Origin: Shewanella putrefaciens
GTDB lineage: Bacteria > Pseudomonadota > Gammaproteobacteria > Enterobacterales > Shewanellaceae
Direction of reading: 5' to 3'
Length of the DNA: 64,000 nucleotides
Assembly (NCBI RefSeq): GCF_016406325.1
Contig: NZ_CP066370.1
Coordinates: 1,426,001-1,490,000 of the forward strand
The translations under genes and the position numbers were made by a program. Of this stretch, positions 1 through 64,000 are shown piece after piece (positions within the stretch are counted from its first letter, which is position 1; the number at the start of each line of letters is the position of its first letter). The notes below the pieces were generated by a model. It made no database searches. It had not been told where the DNA came from and saw only the letters and a program-made list of their open reading frames with translations.

Positions 1-906
1 AAATAGCTGCAGCAACATTTCGTTCAGCTCCATCACTCGGCGTACCGTGCGATAGTAACGTTTCATCATCTGCTCAACAGCAAGCTGGGTGGCGTCTTCA
101 TACCCCATGAGTTCGGCAACTTGGCGCTGTACATCAAAGAGTAAGCGATTTTCATCGCGACCGACCACCATGTGCAGGGCAAAGCGTAACTTCCACAAAA
201 AGTGCTGACATTCGAGCAGCTCTTCTAATTCACCAGGCTCTAAAAAGTCGTATTGGACTAATTCTTCGAGGCGAGCGGCACCAAAGTGACGCATGGCCAC
301 CCAAGCAATGGTTTGAATATCCCTAAGGCCACCGGGACAACTCTTGATATTGGGTTCTAAATCGAAGGCACTGGCTCTGGCATGGCGGGCATTTTGCTCA
401 TCCCGTTTGGCGATAAAAAAATCGCTTGAAGTCCAAAAGTCACTCTGACGAATCGCATCATAAAGTTGATCGAATAAAAATTCGGGCCCTTCGAGCAATC
501 GTGCCTCTAACAGATTGGTGGCTATGGTGATGTCTTCACGGCCGAGGATAATCGTGTCGTTTAACGTACGGACACTGTGGCCGATTTCCAGATTGGCATC
601 CCACAGAAAGGCAATAAACTGACTGAGTGCCGCTTCGGCAGCGGGTGACAAGATATCATTAAACAGGAACAGCAAGTCGACATCTGAGTGGGGATGCAGC
701 TCCCCACGGCCATAGCCGCCCACGGCAATCAGGGCAATATCATATTCTCTTAGACCGTGCTGTTCCCAAGCTTGCTTTACAAGGGCATCGACAAATTGAC
801 AGCGCTGCGTGACGAGCTCTTCAATCGGGGTTTTAGCCTTAAAACTGGCCAAAAGAATCTGATTCTGTTCGATTAATGAGTGTTTTGCGATCTGCGCTGT
901 ATTCAT
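1..906 (-). CDS. glnD: Bifunctional uridylyltransferase/uridylyl-removing enzyme GlnD, N-terminal part
   Basis: GlnD adds UMP to, and removes it from, the PII proteins in response to glutamine, and so controls nitrogen assimilation. Reading the minus strand from the ATG at 906 gives an open frame of 302 codons that runs off the left edge. The start reads [16 protein letters not shown]. About 80 residues in is [17 protein letters not shown], the nucleotidyltransferase signature with its metal-binding Asp pair. The HD domain and the C-terminal ACT domains lie outside the window. Only 22 bases separate it from map upstream, so the two probably form a map-glnD operon, as in E. coli. The family assignment is firm; the gene is cut by the window and not truncated biologically as far as can be seen. 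Confidence 0.95.
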
Positions 907-928
907 CGAGGTCCTTGTTTGGATTATT

Positions 929-1729
929 TTAGTGATTGATAAATCTTGGGAAGTCTTCTTCCTCACGAAGGGTGAGTACTTCAACCCCTTTTTCCGTCAC
1001 AAGTAAAGTATGTTCCCACTGGGCGGAGTTTTTACCATCAGAGGTGGTAACGGTCCAATTATCCTTACGATCTAGCACTGTGGTGTGTCGACCTGCGTTG
1101 ATCATCGGCTCAATAGTAAAGCACATGCCTGGGCGCAATATTGTGTTGTCGCCGTTACGATAATGCATGACTTGGGGTTCTTCATGGAAACCCGCACCAA
1201 TACCGTGGCCACAATAATCTTGCACGATGGAATATTTCTCAAGGCCTGTTTTGCTGGCTTTGATGAATTTTTCGATAGTATTGCCAATTTCACCCAATTT
1301 TAAGCCTGGACGTACTTTACGAATGGCAAGATACAGGCTTTCTTGGGCAATACGACATAAACGCTTATCTTTTGGGCTGACGTCACCAATTAAAAACATT
1401 TTTGAAGTATCACCGTGATAGCCATCTTTAATCACTGTGATATCGATATTGAGAATATCGCCATCTTTCAATGGGGGATTGTCAGCGGGAATACCGTGGC
1501 AAATCACATTATTGACCGAAGTACAAATTGATTTTGGAAAACCATGGTAGTTGAGCGGGGCAGAAATCGCACCTTGCTCTTCGGTATATTTTGCGCAGAT
1601 ATCGTTCAGTTCATTTGTGGTCACACCCGCTTTAACATAAGGCGCGATCATTTCTAAAACCTGTGCGGCAAGCTTTCCGGCGGCACGCATTTTTTCGATT
1701 TCTTCAGCTGTCTTGATGACTATACTCAT
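929..1729 (-). CDS. map: Methionine aminopeptidase, type I
   Basis: This cytosolic dinuclear metalloprotease removes the initiator methionine from nascent proteins. The 266-residue length is usual for bacterial type I enzymes (E. coli 264). The five metal ligands are visible: D96 and D107 (in [19 protein letters not shown]), H175 (CGHGIG), E207 (TIEPM) and E239 (WEHT). H79 in the CHGIP motif is the conserved substrate-binding histidine. It is divergent from rpsB, the conserved proteobacterial arrangement that couples N-terminal processing to the translation genes, and it reads into glnD. Confidence 0.97.
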
Positions 1730-2037
1730 TGCGTTTTCTCTTGTGTCTTCGAAGTCTATTGGCTACGCAAACCCTATGCAAAAATTTGTGCTTTAAGGCT
1801 ATTTATGGTATAAAGCGCGCCGTTATGTTTAAGTCTTGATGAATTGTCCAAGCCAGATTTTGGTCTGATTTGATGGTGGCAAGACTAAAGATGGCGGCCA
1901 TTATACATGGCAAATTGTCTAAATACTAAATCACACACGTGTCGACACATTCTTCGGGGTGCCCTCAGCTGTTAACTGCGGGGTCGAAGACATGGGATAC
2001 GTGGAGGTCTAACCCCCTAAATTTTAAGGTAATAGAA
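1730..2037. other. Divergent map/rpsB intergenic region
   Basis: This 308-base gap holds the promoters of the map-glnD and rpsB-tsf units. No gene-sized frame is supported. A TATACA near 1900 could be a -10 element for rpsB, but I could not pair it with a convincing -35. The right third is the rpsB leader, listed separately. Confidence 0.6.
1935..2037 (+). promoter_or_regulatory. rpsB leader RNA (likely S2 autoregulatory element)
   Basis: Just before rpsB is a structured leader. CTTCG at 1952-1956 can pair with CGAAG at 1985-1989, enclosing GGGGTGCCC and CGGGGTC, and a further GGGGT...AACCCC pairing reaches 2011-2016. It resembles the conserved leader of gammaproteobacterial rpsB genes, through which ribosomal protein S2 represses rpsB-tsf in E. 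coli. The resemblance is from memory and unaligned; the pairings are read from the sequence. Confidence 0.6.
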
Positions 2038-2766
2038 ATGACTACAGTTTCAATGCGCGATATGCTCCAGGCCGGTGTCCACTTCGGTCACCAAACCCGT
2101 TACTGGAACCCAAAAATGAAGCCATTCATTTTCGGTGCTCGCAACGGCGTTCACATCATCAACCTAGAGCATACTGTGCCAATGTTCAATGAAGCCCTTG
2201 CTTTCATCAGCAACGTTGCTTCAAAGAAAGGTAAAGTATTATTCGTTGGTACTAAACGTGCTGCTGGCGAAGCGATCAAAGAAGCCGCAATCTCTTGTGA
2301 TCAGTACTATGTCGATCACCGCTGGTTAGGCGGTATGCTGACTAACTGGAAAACCGTTCGTCAGTCAATCAAACGTCTGAAAGAACTGGAAAGCCAATCA
2401 GTAGATGGTACTTTCGACAAGCTGACCAAGAAAGAAGCGCTGATGCGTACTCGTGAGCTTGAAAAGCTGGAAAAATCTTTAGGCGGTATTAAAAACATGG
2501 GCGGCCTGCCAGACGTATTATTCGTTATCGGCGCTGACCATGAGCATATCGCTATTAAAGAAGCTAACAACCTGGGTATCCCTGTTGTTGCAGTTGTTGA
2601 TACTAACTCTGCGCCAGATGGTGTTAACTACATCGTTCCTGGTAACGACGACGCGATGCGTGCTATTCGCCTGTACACTACTTCTGTAGCTGCTGCTGCT
2701 AAAGCTGGCCGTGGCCAAGATCTGGCTGTTCAAGCTGAGCAAGATGGTTTCGTAGAAGCCGAATAA
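2038..2766 (+). CDS. rpsB: 30S ribosomal protein S2
   Basis: S2 is a structural protein of the small ribosomal subunit; it binds near the head/body junction and helps recruit S1. The 242-residue product starts [20 protein letters not shown], the typical S2 start, and contains FVGTKRAA and [10 protein letters not shown], both family hallmarks. An in-frame start about 100 bases upstream exists, but it would translate the regulatory leader and has no family support, so ATG 2038 is used. It is the first gene of the plus-strand translation cluster and is followed by a hairpin and then tsf. Confidence 0.98.
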
Positions 2767-2821
2767 TAATAAGGCGGGATGATTATCATCACCCTTATTA
2801 ACCAAGATTTTTGATTGGTTA

Positions 2822-2846
2822 ACAGGGGCCATACGGCCCCTGTTTT
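2822..2846 (+). terminator. Hairpin between rpsB and tsf (attenuator)
   Basis: A perfect 9-base-pair stem, ACAGGGGCC (2822-2830) with GGCCCCTGT (2835-2843), has a 4-base loop and is followed by TTT. A second imperfect hairpin lies just upstream (2798-2822). Placed between two co-transcribed genes, it probably lowers tsf output relative to rpsB, as an internal terminator. Confidence 0.7.
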
Positions 2847-2886
2847 ATATCTGCAAATTAGTCGAATTTTTAGAGAGGATTTAACA

Positions 2887-3738
2887 ATGGCAATTTCTGC
2901 TGCCCAAGTTAAAGAACTGCGTGATCGTACTGGCGCAGGCATGATGGATTGTAAAAAAGCCTTAGAAGAAACCAACGGCGACATGGAGTTAGCAATTGAC
3001 AACATGCGTAAGTCTGGTGCTGCTAAAGCTGCTAAAAAGGCGGGTAACATCGCTGCTGACGGTACTATCCTGATCAAAAGTGGCGAAGGTTTCGCTGTTC
3101 TGTTAGAAGTAAACTGTCAAACTGACTTCGTTGCTAAAGACGCTAACTTCTTAGGTTTTGCTAACTCAGTATTAGACGTTGCCGCAGCGTCTAAAGTGGC
3201 TTTAGAAGACTTAAAAGCACAGTTCGAAGAAGCACGTGTTGCGTTAGTTGCTAAAATCGGTGAAAACATCAACGTTCGTCGCGTTGAGTACATCGATGGT
3301 GCTAAATTAGCGTCTTACCGTCACGGTGAGCGTATCGGTGTGGTTGTAACCGGTGACGCAGATGACGAAACGCTGAAACACATCGCTATGCACGTTGCCG
3401 CTTCTAAGCCAGAATACGTTAACCCAGAAGACGTTCCTGCTGACGTAGTTGCTCGTGAACAAGCGCTGCAAATCGAAATCTCTATGAATGAAGGCAAACC
3501 TGCTGACATCGCAGAGAAAATGGTTGTGGGTCGTATGAAGAAGTTCACCGGTGAGATCTCTCTGACTGGTCAAGCTTACATCATGGAACCAAAGAAAACT
3601 GTTGGCGAATTCTTGAAAGAGAAAGGCGCTAAAGTCACTAACTTCATTCGTTTAGAAGTGGGTGAAGGTATTGAGAAGAAAGAAGAAGATTTCGCAGCAG
3701 AAGTTGCTGCTCAAATCGCTGCTTCTAAAAAGGCTTAA
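2887..3738 (+). CDS. tsf: Elongation factor Ts
   Basis: EF-Ts is the guanine-nucleotide exchange factor that regenerates EF-Tu-GTP. The 283-residue product equals the E. coli length. It starts [20 protein letters not shown] (UBA-like N-terminal domain) and carries [10 protein letters not shown], the EF-Tu-contacting motif around residue 80. ATG 2887 is preceded by AGAGAGGA at normal spacing; an earlier in-frame start would add a tail that the family lacks. It is partnered with rpsB in the classical operon. Confidence 0.98.
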
Positions 3739-3759
3739 TCGCCAACGCTAAATACCCCC

Positions 3760-3788
3760 AAGACCGCGGCAATAGCTGCGGTCTTGTT
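3760..3788 (+). terminator. Hairpin between tsf and pyrH
   Basis: AAGACCGC (3760-3767) pairs with GCGGTCTT (3778-3785), with extra inner GC pairs, and is followed by GTTAT. The T tract is weak, so it may act as a partial terminator. It ends about 20 bases before the pyrH start. Confidence 0.6.
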
Positions 3789-3806
3789 ATGACCAGGATA
3801 AAAATT

Positions 3807-4544
3807 ATGAGCACCAATCCAAAACCTACATTTAGACGCATTCTTCTAAAATTAAGTGGCGAAGCACTGATGGGCGAGGAAGGCTTCGGCATCGACCCTA
3901 AAGTATTAGATCGCATGGCTCAGGAAGTGAAAGAGCTGGTAGAGTTAGGTATTCAGGTGGGTGTGGTCATTGGTGGTGGTAATCTGTTTCGCGGTGAGGG
4001 CCTAGCAAAAGCAGGTATGAACCGTGTGGTGGGCGATCACATGGGTATGCTGGCAACGGTGATGAATGGCTTAGCTATGCGTGACGCTTTGCACCGTGCC
4101 TATGTTAATGCTCGTCTAATGTCGGCGATACCCTTAAAAGGGGTGTGTGACGACTACAATTGGGCTGAAGCGATCAGTTTATTAAAATCTGGCCGAGTGG
4201 TAATTTTTGCTGCTGGTACAGGTAATCCTTTCTGTACAACGGATTCTGCGGCCTGTTTACGTGGCATTGAAATTGAAGCTGAAGTCGTGTTAAAAGGCAC
4301 TAAAGTTGATGGCGTTTACTCTGACGACCCAATGAAAAACCCTGATGCAGTCAAGTACGACGAATTAAGTTACAGTGAAATACTTGAAAAAGAATTAAAA
4401 GTAATGGACTTAGCAGCCTTTACTATGGCGCGTGATCATGACATGCCTATCCTTGTGTTCAATATGAACAAACCTGGCGCCCTACGTCGTGTGATTATGG
4501 GTGAAGAAGAAGGCACGTTGATCAGAGCGAAAAAAGTTATTTAA
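3807..4544 (+). CDS. pyrH: UMP kinase
   Basis: PyrH phosphorylates UMP to UDP in pyrimidine synthesis; the bacterial enzyme is a hexamer of the amino-acid kinase fold. The 245-residue product begins [20 protein letters not shown], with the phosphate-binding KLSGEAL and then [13 protein letters not shown] and [13 protein letters not shown], all family signatures. ATG 3807 has AGGA 8 bases upstream and matches the family start; an ATG 18 bases earlier lacks support. It is followed 21 bases later by frr, the standard order. Confidence 0.97.
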
Positions 4545-4565
4545 TGACCAAGAAGGACATTTAAC

Positions 4566-5123
4566 GTGATTGAGAACATTAAGAAAGATGCGCAAGAGCG
4601 TATGGGTAAGTGCGTAGACGCAACTAAAAATCAAATGGCTAAAGTACGTACAGGCCGTGCGCATCCAAGTTTACTTGATTCAATTCAAGTCTCTTACTAC
4701 GGTACGATGACGCCATTAAACCAAGTGGCGAACGTGGGTGTTGAAGATTCGCGTACTCTGTCAGTGACTGTATTTGACCGTAGTGCTATCCAAGCGGTTG
4801 AAAAGGCGATTATGAGCTCAGACTTGGGCCTAAACCCAATGTCTGCTGGGGCCACATTACGTATTCCCTTACCAGCGCTGACAGAAGAACGCCGTAAAGA
4901 CTTTATTAAAGTGGTACGAGCTGAAGCCGAAGGTGGTCGCGTGGCGATTCGTAACGTGCGCCGCGATGCGATTTCTGAAGTGAAAAAGCTTGAAAAAGCT
5001 AAAGAATGTACTGAAGACGATGTTCGCCGCTTTGAAGATGACGTTCAAAAGTTCACTGATGCTCATATTAAAAAGGTCGACGAGATTTTAGCGGCCAAAG
5101 AAATAGAGTTGATGGAAGTCTAA
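4566..5123 (+). CDS. frr: Ribosome recycling factor
   Basis: RRF works with EF-G to split post-termination ribosomes. The 185 residues match the invariant family length. The start is GTG with AAGGA 10 bases upstream. Visible motifs are [13 protein letters not shown] near residue 30 and [14 protein letters not shown] near residue 130, both in the long three-helix bundle. The C-terminal part is charged and helical. A strong hairpin follows and closes the translation-factor section before uppS. Confidence 0.97.
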
Positions 5124-5151
5124 TCTCAGGCTCGATAAGCTAGAGTTGATG

Positions 5152-5190
5152 CGCCGTGTAGGGGTATACTACACGGCGTTTGTCTATTTT
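5152..5190 (+). terminator. Rho-independent terminator after frr
   Basis: CGCCGTGTAG (5152-5161) pairs with CTACACGGCG (5169-5178), a 10-base-pair stem with a 7-base loop, followed by TTTGTCTATTTT. It probably ends or attenuates the frr transcript, 16 bases before uppS. Confidence 0.8.
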
Positions 5191-5205
5191 AAAGGGTTGT
5201 ATTAG

Positions 5206-6033
5206 ATGTCATCCACAGTGGAATTTGATCCGCAACCTAGGTCGACCGAGTGTGAACATTATGCTCAAACGACCTTGCCTGGACAATTACCCGAACTCGT
5301 GAAACAGTCGTTACCTAAGCATGTTGCTATTATTATGGATGGCAATGGCCGCTGGGCTCAAACGCAGGGTAAACCACGGGTGATGGGACATAAAGCCGGC
5401 GTAAAGGCAGTAAGACGTGCAGTCAGTACGGCGAGTCAATTAGGTATTCAATCGCTCACTTTATTTGCGTTTTCTAGCGAGAATTGGCGTAGACCCGATA
5501 AAGAAGTCAGCTTGTTAATGGAGTTGTTTTTTACCGTATTACAACGTGAAATTAAGCTGCTACATAAGAATCAAGTTAAGCTCAATATTATTGGTGATAT
5601 CAGTCGTTTTTCTGTCCGCTTACAGAAACAAATTAGTGCTGCACAGGAGAAAACTGCCGCTAATACTGGCTTGATTTTGAATGTTGCTGCCAATTATGGT
5701 GGCCGTTGGGACATACTGCAAGCGGCGCAAAAGTTAGCTGAAAAGGTCGCAACTGGCGAAATGACCAGCAGTCAGTTCACCGAAGAAGCCCTAAGTGCAC
5801 ATTTATGCATGCAAAATCAGAGTGAAGTTGATTTAATGATCCGCACGGGTGGAGACTGCCGTATCAGTAATTTTGTGCTGTGGCAGGCTGCCTATGCTGA
5901 GTTGGTGTTTATTGACACCCTTTGGCCTGATTTTGATGAACAGGCTTTTCATGAAGCGATAGCTATTTTTGCAAGTCGCCAGCGCCGCTTTGGTCTGACG
6001 GGAAGTCAGATTGATGAGATGCGCGCATTGTAA
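5206..6033 (+). CDS. uppS: Undecaprenyl diphosphate synthase (cis-prenyltransferase)
   Basis: UppS condenses eight isopentenyl diphosphates onto farnesyl diphosphate, making the C55 carrier for peptidoglycan and O-antigen. The catalytic Asp is D45 in [24 protein letters not shown] and [15 protein letters not shown] are the other conserved blocks. At 275 residues it is longer than E. coli UppS (253) because of an N-terminal extension of about 20 residues; the RBS AAGGG 9 bases before ATG 5206 supports this start. It begins the envelope-precursor genes, with cdsA 20 bases downstream. Confidence 0.96.
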
Positions 6034-6053
6034 AACGTCATGAGGGATTTTTT

Positions 6054-6911
6054 TTGCTAAAACAACGTATAATAACAGCAATTTGGTTAATTCCATTAGT
6101 CTTGGGAGCCATTTTTTTGCTTCCATCAGAGTACTTTGCTTGGGCTTTAGTAGCCGTATTTCTTATTGCCGCGAAAGAGTGGGGTAGGATTATCGATAGC
6201 CAATGTGATGTTACACAATGGAGTTTTACTTGTACCGTCGGTATTTTACTGGTCGTCCTTAATTTGATTGTCCCCATCGATGCGGTTTGGCTTAGGGGAC
6301 AATTACATCCCATTTATTTAGCCGTGATATCAATAGGGGCTTTATGGTGGTTAATTTCACTTCTACTTGTTATTACTTATCCTAAAACGGCAAGGTTATG
6401 GCAAAAAAGTCCTATGTTAAAGTCCATGTTTGGCCAGTTAACGCTCGTGCCATGCTTTGTTGCTTTGATTGCGCTAAAATCTATTAGCTCACAGGTTTCG
6501 AGCTACTATGGCCCCTCGCTGGTTCTACTTGTCATGCTCATTGTATGGGCTGCTGATTCAGGCGCTTACTTTGTTGGTAAAGCGATAGGTAAAACGAAAT
6601 TAATGCCAGCGGTGAGTCCAGCTAAAACCCTCGAAGGCTTACTCGGTGGTTTAGTGACAACGATGATAGTGGTTGCAGGTGTTATGTATTATTCACCGGA
6701 ACAGGAACTTGGCTTAGTTGTCGCTGTCACTTTGTTCGTCGCTTTAGTCTCGGCGCTGGGAGATTTATCTGAGAGTATGTTTAAACGCGCGGCCTGTATT
6801 AAAGATTCTGGCACTATTTTGCCCGGGCACGGCGGCGTGCTCGATCGAATCGACAGCCTGACTGCAGCCTTGCCGGTGTTTACCCTTATCTACATTGCAT
6901 TCTGGATGTAA
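6054..6911 (+). CDS. cdsA: Phosphatidate cytidylyltransferase (CDP-diglyceride synthase)
   Basis: CdsA makes CDP-diacylglycerol, the precursor of all membrane phospholipids, in the inner membrane. The 285 residues equal the E. coli length, with about eight hydrophobic segments. The C-terminal signature [20 protein letters not shown], continuing into GVLDRIDS, holds the metal-binding Asp residues. The start is a TTG preceded by AGGGA; the first residues LKQRIITA match the family start. It ends 4 bases before dxr, so the two are translationally close. Confidence 0.95.
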
Positions 6912-6915
6912 CGCT

Positions 6916-8106
6916 ATGCAAAATATGGTGATTCTGGGTGCGACAGGCTCGATTGGCGCCAGTACCTTAAGTGTGATTTCGGCTAATCCATTGGCTTATT
7001 GCGTTTATGGCTTAGTGGCTAATGCGAGTGTGGATAAAATGCTGGCATTATGCATTACCCACCAACCTAAAGTTGCTCATATGGTCGATGCTGTCGCGGC
7101 AAAGGCATTACGAGCTCAGCTTCCTGCTGCGCTTAATATCCAAGTGACAACGGGTAACGATGAGCTTCTGGCGTTAGTGACCTCATCAAAGGTCGATACC
7201 ATTATGGCGGCCATTGTTGGCGCTGCTGGGTTAGTTCCGACGCTTGCTGCCGTTAATGCGGGCAAACGAGTATTGCTAGCCAATAAAGAAGCCTTAGTTA
7301 TGTCGGGTGAGTTGTTTATCGAGGCGACTAAGCGTTCAGGCGCAACTTTACTGCCTGTAGACAGCGAACATAATGCCATTTTTCAATGTTTACCCCAAGA
7401 GGTACAGGCTAATCTCGGTCGTTGTGATTTAGCCGCATCCGGTATTTCCCATATTCTGCTAACGGGTTCTGGTGGACCATTTTTACGTTCAGATTTAGCA
7501 ACACTAGCCTCCATGACACCCGCACAGGCCTGTAAACATCCTAATTGGTCTATGGGACCTAAAATCTCTGTCGATTCGGCGACTATGATGAATAAGGGAT
7601 TAGAGTTCATTGAGGCGCGCTGGTTGTTTAATACGCAAGCTAACCAACTTAAAGTGGTTGTTCATCCGCAGAGTGTTATCCATTCAATGGTGCAATATAT
7701 TGATGGCTCTGTTATTGCACAAATGGGAAACCCTGACATGCGGACACCGATTGCCCATTGCATGGCCTATCCACAAAGAATTCACTCTGGTGTTGAACCT
7801 TTAGATTTTTTCAAAGTCGGACAGTTAAGCTTTTATGAACCTGATTTTGAGCGTTTTCCCTGTTTGGCGCTGGCTATGGCAGCCTGTGCCCAAGGCCAAG
7901 AGGCGACAACGGTACTCAATGCGGCGAATGAGATCGCGGTTGAGGCTTTTTTACAAGGACAAATAGGCTTTACGCAAATTGCTAAAGTGAATGAAACTTG
8001 CTTAGCATTCGTCCCGAGTGGAACTATGACCAGCATTGAAGATATTATCGCGTTAGATACGCAAAGTCGCATTTATGCGCGGGAAACTTTAGCTAAGATC
8101 GCTTAA
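6916..8106 (+). CDS. dxr: 1-deoxy-D-xylulose 5-phosphate reductoisomerase
   Basis: Dxr (IspC) is the first committed enzyme of the MEP isoprenoid pathway: it rearranges and reduces DXP to MEP with NADPH. The 396-residue product begins [18 protein letters not shown] with the NADPH-binding Gx[18 protein letters not shown] carries the metal-binding Asp and Glu, and [19 protein letters not shown] is the active-site region. ATG 6916 aligns with the E. coli start; an earlier in-frame start would overlap cdsA. It supplies the prenyl units used by uppS upstream. Confidence 0.97.
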
Positions 8107-8148
8107 ATATTAGCGTTCTGTTGATAAACGGATAACGTAAGGAGTGGG

Positions 8149-9519
8149 ATGTTAGATTTTTTATGGAACTTAGGTTCTTTTATCGTGGCGTTGGGGTTGT
8201 TAATTACCGCCCACGAATACGGTCATTTCTATGTCGCGCGTCGCTGCGGCGTTAAAGTCGAGCGTTTCTCTATTGGTTTTGGCAAGGCCATTTGGCGCCG
8301 TATGGGTAAAGATGGCACTGAATATGTGGTCGCCATGATCCCCCTCGGTGGTTACGTCAAAATGCTCGATGAGCGTGTCGAAGATGTGCCTGACGAGCTA
8401 AAACATCAGGCGTTTAATCGTAAAACGGTATGGCAACGTATTGCGATTGTTGCCGCAGGCCCGATAGCCAACTTTATTTTTGCTATTATCGCATTGTATT
8501 TTATGTACTTGATTGGTGTGCCATCACTTAAACCGGTGATCACTTCTACGATTCCAGGAACTGCTGCTGCGCAAATTCAAGTCACTGAACCTATGCAAGT
8601 GACGGCAATATCAGGTCAGCGTGTGCGCAATTGGGAAGAGGTGAATCTTGCGCTTGTTGGTCATATTGGTGATCCCAGCTTGAGTGTTTCCCTTGCGCCA
8701 TTAAATAGTTTGCAGGGGTTTGAGTCAAATGCCAGAACCTATACGTTAGATACACGCCAATGGCGCTTTGATCCTGAAAAGGAATCACCGATAACCACCT
8801 TAGGGTTAGGGATTTATCGTCCAGAGATTGAACCTAAGGTTGCCTTAATCAGTGAAGGAAGTGCTGCAGCAAATAGTGAGTTAAAGGTTGGCGATACGCT
8901 CGTTGCTATCAATGATGAACCTTATACCGATTGGCAGGCTTTTGTTGACATTATTCAACATTCTGCCAATGTGCCTGTGAGTATAATGGTGCGTCGCGAT
9001 GGCGAACAGTTTGTGGTTACTGTGACGCCGACAAGTACAAAAAATGCTGAAGGTAAAGAGATTGGGGTACTAGGTGTCAGCCCCGCACAGGCACAATGGC
9101 CTGAGAATATGCGTTTACAACTAGAATATGGGCCAATCGATTCTTTTGCTATTGCTGCAGATAAAACATGGCAACTTGTTGCAGTCAGCTTTAAGATGAT
9201 TGGCAAATTATTTACCGGCGATGTGTCGGTGAAAAACCTGAGTGGACCCATCTCGATAGCACAGGGTGCGGGCAGTAGTGCAAACTATGGCTTGGTCTAT
9301 TTTCTCGGGTTCCTCGCGCTCATCAGCGTCAATTTAGGCATCATTAACTTGCTGCCTTTACCTGTGCTCGATGGGGGACACCTGCTGTATTACTTTATTG
9401 AAGTAATAACTGGTAAACCTGTGCCTGAAAAGGTGCAGGAAATAGGATTCAGATTTGGGGCAGCAATACTGCTGATGTTGATGAGCATTGCGCTTTTCAA
9501 TGATTTTGCCCGACTCTGA
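8149..9519 (+). CDS. rseP: Site-2 intramembrane zinc protease RseP
   Basis: RseP cleaves the anti-sigma factor RseA within the inner membrane after DegS, releasing sigma-E, and also clears signal peptides. The 456-residue protein has HEYGH at residues 22-26 in the first membrane helix (zinc ligands H22, H26 and catalytic E23). It then has two periplasmic PDZ domains (roughly 110-310) and the C-terminal NLLPLPVLDGGH motif, whose Asp is the third zinc ligand. GGAG precedes the ATG. It lies directly upstream of bamA, fitting its role in envelope stress. Confidence 0.96.
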   Translation: MLDFLWNLGSFIVALGLLITAHEYGHFYVARRCGVKVERFSIGFGKAIWRRMGKDGTEYVVAMIPLGGYVKMLDERVEDVPDELKHQAFNRKTVWQRIAIVAAGPIANFIFAIIALYFMYLIGVPSLKPVITSTIPGTAAAQIQVTEPMQVTAISGQRVRNWEEVNLALVGHIGDPSLSVSLAPLNSLQGFESNARTYTLDTRQWRFDPEKESPITTLGLGIYRPEIEPKVALISEGSAAANSELKVGDTLVAINDEPYTDWQAFVDIIQHSANVPVSIMVRRDGEQFVVTVTPTSTKNAEGKEIGVLGVSPAQAQWPENMRLQLEYGPIDSFAIAADKTWQLVAVSFKMIGKLFTGDVSVKNLSGPISIAQGAGSSANYGLVYFLGFLALISVNLGIINLLPLPVLDGGHLLYYFIEVITGKPVPEKVQEIGFRFGAAILLMLMSIALFNDFARL

Positions 9520-9550
9520 GCAAGGACAGACTAATAATTAGAAGTGCTCT

Positions 9551-12031
9551 ATGAGATTGAATAAACTTTTTGCCTCGATGTTATTCGTCGGTGCGTCGTT
9601 TTCAGGGACTGTGTTGGCGGATACTTTCCAACCCTTTGAAGTGACCGACATCCAAGTTGAAGGTTTGCAGCGAGTCGCACTTGGTGCTGCCTTGTTAAGC
9701 TTACCAGTAAAAGTAGGTGACACTGTTGATCAGTTAAGAATTCAACAAGCCATTAAAAGCCTGTATGCATCGACTAACTTTGAAAATGTCTCTGTCAGTC
9801 GTGACGGCGGTGTCTTGGTGGTGAAAGTCACCGAACGCCCAACCATCAGTGCTGTGACATTTGAAGGCAACAAAGACATTAAAGACGAACAGTTACAGGA
9901 AAGTCTGGACGGTTCTGGTGTTAAAGTCGGTGAGTCGCTCGATCGCACTATGCTGACAGGCATTGAAAAAGGTTTGCAGGATTTCTACTACGGCGTAGGT
10001 AAATACGGCGCCAAAGTTGAAGCTCAGGTGATCAACTTACCCCGAAACCGCGTTGAACTAAAATTTAAATTTACCGAAGGGTTAGCGGCTGAAATTCGCC
10101 AAATTAACGTGGTTGGTAATAAAGAGTTCACCGATGCTGAGCTTATCGGCATGTTGGAACTGAAAGATTATGTGGCTTGGTGGGATTTATTTGGTGAGCG
10201 CCGCTACCAGAAGCAAAAGCTTCAAGCCGATCTCGAGACTATCAAAACCTATTATCACAATAAGGGTTATATCCGCTTTGAAGTCACTTCGACTCAAGTG
10301 GCGATGACACCTGACCGCAAAGGTTTATATATCACCATCAATGTTAATGAAGGTGAGAAATATAAAGTAAAAGACATCAATTTAACCGGCGATTTAATGG
10401 GTCGTGAAGAATTGATGCGATCTATTTTACCGATTAAAGCGGGTGATATGTACAACGGCGGTGATGTGACCTTTACCGAAGAAATGTACAGTAAATATTT
10501 AGGTCGTTTTGGTTACGCTTATCCTGAAGTAAAAACTTATCCAGAAATTGATGATAAAACGAAAGAAGTAACGTTAAACATCAATGTTAAACCAGGCAAA
10601 CGGGTTTATGTTCGTGCGATTAACTTTACGGGTAATACTGTTACTAAAGATGAAGTGATGCGCCGTGAACTGCGTCAGATGGAAGGTGCGTGGTTAAACT
10701 CGGCACAAGTTGAGCAATCAAAAGCGCGTCTTAACCGTTTAGGCTATTTTGAAACTGTTGATACTGAAACTATTCAAGTTCCTGGCACCGATGATTTAGT
10801 TGATATCGCTGTAAAAGTGAAAGAACAGCCATCAGGTTCATTTAATGCGGGTGTGGGTTACGGTACTGAATCAGGTTTAAGCTTGCAGTTTGGCGTGCAG
10901 CAAAACAACTTCTTAGGTTCGGGAAATCAAGCTGGCATTAGTATGAGTACCAACAAATACTCGAAAAATGTCAACTTATCTTATACCGATCCCTATTGGA
11001 CTAAAGATGGCGTGAGCTTAGGGGGAAGCATTTATTGGAGTGAATTTGACGCCAATGAAGCTAACTTAGAACGCTATAAAAACAGTTCGTATGGTGTGGC
11101 GCTTAACTCAGGTTTCCCAATTAACGAATACAACCGTATTAATGGTGGAATTGGTTATCGTCATAACACGATTTCTGAAATTTCAGCCTATGAGCAAGCA
11201 CTGCGTTTCTATAATATTTATCGAAACGATGATCCTAATGCCGACTTAAGTTTTGATAACTTTGAGCTGAGTTTAGGTTGGTCACGCAGTACCTTAAACC
11301 GTGGCACTTTCCCAACGGATGGTTCATCACAACGTCTAAACGGTAAGATGACGGTTCCGGGTTCAAACCTGCAATACTTTAAAACTGATTTTGATACCAA
11401 CTATTATTTCCCTGTTACCCGCAGTCATAACTTTGTGGTCTTAGCTCGTGGCCGTTTAGGTTATGGTAACGGTTACGGTGAGTACAATAATAATGAGCAA
11501 ATTCTACCTTTCTGGGAAAACTATTATTCCGGCGGTAGCACTTCATTACGTGGCTTTAAGTCAAACTCGGTTGGTCCTCGTTCATTCTATCTCTACCGTG
11601 GTAGTGAGCCCTGTGCACCTGATCCATCAGGTGATGGTTGTAGTTTACCGGGCGATCCTAACAGTATTCAGGTGAGTTCAGGTCGTTCAATCGGTGGTAA
11701 TGCGATTGCAACGGCAAGTATGGAGTTTATTGTACCCACACCGTTCTTAGATGAGGCCTATTCAAATTCGGTGCGTACAAGTTTCTTCCTCGATGCCGGT
11801 AACGTATGGGATACCGAGTTTGATTTTGATGCTTACCAAACACTTCCTGCTGAGGAATTTGCTAAATTGCAGGATTATAGCGATCCATCGCGTATCCGCG
11901 CCTCTTGGGGGGTGAGCCTACAATGGTTATCACCAATGGGACCTATGGTATTTAGCTTAGCGTGGCCACTTAAGGAATACGAAGGCGATCAAACAGAGAT
12001 CTTTTCGTTCAATATTGGCAAAACTTTTTAA
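9551..12031 (+). CDS. bamA: Outer membrane protein assembly factor BamA
   Basis: BamA is the Omp85 core of the BAM complex that inserts beta-barrels into the outer membrane. The 826-residue precursor has a signal peptide (about residues 1-23, cleaved after VLA), five POTRA repeats (about 25-420), and a 16-strand barrel. STSLRGF in loop 6 is the Omp85 RGF signature. The last residues FSFNIGKTF end in Phe, as expected for a barrel substrate. An inserted Cys-containing loop (EPCAPDPSGDGCSLPG) follows the RGF motif. skp is the next gene. Confidence 0.97.
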   Translation: MRLNKLFASMLFVGASFSGTVLADTFQPFEVTDIQVEGLQRVALGAALLSLPVKVGDTVDQLRIQQAIKSLYASTNFENVSVSRDGGVLVVKVTERPTISAVTFEGNKDIKDEQLQESLDGSGVKVGESLDRTMLTGIEKGLQDFYYGVGKYGAKVEAQVINLPRNRVELKFKFTEGLAAEIRQINVVGNKEFTDAELIGMLELKDYVAWWDLFGERRYQKQKLQADLETIKTYYHNKGYIRFEVTSTQVAMTPDRKGLYITINVNEGEKYKVKDINLTGDLMGREELMRSILPIKAGDMYNGGDVTFTEEMYSKYLGRFGYAYPEVKTYPEIDDKTKEVTLNINVKPGKRVYVRAINFTGNTVTKDEVMRRELRQMEGAWLNSAQVEQSKARLNRLGYFETVDTETIQVPGTDDLVDIAVKVKEQPSGSFNAGVGYGTESGLSLQFGVQQNNFLGSGNQAGISMSTNKYSKNVNLSYTDPYWTKDGVSLGGSIYWSEFDANEANLERYKNSSYGVALNSGFPINEYNRINGGIGYRHNTISEISAYEQALRFYNIYRNDDPNADLSFDNFELSLGWSRSTLNRGTFPTDGSSQRLNGKMTVPGSNLQYFKTDFDTNYYFPVTRSHNFVVLARGRLGYGNGYGEYNNNEQILPFWENYYSGGSTSLRGFKSNSVGPRSFYLYRGSEPCAPDPSGDGCSLPGDPNSIQVSSGRSIGGNAIATASMEFIVPTPFLDEAYSNSVRTSFFLDAGNVWDTEFDFDAYQTLPAEEFAKLQDYSDPSRIRASWGVSLQWLSPMGPMVFSLAWPLKEYEGDQTEIFSFNIGKTF

Positions 12032-12086
12032 AAGGCATACACTCGGCAGGTTTTGCTGAAAATAACAAGGCTACAAGGAGTCTACT

Positions 12087-12593
12087 TTGAATAAGATGGT
12101 AAATCGCGCCCTGATGACATTGGTTTTATTAGGTGCGCCATTAATGGCACATGCTGAGAAAATAGCCGTTGTGGATATGGGCGAAGTGTTTGAACAGTTG
12201 CCACAACGCGAACAGATCTCTCAAGCGCTTAAAGCTGAGTTTGGTGATCGCATGGCCGATGTACAAAAGATGCAAGAAGAAATGCGTTCTCTGATGGAGA
12301 AGCAGCAGCGTGATGGCGCGTTAATGAATGACACGCAAAAAACGGAGCTGGTTCGTAAAATGGAATCGCTAAAATCTGAATATCAGTTAAAAGGCAAAGC
12401 ACTCGATGAGGATTTACGTCGTCGTCAAGGTGAAGAGCAAAATAAACTGTTAGTTAAAGTGCAAAAAGCCATTAATACAATCGCTGAAAAAGACCAATAT
12501 GACTTGGTATTACAACGCGGTGCTGTCATTTATGTTAAGCCAAACGCTGACATCAGTGGCAAAGTGGTTGAAGCCTTGAGTAAAGGCAAGTAA
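12087..12593 (+). CDS. skp: Periplasmic chaperone Skp (OmpH)
   Basis: Skp holds unfolded outer-membrane proteins in the periplasm. The 168-residue precursor has a clear signal peptide ending at AHA, then EKIAVVDMGEVFEQLPQ, typical of mature Skp, followed by a long charged coiled-coil (about 40-120) that forms the tentacles. The start is probably TTG 12087, since AAGGAG lies 6 bases upstream; an ATG 9 bases later is too far from it. It sits between bamA and lpxD, the conserved order. Confidence 0.94.
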   Translation: MNKMVNRALMTLVLLGAPLMAHAEKIAVVDMGEVFEQLPQREQISQALKAEFGDRMADVQKMQEEMRSLMEKQQRDGALMNDTQKTELVRKMESLKSEYQLKGKALDEDLRRRQGEEQNKLLVKVQKAINTIAEKDQYDLVLQRGAVIYVKPNADISGKVVEALSKGK

Positions 12594-12596
12594 TCA

Positions 12597-13622
12597 ATGA
12601 AGAGTGTGACTTTAAAAGAGCTCAGTTTGCTGTTAGACGGTGTTATTCAAGGGGACGATACGTTGGTGATTAACAGCGTAGCAACCTTAGAAAATGCGAA
12701 ATCAGGCCAACTCTCTTTTTTAGCCAACAGTAAATACCGCTCTCAGCTTGAGGCAACTCAAGCGAGTGCGGTGTTATTGTCCGCTAAAGAGGCGCAGGAG
12801 TATCAAGGCACTGCGTTAATTGTAAAAGACCCTTATGTGGCTTTTGCCCGTACAGCCCAATTTTTAGATACTACGCCTCAAGCGGCCGTCGGTATTCATC
12901 CTTCAGCGCAAATTGATCCTTCAGCTCGTTTAGGCGAAGGGGTGGCTATTGGTGCCAATGCGGTGATCGGGGCTAATGTTATCCTCGGCGAGAATGTGCA
13001 GGTCGGTGCAGGCACTGTGATTGGCCAAGATGTGATTATTGGTTCTAACACTCGTCTGTGGGCGAATGTGACTATCTACCATGATGTGCATTTAGGTCAA
13101 CATTGTATTATCCATTCTGGCGCGGTATTGGGATCAGATGGTTTTGGTTATGCTAATGAGCGTGGTCAGTGGGTTAAGATCCCACAAACCGGTGGTGTAC
13201 GTATCGGCGATCGGGTTGAGATTGGTGCGAGTACAACGGTAGATCGCGGCGCTTTAGGCCATACCGAGATCCATAACGGCGTAATTATCGATAATCAAGT
13301 GCAGGTTGCCCATAACGATATCATAGGTGAGAATACTGCCATTGCGGGAAGTACCACTATTGCTGGCAGTGTGACTATTGGTAAGTATTGTATTATTGGT
13401 GGTAATTGTGCCATCGCGGGTCACCTATCGATTACTGATGGTGTACATGTATCGGGCTCAACCAATATTACTGGAAATATGCGTGAACCGGGTTTGTATT
13501 CCTCTGCGACTGTTGCAATGGAAAATAAGGTTTGGCGTAAAAATACAGTTCGCTTCCGTCAATTGGATGAGTTGTTCCTGCGCGTTAAAACGCTGGAAAA
13601 GAATTTAAAAACCCCAGATTAA
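12597..13622 (+). CDS. lpxD: UDP-3-O-(3-hydroxyacyl)glucosamine N-acyltransferase
   Basis: LpxD adds the second, N-linked 3-hydroxyacyl chain in lipid A synthesis. It has 341 residues, as in E. coli. An N-terminal uridine-binding domain (about 1-100) precedes a left-handed beta-helix of hexapeptide repeats. The catalytic histidine is H239 in QVQVAHNDIIGENTAIAG, the same position as in E. coli. It starts 3 bases after the skp stop and is followed by fabZ. Confidence 0.97.
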   Translation: MKSVTLKELSLLLDGVIQGDDTLVINSVATLENAKSGQLSFLANSKYRSQLEATQASAVLLSAKEAQEYQGTALIVKDPYVAFARTAQFLDTTPQAAVGIHPSAQIDPSARLGEGVAIGANAVIGANVILGENVQVGAGTVIGQDVIIGSNTRLWANVTIYHDVHLGQHCIIHSGAVLGSDGFGYANERGQWVKIPQTGGVRIGDRVEIGASTTVDRGALGHTEIHNGVIIDNQVQVAHNDIIGENTAIAGSTTIAGSVTIGKYCIIGGNCAIAGHLSITDGVHVSGSTNITGNMREPGLYSSATVAMENKVWRKNTVRFRQLDELFLRVKTLEKNLKTPD

Positions 13623-13651
13623 TTGCCGAGGCAATTTGAGGAACTAGGTTC

Positions 13652-14116
13652 GTGTCTAATCAAATGAACACTATGGATATTACAGAGATACTCAAGTATC
13701 TGCCCCATAGATATCCATTCCTATTAATTGATCGTGTGCTTGACTACACCCCTGGTGAAAGTCTACATGCGATTAAAAATGTGTCTATTAATGAGCCTTT
13801 TTTTCAGGGACATTTCCCTATACAGCCAGTCATGCCTGGCGTGCTTATTTTAGAAGCGATGGCCCAAGCTACGGGCTTGCTTGCATTTAAAACAATGAGC
13901 AATGATGTGCCTCCTCCTGGAGTGCTTTATTATTTTGCTGGTATCGATAATGCGCGTTTTAGACGTGTGGTTGTGCCAGGTGACCAAATCCATTTTGAAG
14001 TCAAAATGATTAAAGAGCGCCGCGGGATTGGCGTCTTCTATGGTGAGGCCAGAGTGGATGGTGAAGTGGCTTGTTCCGCTGAAATCATGTGTGCCCGCAG
14101 AGAGATTAACCAGTGA
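13652..14116 (+). CDS. fabZ: 3-hydroxyacyl-[acyl-carrier-protein] dehydratase
   Basis: FabZ dehydrates 3-hydroxyacyl-ACP in fatty-acid elongation and competes with LpxA and LpxD for the same substrates. The 154-residue hot-dog-fold protein has catalytic H54 ([14 protein letters not shown]) and E68 (LILEAMAQ). The start is GTG 13652 with GAGGAA upstream; an internal ATG four codons on is possible. It overlaps lpxA by 4 bases (GTGA), which indicates translational coupling. Confidence 0.96.
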
Positions 14117-14883
14117 TAGATACATTAGCGTTTGTGCATCCCGATGCAAAGATTGGTAAGAACGTCACCATAGGTCCATGGAGTTATATTGGTGCGGGTG
14201 TCGAAATCGGTGACGATTGTTGGTTAAGTTCCCATGTGGTGGTAAAAGGCCCAAGTATTATCGGTAAGGGTAACCGCATTTTTCAATTCGCCTCCGTGGG
14301 TGAAGAGTGTCAAGATAAAAAATACGCAGGTGAACCGACACGCCTTATCATTGGTGATAACAATGTGATCCGTGAGCATGTCACAATTCATCGCGGAACA
14401 GTTCAAGATAACAGTGAAACTCGCATTGGGTCGAATAATCTGTTTATGAACTACGTGCATATCGCCCATGACTGTGTGGTGGGCGATAACGTGATTTTAG
14501 CTAATAATGCTTCTATTGCGGGTCACGTGCATGTGGGGGACTGGGCTATTTTAGGCGGCATGACGGGTGTGCATCAATTTGTACATATCGGCGCCCATGC
14601 CTTTACTGCAGGATGTTCCTTATTATTGCAGGATGTGCCCCCCTTTGTGATGGCGGCGGGGCAGCCCGCGATTCCCCGCGGGTTAAATACTGAAGGTATG
14701 AAGCGTCGTGGTTTTTCTAAAGAAAGCCAATTGGCGGTGCGCCGTGCTTACAAGACCTTATACCGCAGTAGCTTAACTATCGACGAGGCGGTTGAGGCCT
14801 TAGCTGAAGATGCACAAAACGATGCACAGGTGAAGTTACTTGTTGAATTTGTAAAATCATCGGGTCGCGGCATTATTCGTTAA
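14113..14883 (+). CDS. lpxA: UDP-N-acetylglucosamine O-acyltransferase
   Basis: LpxA makes the first committed step of lipid A synthesis, transferring 3-hydroxyacyl from ACP to UDP-GlcNAc. The 256-residue protein is a hexapeptide-repeat beta-helix trimer with a C-terminal helical domain. Catalytic H119 is in [13 protein letters not shown] (E. coli H125). [17 protein letters not shown] is another conserved block. It starts on a GTG inside the fabZ stop region, so it is translationally coupled to fabZ. Confidence 0.97.
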
Positions 14884-14944
14884 GAGTTGTTATAACTCTC
14901 ACGCTATGCCATTCATAGGCACTGCTTGTTAAATTCTGCTCTTG

Positions 14945-14967
14945 AAAATGTCATGGCAGACATTTTT
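14945..14967 (+). terminator. Hairpin before lpxB
   Basis: AAAATGTC (14945-14952) pairs with GACATTTT (14959-14966), with a 6-base loop and a run of five T. A smaller hairpin (GAGTT/AACTC) lies at 14884-14898. The 122-base lpxA-lpxB gap is unusual for this cluster, so this may be an attenuator. Confidence 0.4.
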
Positions 14968-15005
14968 CACTGCAGTGCCATAAACTTGTTAGATATGATT
15001 GGTTT

Positions 15006-16160
15006 ATGAGCAAAAAATCTCAATTAGTGTTTGCAATGGTCGCCGGAGAACTCTCCGGCGATATTTTAGGTGCAGGGTTAATGGCTGCACTGCAAAAATC
15101 ACATCCCGATGCGCGCTTTGTCGGTATCGGTGGTCCTCGTATGGAGGCACTGGGTTTTGAATCTCTATTCGCGATGGAAGAATTAGCGGTGATGGGGATT
15201 GTCGAAGTGTTATCCCGCTTGCCTCGACTATTAAAAGTACGCGCTTCTTTGATTAAAGACATCACTGCCCTAAAGCCTGATTGTTTTATTGGCATTGATG
15301 CACCGGACTTTAATATAGGCCTCGAACTTAAACTCAAAGCGCGTGGTATTAAAACGGTCCATTATGTCAGTCCATCGGTGTGGGCGTGGCGGCCAAAGCG
15401 TATTTTTAAAATTGCTAAGGCCACCCATATGGTGCTGTCTTTATTGCCCTTTGAGAAAGCTTTCTACGATAAACATCAAGTACCTTGTACCTTTGTCGGT
15501 CACACTTTGGCCGACGATATTCCGCTGCGAAGCGATAAAGCGGCGGCGCGCCAGTTACTCGAACTTGATGCCGATGCCGAATATTTAGCGATTCTCCCCG
15601 GTTCTCGTGGTGGTGAACTCAAGCAATTAGCGGAGCCTTTTGTTAAAGCGGCTTTACTGATTAAAGAAAATTTCCCCGATATTCGTTTTGTCACACCGTT
15701 GGTCAACCAGAAGCGTCGTGATCAATTTGAGCAAGCGTTGAAAGATCATGCGCCGGATTTAGAAATCCACATGGTTGAAGGGAAATCAAGGGAAGTGATG
15801 ACCGCCGCTGATGGTATTTTATTAGCTTCTGGTACCGCAACGTTAGAGGCAATGTTGGTTAAGCGCCCGATGGTTGTCGCTTACCGTGTCAGTCCGCTCA
15901 CATATCGCATTGCTAAGAGCATGATGCAAGTTAATCGTTTCTCTTTGCCTAATTTACTGGCGGGAAAAGATGTAGTACCTGAGCTTATTCAAGATGATTG
16001 TACGCCAGAGAAAATTGCCGCAGCGGTAACGGTTGAACTCAACCGCGATTTTGCGCCGCTGAATGCTGAATTTGAGCGGCTCCACCAGATGCTCCGTTGT
16101 GATGCGAGCCAAAAGGCCGCAGACGCTGTGATGCGACTTGTGGAGACTAAGGAAGGTTAA
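15006..16160 (+). CDS. lpxB: Lipid-A-disaccharide synthase
   Basis: LpxB joins UDP-diacylglucosamine and lipid X into the lipid A disaccharide at the inner-membrane surface. The 384 residues match the family (E. coli 382). The N-terminal [15 protein letters not shown] block, [25 protein letters not shown] and [12 protein letters not shown] are typical of this GT19 enzyme. No strong RBS is seen before the ATG. It ends 2 bases before rnhB. Confidence 0.96.
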
Positions 16161-16162
16161 TT

Positions 16163-16786
16163 ATGGCGGTCTTTAAAGTGCTAACTCCGGCCGATATTGT
16201 GGCTTTTTCGACAGGACTGATTGCTGGGGTTGATGAAGTGGGCCGTGGCCCCTTGGTCGGCGATGTTGTGACTGCGGCCGTGATCCTCGACCCAAATCAG
16301 CCCATCAGTGGACTCAATGATTCGAAAAAACTCAGTGAGAAGCGCCGCGAAGCCCTGTTTGATGAGATTTGTGAAAAAGCCCTGTGTTATCACATCGGCC
16401 GTGCAAGTCCTGCTGAAATCGATGAACTTAATATTTTGCATGCCACTATGCTTGCCATGCAGCGCGCCGTTGCTGGGCTTAATCTCGCGCCTAAACTCGT
16501 GTTAGTGGATGGTAATCGCAGCCCAGTTTTTAGCCATAATAGTCAGTCAATTGTCAGTCATAGCATCATTAAAGGAGATGGTCTTATCGCCAGTATCAGT
16601 GCGGCGTCGATTATTGCCAAAGTGACCCGAGATCGTGAGATGGACGCGCTTGATACCGCTTATCCGCAATATGGTTTTGCTAAGCATAAGGGCTACCCGA
16701 CTAAGGCACATTTCGAGGCCATCGCTGAGCATGGTGTATTCGACCAATACCGTAAAAGTTTTAAACCCGTCAAGGCATTACTCTAG
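16163..16786 (+). CDS. rnhB: Ribonuclease HII
   Basis: RnhB cuts RNA in RNA-DNA hybrids, including single ribonucleotides misincorporated in DNA. The 207-residue protein has the DEDD catalytic set: D24 and E25 in [15 protein letters not shown], the Asp of VLVDGN near residue 115, and the Asp in KVTRDREM. It directly follows lpxB and is followed by a hairpin, so it probably closes the lipid A transcript. Confidence 0.96.
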
Positions 16787-16824
16787 GGCTAATGCGTATT
16801 TTTACGCCATAGCCCCAGTTATCC

Positions 16825-16876
16825 AGCAAAGTCACTGGCCCTAGGTGCGTGACTTTGCTAGTCTGCTTTTTAGTTA
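16825..16876 (+). terminator. Probable terminator after rnhB
   Basis: AGCAAAGTCAC (16825-16835) pairs with GTGACTTTGCT (16849-16859), an 11-base-pair stem with a 13-base loop, followed by a T-rich stretch including CTTTTTAG. It separates the lpx genes from dnaE. Confidence 0.55.
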
Positions 16877-16909
16877 TTGTTAACCTGCAATTCAAAGATA
16901 ATCCTAATT

Positions 16910-19900
16910 ATGTCCGATCCTCGTTTTGTGCATCTTCGTGTCCACAGTGACTTTTCTATGTCCGATGGCGTAGCCAAAGTTAAACCTATTCTTGCCCAAG
17001 TTGAGGCGTTAGGTATGGCTGCGGTCGCCTTGACGGATCAAAACAACTTCTGTGGATTAGTAAAGTTTTACAGTGGCTGCCATGGTGCGGGGATTAAGCC
17101 CATTATTGGTGCCGATTTTTGGATGCAAGTGCCTGGGTTTGAAGGTGAATTCTGTGCGTTAACCATTATCGCAATGAACAACGTGGGTTATCAAAATCTC
17201 ACTCAAATTATCAGTCAAGCCTATTTGCGGGGGCAGGTGGCGGGTCGAGTGGTGATCGATCAAGAGTGGTTACTGACCTATAACGAAGGCATATTATTGC
17301 TTTCTGGCGCTAAGGAAGGTGATATTGGTAAGGCGTTACTTAAGGGGAATAATACCCAAGTTGAATCCCTTTGTGAGTTTTATCAAACCCATTTCGCTGA
17401 ACGCTACTTTTTAGAGCTAATCCGCACGGGTCGACCCGATGAAGAGCGTTATTTGCATATGGCCGTTGCGTTGGCGCAGGAAAAAGGCTTCCCGGTTGTG
17501 GCCACCAATCAGGTCGTGTTTTTAAAACCCGAAGATTTCGACGCCCACGAAATTCGCGTGGCTATCCATGATGGTTTTACTCTTGCGGATCCCCGCCGTC
17601 CTAAAAAGTACAGTGAGCAGCAATACTTACGTAGTGAAGAGGAAATGTGTGAGCTATTTGCTGACATTCCTGCCGCACTTTCTAATACGGTTGAAATCGC
17701 TAAACGCTGTAATGTGACAATTCGTTTATACGAGTATTTTCTGCCTAACTTCCCTACGGGCGATATGTCCATCGAAGACTTTTTGGTGGATTGTTCGAAG
17801 AAGGGTCTCGAGGAGCGCCTCGCGTTTTTATTTCCCGATCCACAGGTTCGTGCCGAGCGCCGCGGCGAATACGATGAGCGCCTAGATATCGAATTGCAAG
17901 TGATCAACCAAATGGGTTTCCCCGGTTACTTCTTGATCGTGATGGAGTTTATCCAATGGGGTAAGGATAATGGGATTCCTGTAGGGCCGGGCCGTGGGTC
18001 GGGCGCAGGTTCGCTTGTTGCCTATGCTCTTAAAATTACTGACTTAGATCCGCTTGAATTTGACTTGCTGTTCGAACGATTCCTCAACCCCGAGCGGGTT
18101 TCTATGCCCGACTTTGACGTCGACTTCTGTATGGATAGACGGGACGAGGTGATAGAGCATGTGGCCGAGTTATACGGCCGTGAAGCGGTGTCGCAAATCA
18201 TCACCTTCGGTACTATGGCCGCAAAAGCGGTTATCCGCGACGTTGGCCGCGTGCTAGGACATCCCTATGGTTTTGTTGACCGTATTTCAAAACTTATTCC
18301 CCCTGAGCCTGGAATGACACTGGCTAAAGCCTTTGAGGTCGAGCCTGCGTTGCAGGAATCCTACGACGCCGATGAAGATGTTAAAGATCTTATCGACATG
18401 TGTCGTAAGCTTGAGGGCGTGACTCGTAACGCAGGTAAGCATGCGGGTGGGGTGGTAATTGCACCCACTAAAATTACCGATTTTGCACCACTTTATTGTG
18501 ATGCAGAGGGTAAAAACCCAGTAACACAATTCGATAAAAACGATGTGGAAACCGCAGGCCTTGTGAAGTTTGACTTCTTGGGGCTACGTACCCTCACAAT
18601 TGTCGATTGGGCGCTGGAGATGATCAACAAAGTGGAGGTCAAAAATGGCCGCCTTCCTGTACGTATCGAGGCAATTCCTTTAGACGATCCTGCCTCGTTT
18701 CGATTATTACAGCGTTATGAAACCACCGCTGTTTTTCAGCTTGAATCCCGCGGTATGAAGGATTTGATTAAGCGACTTCAACCGGATTGCTTCGAGGATA
18801 TGATCGCGCTTGTCGCCCTGTTCCGTCCAGGGCCTTTGCAATCGGGCATGGTGGATAACTTTATCGAGCGTAAGCATGGCCGCGAGGAAGTGTCTTACCC
18901 AGATTCCCAATACCAGCACGAATCCTTAAAGGAATTACTCTCACCTACCTATGGCATTATCTTGTATCAAGAGCAGGTCATGCAGATAGCGCAGGTGCTT
19001 TCAGGCTACACTCTAGGCGGCGCCGATATGCTTCGCCGTGCCATGGGTAAGAAAAAACCTGAAGAGATGGCTAAACAGCGTAGCATCTTTAAAGAGGGCG
19101 CGATTAAAAATGGCGTCGACGGTGAGTTGTCGATGAAAATCTTCGACTTAGTGGAAAAGTTCGCCGGTTATGGTTTTAACAAATCCCACTCCGCCGCTTA
19201 TGCCTTGGTTTCCTATCAAACCTTGTGGTTGAAAACCCATTATCCTTCACAGTTTATGGCGGCGGTGATGTCCGCGGATATGGATAACACCGACAAGATA
19301 GTGACACTGGTTGATGAGTGCGAACGCATGGGGCTCACTCTGATCCCGCCCGATGTGAACAAAGGGCTATTTAAATTTACTGTCGATGATGATCTGCGAA
19401 TTGTTTATGGTATCGGTGCCATTAAAGGTGTGGGTGAGGGCCCTGTTGAGTCGATTTTAGAGGCGCGTAAAGATGGCCCCTTTGTTGATTTATTCGATTT
19501 CTGTGCCCGTATCGACCTGAAAAAACTCAATAAACGTGTGATTGAAAAGCTTATCTGCGCGGGTGCCTTAGATTCCCTCGGCCCGCATCGCGCTTCGATG
19601 ATGGCGACCTTACCCGAAGCGATGCGCGCCGCCGATCAACATGCCAAAGCGCAGGCAATTGGTCAGCACGATATGTTTGGCCTACTCAATAGTGAGCCGG
19701 AAGATAGCAAACAACAGTTTGTGGAATGTACCCCATGGCCAGATAAAATTTGGCTTGAGGGAGAGCGTGAAACTTTAGGGTTATATTTAACAGGTCACCC
19801 TATTAATCAATATCTTAAAGAACTTAAGTACTATACTTCAGGGCGCTTAAAAGATGTGCATCCTACTGAACGTGGTAAAACGGTAAAGGCCGCAGGTTTA

Positions 19901-20383
19901 GTTGTCGCGACTAGGGTGATGCTGACCAAACGCGGTTCAAAGATGGGATTGTTGACACTCGATGACAAGAGTGCGCGCCTCGAGGTGATGTTATTTACCG
20001 AAGCCTTTGAGAAATTTAATCACTTGCTCGAGAAAGATAGGATCCTTATCTGCGAAGGTGAAGTAAGTTTTGATGATTTTGCTGGTGGTAATAGGATGAC
20101 TGCTCGCAATATTATTGATATTGGTGAGGCGCGTAGCCATTTTGCTAAGGCGCTTGAAGTCGACCTTGATGCCGAGAAGTTAACTCCTGCGGTTTTAGAC
20201 AGTATTGAACAAGCCATGAGCCCTTGGCGAAGTGGTGCTGTGCCAGTACTCATTAATTACAGTCAAACTCTGGCTAAAGGACAATTTAGACTTGCTGAGA
20301 GTTGGCGAGTTAACCCTTCTGATGAATTAGTCTTCGCCCTTGAAAGTTTACTTGGCCCAAATAAAGTTCGGATCGTGTTTTGA
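16910..20383 (+). CDS. dnaE: DNA polymerase III subunit alpha
   Basis: DnaE is the replicative polymerase subunit. The 1157-residue length is close to E. coli (1160). The N-terminal PHP domain starts [20 protein letters not shown]. The catalytic Asp pair is in [16 protein letters not shown] (about residues 401 and 403), preceded by [16 protein letters not shown]. The OB-fold and C-terminal regions follow. ATG 16910 matches the E. coli start; a TTG 33 bases upstream has no family support. It is followed by tilS, not accA as in E. coli. Confidence 0.98.
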
Positions 20384-20442
20384 CGTATAATCATTTTTTG
20401 GTTTAATGCTTAGATTTATTCAATATTATCAAAGGATAATGG

Positions 20443-21840
20443 ATGTCAGTCCCCGATCTCTGTACCCATGTCAGTGTTTTTTTAGACTCACTTAAATTGA
20501 AAGCGGGTAGAAAGTTAGTGCTGGCTTACAGTGGTGGTGTTGATTCAGAAGTCCTTGCCTATTGCCTTAGCAAGTATGCTAAACAGTATGGGGAGCTTCA
20601 ATATCAACTTGTTTATGTGCACCATGGTTTGAGTCAACATGCCGATGCTTGGGCACAGCATTGCATTACACGGGGACAACATTATGGTCTACCCACGATA
20701 ATTGAGCATGTTCAAGTGAAGCAGGGTCCAAGGATGAGTATTGAGGCTGAAGCTCGCAGGATGCGTTATCAGGCAATTGAGCAGCATGTAGGTTCAGATG
20801 ATCTGCTGCTTACCGCGCACCATGAGGACGATCAACTCGAGACGATTCTACTCGCCCTTAAACGTGGTCAAGGCCCAAAAGGATTAGCGGCGATGGGACA
20901 GATCCAGCCGTTAATGCAGGGCATTCAAGTGCGACCTTTATTGGATGTGAGCCGTGAGCATATTGAGGCTTATGCGAGTGCTAATGGATTGGTGCATATC
21001 GAAGATGAAAGTAATCAGGATGACAAGTATGATCGTAATTTTTTACGTTTAGACATTATTCCTCGCCTTAAGGCTCGTTGGTCAAGTATTGCCACAACTG
21101 CGAGTCGCAGTGCTTTCCTATGCGCTGAGCAACAAACTGTCATTGATACAGAGGTCAGCCTCCGTTTACCCACTTGGCTCACGCAAGCAAAATTTACCCA
21201 ACAGACGGTATTTAACCTCAATGGATTTGACACTCTGACACCAAGCTGGCAAGCGCTATTACTGCGTGGATTTATCGAGTCGCAGGGGTTTGCATTACCC
21301 TCTTTTGTGCAACTTAATCAAATTATTCATCAGTTACTTAATGCAAAAGATGATGCCAAAGTGCTTATTCGTGTGGGCGATTGTGCGTTGCGCCGTTTTG
21401 CCAATCAACTTTATCTTGAGCATTATTCCAAGCATGTAAAATCATCAGCTGAATATGCCAAGAAGTGTATTGATATTTCCGAAAGCAGCCTAAGCATGCT
21501 CATCAATGGTGATATTGAAACCTTAGTCATCCCAGATCCCCAAGGTAAAAATATTCAATTTGGATTAAGTCAACAAGGACCAAGACTCAAGCTTCCGCCA
21601 TTGAATACTGTGGTGAGTGTACGTTATCAATTACCAGGGCAGCTTCGTTGCCATCCCCACAATCGCAGTAAAGGACGTGAACTTAAAAAACTTTGGCAGG
21701 AATACGCAGTGCCGCCATGGTTACGAGGGCAGGTGGGGTTTGTATTTTATGGCGAGCAGATGGTCATGGTACTCGATCTTTGGATTGAAAGGGCATTTTG
21801 TGTAGAGGATGAGGCTGTTGGGTTGCTGCAGCACCAATGA
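20443..21840 (+). CDS. tilS: tRNA(Ile)-lysidine synthetase
   Basis: TilS attaches lysine to C34 of the CAU-anticodon tRNA-Ile, switching it to read AUA. The 465-residue protein has the PP-loop SGGVDS at residues 30-35, the conserved HHGLS and EAEARRMRYQA, and HHEDDQLETILL. The C-terminal part is the TilS-specific tRNA-binding domain. AAGGA lies 6-7 bases before the ATG. It is convergent with the GGDEF gene, with only 62 bases between. Confidence 0.95.
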   Translation: MSVPDLCTHVSVFLDSLKLKAGRKLVLAYSGGVDSEVLAYCLSKYAKQYGELQYQLVYVHHGLSQHADAWAQHCITRGQHYGLPTIIEHVQVKQGPRMSIEAEARRMRYQAIEQHVGSDDLLLTAHHEDDQLETILLALKRGQGPKGLAAMGQIQPLMQGIQVRPLLDVSREHIEAYASANGLVHIEDESNQDDKYDRNFLRLDIIPRLKARWSSIATTASRSAFLCAEQQTVIDTEVSLRLPTWLTQAKFTQQTVFNLNGFDTLTPSWQALLLRGFIESQGFALPSFVQLNQIIHQLLNAKDDAKVLIRVGDCALRRFANQLYLEHYSKHVKSSAEYAKKCIDISESSLSMLINGDIETLVIPDPQGKNIQFGLSQQGPRLKLPPLNTVVSVRYQLPGQLRCHPHNRSKGRELKKLWQEYAVPPWLRGQVGFVFYGEQMVMVLDLWIERAFCVEDEAVGLLQHQ

Positions 21841-21902
21841 GGTTAATTATGGTGATTTGGCATCCCTGCATTTGCTCCCTAAATTGATTAAGATAACTAT
21901 TT

Positions 21903-22781
21903 TTAGCCTAGTTTATAACCATTGCGACCTGATGCCTTAGCTTGATATAAGGCTTTATCGGCTAATTCATACAGCTGTTCAGCCTCTAGAATATCGTTAG
22001 ACTCTGCTGCACCTAAACTACAACTTACCCCAAACTGATTAAAACAATGATGCTGATTTGTGCCTGTGACTATTCGTTCGCATAATAAACTTGCGGCTTG
22101 GATAGTTCCTTGAACGATAACCACAAACTCATCACCACCAATGCGAAATGCCTGATCCGTATTACGGATCGTGTTGCGAATAACGTCACCAAATTCTTTA
22201 AGAATATAGTCACCGCATTTATGGCCAAATTTATCGTTGAGTTGTTTGAAGTTATCTAAATCCAACACAACTAATGATATTACGCCTTGTTTACGATGAG
22301 CCCTAGCAATGGCCTTTTTAAGGCTTTGGTTGTAGTAATGACGATTACCTAAGCCTGTAAGCGAGTCAAACATCGCCTGCGTTGACATTTCTTGGTACAA
22401 GATGGCATTGGCTAGTGGTTGTTGTAATAAGGGCTCTAATTCTTGTAAAAGTGCCGATTGTGACGGTGTCAGTGGCGTGAGTAATTGATATTGGATGTTG
22501 AGCGAAACACCATTGCAAATCAATTGATGTTTTAAACTGATACCGTAACGTTTACCCCAAGTTAATTTATGCACATTGCTGAGTAGACGTACTCCTTGAA
22601 TAGGCAAGTATTGTTCCAGCATTTTGCCATAGCAGGCAAAGACTGTCCGAGGATCTAAACTGGCATGTAGCTGTTGGAGCACTTGAACTAAATCCAACGG
22701 TGGTGCATTTGGACTGTATATATCTGCTTGGTAGCCGTATTCCTCAGGGTACAACACTGTTGCTAAACCAAAGTCCATCAT
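21903..22781 (-). CDS. Diguanylate cyclase (GGDEF domain protein)
   Basis: The predicted role is synthesis of cyclic di-GMP from two GTP. The GGDEF domain covers about residues 130-290, with intact RIGGDEFVV (GGDEF at 215-219). The inhibitory I-site RNTD at 206-209 is five residues upstream, so product feedback is expected. FDSLTGLGNRHY opens the domain. The first 130 residues match no sensor that I recognise, and no membrane helix is evident, so it is probably cytosolic. ATG 22781 has GGAG upstream. Its target process cannot be told from the context. Confidence 0.9.
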   Translation of the reverse strand: MMDFGLATVLYPEEYGYQADIYSPNAPPLDLVQVLQQLHASLDPRTVFACYGKMLEQYLPIQGVRLLSNVHKLTWGKRYGISLKHQLICNGVSLNIQYQLLTPLTPSQSALLQELEPLLQQPLANAILYQEMSTQAMFDSLTGLGNRHYYNQSLKKAIARAHRKQGVISLVVLDLDNFKQLNDKFGHKCGDYILKEFGDVIRNTIRNTDQAFRIGGDEFVVIVQGTIQAASLLCERIVTGTNQHHCFNQFGVSCSLGAAESNDILEAEQLYELADKALYQAKASGRNGYKLG

Positions 22782-23133
22782 TATTACTCCAGCAAACTGA
22801 ATTGCGGTACGACATTTTTATTATTTAAAGCAAATTTTATGCCGTAATTTTGTGGAGTGATTTATCATTTTATATCAGTTGGTTAAGTTGTAAGTTCGAG
22901 ATTATATTTTTTATATGCCAGCAATTTGACAGTCGTCGACTCTGGTCTGTGTTTGCTGAGGAGTGGATATAAGGAGAAGGGATTTTGTGTCGTATTGTGG
23001 ATATTGTGGAAACGGAATGATTAGGTCTATTCGCTAATATTTTTATAAAACACCAATAAAAATGCCGACGCAATGTCGGCATTTTCTGCAATTTGTTATC
23101 TGATTAATCTATCCCTTGCGAGATAGGAATTAA
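22782..23133. other. Intergenic region between the GGDEF gene and csp
   Basis: This 352-base AT-rich gap holds the promoter of the GGDEF gene and the terminator of the cold-shock gene. The short frames here have no family features, and I see no gene. Confidence 0.6.
23059..23085 (-). terminator. Terminator of the cold-shock gene
   Basis: AAAATGCCGAC (23059-23069) pairs with GTCGGCATTTT (23075-23085), an 11-base-pair stem with a 5-base loop. On the minus strand it is followed by TTTTTATTGG, as expected for a terminator about 50 bases past the csp stop. Confidence 0.85.
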
Positions 23134-23343
23134 TTACAGAACAACAACGTTCGCAGCTTGAGGACCTTTTTGGCCTTGTTCGATATCAAAAGAAACCTTT
23201 TGACCTTCACCAAGGGTTTTAAAGCCTTCTGAAACGATTGCGCGGAAATGAACGAATGCGTCAGCGCCACCATTGTCAGGAGAAATAAAACCGAAACCTT
23301 TTTCTTCGTTAAACCATTTAACTACACCAGTAGTTTTAGACAT
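23134..23343 (-). CDS. Cold-shock domain protein (CspA family)
   Basis: CspA-type proteins are small RNA chaperones with one OB-fold. The 69-residue product starts [23 protein letters not shown]1 is KGFGFI and RNP2 is DAFVHF, the latter with Ala where Val is usual. ATG 23343 has GGAG at normal spacing; a start 21 bases upstream would add a non-family tail. It stands alone, with its own terminator and a long upstream region, so a structured 5' leader is possible but not shown. Confidence 0.95.
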
Positions 23344-23824
23344 GAATGTCTCCAAAATTTTCAAACAAAATAATTCGCAATTATGCGGGAACTTAGCCAG
23401 AAATAGAATTATTTACATTGATGATAAGTTATGAGTGGAAAGCTTCATGACAGCAAACGAGTTACAGGGTGCAGCGAAGGTTTTCAAATACATAATATTG
23501 CTTATAAATAGGTCTGAATCACAGGCCGGAGTGCAGATTAACATACTCTGACCTTTTGTATAGCTTTATTTTTAGTTTATGCCATTTCCCTGTGCGTACT
23601 TTTAAAGCTCATTGGGAGTGAAACATGATTTAACTCAAATTATTCATATAGATAATTGATATTTCAATGAGTTTTGATTCGGAAAATTATTTATACATAT
23701 GGATGAGGTGTATTGGCTTCGGCTTATAGTTGCTATTAGTTTTAGTTGCTATTTGCTTGCAATGATTCGTTACGTTATTAAATTGTTGCTCAATTGTGTC
23801 GGTGTTATTCTGGTCCAGCCTATA
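23344..23824. other. Upstream region of csp up to the repeat element
   Basis: This is 481 bases of AT-rich DNA without a credible gene. It should contain the csp promoter on the minus strand. A TTGAAA about 140 bases before the start is a possible -35, but no clear -10 follows, so no promoter is called. Confidence 0.5.
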
Positions 23825-24089
23825 ATACCAATCACATTAAATATCTAATCAGTTCAGAGCCTCACAGGCATCTCAATCCAAGGCGCATTGACGCAGAAAT
23901 GGTCATTCCCTTTTAAGTCAATGCAACATCGGAGTGGGGTGCCTGTGTGGCTCCCGAAGGGCGGGTTTCAACGCGCTTTATACTGCGTTTAAGGCTTTTG
24001 ACAGAGCACCACTATGCCTTCAAGCCTTCGCCTTGTCTAAAGCGCGTTGAACTCCCGCTGAATGAACAGATATTTAATACGATTGGTAT
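23825..24089. mobile_element. MITE-like palindromic repeat element, full copy
   Basis: This 265-base non-coding element is bounded by imperfect terminal inverted repeats: ATACCAATC, two variable bases, ATTAAATATCT at the left and its complement at the right. Inside are nested inverted repeats: GAGCC-CACAGGCA against TGCCTGTGTGGCTC, and AACGCGCTTTA against TAAAGCGCGTT. The right 158 bases recur inverted at 63843-64000 with one mismatch that I can see. It carries no transposase gene, so movement would need one in trans. No clear target duplication is visible. Confidence 0.75.
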
Positions 24090-24140
24090 AAGGCTCTCGG
24101 TTTTCCACACTTTAATTTAATGATAAATGGAGCGTTAAGA

Positions 24141-25964
24141 TTGAAAACAGTATTGAAACGAATCGGACTCGGTAGCTTAATTTTAGTATTACTGTTAGTG
24201 GGATTGGCTGCGCATGAATGGTATGCCAAGAAGCCCTTTTTCTTTCGCGCTTTTTTAGACCGTAGTGTTGTAAAAATGGCCTTTGAAAGTCCTGAAACCT
24301 TAACTTCGTTAGGCTTTTTAGAATCTTTTGGGGTGACAGGGCATAATGCGTTATTGGATGATGGTAGCCCTGAAGCATTGGATAAAGTTTTTACTAAGGT
24401 ACGTGAACTTAGGGAAACACTGCTGAGTTACCAAGATGATGATTTAGATGATAATCAACGTATTTCTAAGGATATTGCCCTGTATCTTGCTGATTTTGCG
24501 TTAGCGTCAGAGCCATATCGTTACCATAACTATCCATTAAATCAGTTATTTGGTGTGCAGAATGGCTACCCTAGTTTTATGCAGGCACAGCACCAAGTTA
24601 ATTCGGTGGGAGATGGTGAAAATTATTTATCTCGTTTACAACAAGTCAAAACAAAGTTTAGCCAGACACTCGAAGGTTTAAAAATCCGTGAAAACAAAGG
24701 TATTGTCCCACCTAAGTTTGTGATTGAACGGGTATTGACTGAAATGAATGCCTTTGTCCGTGCCCCTGTATCAGAGAATATTCTTTATAGCTCCTTTAAA
24801 ACCAAATTGGCCGAAACAGATATTGCTGCGGGTGAGCAAGAGCGTTTACTCGCTGGGGCCGAAACCAATATTAAAGAATTTGTGTATCCTGCCTATCAGT
24901 TATTTATTGATTATTTTACTCAATTACAAACCAAAGCGGGCACCAACGATGGTTATTGGGCGTTGCCAGATGGTGATGTAGCCTACGAACAGCTTTTGAA
25001 GTTTTTTACTACGACCAATTACAGCGCCGATGAGATCCATGCCAAAGGATTAGCGGAGGTGAGTCGTATTCAGAGCGAAATTATGACCATATTGGCCGAT
25101 GAAGGTTACGATGTGGAGCAAGGATTCTCGGTTGCTATTGAGGCGCTTGCCGCTGATCCTAAATTTTATTATGAAGATAGCGATGCGGGACGAGCGCAAA
25201 TTTTAGTGGATTATCAAAGTATTCTTGATGAGATCAACGCAGGATTAGATGGTGCATTCCGTATTCGTCCAGAGGCGGGAATGGAGGTTGTGCGTATTCC
25301 TGAATTTAAAGAGAAAACGGCACCGGGAGCTTACTATCAGCAACCTGCAATTGATGGTAGTCGCCCAGGGCGTTTCTACGCCAATCTCTATGATATTAAG
25401 GCAACACCCAAATATGGAATGCGTACGTTGGCATATCACGAAGGTATTCCAGGGCATCATTTCCAAATTGCGGTGGCAATGGAGTTAGAAGGTGTGCCAC
25501 TTATCCGTAAAATGGCGCCTTTTACGGCCTATATCGAGGGTTGGGCGTTATATAGTGAGCGTTTAGCTTGGGAATTGGGCTTCCAGAAAGATCCCTTTGA
25601 TAATATTGGTCGTTTGCAGGCAGAACTCTTTAGGGCCGTGCGTTTAGTCGTGGATACAGGTATTCACCACAGCCGATGGACACGTGAGCAAGCCATTGAC
25701 TATATGAAGAAAAATACGGGTATGTCCGACCATGATGTGACCGCTGAAATTGAGCGTTATATTGTCATGCCGGGTCAAGCGACGGCTTACAAAGTCGGGA
25801 TGATGAAAATACTTGAGTTAAGGGAAAAGGCTAAGTTGGCGTTAGGTGATAAATTCGATTTACGAGATTTCCATGATGTAGTGCTTAAAAATGGCGCTGT
25901 GCCTTTAGATATTCTGGATAAACTGGTGAATCGATACATTGCGGAGATACAAAGTAAGAAGTAG
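24141..25964 (+). CDS. DUF885 family protein (predicted membrane-anchored metallopeptidase-like)
   Basis: The protein has about 607 residues. A single N-terminal hydrophobic segment (about residues 8-27) suggests a membrane anchor or uncleaved signal, with the rest in the periplasm. The C-terminal half has YHEGIPGHHFQ and, about 30 residues later, EGWALYSERLAWELG, the His/Glu pattern typical of DUF885. Zinc-peptidase activity is inferred from this pattern. TTG 24141 is favoured because GGAG lies 9 bases upstream; an ATG at 24120 has no RBS. The gene begins 52 bases after the repeat element. Confidence 0.85.
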   Translation: MKTVLKRIGLGSLILVLLLVGLAAHEWYAKKPFFFRAFLDRSVVKMAFESPETLTSLGFLESFGVTGHNALLDDGSPEALDKVFTKVRELRETLLSYQDDDLDDNQRISKDIALYLADFALASEPYRYHNYPLNQLFGVQNGYPSFMQAQHQVNSVGDGENYLSRLQQVKTKFSQTLEGLKIRENKGIVPPKFVIERVLTEMNAFVRAPVSENILYSSFKTKLAETDIAAGEQERLLAGAETNIKEFVYPAYQLFIDYFTQLQTKAGTNDGYWALPDGDVAYEQLLKFFTTTNYSADEIHAKGLAEVSRIQSEIMTILADEGYDVEQGFSVAIEALAADPKFYYEDSDAGRAQILVDYQSILDEINAGLDGAFRIRPEAGMEVVRIPEFKEKTAPGAYYQQPAIDGSRPGRFYANLYDIKATPKYGMRTLAYHEGIPGHHFQIAVAMELEGVPLIRKMAPFTAYIEGWALYSERLAWELGFQKDPFDNIGRLQAELFRAVRLVVDTGIHHSRWTREQAIDYMKKNTGMSDHDVTAEIERYIVMPGQATAYKVGMMKILELREKAKLALGDKFDLRDFHDVVLKNGAVPLDILDKLVNRYIAEIQSKK

Positions 25965-26017
25965 AAGGTAATAGTTTGTTATTTAAAGTCTTTATATCTT
26001 TGGTTATTTCATGAAAC

Positions 26018-26052
26018 ACCTGCAAAGTGGTTTTTTTGTACCGCTTGCAGGT
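26018..26052. other. Hairpin with T-rich loop in the DUF885-helicase gap
   Basis: ACCTGCAA (26018-26025) pairs with TTGCAGGT (26045-26052), and further pairs run inward past one bulge. The T run is in the loop, so it is not a classical terminator. It may still end the DUF885 transcript. The gap (25965-26192) holds nothing else that I can name. Confidence 0.35.
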
Positions 26053-26192
26053 ATGATGTGATTTGCGTAAAGCGAGTGCGATTCTGGCTTTCGCTAATCG
26101 CTTTCAATACAATCCCAATCACTCATTGATAAATGCTCGCAGACAATAGTGTGATGCCGTCTGCGGGTATTTTTAGTTTCAAGGTTTTGCTG

Positions 26193-29100
26193 ATGAATCG
26201 TTTATCCCCCCAAGAGCCAATTCAATTGACTCAAGCCTCCGTTGAGTCATTATTCACGCCGCCGACGTTAATGCGAGCCCGTGATTATGTGATGAAAGGG
26301 CGGGTATTAAACGTAAAAGCAAACGCTGATTTTCGCCATATTGAAGGTTTGGTCAGCGGTACTGAACGTGCTCCTTATCGACAAGATATCCGTCTTGTTA
26401 GCGTTAACCATAAGCTGATCATGAACGGTTTTTGTTCCTGTCCTGCAACGGGGCATTGCAAACATATTGCCGCCGTACTTTACAGTTTGCTCAGTGATAA
26501 AACGGTGGAAGATCAACGTATCACCCAATGGCTACATTTACTGGATGAAGCCGACGATCTTAAACTTTATGACGTTGATACGCTTTATGAAGATCGTGTG
26601 CTCTATGTGCTTTCGAAGGATGATAATGGTGTATTTGTTGAATTTCGCCGTGGCAAATTGGCTAAGAAAGGTGGGTACAACAAAGGGTCAAAGGTTGCGC
26701 TATCCGATGTGCAATATTTTATGCCCGCTTGGATCGGTTCTGATGATGCGCTTATTCTTAACTTAGTTATGTCGACCCGTCGCCACGGTGCTTCACGTCT
26801 CTATTTAAAAGCGCAGTTAGGTGCGGTCGCGTTAGAGAGAATGCTTGCGACCGAACGTTGTTTTTGGGAAGAAAGCCGTATTCCTCTGAGTCAAGGGGAG
26901 GCTGTAAGCCCTGTTTTTGTCTGGAGTGATATTGATAGTGAGCATAAACAAATACAGTTGGTGTTGCCCAATAAGGACAATTGGGAGCTGATCTCCACCG
27001 CGCCACCTGCTTATATTGAGTTGGATTACTTTAAGGTAGGAGCTGTAAAAACAGACATTAGTATCGATAAGTTAATGTTGTTAAATCACATGCCTCCGGT
27101 GCCAAGTTCACAGATAGAAACGGTGAGTCATAAGCTGATAAAACATTTCTCCGCCAAAGTAGTTCCCACACCTCTTCCGATTGATTTTGTAGAACTTCAG
27201 GCACCTTTGCAGATAAGGTTAACGCTAACGTCACTGGACTTACCTGAGCATGCGATGGCTCAACCATTCGTATTACTGGAATATGTTTATCAAGATGTGG
27301 TGCTTGGGGGGCGTTATATTGATGAGCCGCTATCTTTAGTCACTCAGGGAGGCAAAACATACCAAGTCATGCGGCAGGTCGCGTTGGAAAAAGACGCGAT
27401 TACTCGTTTGATGGCGTTAGAATTTGCTGAACTTGATCCCTCATTTTTCCCTAATAGCAATAGCCTAAGTAGTATTTGGAGTTTAGGGCCTTTACCTGAA
27501 GCCATTAAAAAGTGGTTAAGGTTTATTGAGCTCTGTATTCCGGCCTTAGAGGACTTGGGGTATCAAGTCTGTTATGCCGAAAACTTTAGCTTAAATGTGA
27601 TTGATACTCCTCTTGCTATTGAGCTTGATGACTCAGAGGAAGGCTGGTTTTCCCTATCTCTCAATGCGGATATTGATGGCCAAAGTATTCCTATGTTGCC
27701 CCTCATTGCCACTTGGCTTAAACAGCATGGGGAACCTGCGGATGATGCTGAATTATTACTCCCAAGCCCAAATGGTGATTGGTTAAAAGTCAAAGCCAGT
27801 GTGATTAAACCATTGGTGAGCATTATTTTAGAACTATTTGAGAGTCACAAAGGCCACAGTGTTGCGTTACCAAAGTATCGAGCCCATTTGCTGAATGATT
27901 TTGTCGAGAGTGAAATACGTTTATTAAATGGTGAGCGGGTGAGAAGTCTGGCGGCAAAATTGGATCAATTTCAGGGTGTCGTTGAGGTGGATTTACCTCA
28001 GCAATTACAAGCTGAATTACGACATTATCAACATCAAGGTTTAAATTGGCTCTGTTTTTTAAAGGAATATCAGCTTGGTGGCATTTTGGCCGATGATATG
28101 GGACTCGGTAAAACGATTCAAACATTGGCCTTTTTACTCAAGCAGCAAGCGCTTAAGTCCACGGGAGCGAGTTCCTCACCAAGTTTAATCATTTGTCCCA
28201 CGAGTTTAGTGGGTAACTGGGCCAAAGAGGCGACGAAGTTTGCCCCTTCATTAAAGCTGGTGGTGATCCATGGTGCAGCCCGTAAACCCTTGCTTGAGTG
28301 CTTAAATGAATTTGATGTTGTTGTAACGACCTATCCGTTAATGATGCGTGATAGCGAATATTATCAGCCGCATATATTTGAACATATTGTCTTAGATGAA
28401 GCCCAGCAGATTAAAAATGCCCAAGCAAAAGTGACTCAAATAATTAAAGAGTTACGCTCCCCATTCAAGTTATGTTTAACAGGAACGCCACTGGAAAATC
28501 ACTTAGGTGAGCTTAAGTCTTTGATGGATTTTTGTTTGCCAGGGCTTTTAGGGACAAATGCCTTTTTTAACAAATCCTTTAGACATAGTATCGAGCGTTA
28601 TGGCGATACAGATAAAGCAAGGGCATTGAGCCAGCGTATTGCTCCTTTTGTGCTGCGTAGAACAAAAGATGAAGTCGTCAGTGAATTACCGGCGAAAACC
28701 GAAATCGCTCAAATCTTAGAACTTGAGAAAGATCAGCGTAATCTCTATGAGAGTATTCGCTTAGTCATGGAGAAAAAACTGCGGGATCTATTTGCAAACC
28801 AAGGTGTTAACAGTAGCCATATTGAATTTTTAGATGCGCTGTTAAAGCTACGTCAGGCCTGCTGTGATCCGCGTTTAGTCAAGTTAGAGCAAGCACAAAA
28901 AGTAAAGAATAATGCTAAGCTGGATTGGCTTAAGCAAAACTTGCCTGAGATGGTGCAAGAAGGGCGTAAGGTATTGATATTCAGCCAGTTCACTAGCATG
29001 TTGACCTTGATTGAAGCAGAGCTGCAATCGTTAAATATTGATTACAGTAAACTGACAGGACAAACCCGTTGGCGTCAAGCGCAGATTGATCGATTTCAAG

Positions 29101-29414
29101 ACGGTGATACACCTGTGTTTTTAATCAGTTTAAAGGCCGGGGGAACTGGGCTAAATCTTACGGCTGCCGATACCGTTATTCATTACGACCCTTGGTGGAA
29201 CCCCGCCGCAGAAAAGCAAGCCACAGATAGGGCACATCGTATTGGTCAAGATAAGCCAGTATTTGTGTATAAATTAATTGCTGAAGGTACTGTTGAGGAA
29301 AAAATCCAAGAAATGCAGCAGCATAAGCAAAATTTGGCCGACAGTATTCTTGAAGGGAAAGGCAAAGGGACATGGCAGGGTAGTGCCGATGAACTGTTAT
29401 CGCTTTTTAGCTAA
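26193..29414 (+). CDS. SNF2-family DEAD/H helicase with SWIM zinc motif
   Basis: This 1073-residue protein is a predicted ATP-dependent DNA or RNA-polymerase remodeller. A SWIM zinc motif lies near the N terminus (C81, C83, C89, H91 in FCSCPATGHCKHIAAVLY). The SNF2 ATPase begins about residue 630, with Walker A ADDMGLGKT and Walker B box LDEAQQIKN near 735. The helicase C domain carries GGTGLNLTAADTVIHYDPWW and TDRAHRIGQ near 1010. ATG 26193 has AAGG upstream; a start 60 bases earlier has less support. Bacterial members of this class exist, but their role is poorly defined. It may be co-transcribed with the PHP gene 48 bases downstream. Confidence 0.9.
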   Translation: MNRLSPQEPIQLTQASVESLFTPPTLMRARDYVMKGRVLNVKANADFRHIEGLVSGTERAPYRQDIRLVSVNHKLIMNGFCSCPATGHCKHIAAVLYSLLSDKTVEDQRITQWLHLLDEADDLKLYDVDTLYEDRVLYVLSKDDNGVFVEFRRGKLAKKGGYNKGSKVALSDVQYFMPAWIGSDDALILNLVMSTRRHGASRLYLKAQLGAVALERMLATERCFWEESRIPLSQGEAVSPVFVWSDIDSEHKQIQLVLPNKDNWELISTAPPAYIELDYFKVGAVKTDISIDKLMLLNHMPPVPSSQIETVSHKLIKHFSAKVVPTPLPIDFVELQAPLQIRLTLTSLDLPEHAMAQPFVLLEYVYQDVVLGGRYIDEPLSLVTQGGKTYQVMRQVALEKDAITRLMALEFAELDPSFFPNSNSLSSIWSLGPLPEAIKKWLRFIELCIPALEDLGYQVCYAENFSLNVIDTPLAIELDDSEEGWFSLSLNADIDGQSIPMLPLIATWLKQHGEPADDAELLLPSPNGDWLKVKASVIKPLVSIILELFESHKGHSVALPKYRAHLLNDFVESEIRLLNGERVRSLAAKLDQFQGVVEVDLPQQLQAELRHYQHQGLNWLCFLKEYQLGGILADDMGLGKTIQTLAFLLKQQALKSTGASSSPSLIICPTSLVGNWAKEATKFAPSLKLVVIHGAARKPLLECLNEFDVVVTTYPLMMRDSEYYQPHIFEHIVLDEAQQIKNAQAKVTQIIKELRSPFKLCLTGTPLENHLGELKSLMDFCLPGLLGTNAFFNKSFRHSIERYGDTDKARALSQRIAPFVLRRTKDEVVSELPAKTEIAQILELEKDQRNLYESIRLVMEKKLRDLFANQGVNSSHIEFLDALLKLRQACCDPRLVKLEQAQKVKNNAKLDWLKQNLPEMVQEGRKVLIFSQFTSMLTLIEAELQSLNIDYSKLTGQTRWRQAQIDRFQDGDTPVFLISLKAGGTGLNLTAADTVIHYDPWWNPAAEKQATDRAHRIGQDKPVFVYKLIAEGTVEEKIQEMQQHKQNLADSILEGKGKGTWQGSADELLSLFS

Positions 29415-29462
29415 TTCGGACCCGTTTCTTTTAATAATTGCATTATTTGACTGAGGTGAACC

Positions 29463-30218
29463 ATGCAGTACCAAGTCGACACTCATACACATACCGTGGC
29501 ATCGACCCATGCCTATAGCACGATTCATGACTATTTAGCGGTGGCGAAACAAAAGGGGATCCGCCTATTTGCAACGACAGATCATGGTCCCGCTATGGCA
29601 GATGCACCGCATTTTTGGCATTTTGTGAATTTAAGAGTGCTGCCGCGTATGGTTGATGGTGTTGGGATCCTTCGTGGTATTGAGGCAAATATTAAAAATA
29701 TCGACGGCGAGATTGATTTCTTTGGGGATTATCTAAAGCAGCTTGATATCGTGCTTGCGGGATTCCATGAGCCTGTCTATCCACCCTCGGATAAAGCAAC
29801 CCATACCGAAGCCATGATTAATACCATTAAGAGTGGCAAGGTCGATATCATTACCCACCCAGGTAATCCAGCATATCCTATTGATATTGATGCTGTTGCT
29901 CGTGCGGCAGCCGAATACGGTGTTGCCCTTGAAATCAATAACTCTTCCTTTGAAGTGTCGCGTAAGGGCAGTGAAGCCAATTGCACCGCGATTGCAAAAG
30001 CGGCGAAGGAGTTTGGCACCATTCTTGTGATGGGCTCAGACTCCCATGTGGCTTTTAGCTTAGGGGGATTTGAACGAGCCCTAGCCATCATTGATGCCGC
30101 AGGATATCCCAAATCTCAGCTACTTGACCGTAGTCCATCTGTATTGTTAGGCTTTCTAGCGCAACGCGGTCATCACACTGTGGCTGATTTACAGGCTTTA
30201 TTTGATGAAGCGGTTTAA
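29463..30218 (+). CDS. ycdX: PHP-domain phosphatase, YcdX type
   Basis: This 251-residue cytosolic protein is a trinuclear-zinc phosphatase of the PHP fold. Metal-ligand motifs are [10 protein letters not shown] at the N terminus, TTDHGPAM near 40, GIEANI near 73, GFHEP near 101, [10 protein letters not shown] near 131 and MGSDSHVA near 194. The length is close to E. coli YcdX (245). The physiological substrate is not known. GAGGTGA precedes the start. Confidence 0.88.
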
Positions 30219-30326
30219 CACATCCGCCTTAGTCGATTTAGCTTGGTGAATGATTAATTTATTCTTAATTTTCAATTGATGACAGTGGCATAATGCCAAG
30301 ATATTTGCGGAATGAAGGATATTGTG

Positions 30327-31133
30327 GTGATCGATAAAAGGGCAATTGCACTGACACTCACAAAGCAAGATTTGCTTGAGGTTGTTAATATCGCCAAGGC
30401 TGCGGGTGATGCGATTATGGCGATTTACGAACAGGATGATGTTGTCGTCAGCCATAAGGGAGATGATAGTCCTATCACGATGGCAGATGTTGCTGCGCAT
30501 CATATTATTGTGCAAGCGCTTACTGCGCGATTTGCTGGTATCCCTGTGATGTCTGAAGAAGCTTCGGATATTCCATGGGAGGAGCGGCGTCAATGGCAAT
30601 GCTATTGGCTTATTGATCCTTTAGATGGCACCAAAGAATTTATTAAGCGAAATGGTGAGTTCACCGTTAATATTGCGCTTATTCATCAAGGGATTGCAAT
30701 TGCTGGTGTTGTTTATGCCCCCGTGTTTAATACCTTTTATTATGGCGCTAAACATTTAGGCGCATGGCGGCAAAAAAAGGATGTTGAGGAGCCCCTTGCT
30801 GGGGTTACCTGTCAACGCGATGTGCCTATTATCTTGGGTAGTCGTTCGCATTTAAGTCCAGATCTCGCCGAATATTTAGCGCGGCTAGGTGAGCATAAGA
30901 TGCTCAGTGTAGGAAGCTCACTCAAATTTTGTCTATTGGCACAAGGTGACGCCGATTTGTACCCTCGATTAGGCCCAACCAGTGAATGGGATACGGCTGC
31001 GGCGCAGGCCGTACTGGAAAGTGCTGGGGGGAAAGTAGTTCGTTACGGCTCAGATGATGCGTTAACTTATAATCAAAAATCGGAAATATTAAACCCTTAT
31101 TTTATTGCTACAGCACCGGGCTGGGTAGGATAA
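30327..31133 (+). CDS. cysQ: 3'(2'),5'-bisphosphate nucleotidase CysQ
   Basis: CysQ hydrolyses 3'-phosphoadenosine 5'-phosphate to AMP, recycling the by-product of sulfate assimilation. Inositol-monophosphatase-family motifs are clear: SPITMADVAAH, EEAS, WLIDPLDGTKEFI (metal-binding DPLDGT) and TSEWDTAAAQAVLESAGG. AAGGA at 30315-30319 lies inside the longest frame (ATG 30312), so I favour GTG 30327 and a 268-residue product, nearer the family length. The next gene, mak, is unrelated in pathway. Confidence 0.92.
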   Translation: MIDKRAIALTLTKQDLLEVVNIAKAAGDAIMAIYEQDDVVVSHKGDDSPITMADVAAHHIIVQALTARFAGIPVMSEEASDIPWEERRQWQCYWLIDPLDGTKEFIKRNGEFTVNIALIHQGIAIAGVVYAPVFNTFYYGAKHLGAWRQKKDVEEPLAGVTCQRDVPIILGSRSHLSPDLAEYLARLGEHKMLSVGSSLKFCLLAQGDADLYPRLGPTSEWDTAAAQAVLESAGGKVVRYGSDDALTYNQKSEILNPYFIATAPGWVG

Positions 31134-31205
31134 CCAGATCGGTGAATTGCGTGATGGTTATATATCAACTCGATAAGGCAAAAGAGGCACACTGGAGTCA
31201 TTGTT

Positions 31206-32123
31206 ATGGTACGCATAGGCGTGGATTTAGGTGGAACAAAAATAGAATTAGTGGCCCTTAGTGAAGAAGGCAATGAGCTTTTTCGTAAACGTATTACGAC
31301 CCCCCGTGACTATCAAGGCACCCTTAGGGCCATTGCTGATCTAGTTTACGAAGCTGAGGCGACGCTGGGTGAGAAAGGCACTGTTGGCGTTGGGATCCCA
31401 GGGGTGATTTCTCCCTATTCAGGTTTAGTGAAAAATGCCAATTCGACATGGATTAATGGTCACCCTCTCGATGTGAATTTAGTCGAATTGCTTGAGCGTG
31501 AGGTTAGGGTTGCGAATGATGCCAATTGCTTTGCAATATCGGAAGCTATAGATGGTGCGGCGGCAGGGAGGTCTGTGGTTTTTGGCGTGATCATTGGTAC
31601 AGGTTGTGGTGCTGGTGTTGCCATTAACGGTAAGGTTCATGCGGGTGGAAATGGAATTGGCGGCGAATGGGGCCATAATCCGTTACCTTGGATGACAAAG
31701 GATGAGTTCAATACGACCCGCTGTTTTTGTGGTAATCCAGATTGTATTGAAACCTTTATCTCTGGAACTGGTTTTGTGCGTGACTACAATGCGGCGCTTA
31801 TTGCTGTGAGTGATTCTGGGGCCTTGGCTAAATCGGGTGCTGATATTATGGCTCTGGTTGATAAAGGCGATATCATTGCGATGGCAGCCTTTGAACGCTA
31901 TGTGGATAGGCTTGCGCGCGCTCTTGCCCATGTCATTAACTTACTTGACCCTGACGCGATAGTGTTAGGTGGTGGCATGTCGAATGTTGAAGCGATTTAT
32001 CCTCGATTGCCAGCACTACTAACCCGTTACGTGGTTGGACGAGAATGCCGTACACCAGTATTACAAAACCTTTATGGTTGCTCGTCAGGGGTCCGAGGCG
32101 CCGCTTGGTTGTGGGAAAAATAA
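31206..32123 (+). CDS. mak: ROK-family sugar kinase, probable fructokinase Mak
   Basis: The 305-residue protein is a ROK kinase phosphorylating a hexose, most likely fructose or mannose. [14 protein letters not shown] holds the phosphate-binding motif. [29 protein letters not shown] and the zinc-binding [18 protein letters not shown] follow, and it ends [13 protein letters not shown]. From memory these blocks resemble E. coli Mak (YajF) much more than NagK, so NagK is the less likely alternative. It is followed by a strong hairpin. Confidence 0.85.
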
Positions 32124-32147
32124 TCCCTGCGAACAGATTATTTATAC

Positions 32148-32180
32148 CATCGCCCAGCTAAATGCTGGGCGATGCGTTTA
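32148..32180 (+). terminator. Terminator after mak
   Basis: CATCGCCCAGC (32148-32158) pairs perfectly with GCTGGGCGATG (32164-32174), with a 5-base loop, followed by CGTTTATGG. The stem is strong and the T tract weak; it could also work on the other strand. Confidence 0.7.
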
Positions 32181-32234
32181 TGGCACTTTTGATGCTATGA
32201 TTGCGCTTCTTTGGGTTATTTGGCATGGTTCTTC

Positions 32235-32966
32235 ATGTTTTGGGTTAAGAAAGTGGTCTCGCAGGGAATAATGCCTATTCCCTTTATCCTGCTGTTATTG
32301 CTTGTTTCTTTATTTATTTGGCGCCGTACTATGGCGAAATATTTAGTGGCGAGTGCTTTTATCCTTTTGCTCTTTTTAAGTAGCCAACTAAGCGTAAGCA
32401 CACTTGTTCGCCCGCTAGAATCAATCTATCCCATTAATTCCGCGCCTATTAGCGGTCAATGCTTTGTCATGGTGTTAGGCTCTTCTCACTCAGATATTCA
32501 AGCTGCAACCGCAGTACAGTCCTTATCGGCAGTTGCGTTAGCCAGACTATCAGAGGGGATTCGTCAGCTAGGGCTTGGTCAGGATTGTATTTTGATTGTC
32601 AGTGGCTGGGGAGGAGAACTTACCCAAATTTCCCATGCAGAAATGATGGCGAAGGCTGCAGTGGAGTTAGGGGTTGATAAAAGTAAAATTATTCAATTTC
32701 CGCTAGCGAGAGATACCCTAGAAGAAGCGCAATATCTCAAGTGGGAACTTGGAGATTCATCTTTTCGTTTGGTCACATCGGCATCTCATATGCCAAGGGC
32801 TATGGCTATTTTCATTGGGAAAGGCTTATTGGCCAGTGCTGCTCCTACGGATTTTAGGGCGCGGGATGATTTTTGGTGGCGACTGACTGCCGATAATCTC
32901 GTGTCATCCCAGCGGGCCATCCACGAATATATTGGCCGTTTATGGCTTTGGATAAAACAGGAATAA
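32235..32966 (+). CDS. ElyC/YdcF family (DUF218) membrane protein
   Basis: The 243-residue protein has two N-terminal hydrophobic segments, then a periplasmic DUF218 domain. The start MFWVKKVVSQ aligns with E. coli ElyC (MLFTLKKVIG), and later blocks match too: VRPLESIYPI, VLGSSHSD, LVTSASHMPRAM and GRLWLWIKQ. E. coli ElyC supports envelope and peptidoglycan homeostasis; the same role is inferred here. The usual glycines after VVLG are replaced by SSH. ATG 32235 is chosen by alignment; no strong RBS is visible. The DUF2982 gene follows after 3 bases. Confidence 0.8.
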   Translation: MFWVKKVVSQGIMPIPFILLLLLVSLFIWRRTMAKYLVASAFILLLFLSSQLSVSTLVRPLESIYPINSAPISGQCFVMVLGSSHSDIQAATAVQSLSAVALARLSEGIRQLGLGQDCILIVSGWGGELTQISHAEMMAKAAVELGVDKSKIIQFPLARDTLEEAQYLKWELGDSSFRLVTSASHMPRAMAIFIGKGLLASAAPTDFRARDDFWWRLTADNLVSSQRAIHEYIGRLWLWIKQE

Positions 32967-32969
32967 AAC

Positions 32970-33644
32970 ATGACCTCAGAGTCTGACGTGGTATTGGTAC
33001 GACCATTATCTAAGCGAAATGGGTTAACGCTCACTTGGGGAGGCGCCTGTTCTCTTATATTAGGCTTTGGGTTATTCATCCTTTTCCCAACATTTTTTGC
33101 AATAGGGCTAGTTTTTTTCAGTTTAGGGGCGATTGCACTGATCTTGGGATTAGCGAAGGTCTATGAGCCTGAAACGACGATAAGCTTAGATGAAAAAGGA
33201 TTAAGTTATTTTCATCGCCGCGGAAAAGTGTTCATCGCATGGGATAATATTCAGCGTCTTGATATTCCTCGTGTGACTCAAGGTTTCAACACCATTGAAC
33301 TGTCTTATTTAGGCATTAAATTAAAACACTTAAATCCGGTTCTCGATAACATATCCCTACGCTTAGCGACAGGATTATTGACTGAGCAACGTCCATTATT
33401 AGTGACCGCGGCTTCTCAGCAGGAAGATCTTGCCACCCTAGAGACATACCTTGGTACCGAATTTAGTCCTTTAGTGATTGAAGGGGACAGATATCGTGGT
33501 GTGCTGGCGATGTTTGGTCATCGCTGCGTTATGCTTGATACCCATTTAGGCTATCACCTCTATATTCCCCACGACAGTTTGGACCGAGACCCCAAAGAAT
33601 TTATTAAACTGTTAAGGCAGCGTATTGCACAGGGGATATCATAG
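32970..33644 (+). CDS. DUF2982 family membrane protein
   Basis: The 224-residue protein has two adjacent membrane helices (about residues 20-60) followed by a soluble domain. FHRRGKVFIAWDNIQRLDIPRV looks like the PH-like core seen in membrane-bound bacterial PH-domain proteins. I recognise it as the DUF2982 type found in Shewanella and relatives; no function is known. It starts 3 bases after the ElyC-like gene with AGGA upstream, so the two are probably one operon. Confidence 0.7.
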   Translation: MTSESDVVLVRPLSKRNGLTLTWGGACSLILGFGLFILFPTFFAIGLVFFSLGAIALILGLAKVYEPETTISLDEKGLSYFHRRGKVFIAWDNIQRLDIPRVTQGFNTIELSYLGIKLKHLNPVLDNISLRLATGLLTEQRPLLVTAASQQEDLATLETYLGTEFSPLVIEGDRYRGVLAMFGHRCVMLDTHLGYHLYIPHDSLDRDPKEFIKLLRQRIAQGIS

Positions 33645-33674
33645 TTAGGTCTGAGGGCTCTACTAAAACGAGAA

Positions 33675-33707
33675 GGTCACTAGTGCAATAATGCCAATCC
33701 TAACTAA
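33675..33707 (+). repeat. 33-base direct repeat, copy 1
   Basis: The 33 bases starting GGTCACTAGTGCAATAATG recur at 33858-33890 with 30 of 33 identical. Both copies include ATGCCAATCCT. Copy 2 overlaps the palindrome at 33799-33866. Confidence 0.8.
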
Positions 33708-33798
33708 GTCCTTAATTCACAAATCCGCCCTAAACAGCTTTTGTACCAAGGCAAGACAGTTAAGTTATGTGCATTACGTATTAATTGTCATTGCTTCC

Positions 33799-33866
33799 CC
33801 AGTGACACGCCGTGAATATATCCATATAGGCTCGACGGCGGCATCCATGCCGCCAACGGTCACTGG
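33799..33866. repeat. REP-like palindromic element
   Basis: The outer arms CCAGTGAC (33799-33806) and GTCACTGG (33859-33866) enclose a perfect inner hairpin, GGCGGCAT-CC-ATGCCGCC (33837-33854). The structure is typical of extragenic palindromes; I recall similar sequences in other Shewanella genomes but have not searched. Confidence 0.7.
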
Positions 33867-33890
33867 TGCAACAATGCCAATCCTCACTAA
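33858..33890 (+). repeat. 33-base direct repeat, copy 2
   Basis: This is the second copy of the repeat at 33675-33707, 183 bases downstream, with three mismatches. It starts within the right arm of the palindromic element. Confidence 0.8.
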
Positions 33891-34137
33891 CCCTATCGCT
33901 GTTCATTTAGCTAAAAAGCAATTGCCCCAAAGTTTGTTTCGCAGTTCAAAAGGGAAATAGGCCAAGTAAAGCTTTGCCTATAGAAAAGTTGATGGTTCGA
34001 CTTAGAAGTTATGTATCCCATATTTTTCGTAGTTTGCATGCTTTAATCAAAATCAAAGTCGTGGGGCTTCACCCCACACCCGACCAAAGAGGACTGCTCG
34101 TCCTATCCTCCTTGGATGTTCCATGACGCACCCCCAA

Positions 34138-34273
34138 CGGAGTTGAAAGCCCCTTGTGCTCATTGACAAATTTGCTATCGCTTCCGAAGGATGCGTCCCT
34201 GCACCTGCGAAAGCTAGCTCGCCATCCATGGCGAGACTCACGCAATTTGTCTATTCGCCCAGCGGCAACTCCG
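34138..34273. repeat. Nested inverted-repeat element
   Basis: Three nested arm pairs are visible: CGGAGTTG (34138-34145) with CAACTCCG (34266-34273), GACAAATT (34165-34172) with AATTTGTC (34244-34251), and CTCGCCAT-CC-ATGGCGAG (34218-34235). The spacing suggests a folded repeat and not a gene. Confidence 0.65.
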
Positions 34274-34468
34274 AGGGGAGGTGTATTCCTTGGAGTTTTG
34301 AGTCGTTAGATAGCGATTCATCAGCAAAAAAATAAGCATGAAAGAACGAGAAAGCTAAAACGATATCAAGTGATTACCCATCAAACAGTATAAAAAAACC
34401 GCTACCGCTAAAAAGCAAATTCCTATAGCATCATTTATACCAATTGACATGGATGTGGCAGCGGCCAA

Positions 34469-34528
34469 GTCCAACAAGCGATTTATGCCCTGCAAACAGC
34501 GCAGCGCATAAATACTAAGACGTTAGAG
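34469..34528 (+). repeat. attC-like site 0
   Basis: The R'' box GTCCAAC (34469-34475) fits RYYYAAC exactly. ATTTATGC pairs with GCATAAAT within the site, and the R' box GTTAGAG is at 34522-34528. Recombination would fall after G34522. It marks the left end of cassette 1. The cassette that would own this site's R'' box, upstream, is not identified. Confidence 0.6.
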
Positions 34529-34540
34529 CTAAGGAAAGTC

Positions 34541-34978
34541 ATGAGTATCACATTGGAAGAAATTACAAGTTCAAATTATGAAGACGTATGTGACTTAGAT
34601 GTCACGAATGAGCAACAGGAATATGTTGCGAGCAATATGTGGTCTTTGGTTGAATCACATTACTGCCAAGGGCATACCTGCAGAGCTATCTATCAGAACG
34701 ATAAGCCTGTCGGTTTTTTCATGTGGGTATCTGAAACGCCGGAAAAAGTTTCTATCTGGCGCTTTATGGTGGATCAACGCTATCAACAATCTGGTATTGG
34801 CAGAGTTGCACTAAATTTGGCGCTCAATGAAATCAAAGCCAGTGACAAAGTAAAAGAAATAGAAATTTGCTATGACCCTGAAAACCCAGTGGCCAAAGAT
34901 TTTTATTCACGTTTTGGCTTTCAGGAAGTGGGTTTGGATGAAGATGGTGAAGATATGTTGGCAGTCATCAAGCTGTGA
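34541..34978 (+). CDS. GNAT family N-acetyltransferase (cassette 1)
   Basis: The 145-residue protein is a GNAT acyl-CoA-dependent acetyltransferase. The core is IWRFMVDQRYQQSGIGRVAL, where QQSGIG is the acetyl-CoA pyrophosphate loop. It is followed by EIEICYDPENPVAKDFYSRF and GFQEVGL, the usual C-terminal block. The overall pattern resembles diamine acetyltransferases of the BltD type, from memory, so a small amine is a possible substrate. It fills cassette 1, starting 12 bases after the attC 0 R' box, with AAGGA before the ATG. It ends 1 base before attC 1. Confidence 0.88.
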   Translation: MSITLEEITSSNYEDVCDLDVTNEQQEYVASNMWSLVESHYCQGHTCRAIYQNDKPVGFFMWVSETPEKVSIWRFMVDQRYQQSGIGRVALNLALNEIKASDKVKEIEICYDPENPVAKDFYSRFGFQEVGLDEDGEDMLAVIKL

Positions 34979-34979
34979 G

Positions 34980-35053
34980 CTCTAACAATCGCCTTAAACA
35001 TCGCGGCCTCTGGACTCGCAACAAGTTGCTCGCCGTTTAGGCGAGCGTTAGGC
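34980..35053 (+). repeat. attC site 1
   Basis: This 74-base imperfect palindrome has R'' CTCTAAC (34980-34986) and R' GTTAGGC (35047-35053), the latter fitting GTTRRRY. TAACAATCGCCTTAAAC at the left mirrors GTTTAGGCGAGCGTTA at the right. R'' is the exact complement of GTTAGAG at the start of cassette 1, the pairing expected when cassette 1 is excised as a circle. The centre carries TCGCAACAAGTTGCTCGC. Confidence 0.85.
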
Positions 35054-35058
35054 ATACT

Positions 35059-35946
35059 ATGCATATTTCGTCTATTTCATTGTTCACCGTAGCGGCTCCT
35101 CCAATTGTGGGCAGTTTCATTGTACTTGCTCTAGCGGATGTGGGGTGGGGTATCTGGGGTACTCATCTGGTGGCCATTTTTTTGGCCTGCGGTCTTGCAA
35201 TGTCGGGTGCTCTGATTAAGAAGGCAGGTCATTGCCGGTTTGCAACCTTTGCCATAGTCATTCTGACCTTGATTGGCTTGGCTATACCATTGCTTGGCGA
35301 GTCATCAGAACCTGAGCGGTGGATGTCAGTTGGGCCTTTGATGCTTTATGCTGCACCGCTCTTTCTACCCTCGTTTATCGCAGCTTGTTCGGTTTTTGTT
35401 AGCAAAGACGGCAAGCATCAAATAGTGTCTTTGGCTGTCGTTATTGGAGCCGCTTTAATACTTTCTTTTCAACCAGATGCGTCCCAGGTTCTTGGGTTGC
35501 TTGTTGCTTCGGTTGTTGTCGTTATGCAGTTCCGACTTGGCATATTTAAGCTCAGCTTGGTGGTTGTTCCCATGTTATTGATAACCGTATGGGTATTCTC
35601 CTTACCGGATCCTTTGGCGCCAGTTCCTTATGTTGAGGAGGTCTTCGCCTTGGGACTGAGTCACTCATTATTCGCTGGAATAGCAATAATCGTCAGTGCA
35701 ATCGCATTGGTTGTGGGGTTGTGGATTAAATCGATGAAGGGACCTCTGTGGTTGTCCGCTGTAGCAGCTTACTATGCTTCTCTATTTGCATGCTCAATAG
35801 CAGGGCTAACACCAGCTCCGCTGGTTGGATATGGTGCAGGGCCAATTTTAGGATTTGGACTTATGTTGGGAACTCTGAGGTGTCTAGAACCTCAACTCTT
35901 GCCTAACAATCCAATACAACCGACCGCTAACGTGTCGGCTGATTGA
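35059..35946 (+). CDS. Polytopic membrane protein with SEDS (FtsW/RodA)-like motifs (cassette 2)
   Basis: The 295-residue protein has about eight membrane segments. Four SEDS-family landmarks appear in the family order: a RW-x3-GP block (R87, W88; PERWMSVGPL), QPD at 138-140 (FQPDASQVLG), VEEVFALG near 192-199, where FtsW/RodA have a TDFIFA-type motif, and GLTPAPLVGYGAGP at 249-262, where they have GLTLPLISYGGSS. It is shorter than FtsW or RodA (about 370-400), and the catalytic Asp position may be Glu. The homology is by eye. The last codons and stop lie inside attC 2, giving the tail NNPIQPTANVSAD. It is alone in cassette 2. Confidence 0.6.
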   Translation: MHISSISLFTVAAPPIVGSFIVLALADVGWGIWGTHLVAIFLACGLAMSGALIKKAGHCRFATFAIVILTLIGLAIPLLGESSEPERWMSVGPLMLYAAPLFLPSFIAACSVFVSKDGKHQIVSLAVVIGAALILSFQPDASQVLGLLVASVVVVMQFRLGIFKLSLVVVPMLLITVWVFSLPDPLAPVPYVEEVFALGLSHSLFAGIAIIVSAIALVVGLWIKSMKGPLWLSAVAAYYASLFACSIAGLTPAPLVGYGAGPILGFGLMLGTLRCLEPQLLPNNPIQPTANVSAD

Positions 35947-35956
35947 AGCGTTATTT
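35901..35956 (+). repeat. attC site 2
   Basis: This 56-base site has R'' GCCTAAC (35901-35907), fitting RYYYAAC exactly, and R' GTTATTT (35950-35956). ACAACCGAC pairs imperfectly with GTCGGCTG in the middle, and CAATCCAA with TTGAAG. R'' complements GTTAGGC at the start of cassette 2 exactly. It overlaps the 3' end of the cassette 2 gene. Confidence 0.85.
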
Positions 35957-35969
35957 GCCAAGGAAAGCC

Positions 35970-36410
35970 ATGGTAGAGCATTCAAAGACAACCAGAGTGT
36001 TAGCTTATATTTGCGCAGCGATATTGCTGCCTGTGTATATTGCAGGACCAATTTCATTGATTTTATTGTCAGGTAAGCGATTTTCAAATGCCGATGCATC
36101 GACAGTTATTTTGCTGGCCGCGCTATGTGTTGGTATGACTTATCTATGTGGGAAGTATTTTTATTTGATGGTTCGTTTTCTTAAAAACATAAAAACAAAA
36201 ATGACTTACGATAACGAAGGTATAGTTTTACGCAAAGGCACTGAAACAAAGCAGTATTCTTGGAATGATTTAAGAGCATCACGTGAATATGCCAGTTGTC
36301 AGATTTTCTGCTTAATGGATTTGAGTCAACAACATTTGTTTAGCATATGGGAGTATGCGAGTGGATATCATGAGTTTCGCCAAAAAATGCATGATGAAAT
36401 TGGCATATAA
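35970..36410 (+). CDS. Small two-helix membrane protein (cassette 3)
   Basis: The 146-residue protein has two hydrophobic segments (about residues 11-33 and 45-68) and then a soluble domain, YDNEGIVLRKGTETKQYSWN and onward, resembling the PH-like fold of small membrane-anchored bacterial proteins. No named family is recognised. ATG 35970 lies inside the cassette with AAGGA 5 bases upstream; a longer frame from TTG 35943 would begin inside attC 2 and is rejected. The stop codon lies within the R'' box of attC 3. Confidence 0.7.
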   Translation: MVEHSKTTRVLAYICAAILLPVYIAGPISLILLSGKRFSNADASTVILLAALCVGMTYLCGKYFYLMVRFLKNIKTKMTYDNEGIVLRKGTETKQYSWNDLRASREYASCQIFCLMDLSQQHLFSIWEYASGYHEFRQKMHDEIGI

Positions 36411-36482
36411 CAAGCGCAATCACAACGGGGCTGAGGCCCTCGATTCGCAACAAGTTGCTCGCGTGTGTTGCGGGCGTTAACC
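36405..36482 (+). repeat. attC site 3
   Basis: This 78-base imperfect palindrome has R'' ATATAAC (36405-36411) and R' GTTAACC (36476-36482). Left arm TAACAAGCGCAATCACA mirrors TGTGTTGCGGGCGTTA at the right. The centre carries the same 18 bases as attC 1, TCGCAACAAGTTGCTCGC. R'' matches the complement of GTTATTT, the start of cassette 3, at 6 of 7 bases. Confidence 0.75.
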
Positions 36483-36530
36483 CATAGAAATTTTTATCCG
36501 AAACTGACAAGTTAGAGCAAAGGAGCTATC

Positions 36531-36650
36531 ACGCTTTTGTCCCCAAACGTGCTGTGTATTTCTTTAAAACTTACAGGCTACACCGATGCTAAACAGGTGA
36601 GCCATGGTGATTAGCGAGACGACCGTCCGCCCCATGGACGGGGCGGTCGA
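36531..36650 (+). repeat. About 110-base direct repeat, copy A, with intact palindrome
   Basis: It begins ACGCTTTTGTCCCCAAA and ends in a GC-rich palindrome (GACCGTCCGCCCC, then ATGGA, then CGGGGCGGTC). It aligns end to end with 36787-36899 at roughly 70 percent by eye. In this copy CCGCCCC and GGGGCGG are joined by a short loop. Confidence 0.65.
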
Positions 36651-36786
36651 GCATCCACGGAGGGACTTGCTGCGAGTCGACGAGCAAATGCTATGGCACG
36701 CCTATAAGTCGGTGCCTGCATACATTAAGTTCCCAACAGCTTAAGTTATAAGTCACTCAGTCGTACTATATTTTGCACTTTTTTCA

Positions 36787-36899
36787 ACGCACTTTTTGTC
36801 CCCAAAAGCGTTACGTATGCCTTTTAAATCTATCGGTTACGCTAATGCCAAAAAGGTGAACCATAGTGATTTGCGAGATGACCGTCCACCCCATGGACG
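36787..36899 (+). repeat. About 110-base direct repeat, copy B, palindrome interrupted
   Basis: It starts ACGCACTTTTTGTCCCC and runs to CACCCCATGGACG, in parallel with copy A. The second half of its palindrome (GGGCGG) resumes only at 36952, after the inserted hairpin segment. Confidence 0.65.
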
Positions 36900-36951
36900 C
36901 TTTTTGGCATTAATGCCATCGCGGCATTTGTGAACCCTTTCACATCAGACG
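36900..36951. mobile_element. 48-base hairpin insertion with GACG duplication
   Basis: Compared with copy A, copy B carries 48 extra bases (36900-36947) flanked by GACG on both sides (36896-36899 and 36948-36951). The segment contains the perfect palindrome TGGCATTAATGCCA and a hairpin TGTGAA-CCCT-TTCACA. A 4-base duplication around a hairpin-only segment looks like insertion of a tiny mobile repeat. Confidence 0.55.
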
Positions 36952-37103
36952 GGGCGGCCCTGCATTTGAACAACATTCATATTTAACTGCCAGTTCACAG
37001 TCCATGACTCTCATTCATAAACCGAGTCATTAGATTGAAGCCTACTTGCCGATTTAGTACGCCTTTTTCTCTGATTATTACACGATAAAAAGGCGATAAA
37101 AAA

Positions 37104-37122
37104 GGGGACCTTAATGGTCCCC
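37104..37122 (-). terminator. Terminator of the decaheme cytochrome gene
   Basis: GGGGACC (37104-37110) pairs with GGTCCCC (37116-37122) around TTAAT. On the minus strand it is followed by TTTTTTATCGCC. A second hairpin, GCACTAC/GTAGTGC at 37137-37155, lies between it and the gene. Confidence 0.88.
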
Positions 37123-37165
37123 AATGAATTGCAGGGGCACTACGTAGAGTAGTGCAGGGCTACCC

Positions 37166-39469
37166 TCAGGTACTAGTGTGCACCCCTGCGTGTACCTTAT
37201 CTATGCCATAGGTTTTGCCTTCAGCATGGCAGGTTGCACAAGATTCAATCGGCAAGGTCGCATCTGTCACTGCATCAGCTTCGACAATTGCGCCATTAGT
37301 TCTAAAGTGCGCTACCGCTGCTGCATCTGAGTGAGCGTGACAACTACGGCATGATTCAGCCACAGGTGAAATATAGTAATTCCCAACTTTGACTGAACGT
37401 TTTGCTGAAGCTAAACCACCGTCATTCGCAAACAGTTTAGTATTATCTTTATGACATGCTGAACATGCAGTTTCGGGAGAAGGATAACCAACTAATTTAC
37501 CTTCAGCATCACGGAAGATCCCTGCGATAACATCAAAGTTACCACTGTGGAAACGGTGTGATACGGTGAATAAGTCTTTGTTCTTGAAGGTGACATTCGG
37601 ATTGATTACTTTGCTGCCATCTGTACCTTTATAAACAACGGTTGGATGACCAGATGCACCACTTGTATCATTGTGACAGTGCATACATTGATCAAAGGTG
37701 TAAGTGCCATGTCGAGTGCCTTTGATATAGTCCAAGGTGCCATGACATGCGTTACATTTTGCTTCTTCCACAGTAATACGAGCAGGATCAGTCATACGCG
37801 CTTTGACGACAGTACTGCTATCTAAGCTGTAAAACTTAACTGGTGCAGTGTTTCCTATTGGATTTGTTGGACCAAATTCAAGCCCTGTCGCATTACAACT
37901 GGCCACTTTGCCCGCTTTAATACAGACGTTCGCTTCGGAACCGACATACAGAGTACCTACAGCTTGTGCATCAGGAATCTCTTTAACAAAGGTTAAGACA
38001 CCATTTGAAAGAGTACCTTGAGCTAGGTTTACACTAATTGCGGTTGGTTTGACATCCCGCCATGCATAGACAGTACCGTCAGTTGCTACGTTACCTAATA
38101 GCAGACCGTTAGCAACAAACATACCTGTTGGGTTTGTTGTTGCATTATAGGTGGCTAAACTTGTGCCATTAGGAATAGGTGCGCCATTCATGGTGACATT
38201 TGCGGTTAATGTTAATGTTTTCATGCCTAGCGTGGCTGATGGTCCAACGGATGCGCCCGTAAAATCAACGGTAAACAGCGATGCATACTCTGCGCGTTTG
38301 CCTACACTGTGTACGGTTTCAGGCGCTAAGCTGCCAGTACCATGACATGCTTTACATTGAGTATCATCCGTCTGCGCTAAACCAAACTCAGAATGGTTTT
38401 CTCCTGTGGTAAAGTTCACATTGATATGGCAACCCACACAGGCCTGCGCATAAATATTTGTGTTATAGCTAGGGGCGCCATCATGGCAGGATTTACATTC
38501 TTTTAAGTCCGATGGGAAACCAATTTCACCAAAGTATTCTTTTGCTTCACCACTTAGACTACCACTAATGTGATGGCCAGCATGGAGTCTGTGGATCATT
38601 GGGCCAAAATCAAACACCCAGCCTTCGGCTAATTGCGCTTCAGTCGGTACAAGATCTGGGTTATGGCAAGCGACACAGTTTTCAACACTTTGATAGTTGT
38701 GGTGAGCTTCAATTTTCGCAATATGGCCATCGACTTCGCCATGACACTTGATACATGCGGCACTGCTTACTGTATCTTTTGCTGATACTGCTAATTCATC
38801 GGTAGCAGGAATAAAGTCAACAGGTGCAGACAATACTTTGTCAGATAAAGCGACACCAGTGCTATTTACGATGTTGTAGGCTCGCAAGATAACTCTGTGC
38901 AATGCATTCGGATTATCGTTTGGATTGATGATTGGTGCGGCACCAGAATAAGTCCAACTCGCCGTATAGCTGCCTGGATTATTTACATCTTCAGTTAAAG
39001 TACAAGCGTTTTTAGTACCGTTAAGGCCCGTTAAAGTACAAGTTAATGAAGTACCAGCTTGATTTGCTGTTGCATTATTCTGCCATTCAATTGGTGCACC
39101 CGTACCTGAAGTGTTTTCATTGGCGGTTAAGGAGTAAATGGCTATTTTGTCGAGTCCCATAAAGGGAACATCTTTACCTGCATTTTTACCTGTTAATGAA
39201 AACTTAATACTGAATCCTTCACTGCTCGTTACCTTGATATCTTGAGGACTTACAGTAAATTTGAGGTCGGTAATTGAGTCAGCGGTTTTAGCAAATGTTC
39301 CTGCTGGTGCCCCTGGCGTACCAGGTGTTCCGGGGGTGCCTGGCGTTCCAGGAGTACCTGGTGTACCAGGTGCGCCATCTTTACCATCATCCCCGTCTCC
39401 GCAGGCGGTTAAACATAGAGCACTGGTGAGTGCCAGTACCAGTAGAGATTTATTGTAGTTTTTCATCAT
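37166..39469 (-). CDS. Decaheme outer-membrane lipoprotein cytochrome, MtrC/OmcA family
   Basis: The 767-residue precursor has a lipoprotein signal ending LCLTAC (lipid on Cys23), so it is expected on the outer surface, moving electrons to extracellular acceptors. There are ten CXXCH haem motifs: CIKCH, CVACH, CKSCH, CVGCH and CKACH in one domain, then CNACH, CMHCH, CSACH, CRSCH and CATCH in another, with beta-rich domains before each, the MtrC/MtrF/OmcA plan. A collagen-like G-x-y linker with six GTP repeats follows the lipid Cys. No mtrA or mtrB-like partner is adjacent. Start 39469 or 39466, with AAGGGA upstream; a longer frame is rejected because it would bury the signal. Confidence 0.93.
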   Translation of the reverse strand: MMKNYNKSLLVLALTSALCLTACGDGDDGKDGAPGTPGTPGTPGTPGTPGTPGAPAGTFAKTADSITDLKFTVSPQDIKVTSSEGFSIKFSLTGKNAGKDVPFMGLDKIAIYSLTANENTSGTGAPIEWQNNATANQAGTSLTCTLTGLNGTKNACTLTEDVNNPGSYTASWTYSGAAPIINPNDNPNALHRVILRAYNIVNSTGVALSDKVLSAPVDFIPATDELAVSAKDTVSSAACIKCHGEVDGHIAKIEAHHNYQSVENCVACHNPDLVPTEAQLAEGWVFDFGPMIHRLHAGHHISGSLSGEAKEYFGEIGFPSDLKECKSCHDGAPSYNTNIYAQACVGCHINVNFTTGENHSEFGLAQTDDTQCKACHGTGSLAPETVHSVGKRAEYASLFTVDFTGASVGPSATLGMKTLTLTANVTMNGAPIPNGTSLATYNATTNPTGMFVANGLLLGNVATDGTVYAWRDVKPTAISVNLAQGTLSNGVLTFVKEIPDAQAVGTLYVGSEANVCIKAGKVASCNATGLEFGPTNPIGNTAPVKFYSLDSSTVVKARMTDPARITVEEAKCNACHGTLDYIKGTRHGTYTFDQCMHCHNDTSGASGHPTVVYKGTDGSKVINPNVTFKNKDLFTVSHRFHSGNFDVIAGIFRDAEGKLVGYPSPETACSACHKDNTKLFANDGGLASAKRSVKVGNYYISPVAESCRSCHAHSDAAAVAHFRTNGAIVEADAVTDATLPIESCATCHAEGKTYGIDKVHAGVHTST
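39314..39367 (-). repeat. Collagen-like GTP tandem repeat within the cytochrome gene
   Basis: Six consecutive Gly-Thr-Pro codon triplets (residues 35-52) lie within a longer Gly-x-y stretch (residues 26-57). At DNA level it is a 9-base unit repeated with third-position changes (GGTGTACCA-like on the plus strand). Such repeats can change length by slippage. Confidence 0.9.
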
Positions 39470-39876
39470 CGCGTCCCTTTTCTTTCTATAAGACTGCGTG
39501 TGCAGCGTCTCTAATATAGGGCGAACCATCTACTTATAAAGTGGTATTTGTGAGTTTGTATCTGATATGTGAAGGATGATTTAACAACTTAAAATGGTAA
39601 TTTCAAAAGATGAATTTAATCATTATGAAAAATTAAATAGCCCAAAATAAATGTGATGAATATTGCAAATATTTACGTTGATTTTTAATAAATTAATTAG
39701 ATTAATTTTCATTTAAGCATCAGCCTGAATAATATTTGGCTTTTATTTTTGAGATGCACAATAGATAGCGCATTTTTATCGGAGATAACTTAATAAATTG
39801 GCATGTATGGAGAATGAAACGAGGATAAAATAACAAGGCTAACATTATGTTAACCTTGAAGCATCTCTCTGCGGTT
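39470..39876. other. Intergenic region upstream of the cytochrome gene
   Basis: This 407-base, very AT-rich gap should contain the cytochrome promoter and its control sites. I could not find a complete CRP or FNR site; one TGTGA half-site is near 39652. No gene is seen. Confidence 0.5.
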
Positions 39877-40851
39877 TTATAGGGTTGGGATAAGTGTTGT
39901 GATAAGTGGACTAACGACAATATCGCATTGTGTTTGGCTGTAGCGTCTACGAGCCCTTGGCTTTTCAACTAAATAATATTGCGGCGGCAACATAGAATCG
40001 TGTAAGCGGTGTAGCTCAGTGAGTGATAATGGCACTAGCTTGAGCCCGGGCATATGCTTCACTGTGTGCATATCGATACTTGAACAAAATGCCACACTTT
40101 GTATCGTGAGCAAGTGGGCGTACCATTCCTCCCTATCTATAACTCTATCAATTGAAGGTAATAGTATACCTTGGCGTTGGCAGAAAAATTCAAGTGGATC
40201 GACTTTGCTATTAAACCCTTTCAGATCTAAGCATAAAAATGGATGGCGGCAAATATGCTCTAGTGTAATACTTAATTCAGTTTGCCAGATTGGATGATGT
40301 TTTGAAGCCACAACATAGATCCCTGATATACAACCCAATCTTGTATAGCTTAATTCTTTATTATCGGCATTTTCTAAGGTAATTCCAAAATCTAGTTCGC
40401 CTGCGTGAATTAATTCAGCACTATTTTCTTGCCATTTATGTAATCGTATTTTACCTAATTGGGTTATCACATCTGGTGAGCTAAGTTGTGGTGCTAAGAA
40501 ACTCAGTAACTCATTACTGACAGCAATATGTAAGGGTAAATCTGTTGTGTTATGGGTATTTTGGATTTGAAGTGCTGATTGCTCAAGATTGTAAACTGAG
40601 TTTGTAAATTGGCAAATTGCGGCGTATAAACTTTCGGCTAAAGGTGTCGGTTTTAGCCCTTGCTGGCGCCGGTAGAATAGCTCATCGTTAAAGGTCAAAC
40701 GTAATGCATTAAGACAACGGCTAATCTTGGGTGCTGAAACATCCAGCGCTTTAGCTGCACTATTGGCGTGTCCAGTATCGAAAATTGTCTTAAAAACCAG
40801 TAAAGTAAACACATCAAGTTCACAGATTTGTTTTAGTAACGGGTTGCTCAT
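39877..40851 (-). CDS. LysR-family transcriptional regulator
   Basis: The 324-residue protein has an N-terminal winged helix-turn-helix (about residues 14-75: LLVFKTIFDTGHANSAAKAL, then VSAPKISRCLNALR and LFYRRQQGLKPTPLAE) and a C-terminal effector-binding domain. LysR proteins usually act on a neighbouring gene. Here the nearest is the cytochrome gene downstream on the same strand, so control of that gene is a reasonable guess, not shown. The effector is unknown. Confidence 0.9.
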   Translation of the reverse strand: MSNPLLKQICELDVFTLLVFKTIFDTGHANSAAKALDVSAPKISRCLNALRLTFNDELFYRRQQGLKPTPLAESLYAAICQFTNSVYNLEQSALQIQNTHNTTDLPLHIAVSNELLSFLAPQLSSPDVITQLGKIRLHKWQENSAELIHAGELDFGITLENADNKELSYTRLGCISGIYVVASKHHPIWQTELSITLEHICRHPFLCLDLKGFNSKVDPLEFFCQRQGILLPSIDRVIDREEWYAHLLTIQSVAFCSSIDMHTVKHMPGLKLVPLSLTELHRLHDSMLPPQYYLVEKPRARRRYSQTQCDIVVSPLITTLIPTL

Positions 40852-41162
40852 TTTTTATTGCCCTATAATGACTCTAAATGTGCGCTTGTTTATTTTATTA
40901 TTCAGCTTTGCGCACTTAACCTTTAATACGTTACTCCTATCGATTTATAAAAAACCACTGAAACACCATATCGATAGCGCCTTTTTAGGCGTTAACGTTA
41001 GCATTAGTTGTACGGATTAACTGTGACTTCATTTGCAAAGTAACAAATATTTAACCATTGTAAATTACTACGAAAGGGGTAGGGCGCATCAGGTAGGATG
41101 AGGTTGATTTTGTACTAGCTCGAAAGGCCAAATGATAGGCAAGTTTATGGAAAATCTGTGGG
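40852..41162. other. Intergenic region between bactofilin and the LysR gene
   Basis: These 311 bases hold the LysR promoter (minus strand) and the 3' flank of the bactofilin gene. A GCGCCTTTTTAGGCG hairpin is at about 40978-40992, and ATCGAT occurs twice, near 40939 and 40973. I see no gene. Confidence 0.5.
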
Positions 41163-41576
41163 TTAATTTTTGTGGCAAATAAGCGTTTCTTGCGGGGAAG
41201 GGAGAGTATGTGTTCGAATTGTCGACGTATCTTCTTTGATCCTTAATCCGATAAATTGCCCACCCTCCATAATTTGCATGGATGTACTGGCCACTTCTCC
41301 ATCGACTATGCCATTACGTTGGATCACTAAACGCTCACAGATCAAACGGCCTTTAAAGTATCCATTGACCATAAATTCTTGGCATTTAATTTCCCCTTGG
41401 ACATTTCCCCCTTGTTCTATGGTGATATTGGCATTTGACAGTATTTGACCACAGATTTCACCACCAATGAGCACATCACCTGAAAACTCAATATTGCCAG
41501 TGAGTTTAGTGCCGTTTGCAATAAAACTTAGCGCAAGTTTTGGCTTAGGGGTAAAAAAGGATTTTTTCCCAAACAT
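41163..41576 (-). CDS. Bactofilin family protein
   Basis: Bactofilins are polymer-forming beta-helix proteins that scaffold envelope or cell-shape functions at the membrane. The 137-residue product starts MFGKKSFFTPKPK, has the DUF583 core (SFIANGTKLTGNIEFSGDV, then IGGEICGQI, GGNVQGEI and NGIVDGEV: regular hydrophobic-Gly turns of the beta-helix) and a short disordered tail. ATG 41576 is preferred over a start 48 bases upstream because it gives the usual short basic N-terminal tail. No partner gene (peptidase or coiled-coil) is adjacent. Confidence 0.85.
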   Translation of the reverse strand: MFGKKSFFTPKPKLALSFIANGTKLTGNIEFSGDVLIGGEICGQILSNANITIEQGGNVQGEIKCQEFMVNGYFKGRLICERLVIQRNGIVDGEVASTSMQIMEGGQFIGLRIKEDTSTIRTHTLPSPQETLICHKN

Positions 41577-41664
41577 AATAAGGTCATCCAATCTAATTAG
41601 GCGCGAGATCTTAGCGTAAATCAAAGTATAAGCACAGCTAAGTGTCGACGTATTTTTTAGGTAT

Positions 41665-42147
41665 TCATTCTATTGATTTAATTGCGATAGCTTGACTTGG
41701 ACAGGGGGCCACGCAGGCACCGCAACCTGTGCATTGTTCGAGATTGATCGTCGGGCTGGGAGCCTTGCCTACACTGAGGATGAAACTAATCGCTCGGGGT
41801 TCACAGGCATCCTTACAGCTTTGGCACCATATCCCTTGATAAGTTAAGCAATTCTCTTGGATCTGTGCTTTGATTTGCCATGCTGTTTGGGTCAGATCAA
41901 AAATATCTTCAGGACAATGTTTTGCACAAAGGGTACAGAAAGTGCATTCATTGTTATTAAAAGATATTTCAGGATATCCACCATCACCTTTCACAATAAT
42001 TTGAGTTTCACAGGCATTAATACAGGCAGAACAGCGAGTGCACACATCGGTGAACTCGATATCATCACGTACCCAAGGCGGTCTTAGCGCATTATTTCTT
42101 CGGCGGCTAAAAAGGTTACGGCGACTGTGATTAATACTCTGCGTCAT
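41665..42147 (-). CDS. napF: Ferredoxin-type protein NapF
   Basis: NapF is a cytosolic 4Fe-4S protein linked to periplasmic nitrate reductase maturation. The 160-residue product has four Cys clusters: CTRCSACINAC, CTFCTLCAKHC, CQSCKDACEP and CTGCGACVAPC. RPPWVRDD and GGYPEISFNNNECTFC match E. coli NapF from memory. The start at 42147 is preferred to one 24 bases upstream. No nap genes are next to it, so it is an orphan copy and its partner must be elsewhere. Confidence 0.88.
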   Translation of the reverse strand: MTQSINHSRRNLFSRRRNNALRPPWVRDDIEFTDVCTRCSACINACETQIIVKGDGGYPEISFNNNECTFCTLCAKHCPEDIFDLTQTAWQIKAQIQENCLTYQGIWCQSCKDACEPRAISFILSVGKAPSPTINLEQCTGCGACVAPCPSQAIAIKSIE

Positions 42148-42204
42148 GTTGTTCTTCTGTATGTCGATCATTCACAACAAAAATAATGGTTTAGATGATA
42201 ATAA

Positions 42205-42235
42205 AAATGGCCTGTGATATTTCTACAAGCCATTT
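42205..42235 (-). terminator. Terminator of galU-galE
   Basis: AAATGGC (42205-42211) pairs with GCCATTT (42229-42235). On the minus strand the stem is followed by TTATTATC after a T run. It lies immediately past the galE stop. Confidence 0.75.
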
Positions 42236-42241
42236 ATTTTA

Positions 42242-43255
42242 TTATCCTTTATATCCATTTGGATTGGTTGATTGCCAATGCCAACTACTATTAGCCATAT
42301 CTTCTAGAGTATGGGTTGCATGCCAGCCTAGGCTTTGCTTCGCGTGAGTGGGATCGGCATAACAAGCGGCAATATCACCGGGGCGACGCGGCGCAATTTG
42401 ATAGGCAATCGTTTTACCGCAGGCTTTTTCAAAGGCTTTAACCATATCTAATACACTGTAACCTTGACCTGTACCTAAGTTATAAGTGACAAGGCCCGGT
42501 CTTGTGGCGAGTTTCTCAAGGGCTTTTAAATGGCCTTTGGCTAAATCCACCACATGGATATAGTCACGTACACCCGTACCATCGTGAGTTGGATAATCAT
42601 GGCCAAATACGCTTAAGACGGCACGTTTACCTACTGCAACTTGGGCAATAAATGGCATCAAGTTATTAGGAATATCGTTAGGGTCTTCACCTATCAGGCC
42701 ACTGGAGTGGGCTCCGACGGGATTAAAATAACGAAGGCGTGCAATATTCCAACTTGGATCGCTATGGTGAAGATCTGCCAATATATGTTCAACCATTAGT
42801 TTAGATTGGCCATAGGGATTGGTTGCCCCTGTTGGGAAATCTTCAGTAATAGGCAAGCTTGCAGGATCACCATAGACGGTTGCTGATGAGCTAAAAACAA
42901 GATTTTTCACCTTAAACTCCGCCATAACTTGGCAGAGGACTAAGGTACCAGTGACATTATTCTCATAATATTTAAGGGGTTTAGCAACAGATTCTCCCAC
43001 TGCTTTTAGCCCTGCAAAATGGATCACAGAGTCGATAGCATGATCACTAAAGACTTTTTGTAATAATGCTTTATTAAGAATATCGCCCTGATAAAACGTG
43101 ACCGATTTACCTGTTATCCGTTCAACACGGTTTAATGCTTCGATGCTCGAATTAGACAAGTTGTCTAAAACGATTACCTCGCTACCCGCTTTGAGTAATT
43201 CAACAACGGTATGGGTGCCAATATAGCCAGCACCTCCGGTCACTAAAATCGTCAT
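42242..43255 (-). CDS. galE: UDP-glucose 4-epimerase
   Basis: GalE interconverts UDP-glucose and UDP-galactose for surface polysaccharides. The 337-residue protein has the NAD-binding [10 protein letters not shown] at the N terminus, the catalytic Ser in FSSSATVYG near residue 124, and the YGQSK catalytic Tyr/Lys near residues 149-153. The length equals the E. coli enzyme (338). Its ATG overlaps the galU stop by one base (TAATG), so it is translationally coupled to galU. Confidence 0.97.
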
Positions 43256-44163
43256 TATTTAATTCCTTTTACAACGTTTTTTAAATAGTGCGCAAAATCT
43301 TCACCGATCTCGCTGTGGCGCAGGGCATATTCAACGTTAGCACGCATATAACCTTGTTTGTTACCGCAGTCGTGGCTCTTACCTTCCATGTAGTAAGCAT
43401 TTACGGTTTCTTGCTTCATTAACATAGCAATCGCATCCGTTAATTGGATTTCATCGCCCGCACCTGCAGGTGTTTTGGCTAGTAATGGCCAGATGCTGGC
43501 AGGTAATACATAACGACCAACAACGGCTAAGTTAGAAGGCGCTTCATCTACTGGTGGTTTTTCTACCAGTTCGACTAATGGTTCAGATTCACCTGGTTGT
43601 AAATCATGGCCATTCACATCGGCAATACCGTATTGGTTGACCATGTTGTGTGGCACACCTTCAACCATGATCTGGCCCACTTGCGTCTCATCAAAAAGCT
43701 CAACCATCGCAGCCAAGTTGTCTTTGCTGAGGTTGCAACTTGCATCATCGATGATGACGTCAGGTAGCAATACGGCAAAAGGAGCGTCACCTACAACGGA
43801 TTTGGCACATAAAATAGCATGACCTAAACCTTTAGCCTGGGATTGGCGAACACTGATCACAGTTACATCTTTAGGACAAATAGACTGAACAGCTTCTAGC
43901 AGTTGACGCTTTACACGGCGTTCTAGCTGGGCTTCTAATTCAAAACTGGTATCGAAATGGTTTTCGATGGAGTTTTTACTGGCATGAGTTACGAGTACAA
44001 TTTCTTTGATCCCAGCCGCAATAGCTTCACTGACGACATACTGAATCAATGGCTTATCAACAACGGGTAGCATTTCCTTGGGAATAGCTTTGGTCGCGGG
44101 AAGCATACGAGTGCCTAGGCCTGCGACAGGAATAACGGCTTTACGAATTTGATGTTGTTTCAT
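43255..44163 (-). CDS. galU: UTP-glucose-1-phosphate uridylyltransferase
   Basis: GalU makes UDP-glucose from UTP and glucose 1-phosphate. The 302-residue product equals the E. coli length. [20 protein letters not shown] is the nucleotide-binding loop, followed by [23 protein letters not shown] and [15 protein letters not shown] are other conserved blocks. It is the first gene of the galU-galE unit. It is divergent from phhA across a 311-base region. Confidence 0.97.
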
Positions 44164-44353
44164 TGCGAACCTTTTAGGTCAAGGAGAGGCGGTTAATGGC
44201 CAATATTGTAAATGACCTGCACAGAAAAGCTATTTACAAACACTGAATTTTATCAGTATTTCGGTGTTTTATCAGTCGTTAGTCTTACATGTAACATTAA
44301 GAGTTATATATTGTTGGCAATAAACTTTCGTTTATTGAGGATTGCAATGATTT

Positions 44354-44371
44354 TGTAATATTTGCTTTACG
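44354..44371 (+). promoter_or_regulatory. Probable TyrR box before phhA
   Basis: TGTAATATTTGCTTTACG fits the TyrR consensus (TGTAAA, six bases, TTTACA) at 10 of 12 fixed positions. tyrR is encoded three genes downstream. It is centred about 110 bases before the phhA start, a position suited to activation. Confidence 0.65.
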
Positions 44372-44380
44372 TTTACGTCA
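44366..44380 (+). promoter_or_regulatory. TTTACGTT-type palindrome, site A (phhA)
   Basis: TTTACGTTTACGTCA is a variant of the palindrome found before tyrR (45847) and before the thiolase operon (55754). It overlaps the right half of the TyrR box by six bases, so the two regulators might compete. Confidence 0.5.
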
Positions 44381-44474
44381 CAAGATTGATTGAACAATAA
44401 AGTGTGAGGGAGTTAACAAAAAACAAGGCTTAGCTCACTATTGACACTATCAGCGTCAGTATGAAGTGAATGAT

Positions 44475-45275
44475 ATGACTAAAGGAACCACCTACATCGC
44501 CCGCAAGGCTGATGACACTGGGTATATAGATTACTCGCAAGAAGAGCATGATATTTGGAGCCAACTTTACGCCCGCCAAGCGGTTAATCTCCCTGGCCGA
44601 GCTTGTCTGGAATACCTTAATGGACTCGATGCGTTAGCGATGCCAAAGGATCGTATTCCACAACTCGCTGAAGTTGATCTTGTATTACAGGCAACAACAG
44701 GCTGGAAAACGGCAGCAGTACCCGCACTAATATCATTCGGCCACTTTTTTGAACTCTTAGCGAATAAAGCGTTTCCAGTGGCGACATTCATTCGCCGTAA
44801 GGAAGAGTTTGATTACCTGCAAGAACCAGATATTTTTCACGAAATTTTTGGTCATTGCCCTTTGCTTACCAATCCTTCATTTGCCAATTTTTCGCATATG
44901 TATGGCCAATTGGGTTTAAATGCTAGCAAAGAAGAACGGATATTTTTAGCGCGTTTATACTGGTTTACCGTTGAGTTTGGCTTACTTCAACCAAAAGAGG
45001 GCCCCTTATGTATCTATGGCGGTGGCATTTTAAGTTCACCCGGTGAAACCCTATATGCAATGGAGAGCGAAGTACCCGAACGTAGGCCCTTTGATTTACT
45101 GGATGTGCTGCGCACACCTTACCGAATCGATATTATGCAACCGATTTACTATGTGATTGAGCATATTGAGATGTTGGATGACATTGCCAAAATGGACATT
45201 ATGAGTTATGTCACTAAGGCTCGTCAGTTAGGTTTATTTCCCCCTAAATATCCTCCGAAAGCGAAGGCGAGTTAA
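44475..45275 (+). CDS. phhA: Phenylalanine 4-monooxygenase
   Basis: PhhA hydroxylates phenylalanine to tyrosine with tetrahydropterin and iron. The 266-residue monomer has the 2-His-1-Glu iron site: H122 and H127 in DIFHEIFGHCPLL, and E167 in WFTVEFGL. ATG 44475 is favoured, with GAAG about 8 bases upstream; a GTG 9 bases earlier is possible. phhB, which regenerates the pterin, follows after 94 bases, and the products feed the tyrosine breakdown genes downstream. Confidence 0.95.
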   Translation: MTKGTTYIARKADDTGYIDYSQEEHDIWSQLYARQAVNLPGRACLEYLNGLDALAMPKDRIPQLAEVDLVLQATTGWKTAAVPALISFGHFFELLANKAFPVATFIRRKEEFDYLQEPDIFHEIFGHCPLLTNPSFANFSHMYGQLGLNASKEERIFLARLYWFTVEFGLLQPKEGPLCIYGGGILSSPGETLYAMESEVPERRPFDLLDVLRTPYRIDIMQPIYYVIEHIEMLDDIAKMDIMSYVTKARQLGLFPPKYPPKAKAS

Positions 45276-45369
45276 TCATAATTTGCTGGATGATTTGGTT
45301 TAGTTATTTGATAAGTAATGAGTAAAGTGCAACTGAATGCCCCTATAGCGGTTGCCAAGAGGAGTAAGT

Positions 45370-45708
45370 ATGACTGTGTTATCTGATATGAAATGTGAAG
45401 CGTGCCAAGCCGATGCGCCTAAAGTGACCGATGAGGAATTGGCCGAACTTGTGCGGATGATCCCTGACTGGAGCGTGCAGGTCCGCGACGGTATTATGCA
45501 ACTTGAGCGAGTGTATAAGTTTAAAAACTTTAAACTCGCAATGGCATTTACGAATAAATTGGCTGAGTTAGCAGAAGAAGAATTTCATCATCCCGGTATA
45601 TTCACTGAGTGGGGTAAAGTCACTGTGACTTGGTGGTCACACTCTATCAAGGGATTGCACCGGAATGACTTTATTATGGCAGCCAAGACTGACCAGTTAT
45701 TAGGTTAA
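45370..45708 (+). CDS. phhB: Pterin-4a-carbinolamine dehydratase
   Basis: PhhB dehydrates the 4a-hydroxytetrahydropterin formed by PhhA, recycling the cofactor. The 112-residue product has the family signature [20 protein letters not shown], followed by [19 protein letters not shown] 45370 has AGGAG just upstream; a start 18 bases earlier would include that RBS. The gene is closed by a hairpin terminator. Confidence 0.95.
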
Positions 45709-45721
45709 AATCTTATTTTTG

Positions 45722-45758
45722 AAAATCAGCGGGTTAACTTTGCTTTTTCGCTGATTTT
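45722..45758 (+). terminator. Terminator after phhB
   Basis: AAAATCAGCG (45722-45731) pairs with CGCTGATTTT (45749-45758), a 10-base-pair stem with a 17-base loop and a T-rich right arm. It ends the phhAB transcript. Confidence 0.7.
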
Positions 45759-45846
45759 ATCTTCCTGTTACAAATGTGCTGTAAACTTGACTTGCCACTT
45801 TCTATTTTACCTTCTAACGTATACACGCCTAGCTATAAATCTATCG

Positions 45847-45862
45847 TTTACGTTTGCGTAAA
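45847..45862 (+). promoter_or_regulatory. TTTACGTT-type palindrome, site B (tyrR)
   Basis: TTTACGTTTGCGTAAA is a near-perfect palindrome (TTTACG, four bases, CGTAAA), 104 bases before tyrR. It matches site C at 55754 in 15 of 16 bases. Confidence 0.6.
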
Positions 45863-45966
45863 GCTAAACTGCTAACTAAGCAATTATCGCTTTTACTAAT
45901 ATGTATGGATAATAGCTCTGCACGGGTTATCCCAAAATTCAAATCAAAAAGGGAATATCAGTCATT

Positions 45967-47505
45967 ATGCGCTTGGAAGTCAGTTGTCAAGATCGCGTGG
46001 GTTTAGCGAAAGATATTTTAGTCGTGTTAGAACGCTATGGCATTAATTTGATTGCCATAGATGTCAGTAACCAAGGCTTTTTGTACCTACAGTTTGCTGA
46101 AATCAGTTTTGAAACCTTAAGTGCTTTGATGCCACAAATTCGCAAAGTGGAAAGTGTTCACGATGTGCGTACCGTGTCGTTTATGCCATCAGAACAAGAA
46201 CATTACGCCCTAAAAACCCTTCTAAAAACATTACCCGATTCCGTTTTCTCCATTGATGTCAAAGCCCGTATTCGTATTGTAAATGAGTCTGCGTTATTGA
46301 ATATTGGTATGGGGGAGCATGAAGTACTTGATGAGTCATTAAATCATTGGGTACAAGGTTTCAACTTCAGCCGTTGGTTAAGTGAAAGCCAAGTATTGCC
46401 GCAAGCGGCACGAGTACAAATTGGCCCTAATGAGTATCTTGCCGAAATGCTGCCTATCTATCTGCCTGATGACGATGATAAAACCATCCTTGTGGGTGCA
46501 GTGGTATCACTAAAATCTCCCGCACGTGTCGGTAAACAATTTAATGCATTGCAAAATCAAACAATGGGTTTTGAAAATGTGTTAGCCAGCAGTGACAAAA
46601 TGAAAGAGGTACTTAAGCAAGCGCGGCGTATGGCACAACTTGATGCGCCGTTATTGATAACGGGAGAAACGGGTACTGGTAAAGAATTAATGGCTAGAGC
46701 GAGTCACGATGCCAGCATGCGTCGCGAAAAACCGTTTATTGCCATTAACTGCGCAGCTTTACCCGACAGCGCCGCAGAAGAAGAATTATTTGGTTATGTC
46801 AGTCAGGGCAAAGTCGTCAAAAGAGGATTCTTTGAGGAAGCTAAGGGGGGCACAGTATTTCTCGATGAAGTGGCGGAAATGTCTAAGGCTGCTCAAGTTA
46901 AGCTGCTTCGGCTATTGCAAGATGGCACTTTTAGACGTATTGGCGGTGATGAAGAAGTCCGTGCGGATGTGCGGATTATCTGCTCTACCCAGAAAAATTT
47001 AGCCGAACTGTGCCAAACCGGTGAGTTTAGGGAAGATTTGTATTATCGCATCCATGTACTGAGCTACCACATTCCCTCATTACGCGAACGCAAGGTGGAT
47101 ATTATCCCGTTAACTGAAATGTTCCTTGAACATTATAGCCAACAGTTATCGAGCCCTGTGCGCCGCATCTCGGCCCAGTGCCGCGATCATTTGCTCACCT
47201 ACGCTTGGCCGGGTAACGTGCGTCAATTAAAGAATGCCGTATTTAGAGCGGTGTCAATGTGGGATGGTTCGGCCGAGTTGACGGTGGAACAGCTTAAATT
47301 GCCTTCCTACGCCGAAGGTTTTGGTTACTTTGATAATGAATTTGAAGGTAATCTCGATGATGCAATGAAGCAGTTTGAGGCGAGTCTATTGCGCCGATTA
47401 TATCCGGCCTATCCGAGCACTCGCCAGTTGGCGAAAAAGCTCGGTGTGTCACACACTGCTATTGCCAATAAACTGCGTGAATACAAAATAACCAAGCGTC
47501 GTTAG
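45967..47505 (+). CDS. tyrR: Transcriptional regulator TyrR
   Basis: TyrR senses aromatic amino acids and activates or represses genes for their transport and breakdown. The 512-residue protein has an N-terminal ACT domain (MRLEVSCQDRVGLAKDILVV), a PAS domain (about 78-190), and a sigma-54-type AAA+ domain with Walker A GETGTGKEL and Walker B GGTVFLDEVAEM. It lacks the GAFTGA sigma-54 contact loop (GYVSQGKVVKRG in its place), as in E. coli TyrR. A Fis-type helix-turn-helix (TRQLAKKLGVSHTAIANKLR) ends it. It most likely acts on phhA through the box at 44354. Confidence 0.95.
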   Translation: MRLEVSCQDRVGLAKDILVVLERYGINLIAIDVSNQGFLYLQFAEISFETLSALMPQIRKVESVHDVRTVSFMPSEQEHYALKTLLKTLPDSVFSIDVKARIRIVNESALLNIGMGEHEVLDESLNHWVQGFNFSRWLSESQVLPQAARVQIGPNEYLAEMLPIYLPDDDDKTILVGAVVSLKSPARVGKQFNALQNQTMGFENVLASSDKMKEVLKQARRMAQLDAPLLITGETGTGKELMARASHDASMRREKPFIAINCAALPDSAAEEELFGYVSQGKVVKRGFFEEAKGGTVFLDEVAEMSKAAQVKLLRLLQDGTFRRIGGDEEVRADVRIICSTQKNLAELCQTGEFREDLYYRIHVLSYHIPSLRERKVDIIPLTEMFLEHYSQQLSSPVRRISAQCRDHLLTYAWPGNVRQLKNAVFRAVSMWDGSAELTVEQLKLPSYAEGFGYFDNEFEGNLDDAMKQFEASLLRRLYPAYPSTRQLAKKLGVSHTAIANKLREYKITKRR

Positions 47506-47885
47506 ATAGTGTATCGCTGGCTTGATGCGATAGATGTAACCGTATCGTTCCACTTAGTTGCCGACTTTTCAGGCATATTGCTTACCGAGATATTGATAAG
47601 CGGCAACTGGGTTATAAACGTAATGATTAGTTTACGAAATGTGAAACAAGTGTTCTAAATGTGATTTGTGTCACGCTATAGGAATCTTGGTCGGTATCGG
47701 GTATTTCTACGCGCAATAAAGACACTGCAACACTCAAGGGAACATGTATCTGTTAGCGCAAACGGCATAAAAGAGTGTGTCCTTAAGTGAGTCAAATTTA
47801 GAAAAATAGAATATCAGCTGGGTGACGCAGCGCGTTTCCCTGCACAATAAAATTGTACGCTTAGCCCAAGAGCACTGGAGCCAAT
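47506..47885. other. Intergenic region before the fumarylacetoacetase gene
   Basis: This 380-base gap separates tyrR from the fah-maiA genes and should contain their own promoter. It holds a CRP-type site (listed separately). No gene is seen. Confidence 0.55.
47660..47675 (+). promoter_or_regulatory. CRP-type site before the fumarylacetoacetase gene
   Basis: TGTGATTTGTGTCACG fits TGTGA, six bases, TCACA at nine of ten positions and is preceded by AAA, as in good CRP sites. Catabolite control of tyrosine breakdown is a reasonable inference. Confidence 0.6.
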
Positions 47886-48872
47886 ATGAAACTTGCTAGT
47901 TATAACAATGGTCGCCGCGATGGTCAGTTGATGTTAGTCAGCCGCGATCTCACTAAAACGGTTGCCGTACCTGCCATTGCCCATACTATGCAGCAATTAC
48001 TCGATGGTTGGGATTTACTGAGACCACAATTGCAAGAATTGTACGATGCGTTAAATGAAGGCATGTTGGATAACGCTCAAGCGTTTGATGAGGCCAAGTG
48101 TTTATCACCATTACCACGAGCATACCAATGGGCCGATGGTAGCGCCTATGTGAATCATGTTGAGCTAGTCCGTAAAGCCCGTGGCGCAGAAATGCCAGAA
48201 ACCTTCTGGACCGATCCACTGTTTTATCAGGGCGGCTCCGATAGTTTTATTGCCCCTAAAGCAGATATCCCATTGGCGAGTGAAGACTGGGGTATCGATT
48301 TTGAATCTGAAATTGCGGTTATTACCGATGATGTGCCTATGGGGGTGAGTACTGACAATGCAGCTAAGCACATTAAATTGTTGATGTTAGTTAACGATGT
48401 GTCATTGCGTAACTTGATCCCGGGTGAACTGGCGAAAGGCTTTGGTTTCTTCCAATCTAAACCATCGAGCAGTTTTTCGCCTGTGGCTGTGACACCGGAT
48501 GAATTGGGTGTCCGTTGGGAAGATTCGAAAGTGCATTTACCGTTGATCACCTATTTAAATGGTGAATTATTTGGTCGTCCGAATGCAGGCGTCGATATGA
48601 CCTTTAATTTTAGCCAATTAATTGCCCATGTTGCCAAAACTCGCCCATTAGGAGCAGGTGCTATTATTGGCTCAGGTACGATTTCTAATTATGACCGCAG
48701 CGCAGGCTCAAGCTGTTTAGCGGAAAAACGTATGTTAGAAGTGATTGCTGAAGGCAAAGCCACTACGCCATTTATGCGTTTTGGCGACACTGTGCGCATC
48801 GAAATGCTCGATGATAACGGAGTGTCGATTTTCGGTTCAATCGATCAAAAAGTAGTTGAATACAAAGCGTAG
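47886..48872 (+). CDS. Fumarylacetoacetate hydrolase family protein (probable fumarylacetoacetase)
   Basis: The predicted reaction is cleavage of 4-fumarylacetoacetate to fumarate and acetoacetate, the last step of tyrosine degradation. The 328-residue protein has the FAH catalytic domain, with WGIDFESEIAVITDD (acidic metal site), NDVSLRNL, KGFGFFQSKPSSSFSP and GSGTISNYDRSAGSSCLAEKR. The pairing with maiA downstream supports this assignment over other FAH-family hydrolases. CACTGGAG precedes the ATG. Confidence 0.88.
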   Translation: MKLASYNNGRRDGQLMLVSRDLTKTVAVPAIAHTMQQLLDGWDLLRPQLQELYDALNEGMLDNAQAFDEAKCLSPLPRAYQWADGSAYVNHVELVRKARGAEMPETFWTDPLFYQGGSDSFIAPKADIPLASEDWGIDFESEIAVITDDVPMGVSTDNAAKHIKLLMLVNDVSLRNLIPGELAKGFGFFQSKPSSSFSPVAVTPDELGVRWEDSKVHLPLITYLNGELFGRPNAGVDMTFNFSQLIAHVAKTRPLGAGAIIGSGTISNYDRSAGSSCLAEKRMLEVIAEGKATTPFMRFGDTVRIEMLDDNGVSIFGSIDQKVVEYKA

Positions 48873-48907
48873 TTTTTTCCCTTTAAAGCGAATATCGACT
48901 CAGGGTA

Positions 48908-48931
48908 ACGGGGCTTAATTGCCCCGTTTTT
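48908..48931 (+). terminator. Terminator or attenuator between fah and maiA
   Basis: ACGGGGC (48908-48914) pairs with GCCCCGT (48921-48927), with a 6-base loop and five T. Despite it, maiA is only 29 bases further on, so partial read-through is likely. Confidence 0.75.
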
Positions 48932-48959
48932 GTAATGGCATTTATAAGGACATAATTAG

Positions 48960-49610
48960 ATGAAACTATATGGTTATTGGCGTTCCAGTGCAGCTTATCG
49001 GGTTCGTATCGCCCTTAATCTCAAGGGGATTTTAGCTGAGCAGTTTTCAGTGCATCTCGTACGTGATGGTGGTGAGCAGCATACGGCGGCCTATCGTGCA
49101 CTTAATTCACTGGAGTTAGTCCCCACCTTAGTGGTGGGTGATGATGAGGACAGAGATGCGCTAGCTCAATCTTTAGCCATTATTGAATATATTGATGAAT
49201 TATATCCTCAAACACCGCTATTACCTGCCTCAGCACTCGAACGGGCCCATGTGCGTGCTATGGCGCTGACGGTTGCCTGTGAAATTCATCCACTAAACAA
49301 CTTACGGGTATTGCAGTACTTAACGCAAACCTTAGCGGTTGATGATACAGCTAAAAATACTTGGTATCACCATTGGGTTGCTATTGGATTTACAGCACTT
49401 GAAACTCAGCTTCTGCGCCACAGCGGTCGTTATTGTTTCGGGGACTCAGTGACATTAGCCGATCTTTGTTTAGTACCACAGGTGTATAACGCTCAGCGTT
49501 TTAATGTGGATTTAACGCCATATCCGAATATCATGCGCGTGTGGGCAGAGTGTAATCAGCTTGACGCTTTTGCCAATGCTGCGCCAGAGCGCCAAGCGGA
49601 CGCAATATAA
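48960..49610 (+). CDS. maiA: Maleylacetoacetate isomerase (zeta-class GST)
   Basis: MaiA isomerises maleylacetoacetate to fumarylacetoacetate using glutathione. The 216-residue protein has an N-terminal thioredoxin-like domain with WRSSAAYRVRIALNLKG, the zeta-class motif, where the usual Cys of SSC is Ala. LVPTLVVGDDEDRDALAQSL holds the glutathione-binding cis-Pro and SLAIIEYIDE. A helical C-terminal domain follows. It is next to the fumarylacetoacetase gene. Confidence 0.92.
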   Translation: MKLYGYWRSSAAYRVRIALNLKGILAEQFSVHLVRDGGEQHTAAYRALNSLELVPTLVVGDDEDRDALAQSLAIIEYIDELYPQTPLLPASALERAHVRAMALTVACEIHPLNNLRVLQYLTQTLAVDDTAKNTWYHHWVAIGFTALETQLLRHSGRYCFGDSVTLADLCLVPQVYNAQRFNVDLTPYPNIMRVWAECNQLDAFANAAPERQADAI

Positions 49611-49639
49611 CGAATGACGCGGATAAATAGATAATATGA

Positions 49640-50293
49640 ATGGTACTGTTCATGCTCAATATGCTTTTCGTTGACAGTAAACCGAATAGTGATGTGATGA
49701 ATGAAGCAGAACGAAAGAGTCAGTTACTCGAATGGATAACCCAAGATTGCGAGCGGATGAGGGCGCTTGAACTTGCGTTCCTATGCGCCAAAGTACACTC
49801 AATGCCGCAGTGGTGCCTTGCGGCGGGATTTGTACGCAATCTCGTATGGGATCGTTTACATGGATTTCAGTATAGTCTACTTAATGATATTGATTTAATT
49901 TATTTTTGCCCCTTAGATACTCGCCCTGAACGTGATAGGGCGATTGAAGCTTATCTCTATAAACAAGCGCCTGATTTACCTTGGTCGGTAAAAAATCAGG
50001 CGCGAATGCACCTTAAAAATCAAGATCCCCCTTATCTGTCTTGCATAGATGCCATGACCTATTGGCCGGAATTAGAAACGGCAGTTGGTGTGTGTTATCA
50101 AAAAAACACTATTGACCTATTGAGTAATACGCCACGAGTGAATGCCTTAACATTGGTCGCTCCTTTTGGTGTAAATTCACTCTTTGAATTAAAACTGACA
50201 GCCAATCCCAGTAGAGCATTATCGATTTTTCATCAACGCGTTTTGGATAAAGGTTGGCTTATTCAATATCCTTTACTTCAATTAATCTATTAA
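49640..50293 (+). CDS. Nucleotidyltransferase-like family protein (DUF925 type)
   Basis: The 217-residue protein matches the bacterial nucleotidyltransferase-like family in which WCLAAGFVRNLVWDRLHG is followed by NDIDLIYF. This block has the Gly and Asp-x-Asp arrangement of a pol-beta fold. No substrate is known. The start is uncertain: ATG 49640, 49652 and 49697 are all in frame, and none has a strong RBS. It is 29 bases after maiA but has no link to tyrosine breakdown. Confidence 0.75.
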   Translation: MVLFMLNMLFVDSKPNSDVMNEAERKSQLLEWITQDCERMRALELAFLCAKVHSMPQWCLAAGFVRNLVWDRLHGFQYSLLNDIDLIYFCPLDTRPERDRAIEAYLYKQAPDLPWSVKNQARMHLKNQDPPYLSCIDAMTYWPELETAVGVCYQKNTIDLLSNTPRVNALTLVAPFGVNSLFELKLTANPSRALSIFHQRVLDKGWLIQYPLLQLIY

Positions 50294-50667
50294 TGTTTAA
50301 CTTGCATATCACGGTTATTTTTATCCCCCCAAGCGTTAAATTTCTCACTTTCCAATAAACCGCATTGGCTTATTTTGCCCACAAATCAGTGTAACTAAAA
50401 TGTTGCGCTTAAATTTAAGTATTAACCCTTATTAGGTGAATAAGTCGTTACTAATAAATGCTGCGTATCACATAAATTAAAGGGGTATTATCAATAAATG
50501 TTTGCGTTTCGTGATTAGGATCCCAAGTGTGATACCTATAAGTGGGTATTGGTGGGGTGGATTGATTTAGATCAATAAAAACAGTGGATATCTCTGGCAG
50601 TGTAATCCGTAAATGTTAAGGATGTAATACAAAACAAAAACCTATGTTGTACATATGGAGTATGATG
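50294..50667. other. Intergenic region upstream of ompW
   Basis: This 374-base AT-rich gap holds the ompW promoter and an FNR-type site (listed separately). No gene is seen. Confidence 0.55.
50562..50575 (+). promoter_or_regulatory. FNR/EtrA-type site before ompW
   Basis: TTGATTTAGATCAA matches the FNR consensus (TTGAT, four bases, ATCAA) exactly. It is about 106 bases before the ompW start. E. coli ompW is known to respond to FNR; in Shewanella the homologue is EtrA. Confidence 0.7.
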
Positions 50668-51312
50668 ATGAATAAAAATATCGTTTCTACTGTTATCGCT
50701 GCGACCCTTTTAGCCGCTGGTTTTACTGCTTCTGTCTCTGCTCATCAAGCCGGTGATATTATCGTGCGTGCGGGTGCCGTAGTTGTTGCCCCAAATGAAT
50801 CAAGTGATCCAGTTGCTACTTTTGGTGAGTTTAAAGTCAATAATAATACTCAAGTTGGTCTGAACTTTGGTTATATGTTGACCGATAACATTGGGGTTGA
50901 GTTATTGGCAGCGACGCCATTTAGCCATGATGTATCACTCGCGGGTGTGGGTAAGATTGCTGAAACGAAACATTTACCACCAACCTTAGTGGTTCAATAT
51001 TATTTTGGTGACGCACAATCAAAATTACGCCCTTATATTGGTGCAGGCGTGAACTATACAAAGTTCTTTGATAATAAGTTCACTAATGATTTAAATGGGG
51101 CTTTAACTGATTTAGATATGAGTGATTCTTGGGGACTTGCAGCGCAGGTTGGCTTAGATTATCAAGTCAATAAAAACTGGTTGGTCAATGGATCAGTTTG
51201 GTATGCCAAGATAGACACTGATGTGAAATTTAAATTGGGTGGGGCACCCGTTACCATCGAAACAGATATTGACCCATGGGTTTATATGGTTAGCGTTGGC
51301 TACACTTTCTAA
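50668..51312 (+). CDS. ompW: Outer membrane protein OmpW
   Basis: OmpW is an eight-stranded outer-membrane barrel, with a hydrophobic channel thought to pass small nonpolar molecules. The 214-residue precursor has a signal peptide ending VSAHQAG, then GDIIVRAGAVVV, GLNFGYMLTDNIGVELLAA, RPYIGAGVNYT and a C-terminal VGYTF ending in Phe. Three ATGs (50662, 50665, 50668) follow GGAG; the last has the best spacing and gives the family length. Confidence 0.93.
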   Translation: MNKNIVSTVIAATLLAAGFTASVSAHQAGDIIVRAGAVVVAPNESSDPVATFGEFKVNNNTQVGLNFGYMLTDNIGVELLAATPFSHDVSLAGVGKIAETKHLPPTLVVQYYFGDAQSKLRPYIGAGVNYTKFFDNKFTNDLNGALTDLDMSDSWGLAAQVGLDYQVNKNWLVNGSVWYAKIDTDVKFKLGGAPVTIETDIDPWVYMVSVGYTF

Positions 51313-51330
51313 TTTATTAGAAATAACGAA

Positions 51331-51355
51331 AAAGGAGCCGAGGGCTCCTTTTTTG
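51331..51355 (+). terminator. Terminator after ompW
   Basis: AAAGGAGCC (51331-51339) pairs with GGCTCCTTT (51343-51351), with a 3-base loop and a run of T. It is A-rich on the left, so it can also serve the convergent SDR gene. Confidence 0.9.
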
Positions 51356-51391
51356 TTTGATTGCAATAATGTTTACAATACCAAAGATAAC

Positions 51392-52135
51392 TTAATGCTT
51401 AGGCTTTTTAGCCTTCCAATGGCGAGTGTTGTAGATAAACTCGGGCAAAATCTTAGTTAACCAAGCGACAAGGCGCCAGCGTTTGGTGACATAGACACGA
51501 CGTTTACCTTGTTTCATTGCCTTGATGATTTGCGCTGCGACTTGTGGCAATGGGGCAAGCCACATCGCACTTTGCTGCATCGCAGCTTTATCGAGTAGGC
51601 CGAGTTGGATATCGGTGATGGTAATGGGTAACTTAAGGCGCTGGGCATGCATACTTAAGCCCTCAAGGTAGTTCTGTGCAAAGGCTTTTGAGGCGTGATA
51701 AGCCACGCTTGGTCCACCGCGCAGGCCTGCAATAGAGTTAATTGCTGCCAATTGGCCATAACCCTGTTCACGAAATAGTCTAAATGCCGTATTGCAGATC
51801 GCGGCAAAACCACGCACATTTACGTCGATAATATCTTGCTCTGGTAACCATGGTAACGCGGGATCGTAGCTATTAAGACCTGTATTAACTAAGACTAAGT
51901 GTGCTCCACCTAGATTTTGCCACACACTTTCAAGTTGACCAATAATGGCTTGTGGTTGCTCTATCTGCAGCGCAAATACTTGTACTTTTGTGGGCAAGGA
52001 TGAGGCAAACTCACGTAATGATTCGGGATCTTGAGCAAACAAGGCTAATTCAACCTGCTGTTCAGCCAACTGTTTTGCAAGTTCACGGCTCAAATGTGAG
52101 CTAGCGCCCACAATGATTGCAGTTGCTTGGGTCAT
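51392..52135 (-). CDS. Short-chain dehydrogenase/reductase family protein
   Basis: This 247-residue oxidoreductase has a Rossmann start, TAIIVGASSHLSRELAKQLA, and the catalytic Ser (NSIAGLRGG) and YHASK. The usual NNAG is NTG. The basic C-terminal tail (KRWRLVAWLTKILPEF, ending KKPKH) suggests membrane association. The substrate is unknown. It is convergent with ompW and divergent from the YbaY-like lipoprotein. Confidence 0.85.
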   Translation of the reverse strand: MTQATAIIVGASSHLSRELAKQLAEQQVELALFAQDPESLREFASSLPTKVQVFALQIEQPQAIIGQLESVWQNLGGAHLVLVNTGLNSYDPALPWLPEQDIIDVNVRGFAAICNTAFRLFREQGYGQLAAINSIAGLRGGPSVAYHASKAFAQNYLEGLSMHAQRLKLPITITDIQLGLLDKAAMQQSAMWLAPLPQVAAQIIKAMKQGKRRVYVTKRWRLVAWLTKILPEFIYNTRHWKAKKPKH

Positions 52136-52252
52136 AAATTTATCGTCAACGAAATGGTGGCTTATGATAGGAACATATGTTCATCAAGACAAGATTTATA
52201 GTATGGACATGTGGACATCCAGAAGTCTTTATGTATGATTAGGAGAAACGTA

Positions 52253-52687
52253 ATGAGTCAATGGCTAAAGTTAAGTGCATTGAGATTAGTGGCGCAGAGA
52301 TTAACTGCAATGGTATTCATCACTGTTGTGGCTTTATTGGCGGGTTGTGCGACACCCAATGCAATTGTCGAAATCAAGGGTGAGGCAATTTACCGTGAGC
52401 GCATTGCATTGCCGCCAGAAGCAAAACTAATTGTGCAATTGCTCGATGTATCCAAAATGGATGTGCCTGCAATAGTGATTGCTGAACGGGTTAAACAAGG
52501 TGCTGGCACTCCAACACCCTTTAGTTTTGTTATCGGGCGCGATCAGTTTGAGCAAGGGCATACATATGCCATAGGTGCACGAATTATGCTCGGTGATAAG
52601 TTACTGTTTATTAATACTCAGGCCTACCATGTTGATCTTAATTCAACCGAGGCCATGACCATAATACTTGAAAAAATCGGCGAGTGA
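52253..52687 (+). CDS. YbaY-type lipoprotein
   Basis: The 144-residue precursor has a hydrophobic signal and lipobox LLAGC, so it is a lipoprotein. The rest matches the YbaY/META-like family with EIKGEAIYRERIALPPEAKL, VQLLDVS, FSFVIGRDQFEQGHTYAIGA and RIMLGDKLLFINTQAY. The function is unclear. ATG 52253 has AGGAG 8 bases upstream; longer in-frame starts lack one. Confidence 0.82.
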   Translation: MSQWLKLSALRLVAQRLTAMVFITVVALLAGCATPNAIVEIKGEAIYRERIALPPEAKLIVQLLDVSKMDVPAIVIAERVKQGAGTPTPFSFVIGRDQFEQGHTYAIGARIMLGDKLLFINTQAYHVDLNSTEAMTIILEKIGE

Positions 52688-52753
52688 TTTGCGGTAAATA
52701 TAGATAGCAAACGCGCCGAATCCGTTGGTTTTTACGAACAGAAGAGGCGCGGT

Positions 52754-53710
52754 ATGCCGGTTAGAATTCCAGATCATTTGCCCGCAGCAGGGGTATTAGA
52801 GTCAGAAAATATTTTCGTTATGTCCGAGACGCGGGCAGCGAATCAAGATATCAGGCCGATGAAGGTGCTGATCTTGAACTTGATGCCGAACAAAATAGAG
52901 ACCGAAACCCAGTTATTGCGCTTGCTGGGTAACACGCCTTTACAAGTCGATGTGGATTTACTGCGTATTCACGACAAAGAGTCCAAGCATACTTCCATCG
53001 ATCATATGAATACCTTCTACCGTGACTTTGAAGATGTACGCCACAAAAATTACGACGGCCTTATCATCACAGGAGCACCACTTGGGCAAATCGATTTCGA
53101 AGATGTGGTCTATTGGGATCATATTCGTGAAATTATCGATTGGTCCCAAGAGCATGTCACCTCAGTGCTGTTTTTATGTTGGGCGGCCCATGCGGGCCTG
53201 TATCATCTCTATGGTTTAAATCGAAAAATATTACAACAGAAGCGTTCTGGCGTGTTTGTACATAGACGTACTTGTCAGCATTTCCCGCTGTTACGTGGTT
53301 TTGATGATGAATTTTTTGCACCCCATTCTCGGTTTGCCGAGATGGATGTGGAAGACATTAGACAGCACCCACAGTTGCAAGTGTTAGCGCAATCCGATGA
53401 AGCAGGGGCCTATTTAGTACTAAGCCGCAATAATCGTAACTTGTTTGTGATGGGCCATCCTGAGTATCAAAAATCGACCTTAAACGATGAATACCATAGG
53501 GATTTAGCACAAGGCTTAAATCCCAATGTGCCACAGAACTATTATCGCAATAACGATCCTGAAGCCGAAGCCATTGCCCGTTGGCACAGCCACGGTAGTT
53601 TATTGGTCAGTAATTGGCTTAATTATTATGTTTATCAATTAACACCTTATGACTTAAGTGATATGACGGCGATGACACCGTGGGAATCGCGCCAAGAAAC
53701 ATTGCCTTAG
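52754..53710 (+). CDS. metA: Homoserine O-succinyltransferase
   Basis: MetA activates homoserine with an acyl group from acyl-CoA, the first step unique to methionine. The 318-residue protein has the catalytic triad at the E. coli positions: C142 (FLCWAAHAG), H235 and E237 ([12 protein letters not shown]). Sequence alone does not settle succinyl versus acetyl preference, but the enterobacterial-type family suggests succinyl. No Met box was found upstream. Confidence 0.95.
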
Positions 53711-53729
53711 ACTGTTTTTGGGGAAGACG

Positions 53730-53765
53730 CGCGTAGTGCAGTGATTCTATTGAATGCACTACGCG
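53730..53765. terminator. Bidirectional hairpin between metA and the chemoreceptor gene
   Basis: CGCGTAGTGCA (53730-53740) pairs with TGCACTACGCG (53755-53765), an 11-base-pair stem with a 14-base loop, followed by TTTAC. It sits between two convergent genes. Confidence 0.65.
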
Positions 53766-53774
53766 TTTACAGTG

Positions 53775-55421
53775 TTACAACTTAAATTGCGTTACTAATT
53801 TATCTAAGTGAATCGATAGCTTCTGCAGGTTTGCACTCGATGCTGTTAGTTCATCAGCAATTTCCGATGTTTCTGTGGTTAATTGATTGATATCTTCCAC
53901 ATTTCGGCTTATTTCAGCCACAACCATAGACTGTTCTTCTGTTGCTGTTGCGACTTGAATATTCATATCGCTGATTTGGCTGATATGCGAGGTGATAAGT
54001 GTTAAGGAGTCATTGGCATCATCCGCTTGTTTTACGACCATGCCACTTTGTTCGTGACCACGTTTGATTGCTGACACTGTTTTGGCTGATTGCTCTTGCA
54101 GCTTATCGATCATGGTTTGAATTTCATTTGTTGACGATGCCGAACGACTCGCAAGGTTTCGCACCTCATCAGCGACGACAGCAAACCCGCGTCCCGTTTC
54201 GCCTGCACGTGCGGCTTCAATCGCGGCATTGAGTGCTAACAGGTTAGTTTGTTCTGAAATACTTCGGATAGTATCCAAAATGCTGCCAATTGAGTTGGTT
54301 TGCATGGCTAGCGAGGCAATATCGCTGCTGATATGTTGAATTTCGATTGATAACGAACTCACACCTTGCCGAGCTTGTGCAACAAGATTTGCACCACTAT
54401 GGGCTTGATTATCGGCTTCTTTAGCCGCATTTGCGGCTTGGGTTGCGTTGTCGGCAATGTTCTCCACTGTAGTACCCATTTCATGGATTGCCGTCGCAAT
54501 TTGTGTGGTACGGTCACGCTCGTTAATACAATTTCTATGGGTTGCTTGGGCTTTGCTTGTGACATCATTTGCAGTATGGGCAAGTTGACGAGAGTTTTCT
54601 GCCACAGCTTCAATCGCGCTGCGTATCTTAAGCACAAACTGATTAAAATGCAGGGCAATATCGCTTAATTCATCATGTCCCTTTAACTCAATCATATTGT
54701 GTAAATCAAGTTTGTCGCTGGCAGAAGAAATATGTTGTTGTAATAACGCCACGCGAAGGCGTAGACGACGCAGCATTACAAACCCTAGAAAAATGGAAAT
54801 AATCAGTGCGACGGCCAATACCACGAACATTTCCATGCGTGTATTTTGGTAGTTTTGTTGACTCTCTACGAAGCTGGCGTTGCCCTGTTGTAGTAACGAG
54901 TCAAGAATGGCATCGGTACTCTTTCGCATAATGTTGTAGCTAGCTGCGAATTGATTACGATAAATGTCTTGCGATTTTGCCACGTCTCCGTTTTCCATCG
55001 CAGCAAGCATAGGCGCGAGTTCGTCACTTTTGACTTTATCAAAGATGTCGATCAATTTTTGTACTTCGGCACGGGTGATGGGGTTTACTTGGGCGTCACG
55101 TGCTGCTTTTAATGCTACATCCATTTCTGGAATATCCTCAGCCCGGGTTTCTGTCACTCGGGTTAATACGCCTTTTTGATCCTTCATCGTTGGTATTTCT
55201 TGCAGAATAATAATATCAATGCCCACTCGCATGCGGGGAATTCGGGAAGCGACCTCCGCCATTGACCTTAATGGTGCGCTAGTATTTTCAGCGAGTTTTT
55301 TAGTTTGATCTTGCATACCAGATAAGCCTTGAAGCGCCGTCAAGCTGATCAAGATAAGAGCAATACAAGGTATAGCAATAACCCCGATAAACTGGGTCTT
55401 AAGCGTCATCTTATTGAGCAT
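53775..55421 (-). CDS. Methyl-accepting chemotaxis protein
   Basis: This 548-residue receptor controls CheA. It has a membrane helix (about 10-30), a periplasmic helical domain (about 30-190) of the four-helix bundle type, a second membrane helix ([19 protein letters not shown]), HAMP, and a long cytoplasmic coiled-coil. The conserved hairpin tip is [20 protein letters not shown] followed by [15 protein letters not shown]. The ligand is unknown. AAGGAA precedes the ATG at good spacing. Confidence 0.95.
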
Positions 55422-55856
55422 GTCTTTCCTTCCTACTTCTATTTAGGGTTATTTGGCTAGGTTGTATAAGGTTAGAGTGTTTGGTATTTCCACTATAGGA
55501 TAGGAACAATTGTTTGAATATCGATGTTCTTAAATTCCTGCATTGAGTTATGTATTCCTGTTGTTATGCACCTATTTGAGTTAGTTGATAAAAATGCTAA
55601 CTATCTAGTTGATCATAGTTATTTTGTAGGCAACCACCAAATTGGTTTGTTGATACAGACTCCCTTTTTATCCTCAATTTCCGATTTCGCTGTAAATCCT
55701 TACTGACAATTTTCACCCGATAAAATCGATACATTAGACCAAGGAATACTTGCTTTACGTTCGCGTAAACGTCAGAGTGGTTTTATTGTCGATTTTATTA
55801 AACGTCCCGAGCAGAGGCGAGCACTAAGCCTGTGGTCAATTTAGGTTGGAGTTTCC
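55422..55856. other. Intergenic region upstream of the thiolase operon
   Basis: This 435-base AT-rich gap holds the divergent promoters of the chemoreceptor and the thiolase operon, and palindrome site C. A 60-codon frame (55524-55706) has no RBS or family features and is not called. Confidence 0.55.
55754..55769 (+). promoter_or_regulatory. TTTACGTT-type palindrome, site C (thiolase operon)
   Basis: TTTACGTTCGCGTAAA is a near-perfect palindrome 88 bases before the thiolase start, and is preceded by CTTG. It differs from site B by one base. It resembles, from memory, sites of the MerR-family regulator LiuR of branched-chain amino acid breakdown. Confidence 0.6.
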
Positions 55857-57047
55857 ATGAGTACTGAACAGTTAAATCAAGATATCGTTATCGTTGCCGC
55901 TAAACGCACCCCAATGGGCGGGTTTCAAGGCAGTTTGTCATCCGTTGCATCACCGACTCTAGCCGCGACAGCCATTAAGGGCTTGTTGGCGGAGACTCAA
56001 TTAGCGGGTGAGCATGTTGATGAAGTCTTGATGGGCTGTGTATTACCTGCAGGTTTAGGTCAAGCGCCTGCGCGTCAGGCAACTTTAGGTGCGGGGCTAC
56101 CACTTTCTGTGGGGGCGACCACAGTGAACAAGGTCTGTGGCTCAGGCATGAAGACGGTCATGTTAGCCCATGATTTGATTAAAGCGGGCAGTGCAAAAGT
56201 GGTGATCGCTGGCGGTATGGAAAGCATGAGCCAAGCACCATATCTCTTGGATAAAGCCCGTAGCGGCATGCGTATGGGCCACGGCAAAATGCTCGACCAT
56301 ATGTTTTTAGACGGTCTTGAAGATGCCTACACGGGTGGCGCTATGGGAACGTTTGCCCAGAAAACCGCCGATGAATTTGGTATTACCCGCGAGCAGATGG
56401 ATGCTTTCGCCCTAAGCTCGCTCGAAAAAGCCAATGCCGCGATTAACTCGGGCGCCTTTAAGGCCGAAATTACCCCAGTCACAGTTAGTGATCGTCGCGG
56501 TGATGTGACTGTCGACACCGACGAGCAACCTGGTAATGCCCGCCCTGAAAAAATTCCTACGCTGCGCCCAGCTTTTAGCAAAGATGGCACTATCACAGCG
56601 GCTAACTCTAGCTCGATTTCCGATGGCGCAGCGGCATTGATGTTGACCTCTCGCGGCGAAGCTGAGCGTTTAGGCTTAACTGTATTAGCCACCATTAAAG
56701 GCCACACGACCCACGCCCAAGAGCCTTCACTCTTTACCACTGCACCTGTCGGCGCTATGGCGAAATTACTCGCTAATATAGGTTGGTCAACGGATGAGGT
56801 GGATTTATTCGAAATCAACGAAGCCTTCGCCATGGTGACTATGCTTGCCGTGTCTGAACTGGGTTTAGATGTGGCTAAGGTTAACGTCAATGGCGGCGCC
56901 TGCGCCTTAGGTCATCCTATTGGCTGCTCGGGTTCACGTTTGCTGGTGACCTTAATCCATGCTTTAAAAGCCCGCGGCCTTAAACGCGGTGTTGCCTCGC
57001 TGTGTATCGGCGGTGGTGAAGCAACAGCGATGGCCATTGAGGTTTAA
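55857..57047 (+). CDS. Acetyl-CoA C-acyltransferase (thiolase)
   Basis: This enzyme makes or cleaves 3-ketoacyl-CoA with CoA. The 396-residue protein has the acyl-binding Cys C94 (NKVCGSGMKT), the His in GHPIG near residue 353, and the second Cys near residue 383 (CIGGGEA). GGAG precedes the ATG. As the first gene of the valine operon it most likely handles acetoacetyl-CoA or a related short ketoacyl-CoA. Confidence 0.93.
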   Translation: MSTEQLNQDIVIVAAKRTPMGGFQGSLSSVASPTLAATAIKGLLAETQLAGEHVDEVLMGCVLPAGLGQAPARQATLGAGLPLSVGATTVNKVCGSGMKTVMLAHDLIKAGSAKVVIAGGMESMSQAPYLLDKARSGMRMGHGKMLDHMFLDGLEDAYTGGAMGTFAQKTADEFGITREQMDAFALSSLEKANAAINSGAFKAEITPVTVSDRRGDVTVDTDEQPGNARPEKIPTLRPAFSKDGTITAANSSSISDGAAALMLTSRGEAERLGLTVLATIKGHTTHAQEPSLFTTAPVGAMAKLLANIGWSTDEVDLFEINEAFAMVTMLAVSELGLDVAKVNVNGGACALGHPIGCSGSRLLVTLIHALKARGLKRGVASLCIGGGEATAMAIEV

Positions 57048-57179
57048 TTGCAAAGGTTTTAGTCAAATCAGGTTTTAGTTAAATCAACAAGACGGGGCTG
57101 GCAAGGGCAATCACTTCCCTTGAGGATAATCATAATATCGCACCGCCAGCCCATCACTCTACAAGGAAAGGATTGCAAC

Positions 57180-58679
57180 ATGACCACACAAGTAAAGCAT
57201 TACATTGACGGCGAGTTTATCCAAGGTACTGGCACATCACAGATTATTGTTACCAATCCCGCGAATAACTCGCCGATTGCTGTGATTAATGCCGCCACTA
57301 GCGAAGAAGTTCACGCCGCGATTGCCAGCGCCAAAGCGGCCTTTAAAACCTGGAAAGAAGTGCCAGTGTCTGAACGTGCGCGCGTCATGTTACGTTATCA
57401 ACATCTGCTAAAAGAACATCACGACGAACTGGCGACCATTCTTGCAAAGGAAACCGGTAAAACCTTCGAAGATGCCAAGGGCGATGTATGGCGTGGTATC
57501 GAAGTCGCTGAACATGCTTGTAATGTGGCGTCATTATTGATGGGTGAAACCGTCGAGAACGTCGCGCGTTCAATTGACACTTACAGCTACACTCAACCGC
57601 TCGGTGTGTGTGCGGGTATTACGCCATTTAACTTCCCTGCGATGATCCCGTTATGGATGTTCCCATTGGCGATTGCCTGCGGTAACACTTTCATTTTAAA
57701 GCCTTCAGAACAAGATCCTATGACGCCGCAGCGTCTGGTTGAGCTGTTTGTTGAGGCGGGCGCACCTAAGGGGGTATTGCAATTAGTGCATGGCGATAAA
57801 ACCGCCGTAGATATCCTGCTGGCAGACCCTGCGATTAAAGCCATTTCTTTCGTCGGTTCTGTGGCTGTGGGTCAATATATTTATAAAACCGGTACAGATA
57901 ACTTAAAACGCGTGCAAGCCTTTGCGGGTGCGAAAAACCACTGCGTGATCATGCCAGATGCAAACAAACAGCAAGTGATCAACAATTTAGTTGGCGCTTC
58001 TGTGGGCGCGGCGGGTCAGCGCTGTATGGCGATTTCGGTTGCCGTGTTTGTTGGCGCCGCTAAAGAGTGGCTCCCAGAATTAAAAGAAGCCTTAGCCAAA
58101 GTTCGCCCAGGTTTATGGGACGATAAAGAAGCGGGTTATGGTCCGGTTATCAGCCCTGCGGCCAAGGCGCGGGTGCTTAAACTTATCGCCCAAGGTAAAG
58201 CCGAAGGTGCCGAGTGTTTACTCGATGGCAGCGATTTTACCGTAGAAGGTTATGAATCCGGTAACTGGATTGGCCCAACCATGTTCAATAAAGTCACTAC
58301 TGAGATGAGCATTTACAAGGAAGAAATCTTCGGCCCAGTATTGTGCTGCATGGAATCAGACTCCTTAGAAGCCGCCATCGAACTCGTCAATGCCAGCCCT
58401 TATGGCAACGGCACGTCTATCTTTACCGCTAGCGGCGCGGCGGCCCGTAAATATCAACACGAAATCGAAGTCGGCCAAGTGGGGATTAACGTGCCTATTC
58501 CTGTGCCATTACCTTTCTTCTCATTTACGGGTTGGAAGGGCAGTTTCTACGGCGATCAACATGCTTATGGCAAGCAAGCGGTGCGTTTCTATACCGAGAC
58601 CAAGACCATCACTTCTCGCTGGTTCGAGTCCGATATCGCCGTAGCTTCAACGCCAAATATGAGCATTAACCTACGCTAA
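57180..58679 (+). CDS. mmsA: Methylmalonate-semialdehyde dehydrogenase (acylating)
   Basis: MmsA converts methylmalonate semialdehyde plus CoA and NAD to propionyl-CoA at the end of valine breakdown. The 499-residue protein is an aldehyde-dehydrogenase family member. The catalytic Cys is in [12 protein letters not shown] near residue 282. [14 protein letters not shown] and [15 protein letters not shown] are typical of this CoA-acylating branch. ATG 57180 has AAGGA upstream; an in-frame start 60 bases earlier is rejected. Confidence 0.94.
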
Positions 58680-58767
58680 GCTTGGTGATTAATCGATAAA
58701 CCACGGCGTCTTTACGGCGCCCAATTTATTCAATAAAAAAGTGACCATAGAGTCATAGGAGAGCCCA

Positions 58768-59925
58768 ATGGATTTTAATTTCAACGATGACCAACGCCAG
58801 TTTGCCGATCTGGCGCGCCAGTTTGCCTCGGAAGAATTAACCCCGTTCGCCGCCAAGTGGGATGAAGAACATCATTTCCCCAAAGACGTGATCCAAAAAG
58901 CCGGTGAGCTGGGTTTTTGCTCTCTGTATTCGCCTGAATCCGAAGGTGGCATGGGCTTATCGCGCCTCGATGCCTCGATTATTTTTGAAGAACTTGCCAA
59001 GGGCTGCACCGCGACCACTGCCATGCTGACCATTCACAATATGGCGACTTGGATGGTGACGACTTGGGGCACTGAAACCCTGCGTCAGACTTGGTCTGAG
59101 CCGTTAACCACAGGGCAGATGTTAGCGTCATATTGCTTAACTGAGCCGGGCGCGGGTTCGGACGCCGCATCTTTGCAAACCAAAGCGGTGCGCGACGGCG
59201 ATGAATATGTGATTTCAGGTTCGAAAATGTTTATCTCGGGCGCGGGCGCCACTGAGCTTTTAGTCGTGATGTGCCGTACAGGCCAAGCTGGCCCTAAGGG
59301 GATTTCGGCCATTGCGATTCCGGCGGATGCCGCTGGCGTTATCTATGGTAAAGCTGAAGATAAAATGGGCTGGAATGCCCAGCCGACCCGTCAAATCACC
59401 TTTGAAAACGTGCGTGTGCCAGTGGCGAACTTGCTCGGTGAAGAAGGCCAAGGTTTTGCGTTCGCGATGAAAGGCTTAGACGGCGGTCGCATCAATATAG
59501 CTACCTGTTCTGTGGGGACGGCGCAGTCGGCGTTAGAGCGTGCAACTCAATATATGAATGAGCGTCAGCAATTTGGTAAACCCTTAGCGGCATTTCAAGC
59601 GCTACAATTTAAGCTTGCCGATATGGCAACCGAGTTAGTGGCTGCTCGCCAAATGGTGCGCCTTGCGGCCTTTAAACTCGACAGCGGCGATCCTGAAGCC
59701 ACGGCTTATTGCGCCATGGCGAAACGTTTTGCCACTGATGTGGGTTTTCAAGTCTGCGATGCGGCGCTGCAAATTCATGGTGGATATGGTTATATAAGGG
59801 AGTACCCGCTGGAACGTCATTTCCGTGATGTGCGTGTGCATCAGATTTTAGAAGGCACTAACGAAATTATGCGCTTAATTATCGCCCGTCGTTTACTCGA
59901 TGAAAATGCAGGACAAATCCTGTAA
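58768..59925 (+). CDS. Acyl-CoA dehydrogenase, probably isobutyryl-CoA
   Basis: This FAD enzyme oxidises acyl-CoA to 2-enoyl-CoA. The 385-residue protein has YCLTEPGAGSDAASLQT and SGSKMFISGAGAT in the middle domain, and YGYIREYPLERHFRDVRVHQ followed by ILEGTNEIMRLIIARRLL at the C terminus, the latter carrying the catalytic Glu. The valine-pathway context suggests isobutyryl-CoA as substrate. The preceding gap (58680-58767) is short. Confidence 0.92.
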   Translation: MDFNFNDDQRQFADLARQFASEELTPFAAKWDEEHHFPKDVIQKAGELGFCSLYSPESEGGMGLSRLDASIIFEELAKGCTATTAMLTIHNMATWMVTTWGTETLRQTWSEPLTTGQMLASYCLTEPGAGSDAASLQTKAVRDGDEYVISGSKMFISGAGATELLVVMCRTGQAGPKGISAIAIPADAAGVIYGKAEDKMGWNAQPTRQITFENVRVPVANLLGEEGQGFAFAMKGLDGGRINIATCSVGTAQSALERATQYMNERQQFGKPLAAFQALQFKLADMATELVAARQMVRLAAFKLDSGDPEATAYCAMAKRFATDVGFQVCDAALQIHGGYGYIREYPLERHFRDVRVHQILEGTNEIMRLIIARRLLDENAGQIL

Positions 59926-59984
59926 GTCAACGTGCAATATGCGTGACTTACAGGTCGGCGATAACTGAAAAGGAGTCTATAAAG

Positions 59985-60758
59985 ATGGAATATTTAGTTG
60001 AACGTATCGAAGGTCATACGGCCATTCTGACGATGAATAATCCACCTGCCAACACTTGGACCGCCGAGAGTTTGCAGGCGCTTAAAGCCAAAGTGCTTGA
60101 GCTGAATGCCAATAAAGAGATTTACGCCTTAGTGTTAACGGGCCAAGGGCAAAAGTTCTTCTCCGCCGGCGCCGATTTAAAACTGTTTGCCGACGGAGAT
60201 AAAGGCAATGCGGCAACGATGGCAAAGCATTTTGGTGAAGCCTTTGAAACCTTAAGTCAATTTCGCGGTGTGTCGATTGCCGCGATTAATGGTTATGCCA
60301 TGGGCGGCGGCTTAGAAGTCGCGTTGGCCTGCGATATTCGTATCGCCGAAATTCAAGCTGTAATGGCATTACCCGAAGCGACTGTCGGTTTATTACCCTG
60401 CGCGGGTGGCACCCAAAATCTGACCGCACTCGTCGGTGAAGGGTGGGCTAAGCGGATGATTTTATGCGGCGAGCGTATCGATGCGACTCAGGCATTGAAT
60501 CTGCGTTTAGTGGAAGAAGTGGTCGATACTGGCGAAGCGCTTAATGCGGCAATCGCGTTAGCCGTCAAAGTGGCCAATCAAAGCCCAAGCAGCGTGACAG
60601 CGTGTAAGACGCTTATTCAAGCGGGACGCACTATGGCGCGTAGCCAAGCCTTACCGATTGAGCGTGAGTTATTTGTCGGATTATTTGATACCGAAGATCA
60701 GGCCGAAGGCGTGAATGCGTTTTTGGGGAAACGTAAAGCTGATTGGAGAAACCGCTAA
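59985..60758 (+). CDS. Enoyl-CoA hydratase
   Basis: This crotonase-fold enzyme hydrates 2-enoyl-CoA, here probably methacrylyl-CoA to 3-hydroxyisobutyryl-CoA. The 257-residue product has KFFSAGADLKLFADGD and both catalytic Glu positions: NGYAMGGGLEVALACDIRIA and ALPEATVGLLPCAGGTQN. ATG 59985 has AAGGAG upstream; a start 42 bases earlier is rejected. Its stop overlaps the next gene's ATG by one base. Confidence 0.92.
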   Translation: MEYLVERIEGHTAILTMNNPPANTWTAESLQALKAKVLELNANKEIYALVLTGQGQKFFSAGADLKLFADGDKGNAATMAKHFGEAFETLSQFRGVSIAAINGYAMGGGLEVALACDIRIAEIQAVMALPEATVGLLPCAGGTQNLTALVGEGWAKRMILCGERIDATQALNLRLVEEVVDTGEALNAAIALAVKVANQSPSSVTACKTLIQAGRTMARSQALPIERELFVGLFDTEDQAEGVNAFLGKRKADWRNR

Positions 60759-61927
60759 TGACGAATGTAGTAGATAATGACGTGGTCGAGCATGTCGCAA
60801 ATCAGGTCACGACCACACAAAATGTGGTGTTTCAAACCTTAGCCACTGCTTCTGGCAAATTGGTTGGTGTGGTCACACTCAATGTGGAAAAAGCCCTCAA
60901 CGCCTTAGACTTAGACATGGTGCGCGCCATGACGGCGCAGCTTAACCTGTGGAAGAAAGATCCCCTTATCGCTTGCATCGTATTAGATGGCAGCGGTGAG
61001 AAGGCATTTTGTGCCGGGGGTGATGTGCGCGCTTTATACCATGCTTCCATTGCCGCTAAGGGACAAGTGACTGAGGAAGCAAAGGTTTTCTTCGAAGAGG
61101 AATATCGCCTCGATTATCTACTGCATACCTTTGGCAAACCTGTGTTGGTGTGGGGCGATGGCATTGTCATGGGCGGCGGCCTCGGTTTGATGGCGGGCGC
61201 CAGCCACAGAGTCGTTACCGAAACCTCGCGTATCGCTATGCCAGAAGTCACCATCGGCCTGTATCCCGATGTGGGCGGCAGTTATTTCCTTAATCGTATG
61301 CAGGGCAAGATGGGATTGTTTTTGGGGTTGACCGCCTATCAACTCAATGCCGCCGATGCCTGTTATGTGGGATTGGCCGATCATTATCTGAACCGCGATG
61401 ACAAAGAGCTGATGTTCGATGCCATGGCAACCTTAGATTGGAGCGATACGCCAGCGCTTAATCACCAACGTTTAGATAGCATGATCAACGAGCTGTCTAA
61501 CCAAGTGGATATTCCTAAGGGCGAGAGTGTATTAGCTGAAAGCCAAGAGATTATCGACAGGTTGATGGCGGGGAGTTTACAAGATATTGCAGCACGTATG
61601 TCAACACTGATATCGGAAGAAAAGTGGCTAATCAAGGCGCGGGATACTTTTCTTGCGGGTAGTCCTATCAGTTGGCATTTAGTCTATATCCAAGCACAGC
61701 TTGGTTCAAAATTAAGTCTAGCCCAATGTTTTAAATGGGAATTAACGACAAGTGTTAACGTGTGCGCCCACGGTGATTTCTGTGAAGGTGTACGTGCACT
61801 CTTGATCGATAAAGACAAGAAACCTCAATGGCGTTTTAAGGATGTTAACTCAGTGCCCACAGCGGTACTTGAGCAAATATTGGCTTCTCCATGGGGCGAG
61901 GCACATCCTTTTAACCAACTGAGTTAA
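60758..61927 (+). CDS. 3-hydroxyisobutyryl-CoA hydrolase
   Basis: The crotonase-fold hydrolase releases 3-hydroxyisobutyrate from its CoA ester. The 389-residue protein has FCAGGDVRALYHASI and GDGIVMGGGLGLMAGASHRV, where the first hydratase Glu is absent, and IAMPEVTIGLYPDVGGSYF, where Glu and Asp are kept. The long C-terminal extension is typical of HIBYL-CoA hydrolases. It overlaps the hydratase gene by one base (TAATG), so it is translationally coupled. Confidence 0.9.
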   Translation: MTNVVDNDVVEHVANQVTTTQNVVFQTLATASGKLVGVVTLNVEKALNALDLDMVRAMTAQLNLWKKDPLIACIVLDGSGEKAFCAGGDVRALYHASIAAKGQVTEEAKVFFEEEYRLDYLLHTFGKPVLVWGDGIVMGGGLGLMAGASHRVVTETSRIAMPEVTIGLYPDVGGSYFLNRMQGKMGLFLGLTAYQLNAADACYVGLADHYLNRDDKELMFDAMATLDWSDTPALNHQRLDSMINELSNQVDIPKGESVLAESQEIIDRLMAGSLQDIAARMSTLISEEKWLIKARDTFLAGSPISWHLVYIQAQLGSKLSLAQCFKWELTTSVNVCAHGDFCEGVRALLIDKDKKPQWRFKDVNSVPTAVLEQILASPWGEAHPFNQLS

Positions 61928-61947
61928 GCGTTTAAGGGCTGGTTGAG

Positions 61948-61980
61948 TTGGCTAAGCGCTGTGTTTATAGGCTTAGCCAA
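61948..61980 (+). terminator. Hairpin between HIBYL-CoA hydrolase and mmsB
   Basis: TTGGCTAAGC (61948-61957) pairs with GCTTAGCCAA (61971-61980), a perfect 10-base-pair stem with a 13-base loop. No T run follows, so it may slow transcription or protect mRNA instead of terminating it. Confidence 0.45.
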
Positions 61981-62068
61981 GTTCACTTTACTCTGTGATA
62001 GTGACGGCATCATTAGCGGACTAGCATTATCACAACACTAACAAAGAACAGCACACAGGAGTGATGGC

Positions 62069-62971
62069 ATGAGTACAGTAGCCTTTATCGGTTTAGGTAA
62101 TATGGGCGGCCCAATGGCGGCCAATTTATTAAAAGCAGGCATGACGGTTCGCGTCTTTGATTTAGTCCCAGAAGCTATGCAGCAATTGGCCGAAAAAGGC
62201 GCCTTAGTATCAAGTACCGCCTGCGGCGCTGCGGCGGGTGCAAGTGTGGTGATTACTATGTTGCCTGTGGGCAAGCATGTAAAAAACTTATATTTAGGCA
62301 ATGGAACAGACAAAGGTCTGCTTGAAGTAGTTGCAGGTGATACCTTGCTCATCGATTGTTCAACCATCGATGCGCAAAGCGCACAACTCGTGGCGGCCGA
62401 GGCGGCTAAAAGTGGCATCGAATTTATGGATGCACCGGTTTCTGGCGGCACGGCAGGCGCGGCGGCGGGCACCTTAACTTTTATTTGTGGTGGCTCGGAT
62501 TCCGCTTTTGAACGTGCACAGCCCGTACTTAAGGCTATGGGTGTGAATATCTTCCACGCAGGCGGTCCAGGGGCGGGGCAAGTCGCGAAAATCTGCAATA
62601 ACATGCTGTTATCTGTGTTGATGGTCGGTACTTCTGAAGCCCTGCAAATGGGGATTGACCACGGTCTCGATCCCAAAGTGCTATCCGACATTATGAAGGT
62701 CAGCAGTGGCGGAAACTGGACGCTAGAGAAGTACAATCCCTGCCCAGGCGTGATGGAAACAGTGCCTTCTTCTAAGGGCTATCAGGGTGGCTTTATGGTA
62801 GATTTGATGGTCAAAGATCTCGGTCTGTCACAAGAAGCTGCATTATTGAGCAACTCTAGTACGCCAATGGGCGCTTTAGCCCGCAGCTTGTATGTTAATC
62901 ATGCAAGACAAGGCAATGGCCGCCGAGATTTTTCCAGTATATTTGAACAATTTGCACCACTTAAAAAATAG
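62069..62971 (+). CDS. mmsB: 3-hydroxyisobutyrate dehydrogenase
   Basis: MmsB oxidises 3-hydroxyisobutyrate to methylmalonate semialdehyde, the MmsA substrate. The 300-residue protein has FIGLGNMGGPMAANLLKAGM (NAD site), DAPVSGGTAGAAAGTL, GAGQVAKICNNMLL with the catalytic Lys near residue 172, and KDLGLSQEAA. AGGAG is upstream of ATG 62069. It completes the valine route from methacrylyl-CoA to propionyl-CoA. Confidence 0.94.
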   Translation: MSTVAFIGLGNMGGPMAANLLKAGMTVRVFDLVPEAMQQLAEKGALVSSTACGAAAGASVVITMLPVGKHVKNLYLGNGTDKGLLEVVAGDTLLIDCSTIDAQSAQLVAAEAAKSGIEFMDAPVSGGTAGAAAGTLTFICGGSDSAFERAQPVLKAMGVNIFHAGGPGAGQVAKICNNMLLSVLMVGTSEALQMGIDHGLDPKVLSDIMKVSSGGNWTLEKYNPCPGVMETVPSSKGYQGGFMVDLMVKDLGLSQEAALLSNSSTPMGALARSLYVNHARQGNGRRDFSSIFEQFAPLKK

Positions 62972-62995
62972 ACACAGATAACAAGGGATCACCAG

Positions 62996-63754
62996 ATGGA
63001 TTTAAAAGATAAGGTTGTCGTCATTACTGGCGGCGCGGGTGGCTTAGGCTTAGCAATGGCGCAAAATTTTGCGCAGGCGGGTGCTAAGATAGCGCTTATC
63101 GATGTGGACCAAGAAAAACTCGAGCGAGCCTGCGCTGAGCTTGGATCGGACACTGAAGTCCAAGGTTATGCCTTAGACATTACCGACGAAGAAGATGTCG
63201 TCGCGGGTTTTGCCTATATTCTCGAAGACTTTGGTCAAGTGAACGTGTTAGTGAACAACGCCGGTATTCTGCGTGATGGCATGTTAGTCAAAGCCAAAGA
63301 CGGCAAAGTCACTGATCGTATGTCTTACGAGCAATTCCAATCGGTGATCAATGTGAACCTGACTGGTAGTTTCCTCTGTGGCCGAGAGGCCGCAGCGGCC
63401 ATGATTGAATCGGGTCAAGCGGGGGTGATTGTTAACATCTCTAGCCTTGCTAAGGCGGGCAATATGGGTCAGTCAAACTACGCGGCTTCAAAAGCGGGTG
63501 TTGCGGCTATGTCTGTCGGCTGGGCAAAGGAATTAGCACGTTACAATATCCGTAGCGCAGCGGTTGCACCGGGCGTGATCGCAACCGAGATGACGGCGGC
63601 AATGAAGCCTGAAGCGCTGGAACGTTTAGAGAAGTTAGTGCCTGTTGGCCGCTTAGGTCATGCCGATGAGATAGCTTCCACCGTACGTTTTATTATTGAA
63701 AACGATTATGTTAATGGTCGAGTGTTTGAAATCGATGGTGGCATCCGGTTGTGA
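62996..63754 (+). CDS. Short-chain dehydrogenase, FabG-like
   Basis: The 252-residue protein has VVVITGGAGGLGLAMAQNFA (Rossmann), NNAG, the catalytic Ser in VNISSLAKAG, and YAASKAGV with the Tyr/Lys pair. It ends FEIDGGIRL. It is probably a 3-hydroxyacyl-CoA dehydrogenase or related reductase serving the operon. It is less likely to be the FabG of fatty acid synthesis, which normally lies with fabD and acpP. It starts 24 bases after mmsB. Confidence 0.88.
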   Translation: MDLKDKVVVITGGAGGLGLAMAQNFAQAGAKIALIDVDQEKLERACAELGSDTEVQGYALDITDEEDVVAGFAYILEDFGQVNVLVNNAGILRDGMLVKAKDGKVTDRMSYEQFQSVINVNLTGSFLCGREAAAAMIESGQAGVIVNISSLAKAGNMGQSNYAASKAGVAAMSVGWAKELARYNIRSAAVAPGVIATEMTAAMKPEALERLEKLVPVGRLGHADEIASTVRFIIENDYVNGRVFEIDGGIRL

Positions 63755-63780
63755 TGTTTGTATCTCATTGATATTAAAAT

Positions 63781-63805
63781 AAACCGAGCGTTTGCTCGGT
63801 TTTTT
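63781..63805 (+). terminator. Terminator after the valine operon
   Basis: AAACCGAGC (63781-63789) pairs with GCTCGGTTT (63794-63802), with a 4-base loop and a run of T. It closes the operon 26 bases past the last stop. Confidence 0.92.
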
Positions 63806-63842
63806 ATTGCTCGATGGAGTCACGGGTAATTTTGTCTATATA

Positions 63843-64000
63843 ATACCAATCGTATTAAATATCTGTTCATTCAGCGGGAGTTCAACGCGCTTTAGACAAG
63901 GCGAAGGCTTGAAGGCATAGTGGTGCTCTGTCAAAAGCCTTAAACGCAGTATAAAGCGCGTTGAAACCCGCCCTTCGGGAGCCACACAGGCATCCCACTC
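63843..64000. mobile_element. MITE-like palindromic repeat, second copy (cut by window end)
   Basis: These 158 bases are the inverse complement of 23932-24089 with a single mismatch that I can see (near the right edge). It begins with the terminal repeat ATACCAATCGTATTAAATAT. It lies just after the terminator of the valine operon and runs off the window. Confidence 0.85.

Follow-up and report, generated by a model that had tools for sequence, protein, structure and literature searches.

A cassette array without an integrase gene between two dispersed repeats in the chromosome of Shewanella putrefaciens

A chromosomal insert of Shewanella putrefaciens carries three gene cassettes of the integron type between two repeated sequences: on the left L, which is the end of an IS91-like element, and on the right a conserved sequence named R. 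Both sequences act as borders at many loci, with different genes lying between the same borders, and the first of the three cassettes is mobile at the G/TT crossover point. With slightly better than even confidence, the insert can be regarded as a defective copy of a mobile integron that is devoid of intI and is refilled by an integrase acting in trans.

The insert and its three cassettes

The window, that is, the whole stretch of 64,000 nucleotides that was analysed, contains the insert between two genes that are neighbours elsewhere (Table 1). Homology to four related genomes (G015, G024, G039 and G045) ends at 33631-33632 and restarts at 37086-37096; in these genomes the insert is missing from the locus, and the DUF2982 and decaheme cytochrome genes are adjacent or nearly so. 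A fifth genome (G042, L055) has kept the right flank, the left part through L (84%) and a 45-base piece at R (89%). Between L and R it has an ORF of 164 amino acids and one of 163 instead of the window cassettes, to which they gave no blastn match. The initial annotation had stated that its reading would be abandoned if relatives always carried the same three genes; they do not, since four of these genomes are empty and the fifth has other genes. Upstream of L lies the body of a non-autonomous element, M, of which the left edge is found near 33922 in four loci (L051-L054). In related genomes the dispersed repeat inside M has a copy number that ranges from several to many. Elsewhere in the window, t44 RNA (RF00127) is found at 1914-2013 on the + strand.

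Table 1. Coordinates of the features discussed (positions in the window unless preceded by C1)
Feature	Position	Strand	Description
Analysed window	C1:1426001-1490000		Part of a single contig of 4,386,330 bases
DUF2982 gene	32970-33644	+	Left neighbour of the insert
Insertion	33632-37093	.	Between the DUF2982 gene and the cytochrome gene; edges approximate
M	33922-34328	+	Body of a non-autonomous element; found with L at other loci
Repeat inside M	34042-34306	+	Dispersed, about 265 bp; also alone at other places
L	34329-34521	+	Right end of an IS91-family element; its attC-like hairpin (34469-34521) immediately precedes the crossover of cassette 1
Cassette 1	34523-35047	+	ORF 34541-34978, GNAT acetyltransferase; attC1 34980-35053; phasing 7/7
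Cassette 2	35048-35950	+	ORF 35059-35946, 295 aa; attC2 35901-35956; phasing 7/7
Cassette 3	35951-36476	+	ORF to 36410; attC3 36405-36482; phasing 6/7
R core	36476-36542	+	Conserved 67-nt sequence; begins at the last crossover
Y	36543-37093	.	Right-hand region of dispersed repeats, next to R
Cytochrome gene	37166-39529	-	OmcA/MtrC-type decaheme cytochrome; right neighbour of the insert

Four attC-like sites and three cassettes on the same strand had been proposed from the sequence, with a seven-base phasing that is exact for cassettes 1 and 2 and holds at six bases for cassette 3, and all of this is borne out. The R'' boxes, read directly, are GTCCAAC (34469-34475), CTCTAAC (34980-34986), GCCTAAC (35901-35907) and ATATAAC (36405-36411), and the crossover G of GTT falls at 34522, 35047, 35950 and 36476. 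In all three cassettes, the start (GTTAGAG, GTTAGGC and GTTATTT, respectively) is complementary to the R'' of the attC at its own end, as it is in integron gene cassettes. When attC-like sites in the region 33600-37200 are linked by this phasing, with one mismatch allowed, they form a chain of four, in which the last crossover picked by the scan differs from the one read directly. Not one of 1000 dinucleotide-preserving shuffles reached a length of four and a single one reached three, while 60 other tiles (30 stretches, both strands) gave at most two. Such shuffles were used, rather than an attC covariance model, because the loop lengths of attC sites differ much. The bottom strands of the four sites, folded as single-stranded DNA, have z values of -3.95, -1.89, -2.53 and -2.79, and attC1 and attC3 have a segment of 41 nt in common (78%). 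The ORF of cassette 1 matches PF00583 (E 5.1e-12). No family match was obtained in Pfam, NCBIfam or PADLOC for the ORF of cassette 2 (at E 0.001) or for that of cassette 3, which is open from 35943 and has a likely ATG at 35970.

As the initial annotation had noted, the window holds no intI: all 12 integrase-type matches of the genome fall outside it, and it contains no match to TIGR02249. The search of the remaining genome that had been recommended gave no match at E≤1e-70 and none above the curated cut-off. It yielded only a broken intI at C1:3279941-3280602, about 1.8 Mb from the array, which covers residues 94-315 in two frames. Since the genome is without an intact intI, recent turnover of cassettes in it would need an integrase from outside; intI is found at E≤1e-70 in 76 of 127 genomes. 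The array thus has no adjacent integrase gene, it lacks the intI that, together with attI, stands beside the array in a complete integron, and no attI lies between L and cassette 1, which L directly precedes. Several attC-like sites do lie close together (those of the three cassettes and the L site, according to the phased-chain scan). The classification as a CALIN, an attC cluster without integrase, therefore stands as far as the three cassettes with their attC-like sites and the lack of a nearby intI are concerned. It does not extend to site 34469 as an ordinary attC. A CALIN of the ordinary kind, in which all four sites are attC and the first is the remnant of a lost cassette, would have the right spacing and phasing, but it is highly improbable: the R'' of the first site sits in a multi-copy end of the IS91 family and is therefore no record of a lost cassette.

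The proposed mobility at G/TT was observed for cassette 1, the only one of the three that was found elsewhere with G/TT edges, and this occurrence independently proves it to be a cassette. Positions 34522-35046 are 98.9% identical over 525 bp to a copy with the same edges in another genome (G036, L046), about 4.7 kb beyond an attI that lies next to an intI above the curated cut-off (C2:1639662-1640600); the 39 flanking bases match at chance level (11/39 and 9/39). Further copies, at 89-91%, occur in G050 and G046, and G036 has one as well. A search of the other fetched loci at E≤1e-15 gave no copy of cassette 2 or 3, except for the attC3 part.

The left border and the IS91-like element

The last 200 or so bases 5' of cassette 1 are repeated in the genome, and many of the copies stop at the same base. 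L is 93.9% identical to the end of two IS91-like copies (L009 and L010) in which a tyrosine recombinase gene and transposase reading frames lie upstream of L. Domains were called on the L010 recombinase and on the transposase in L136, a relative whose DNA is about 68.6% alike to the copies of this genome. This transposase matches PF04986 (E 1.6e-48) and PF14319 (E 3.8e-27), and hence the Y2/HUH transposase and the IS91 zinc domain that mark full copies of the family are present in L136, the window having the end only. In both copies of this genome the transposase is split into two overlapping frames (L010:6065-7181 and L009:5899-7015), the DNA being identical over this stretch. In L010, L is followed by an HNH-like gene and then by a group II intron reverse transcriptase (8527-9876, - strand), with R/Y-like sequence further on.

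The blastn search for L gave 89 rows, 83 of which reached base 58 of 65 and represent 47 distinct end-complete copies. Six rows were left out: three that show one and the same internal partial match, two that the locus end interrupts and one L060 copy truncated at base 40. GTT was no requirement in this selection, and two of the copies are in loci fetched for cassette 1 (L046 and L047). All 47 are directly followed by GTT, which reads GTTA in 46 cases and GTTG in one. IS91 requires a fixed tetranucleotide at one end, and such a tetranucleotide is found here. The preference in these counts would suit an IS91-like element that is a mere parasite of integrons, with no part in cassette traffic and with a transposase that targets GTTR at att sites, in the manner of IS1111-attC elements and group IIC-attC introns. 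This explanation is given a chance just short of even. On its own it leaves unexplained the dispersed arrays that have the same R and different genes at fixed loci, and it can be compatible with an origin of the insert from a mobile integron. Of 127 genomes, 62 contain a shortened L pattern (at most one mismatch), which has 12 hits in the present one, and 2 contain its backward control; as the pattern includes GTTR, it is no test of the target.

Many L copies are followed by a matching cassette end. An exact R'' partner lies within 1.3 kb of 21 of the 47 copies (300 permutations: mean 4.06, maximum 10) and is lacking at that distance for the other 26, and when one mismatch is allowed, 39 copies have a partner (mean 28.2, maximum 36). 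Copies before unrelated genes carry the same R'' (GTCCAAC) or a variant of it. The opposite, left end of the element reads G/TTGAACTAAGCC. In L010 and L229 a scan identifies its left neighbour as attI; in L136 the neighbour is the end of a further copy, and in L009 it is the inner part of the intI relic. By eye, some other copies have an attI-like neighbour, and the neighbour is attC-like in L137 and in one copy of L060. A cassette slot can be occupied by full as well as by mini copies of the element. The mini copies, about 297 bp long, occupy one slot in L137 and L060, and the one in L137 stands between an attC-like end and a cassette with an exact R''.

It could be imagined from this arrangement that L is itself a working recombination site, the IS91-like transposon doubling as a cassette that is moved by its HUH transposase as well as by the integron integrase, and L capturing cassettes. 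The element ends at G/TT on both sides, its mini copy fills the L137 slot, and its left start GTTGAAC agrees with the R'' GTCCAAC at six of seven positions, the seventh being a T.G wobble on the bottom strand. Furthermore, L has a strong bottom-strand hairpin. Copies also stand at attI (two by scan and a few more by eye), which is where the newest cassette enters an integron. The match to R'' is inexact, though, an empty L-R junction is not seen and the similarity between L and attI is weak, and we regard such a function of L as rather unlikely. The wider idea that a transposon of the IS91 family has become an integron cassette, with an end that combines a terminal hairpin and an attC-like site and spreads landing places for cassettes, is similarly tentative. 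If it were true, the spread of L, together with the border R, would make the chromosome a scattered integron that integrases in trans refill at its existing sites. A descent of L from attI was also considered and was rejected: the similarity is too weak, with 17, 22 and 17 of 3000 shuffles equally good for the three attI sites, and several genomic 60-mers are as similar to attI sites as L is. In L145 and L149 a second, different hairpin end (..TCACTAA../GTTA) lies 5' of genes that end on R; it perhaps belongs to another IS91-like family.

The right border and the content of the loci

By blastn, 23 distinct copies reach to near the start of R, and 21 of these begin at GTTA. A scan that demands GTTA gave 38 hits, two of them being the window site, and 37 rows were aligned. 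The R pattern is found in 50 of 127 genomes, with eight hits in the present genome and none for the backward control. L lies within 4 kb for 16 of the 22 R copies that have at least 5 kb of upstream sequence, eight of the 16 being in the present genome; many of these stretches were fetched as L copies. The remaining six have no L within 6 kb upstream. When the R copies of the present genome are found by pattern, six of eight have L within 4 kb, and one of the other two has only about 1.4 kb upstream. In the adjoining Y region a direct repeat of 106 bp is present (36535-36640 and 36794-36899), and direct repeats TTGYCCCAAA were seen by eye near the unit ends.

R also occurs on plasmids, in 27 records at E≤1: 16 from Shewanella, three from Vibrio, two from Citrobacter and one each from Photobacterium, Moellerella, Enterobacter, Escherichia, Salmonella and an uncultured record. 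Judged by eye, R follows attC-like ends in other genomes as well as on plasmids. Such an end directly precedes R in five of seven plasmid stretches; it does not in the Salmonella plasmid, where R is partial, and ANA-3 was not judged. The Enterobacter and Moellerella plasmids have the order attI, cassettes, R (L190 and L192; fosG or dfrA1). In these two stretches no gene is annotated as an integron integrase, while other site-specific integrases are annotated. Because the same R follows fosG and dfrA1 cassettes on enterobacterial plasmids, the unit reaches beyond the genus. A search of 39 stretches around intI loci (275 kb in total) gave no R (best E 0.49), so that a link of R to a founding integron is tentative. 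For the same reason, R was rejected as the right half of attI or as a far edge beside intI. The available part of one report (PMC9345347) provides a lead only, namely that R might be the end of a strand-biased circularizing element.

The same pair of borders encloses different content at the same place in different genomes. At a locus designated B, both L and R are present in five genomes (G024, G036, G029, G002 and the present one; stretches L052, L223, L224, L225 and L124), with contents of 0.76-3.9 kb that have a single 57-bp match in common. The left flank of this locus, with an attI-L chimera in it, is common to G036 and the present genome, yet the two differ in content. Some of what lies between the borders in L052 matches, at 97.6% identity over 595 bp, the G036 stretch (L046) that also carries cassette 1. 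Among five other genomes, R occurs at locus B without L in G006 and (by blastn) in G045, and neither border was found in G039, G015 and G042 at the thresholds used. At locus A the content differs as well; R is found without L in the present genome and in G024, and in G044 the gap measures only about 150 bases. None of 12 pattern hits in 129 genomes has L joined directly to R, and therefore no empty docking site was seen.

Instead of an integrase, homologous recombination between the dispersed L and R/Y repeats might swap contents between loci, as the main copies of L in the genome are 86-97% alike and those of R/Y 74-92%. Cassette 1, however, is shared without an adjoining L or R, and its edges fall at attC crossovers, which makes this route unlikely. 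It is far less probable still that the cassettes were inserted singly into secondary, attG-like sites of the chromosome. Such sites are described in the available part of the literature, but here both borders are repeats common to other loci and not locus-specific sequence.

Origin of the array and relation to known systems

The cassettes of the insert would be ordinary integron cassettes, brought and exchanged at G/TT by an integron integrase in trans. An element of the IS91 family may have settled in the first-cassette slot of an integron, its right end L becoming the left border of the array. Afterwards intI, attI and most of the element would have been lost or replaced, as is suggested by the L009 element that abuts a cut intI, and the array would persist between L and R. 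An integrase from elsewhere would add and remove cassettes, a step that we infer, like the order of events. R may form the far edge of the mobile unit, which is the weakest step of the proposal. Since the borders stay while the cassettes differ, these loci seem to be fixed docking sites that act together as a scattered integron.

An origin from a mobile integron is favoured by the phased chain, which is beyond chance, by the copy of cassette 1 that G036 carries, with exact edges, in the neighbourhood of attI and intI, and by the match of part of the L052 content to the same stretch. The order attI, left end of the IS91-like element, L and gene, found beside an intact intI in L229 and without intI in L010, points in the same direction. 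On a Pseudoalteromonas plasmid, an annotated intI and an IS91-like element come before an L-like end, behind which stands a cassette with an exact R'', and the intI relic of the present genome abuts the left end of an IS91-like element, after which come the element itself, L, small genes and R (L009). Further support comes from the position of L within 4 kb of most R copies, from the different content at the same locus and from the plasmids on which attI, cassettes and R succeed one another. Counted against this origin are the L copies without an exact partner (26 of 47), the R copies without L (6 of 22), the absence of R from the 39 intI stretches and of L-R junctions from the 12 hits, the lack of an intact intI in the genome and the detection of cassette 1, but not of the other two, at another place. 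Two further procedures, greedy chaining of sites on intI arrays and attC picking anchored on R, yielded several doubtful partners, and the counts do not draw on them.

CALINs and SALINs, that is, attC clusters and single attC sites without an integrase, are common in Shewanella according to the available part of PMC9229058, which also has a single case of ISShvi3. The present array resembles them in having attC-bounded cassettes far from intI and scattered over the chromosome; it differs from them, as there reported, in that both its borders are repeats common to many loci and genomes. ISShvi3 is an IS91-like element beside an attC, described in the same text as a 'new gene cassette structure'. 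The element described here likewise lies beside an integron cassette and is perhaps of the same kind, the two being compared by description only, but it has 47 end copies, including mini and truncated ones, many of them at loci without intI. Mobile elements at integron recombination sites also include the IS1111-attC elements and the class C-attC group II introns, both of which are named in the available text (PMC9229058). In contrast to these, the element studied here has an attC-like hairpin as its own end. The IS1111-attC elements and class C-attC introns use different enzymes from the IS91-like element. ISCR1 of class 1 integrons is another IS91-type element associated with an integron, and in the descriptions available it accompanies the 3' conserved segment, unlike the element here. 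ISCR1 is not known to occupy the first-cassette slot. No description of an array with two shared borders was found in the titles and abstract beginnings of the open-licence literature.

With two defined borders the question becomes testable, since a sequence search can list the docking sites and the genes inside them can be traced from strain to strain. One docking site of the present genome, at locus B, carries between L and R a Gabija-type anti-phage pair (L124:7834-11167, corresponding to C1:3477834-3481167), with matches to GajA at E 2.2e-248 and to GajB at E 1e-203.
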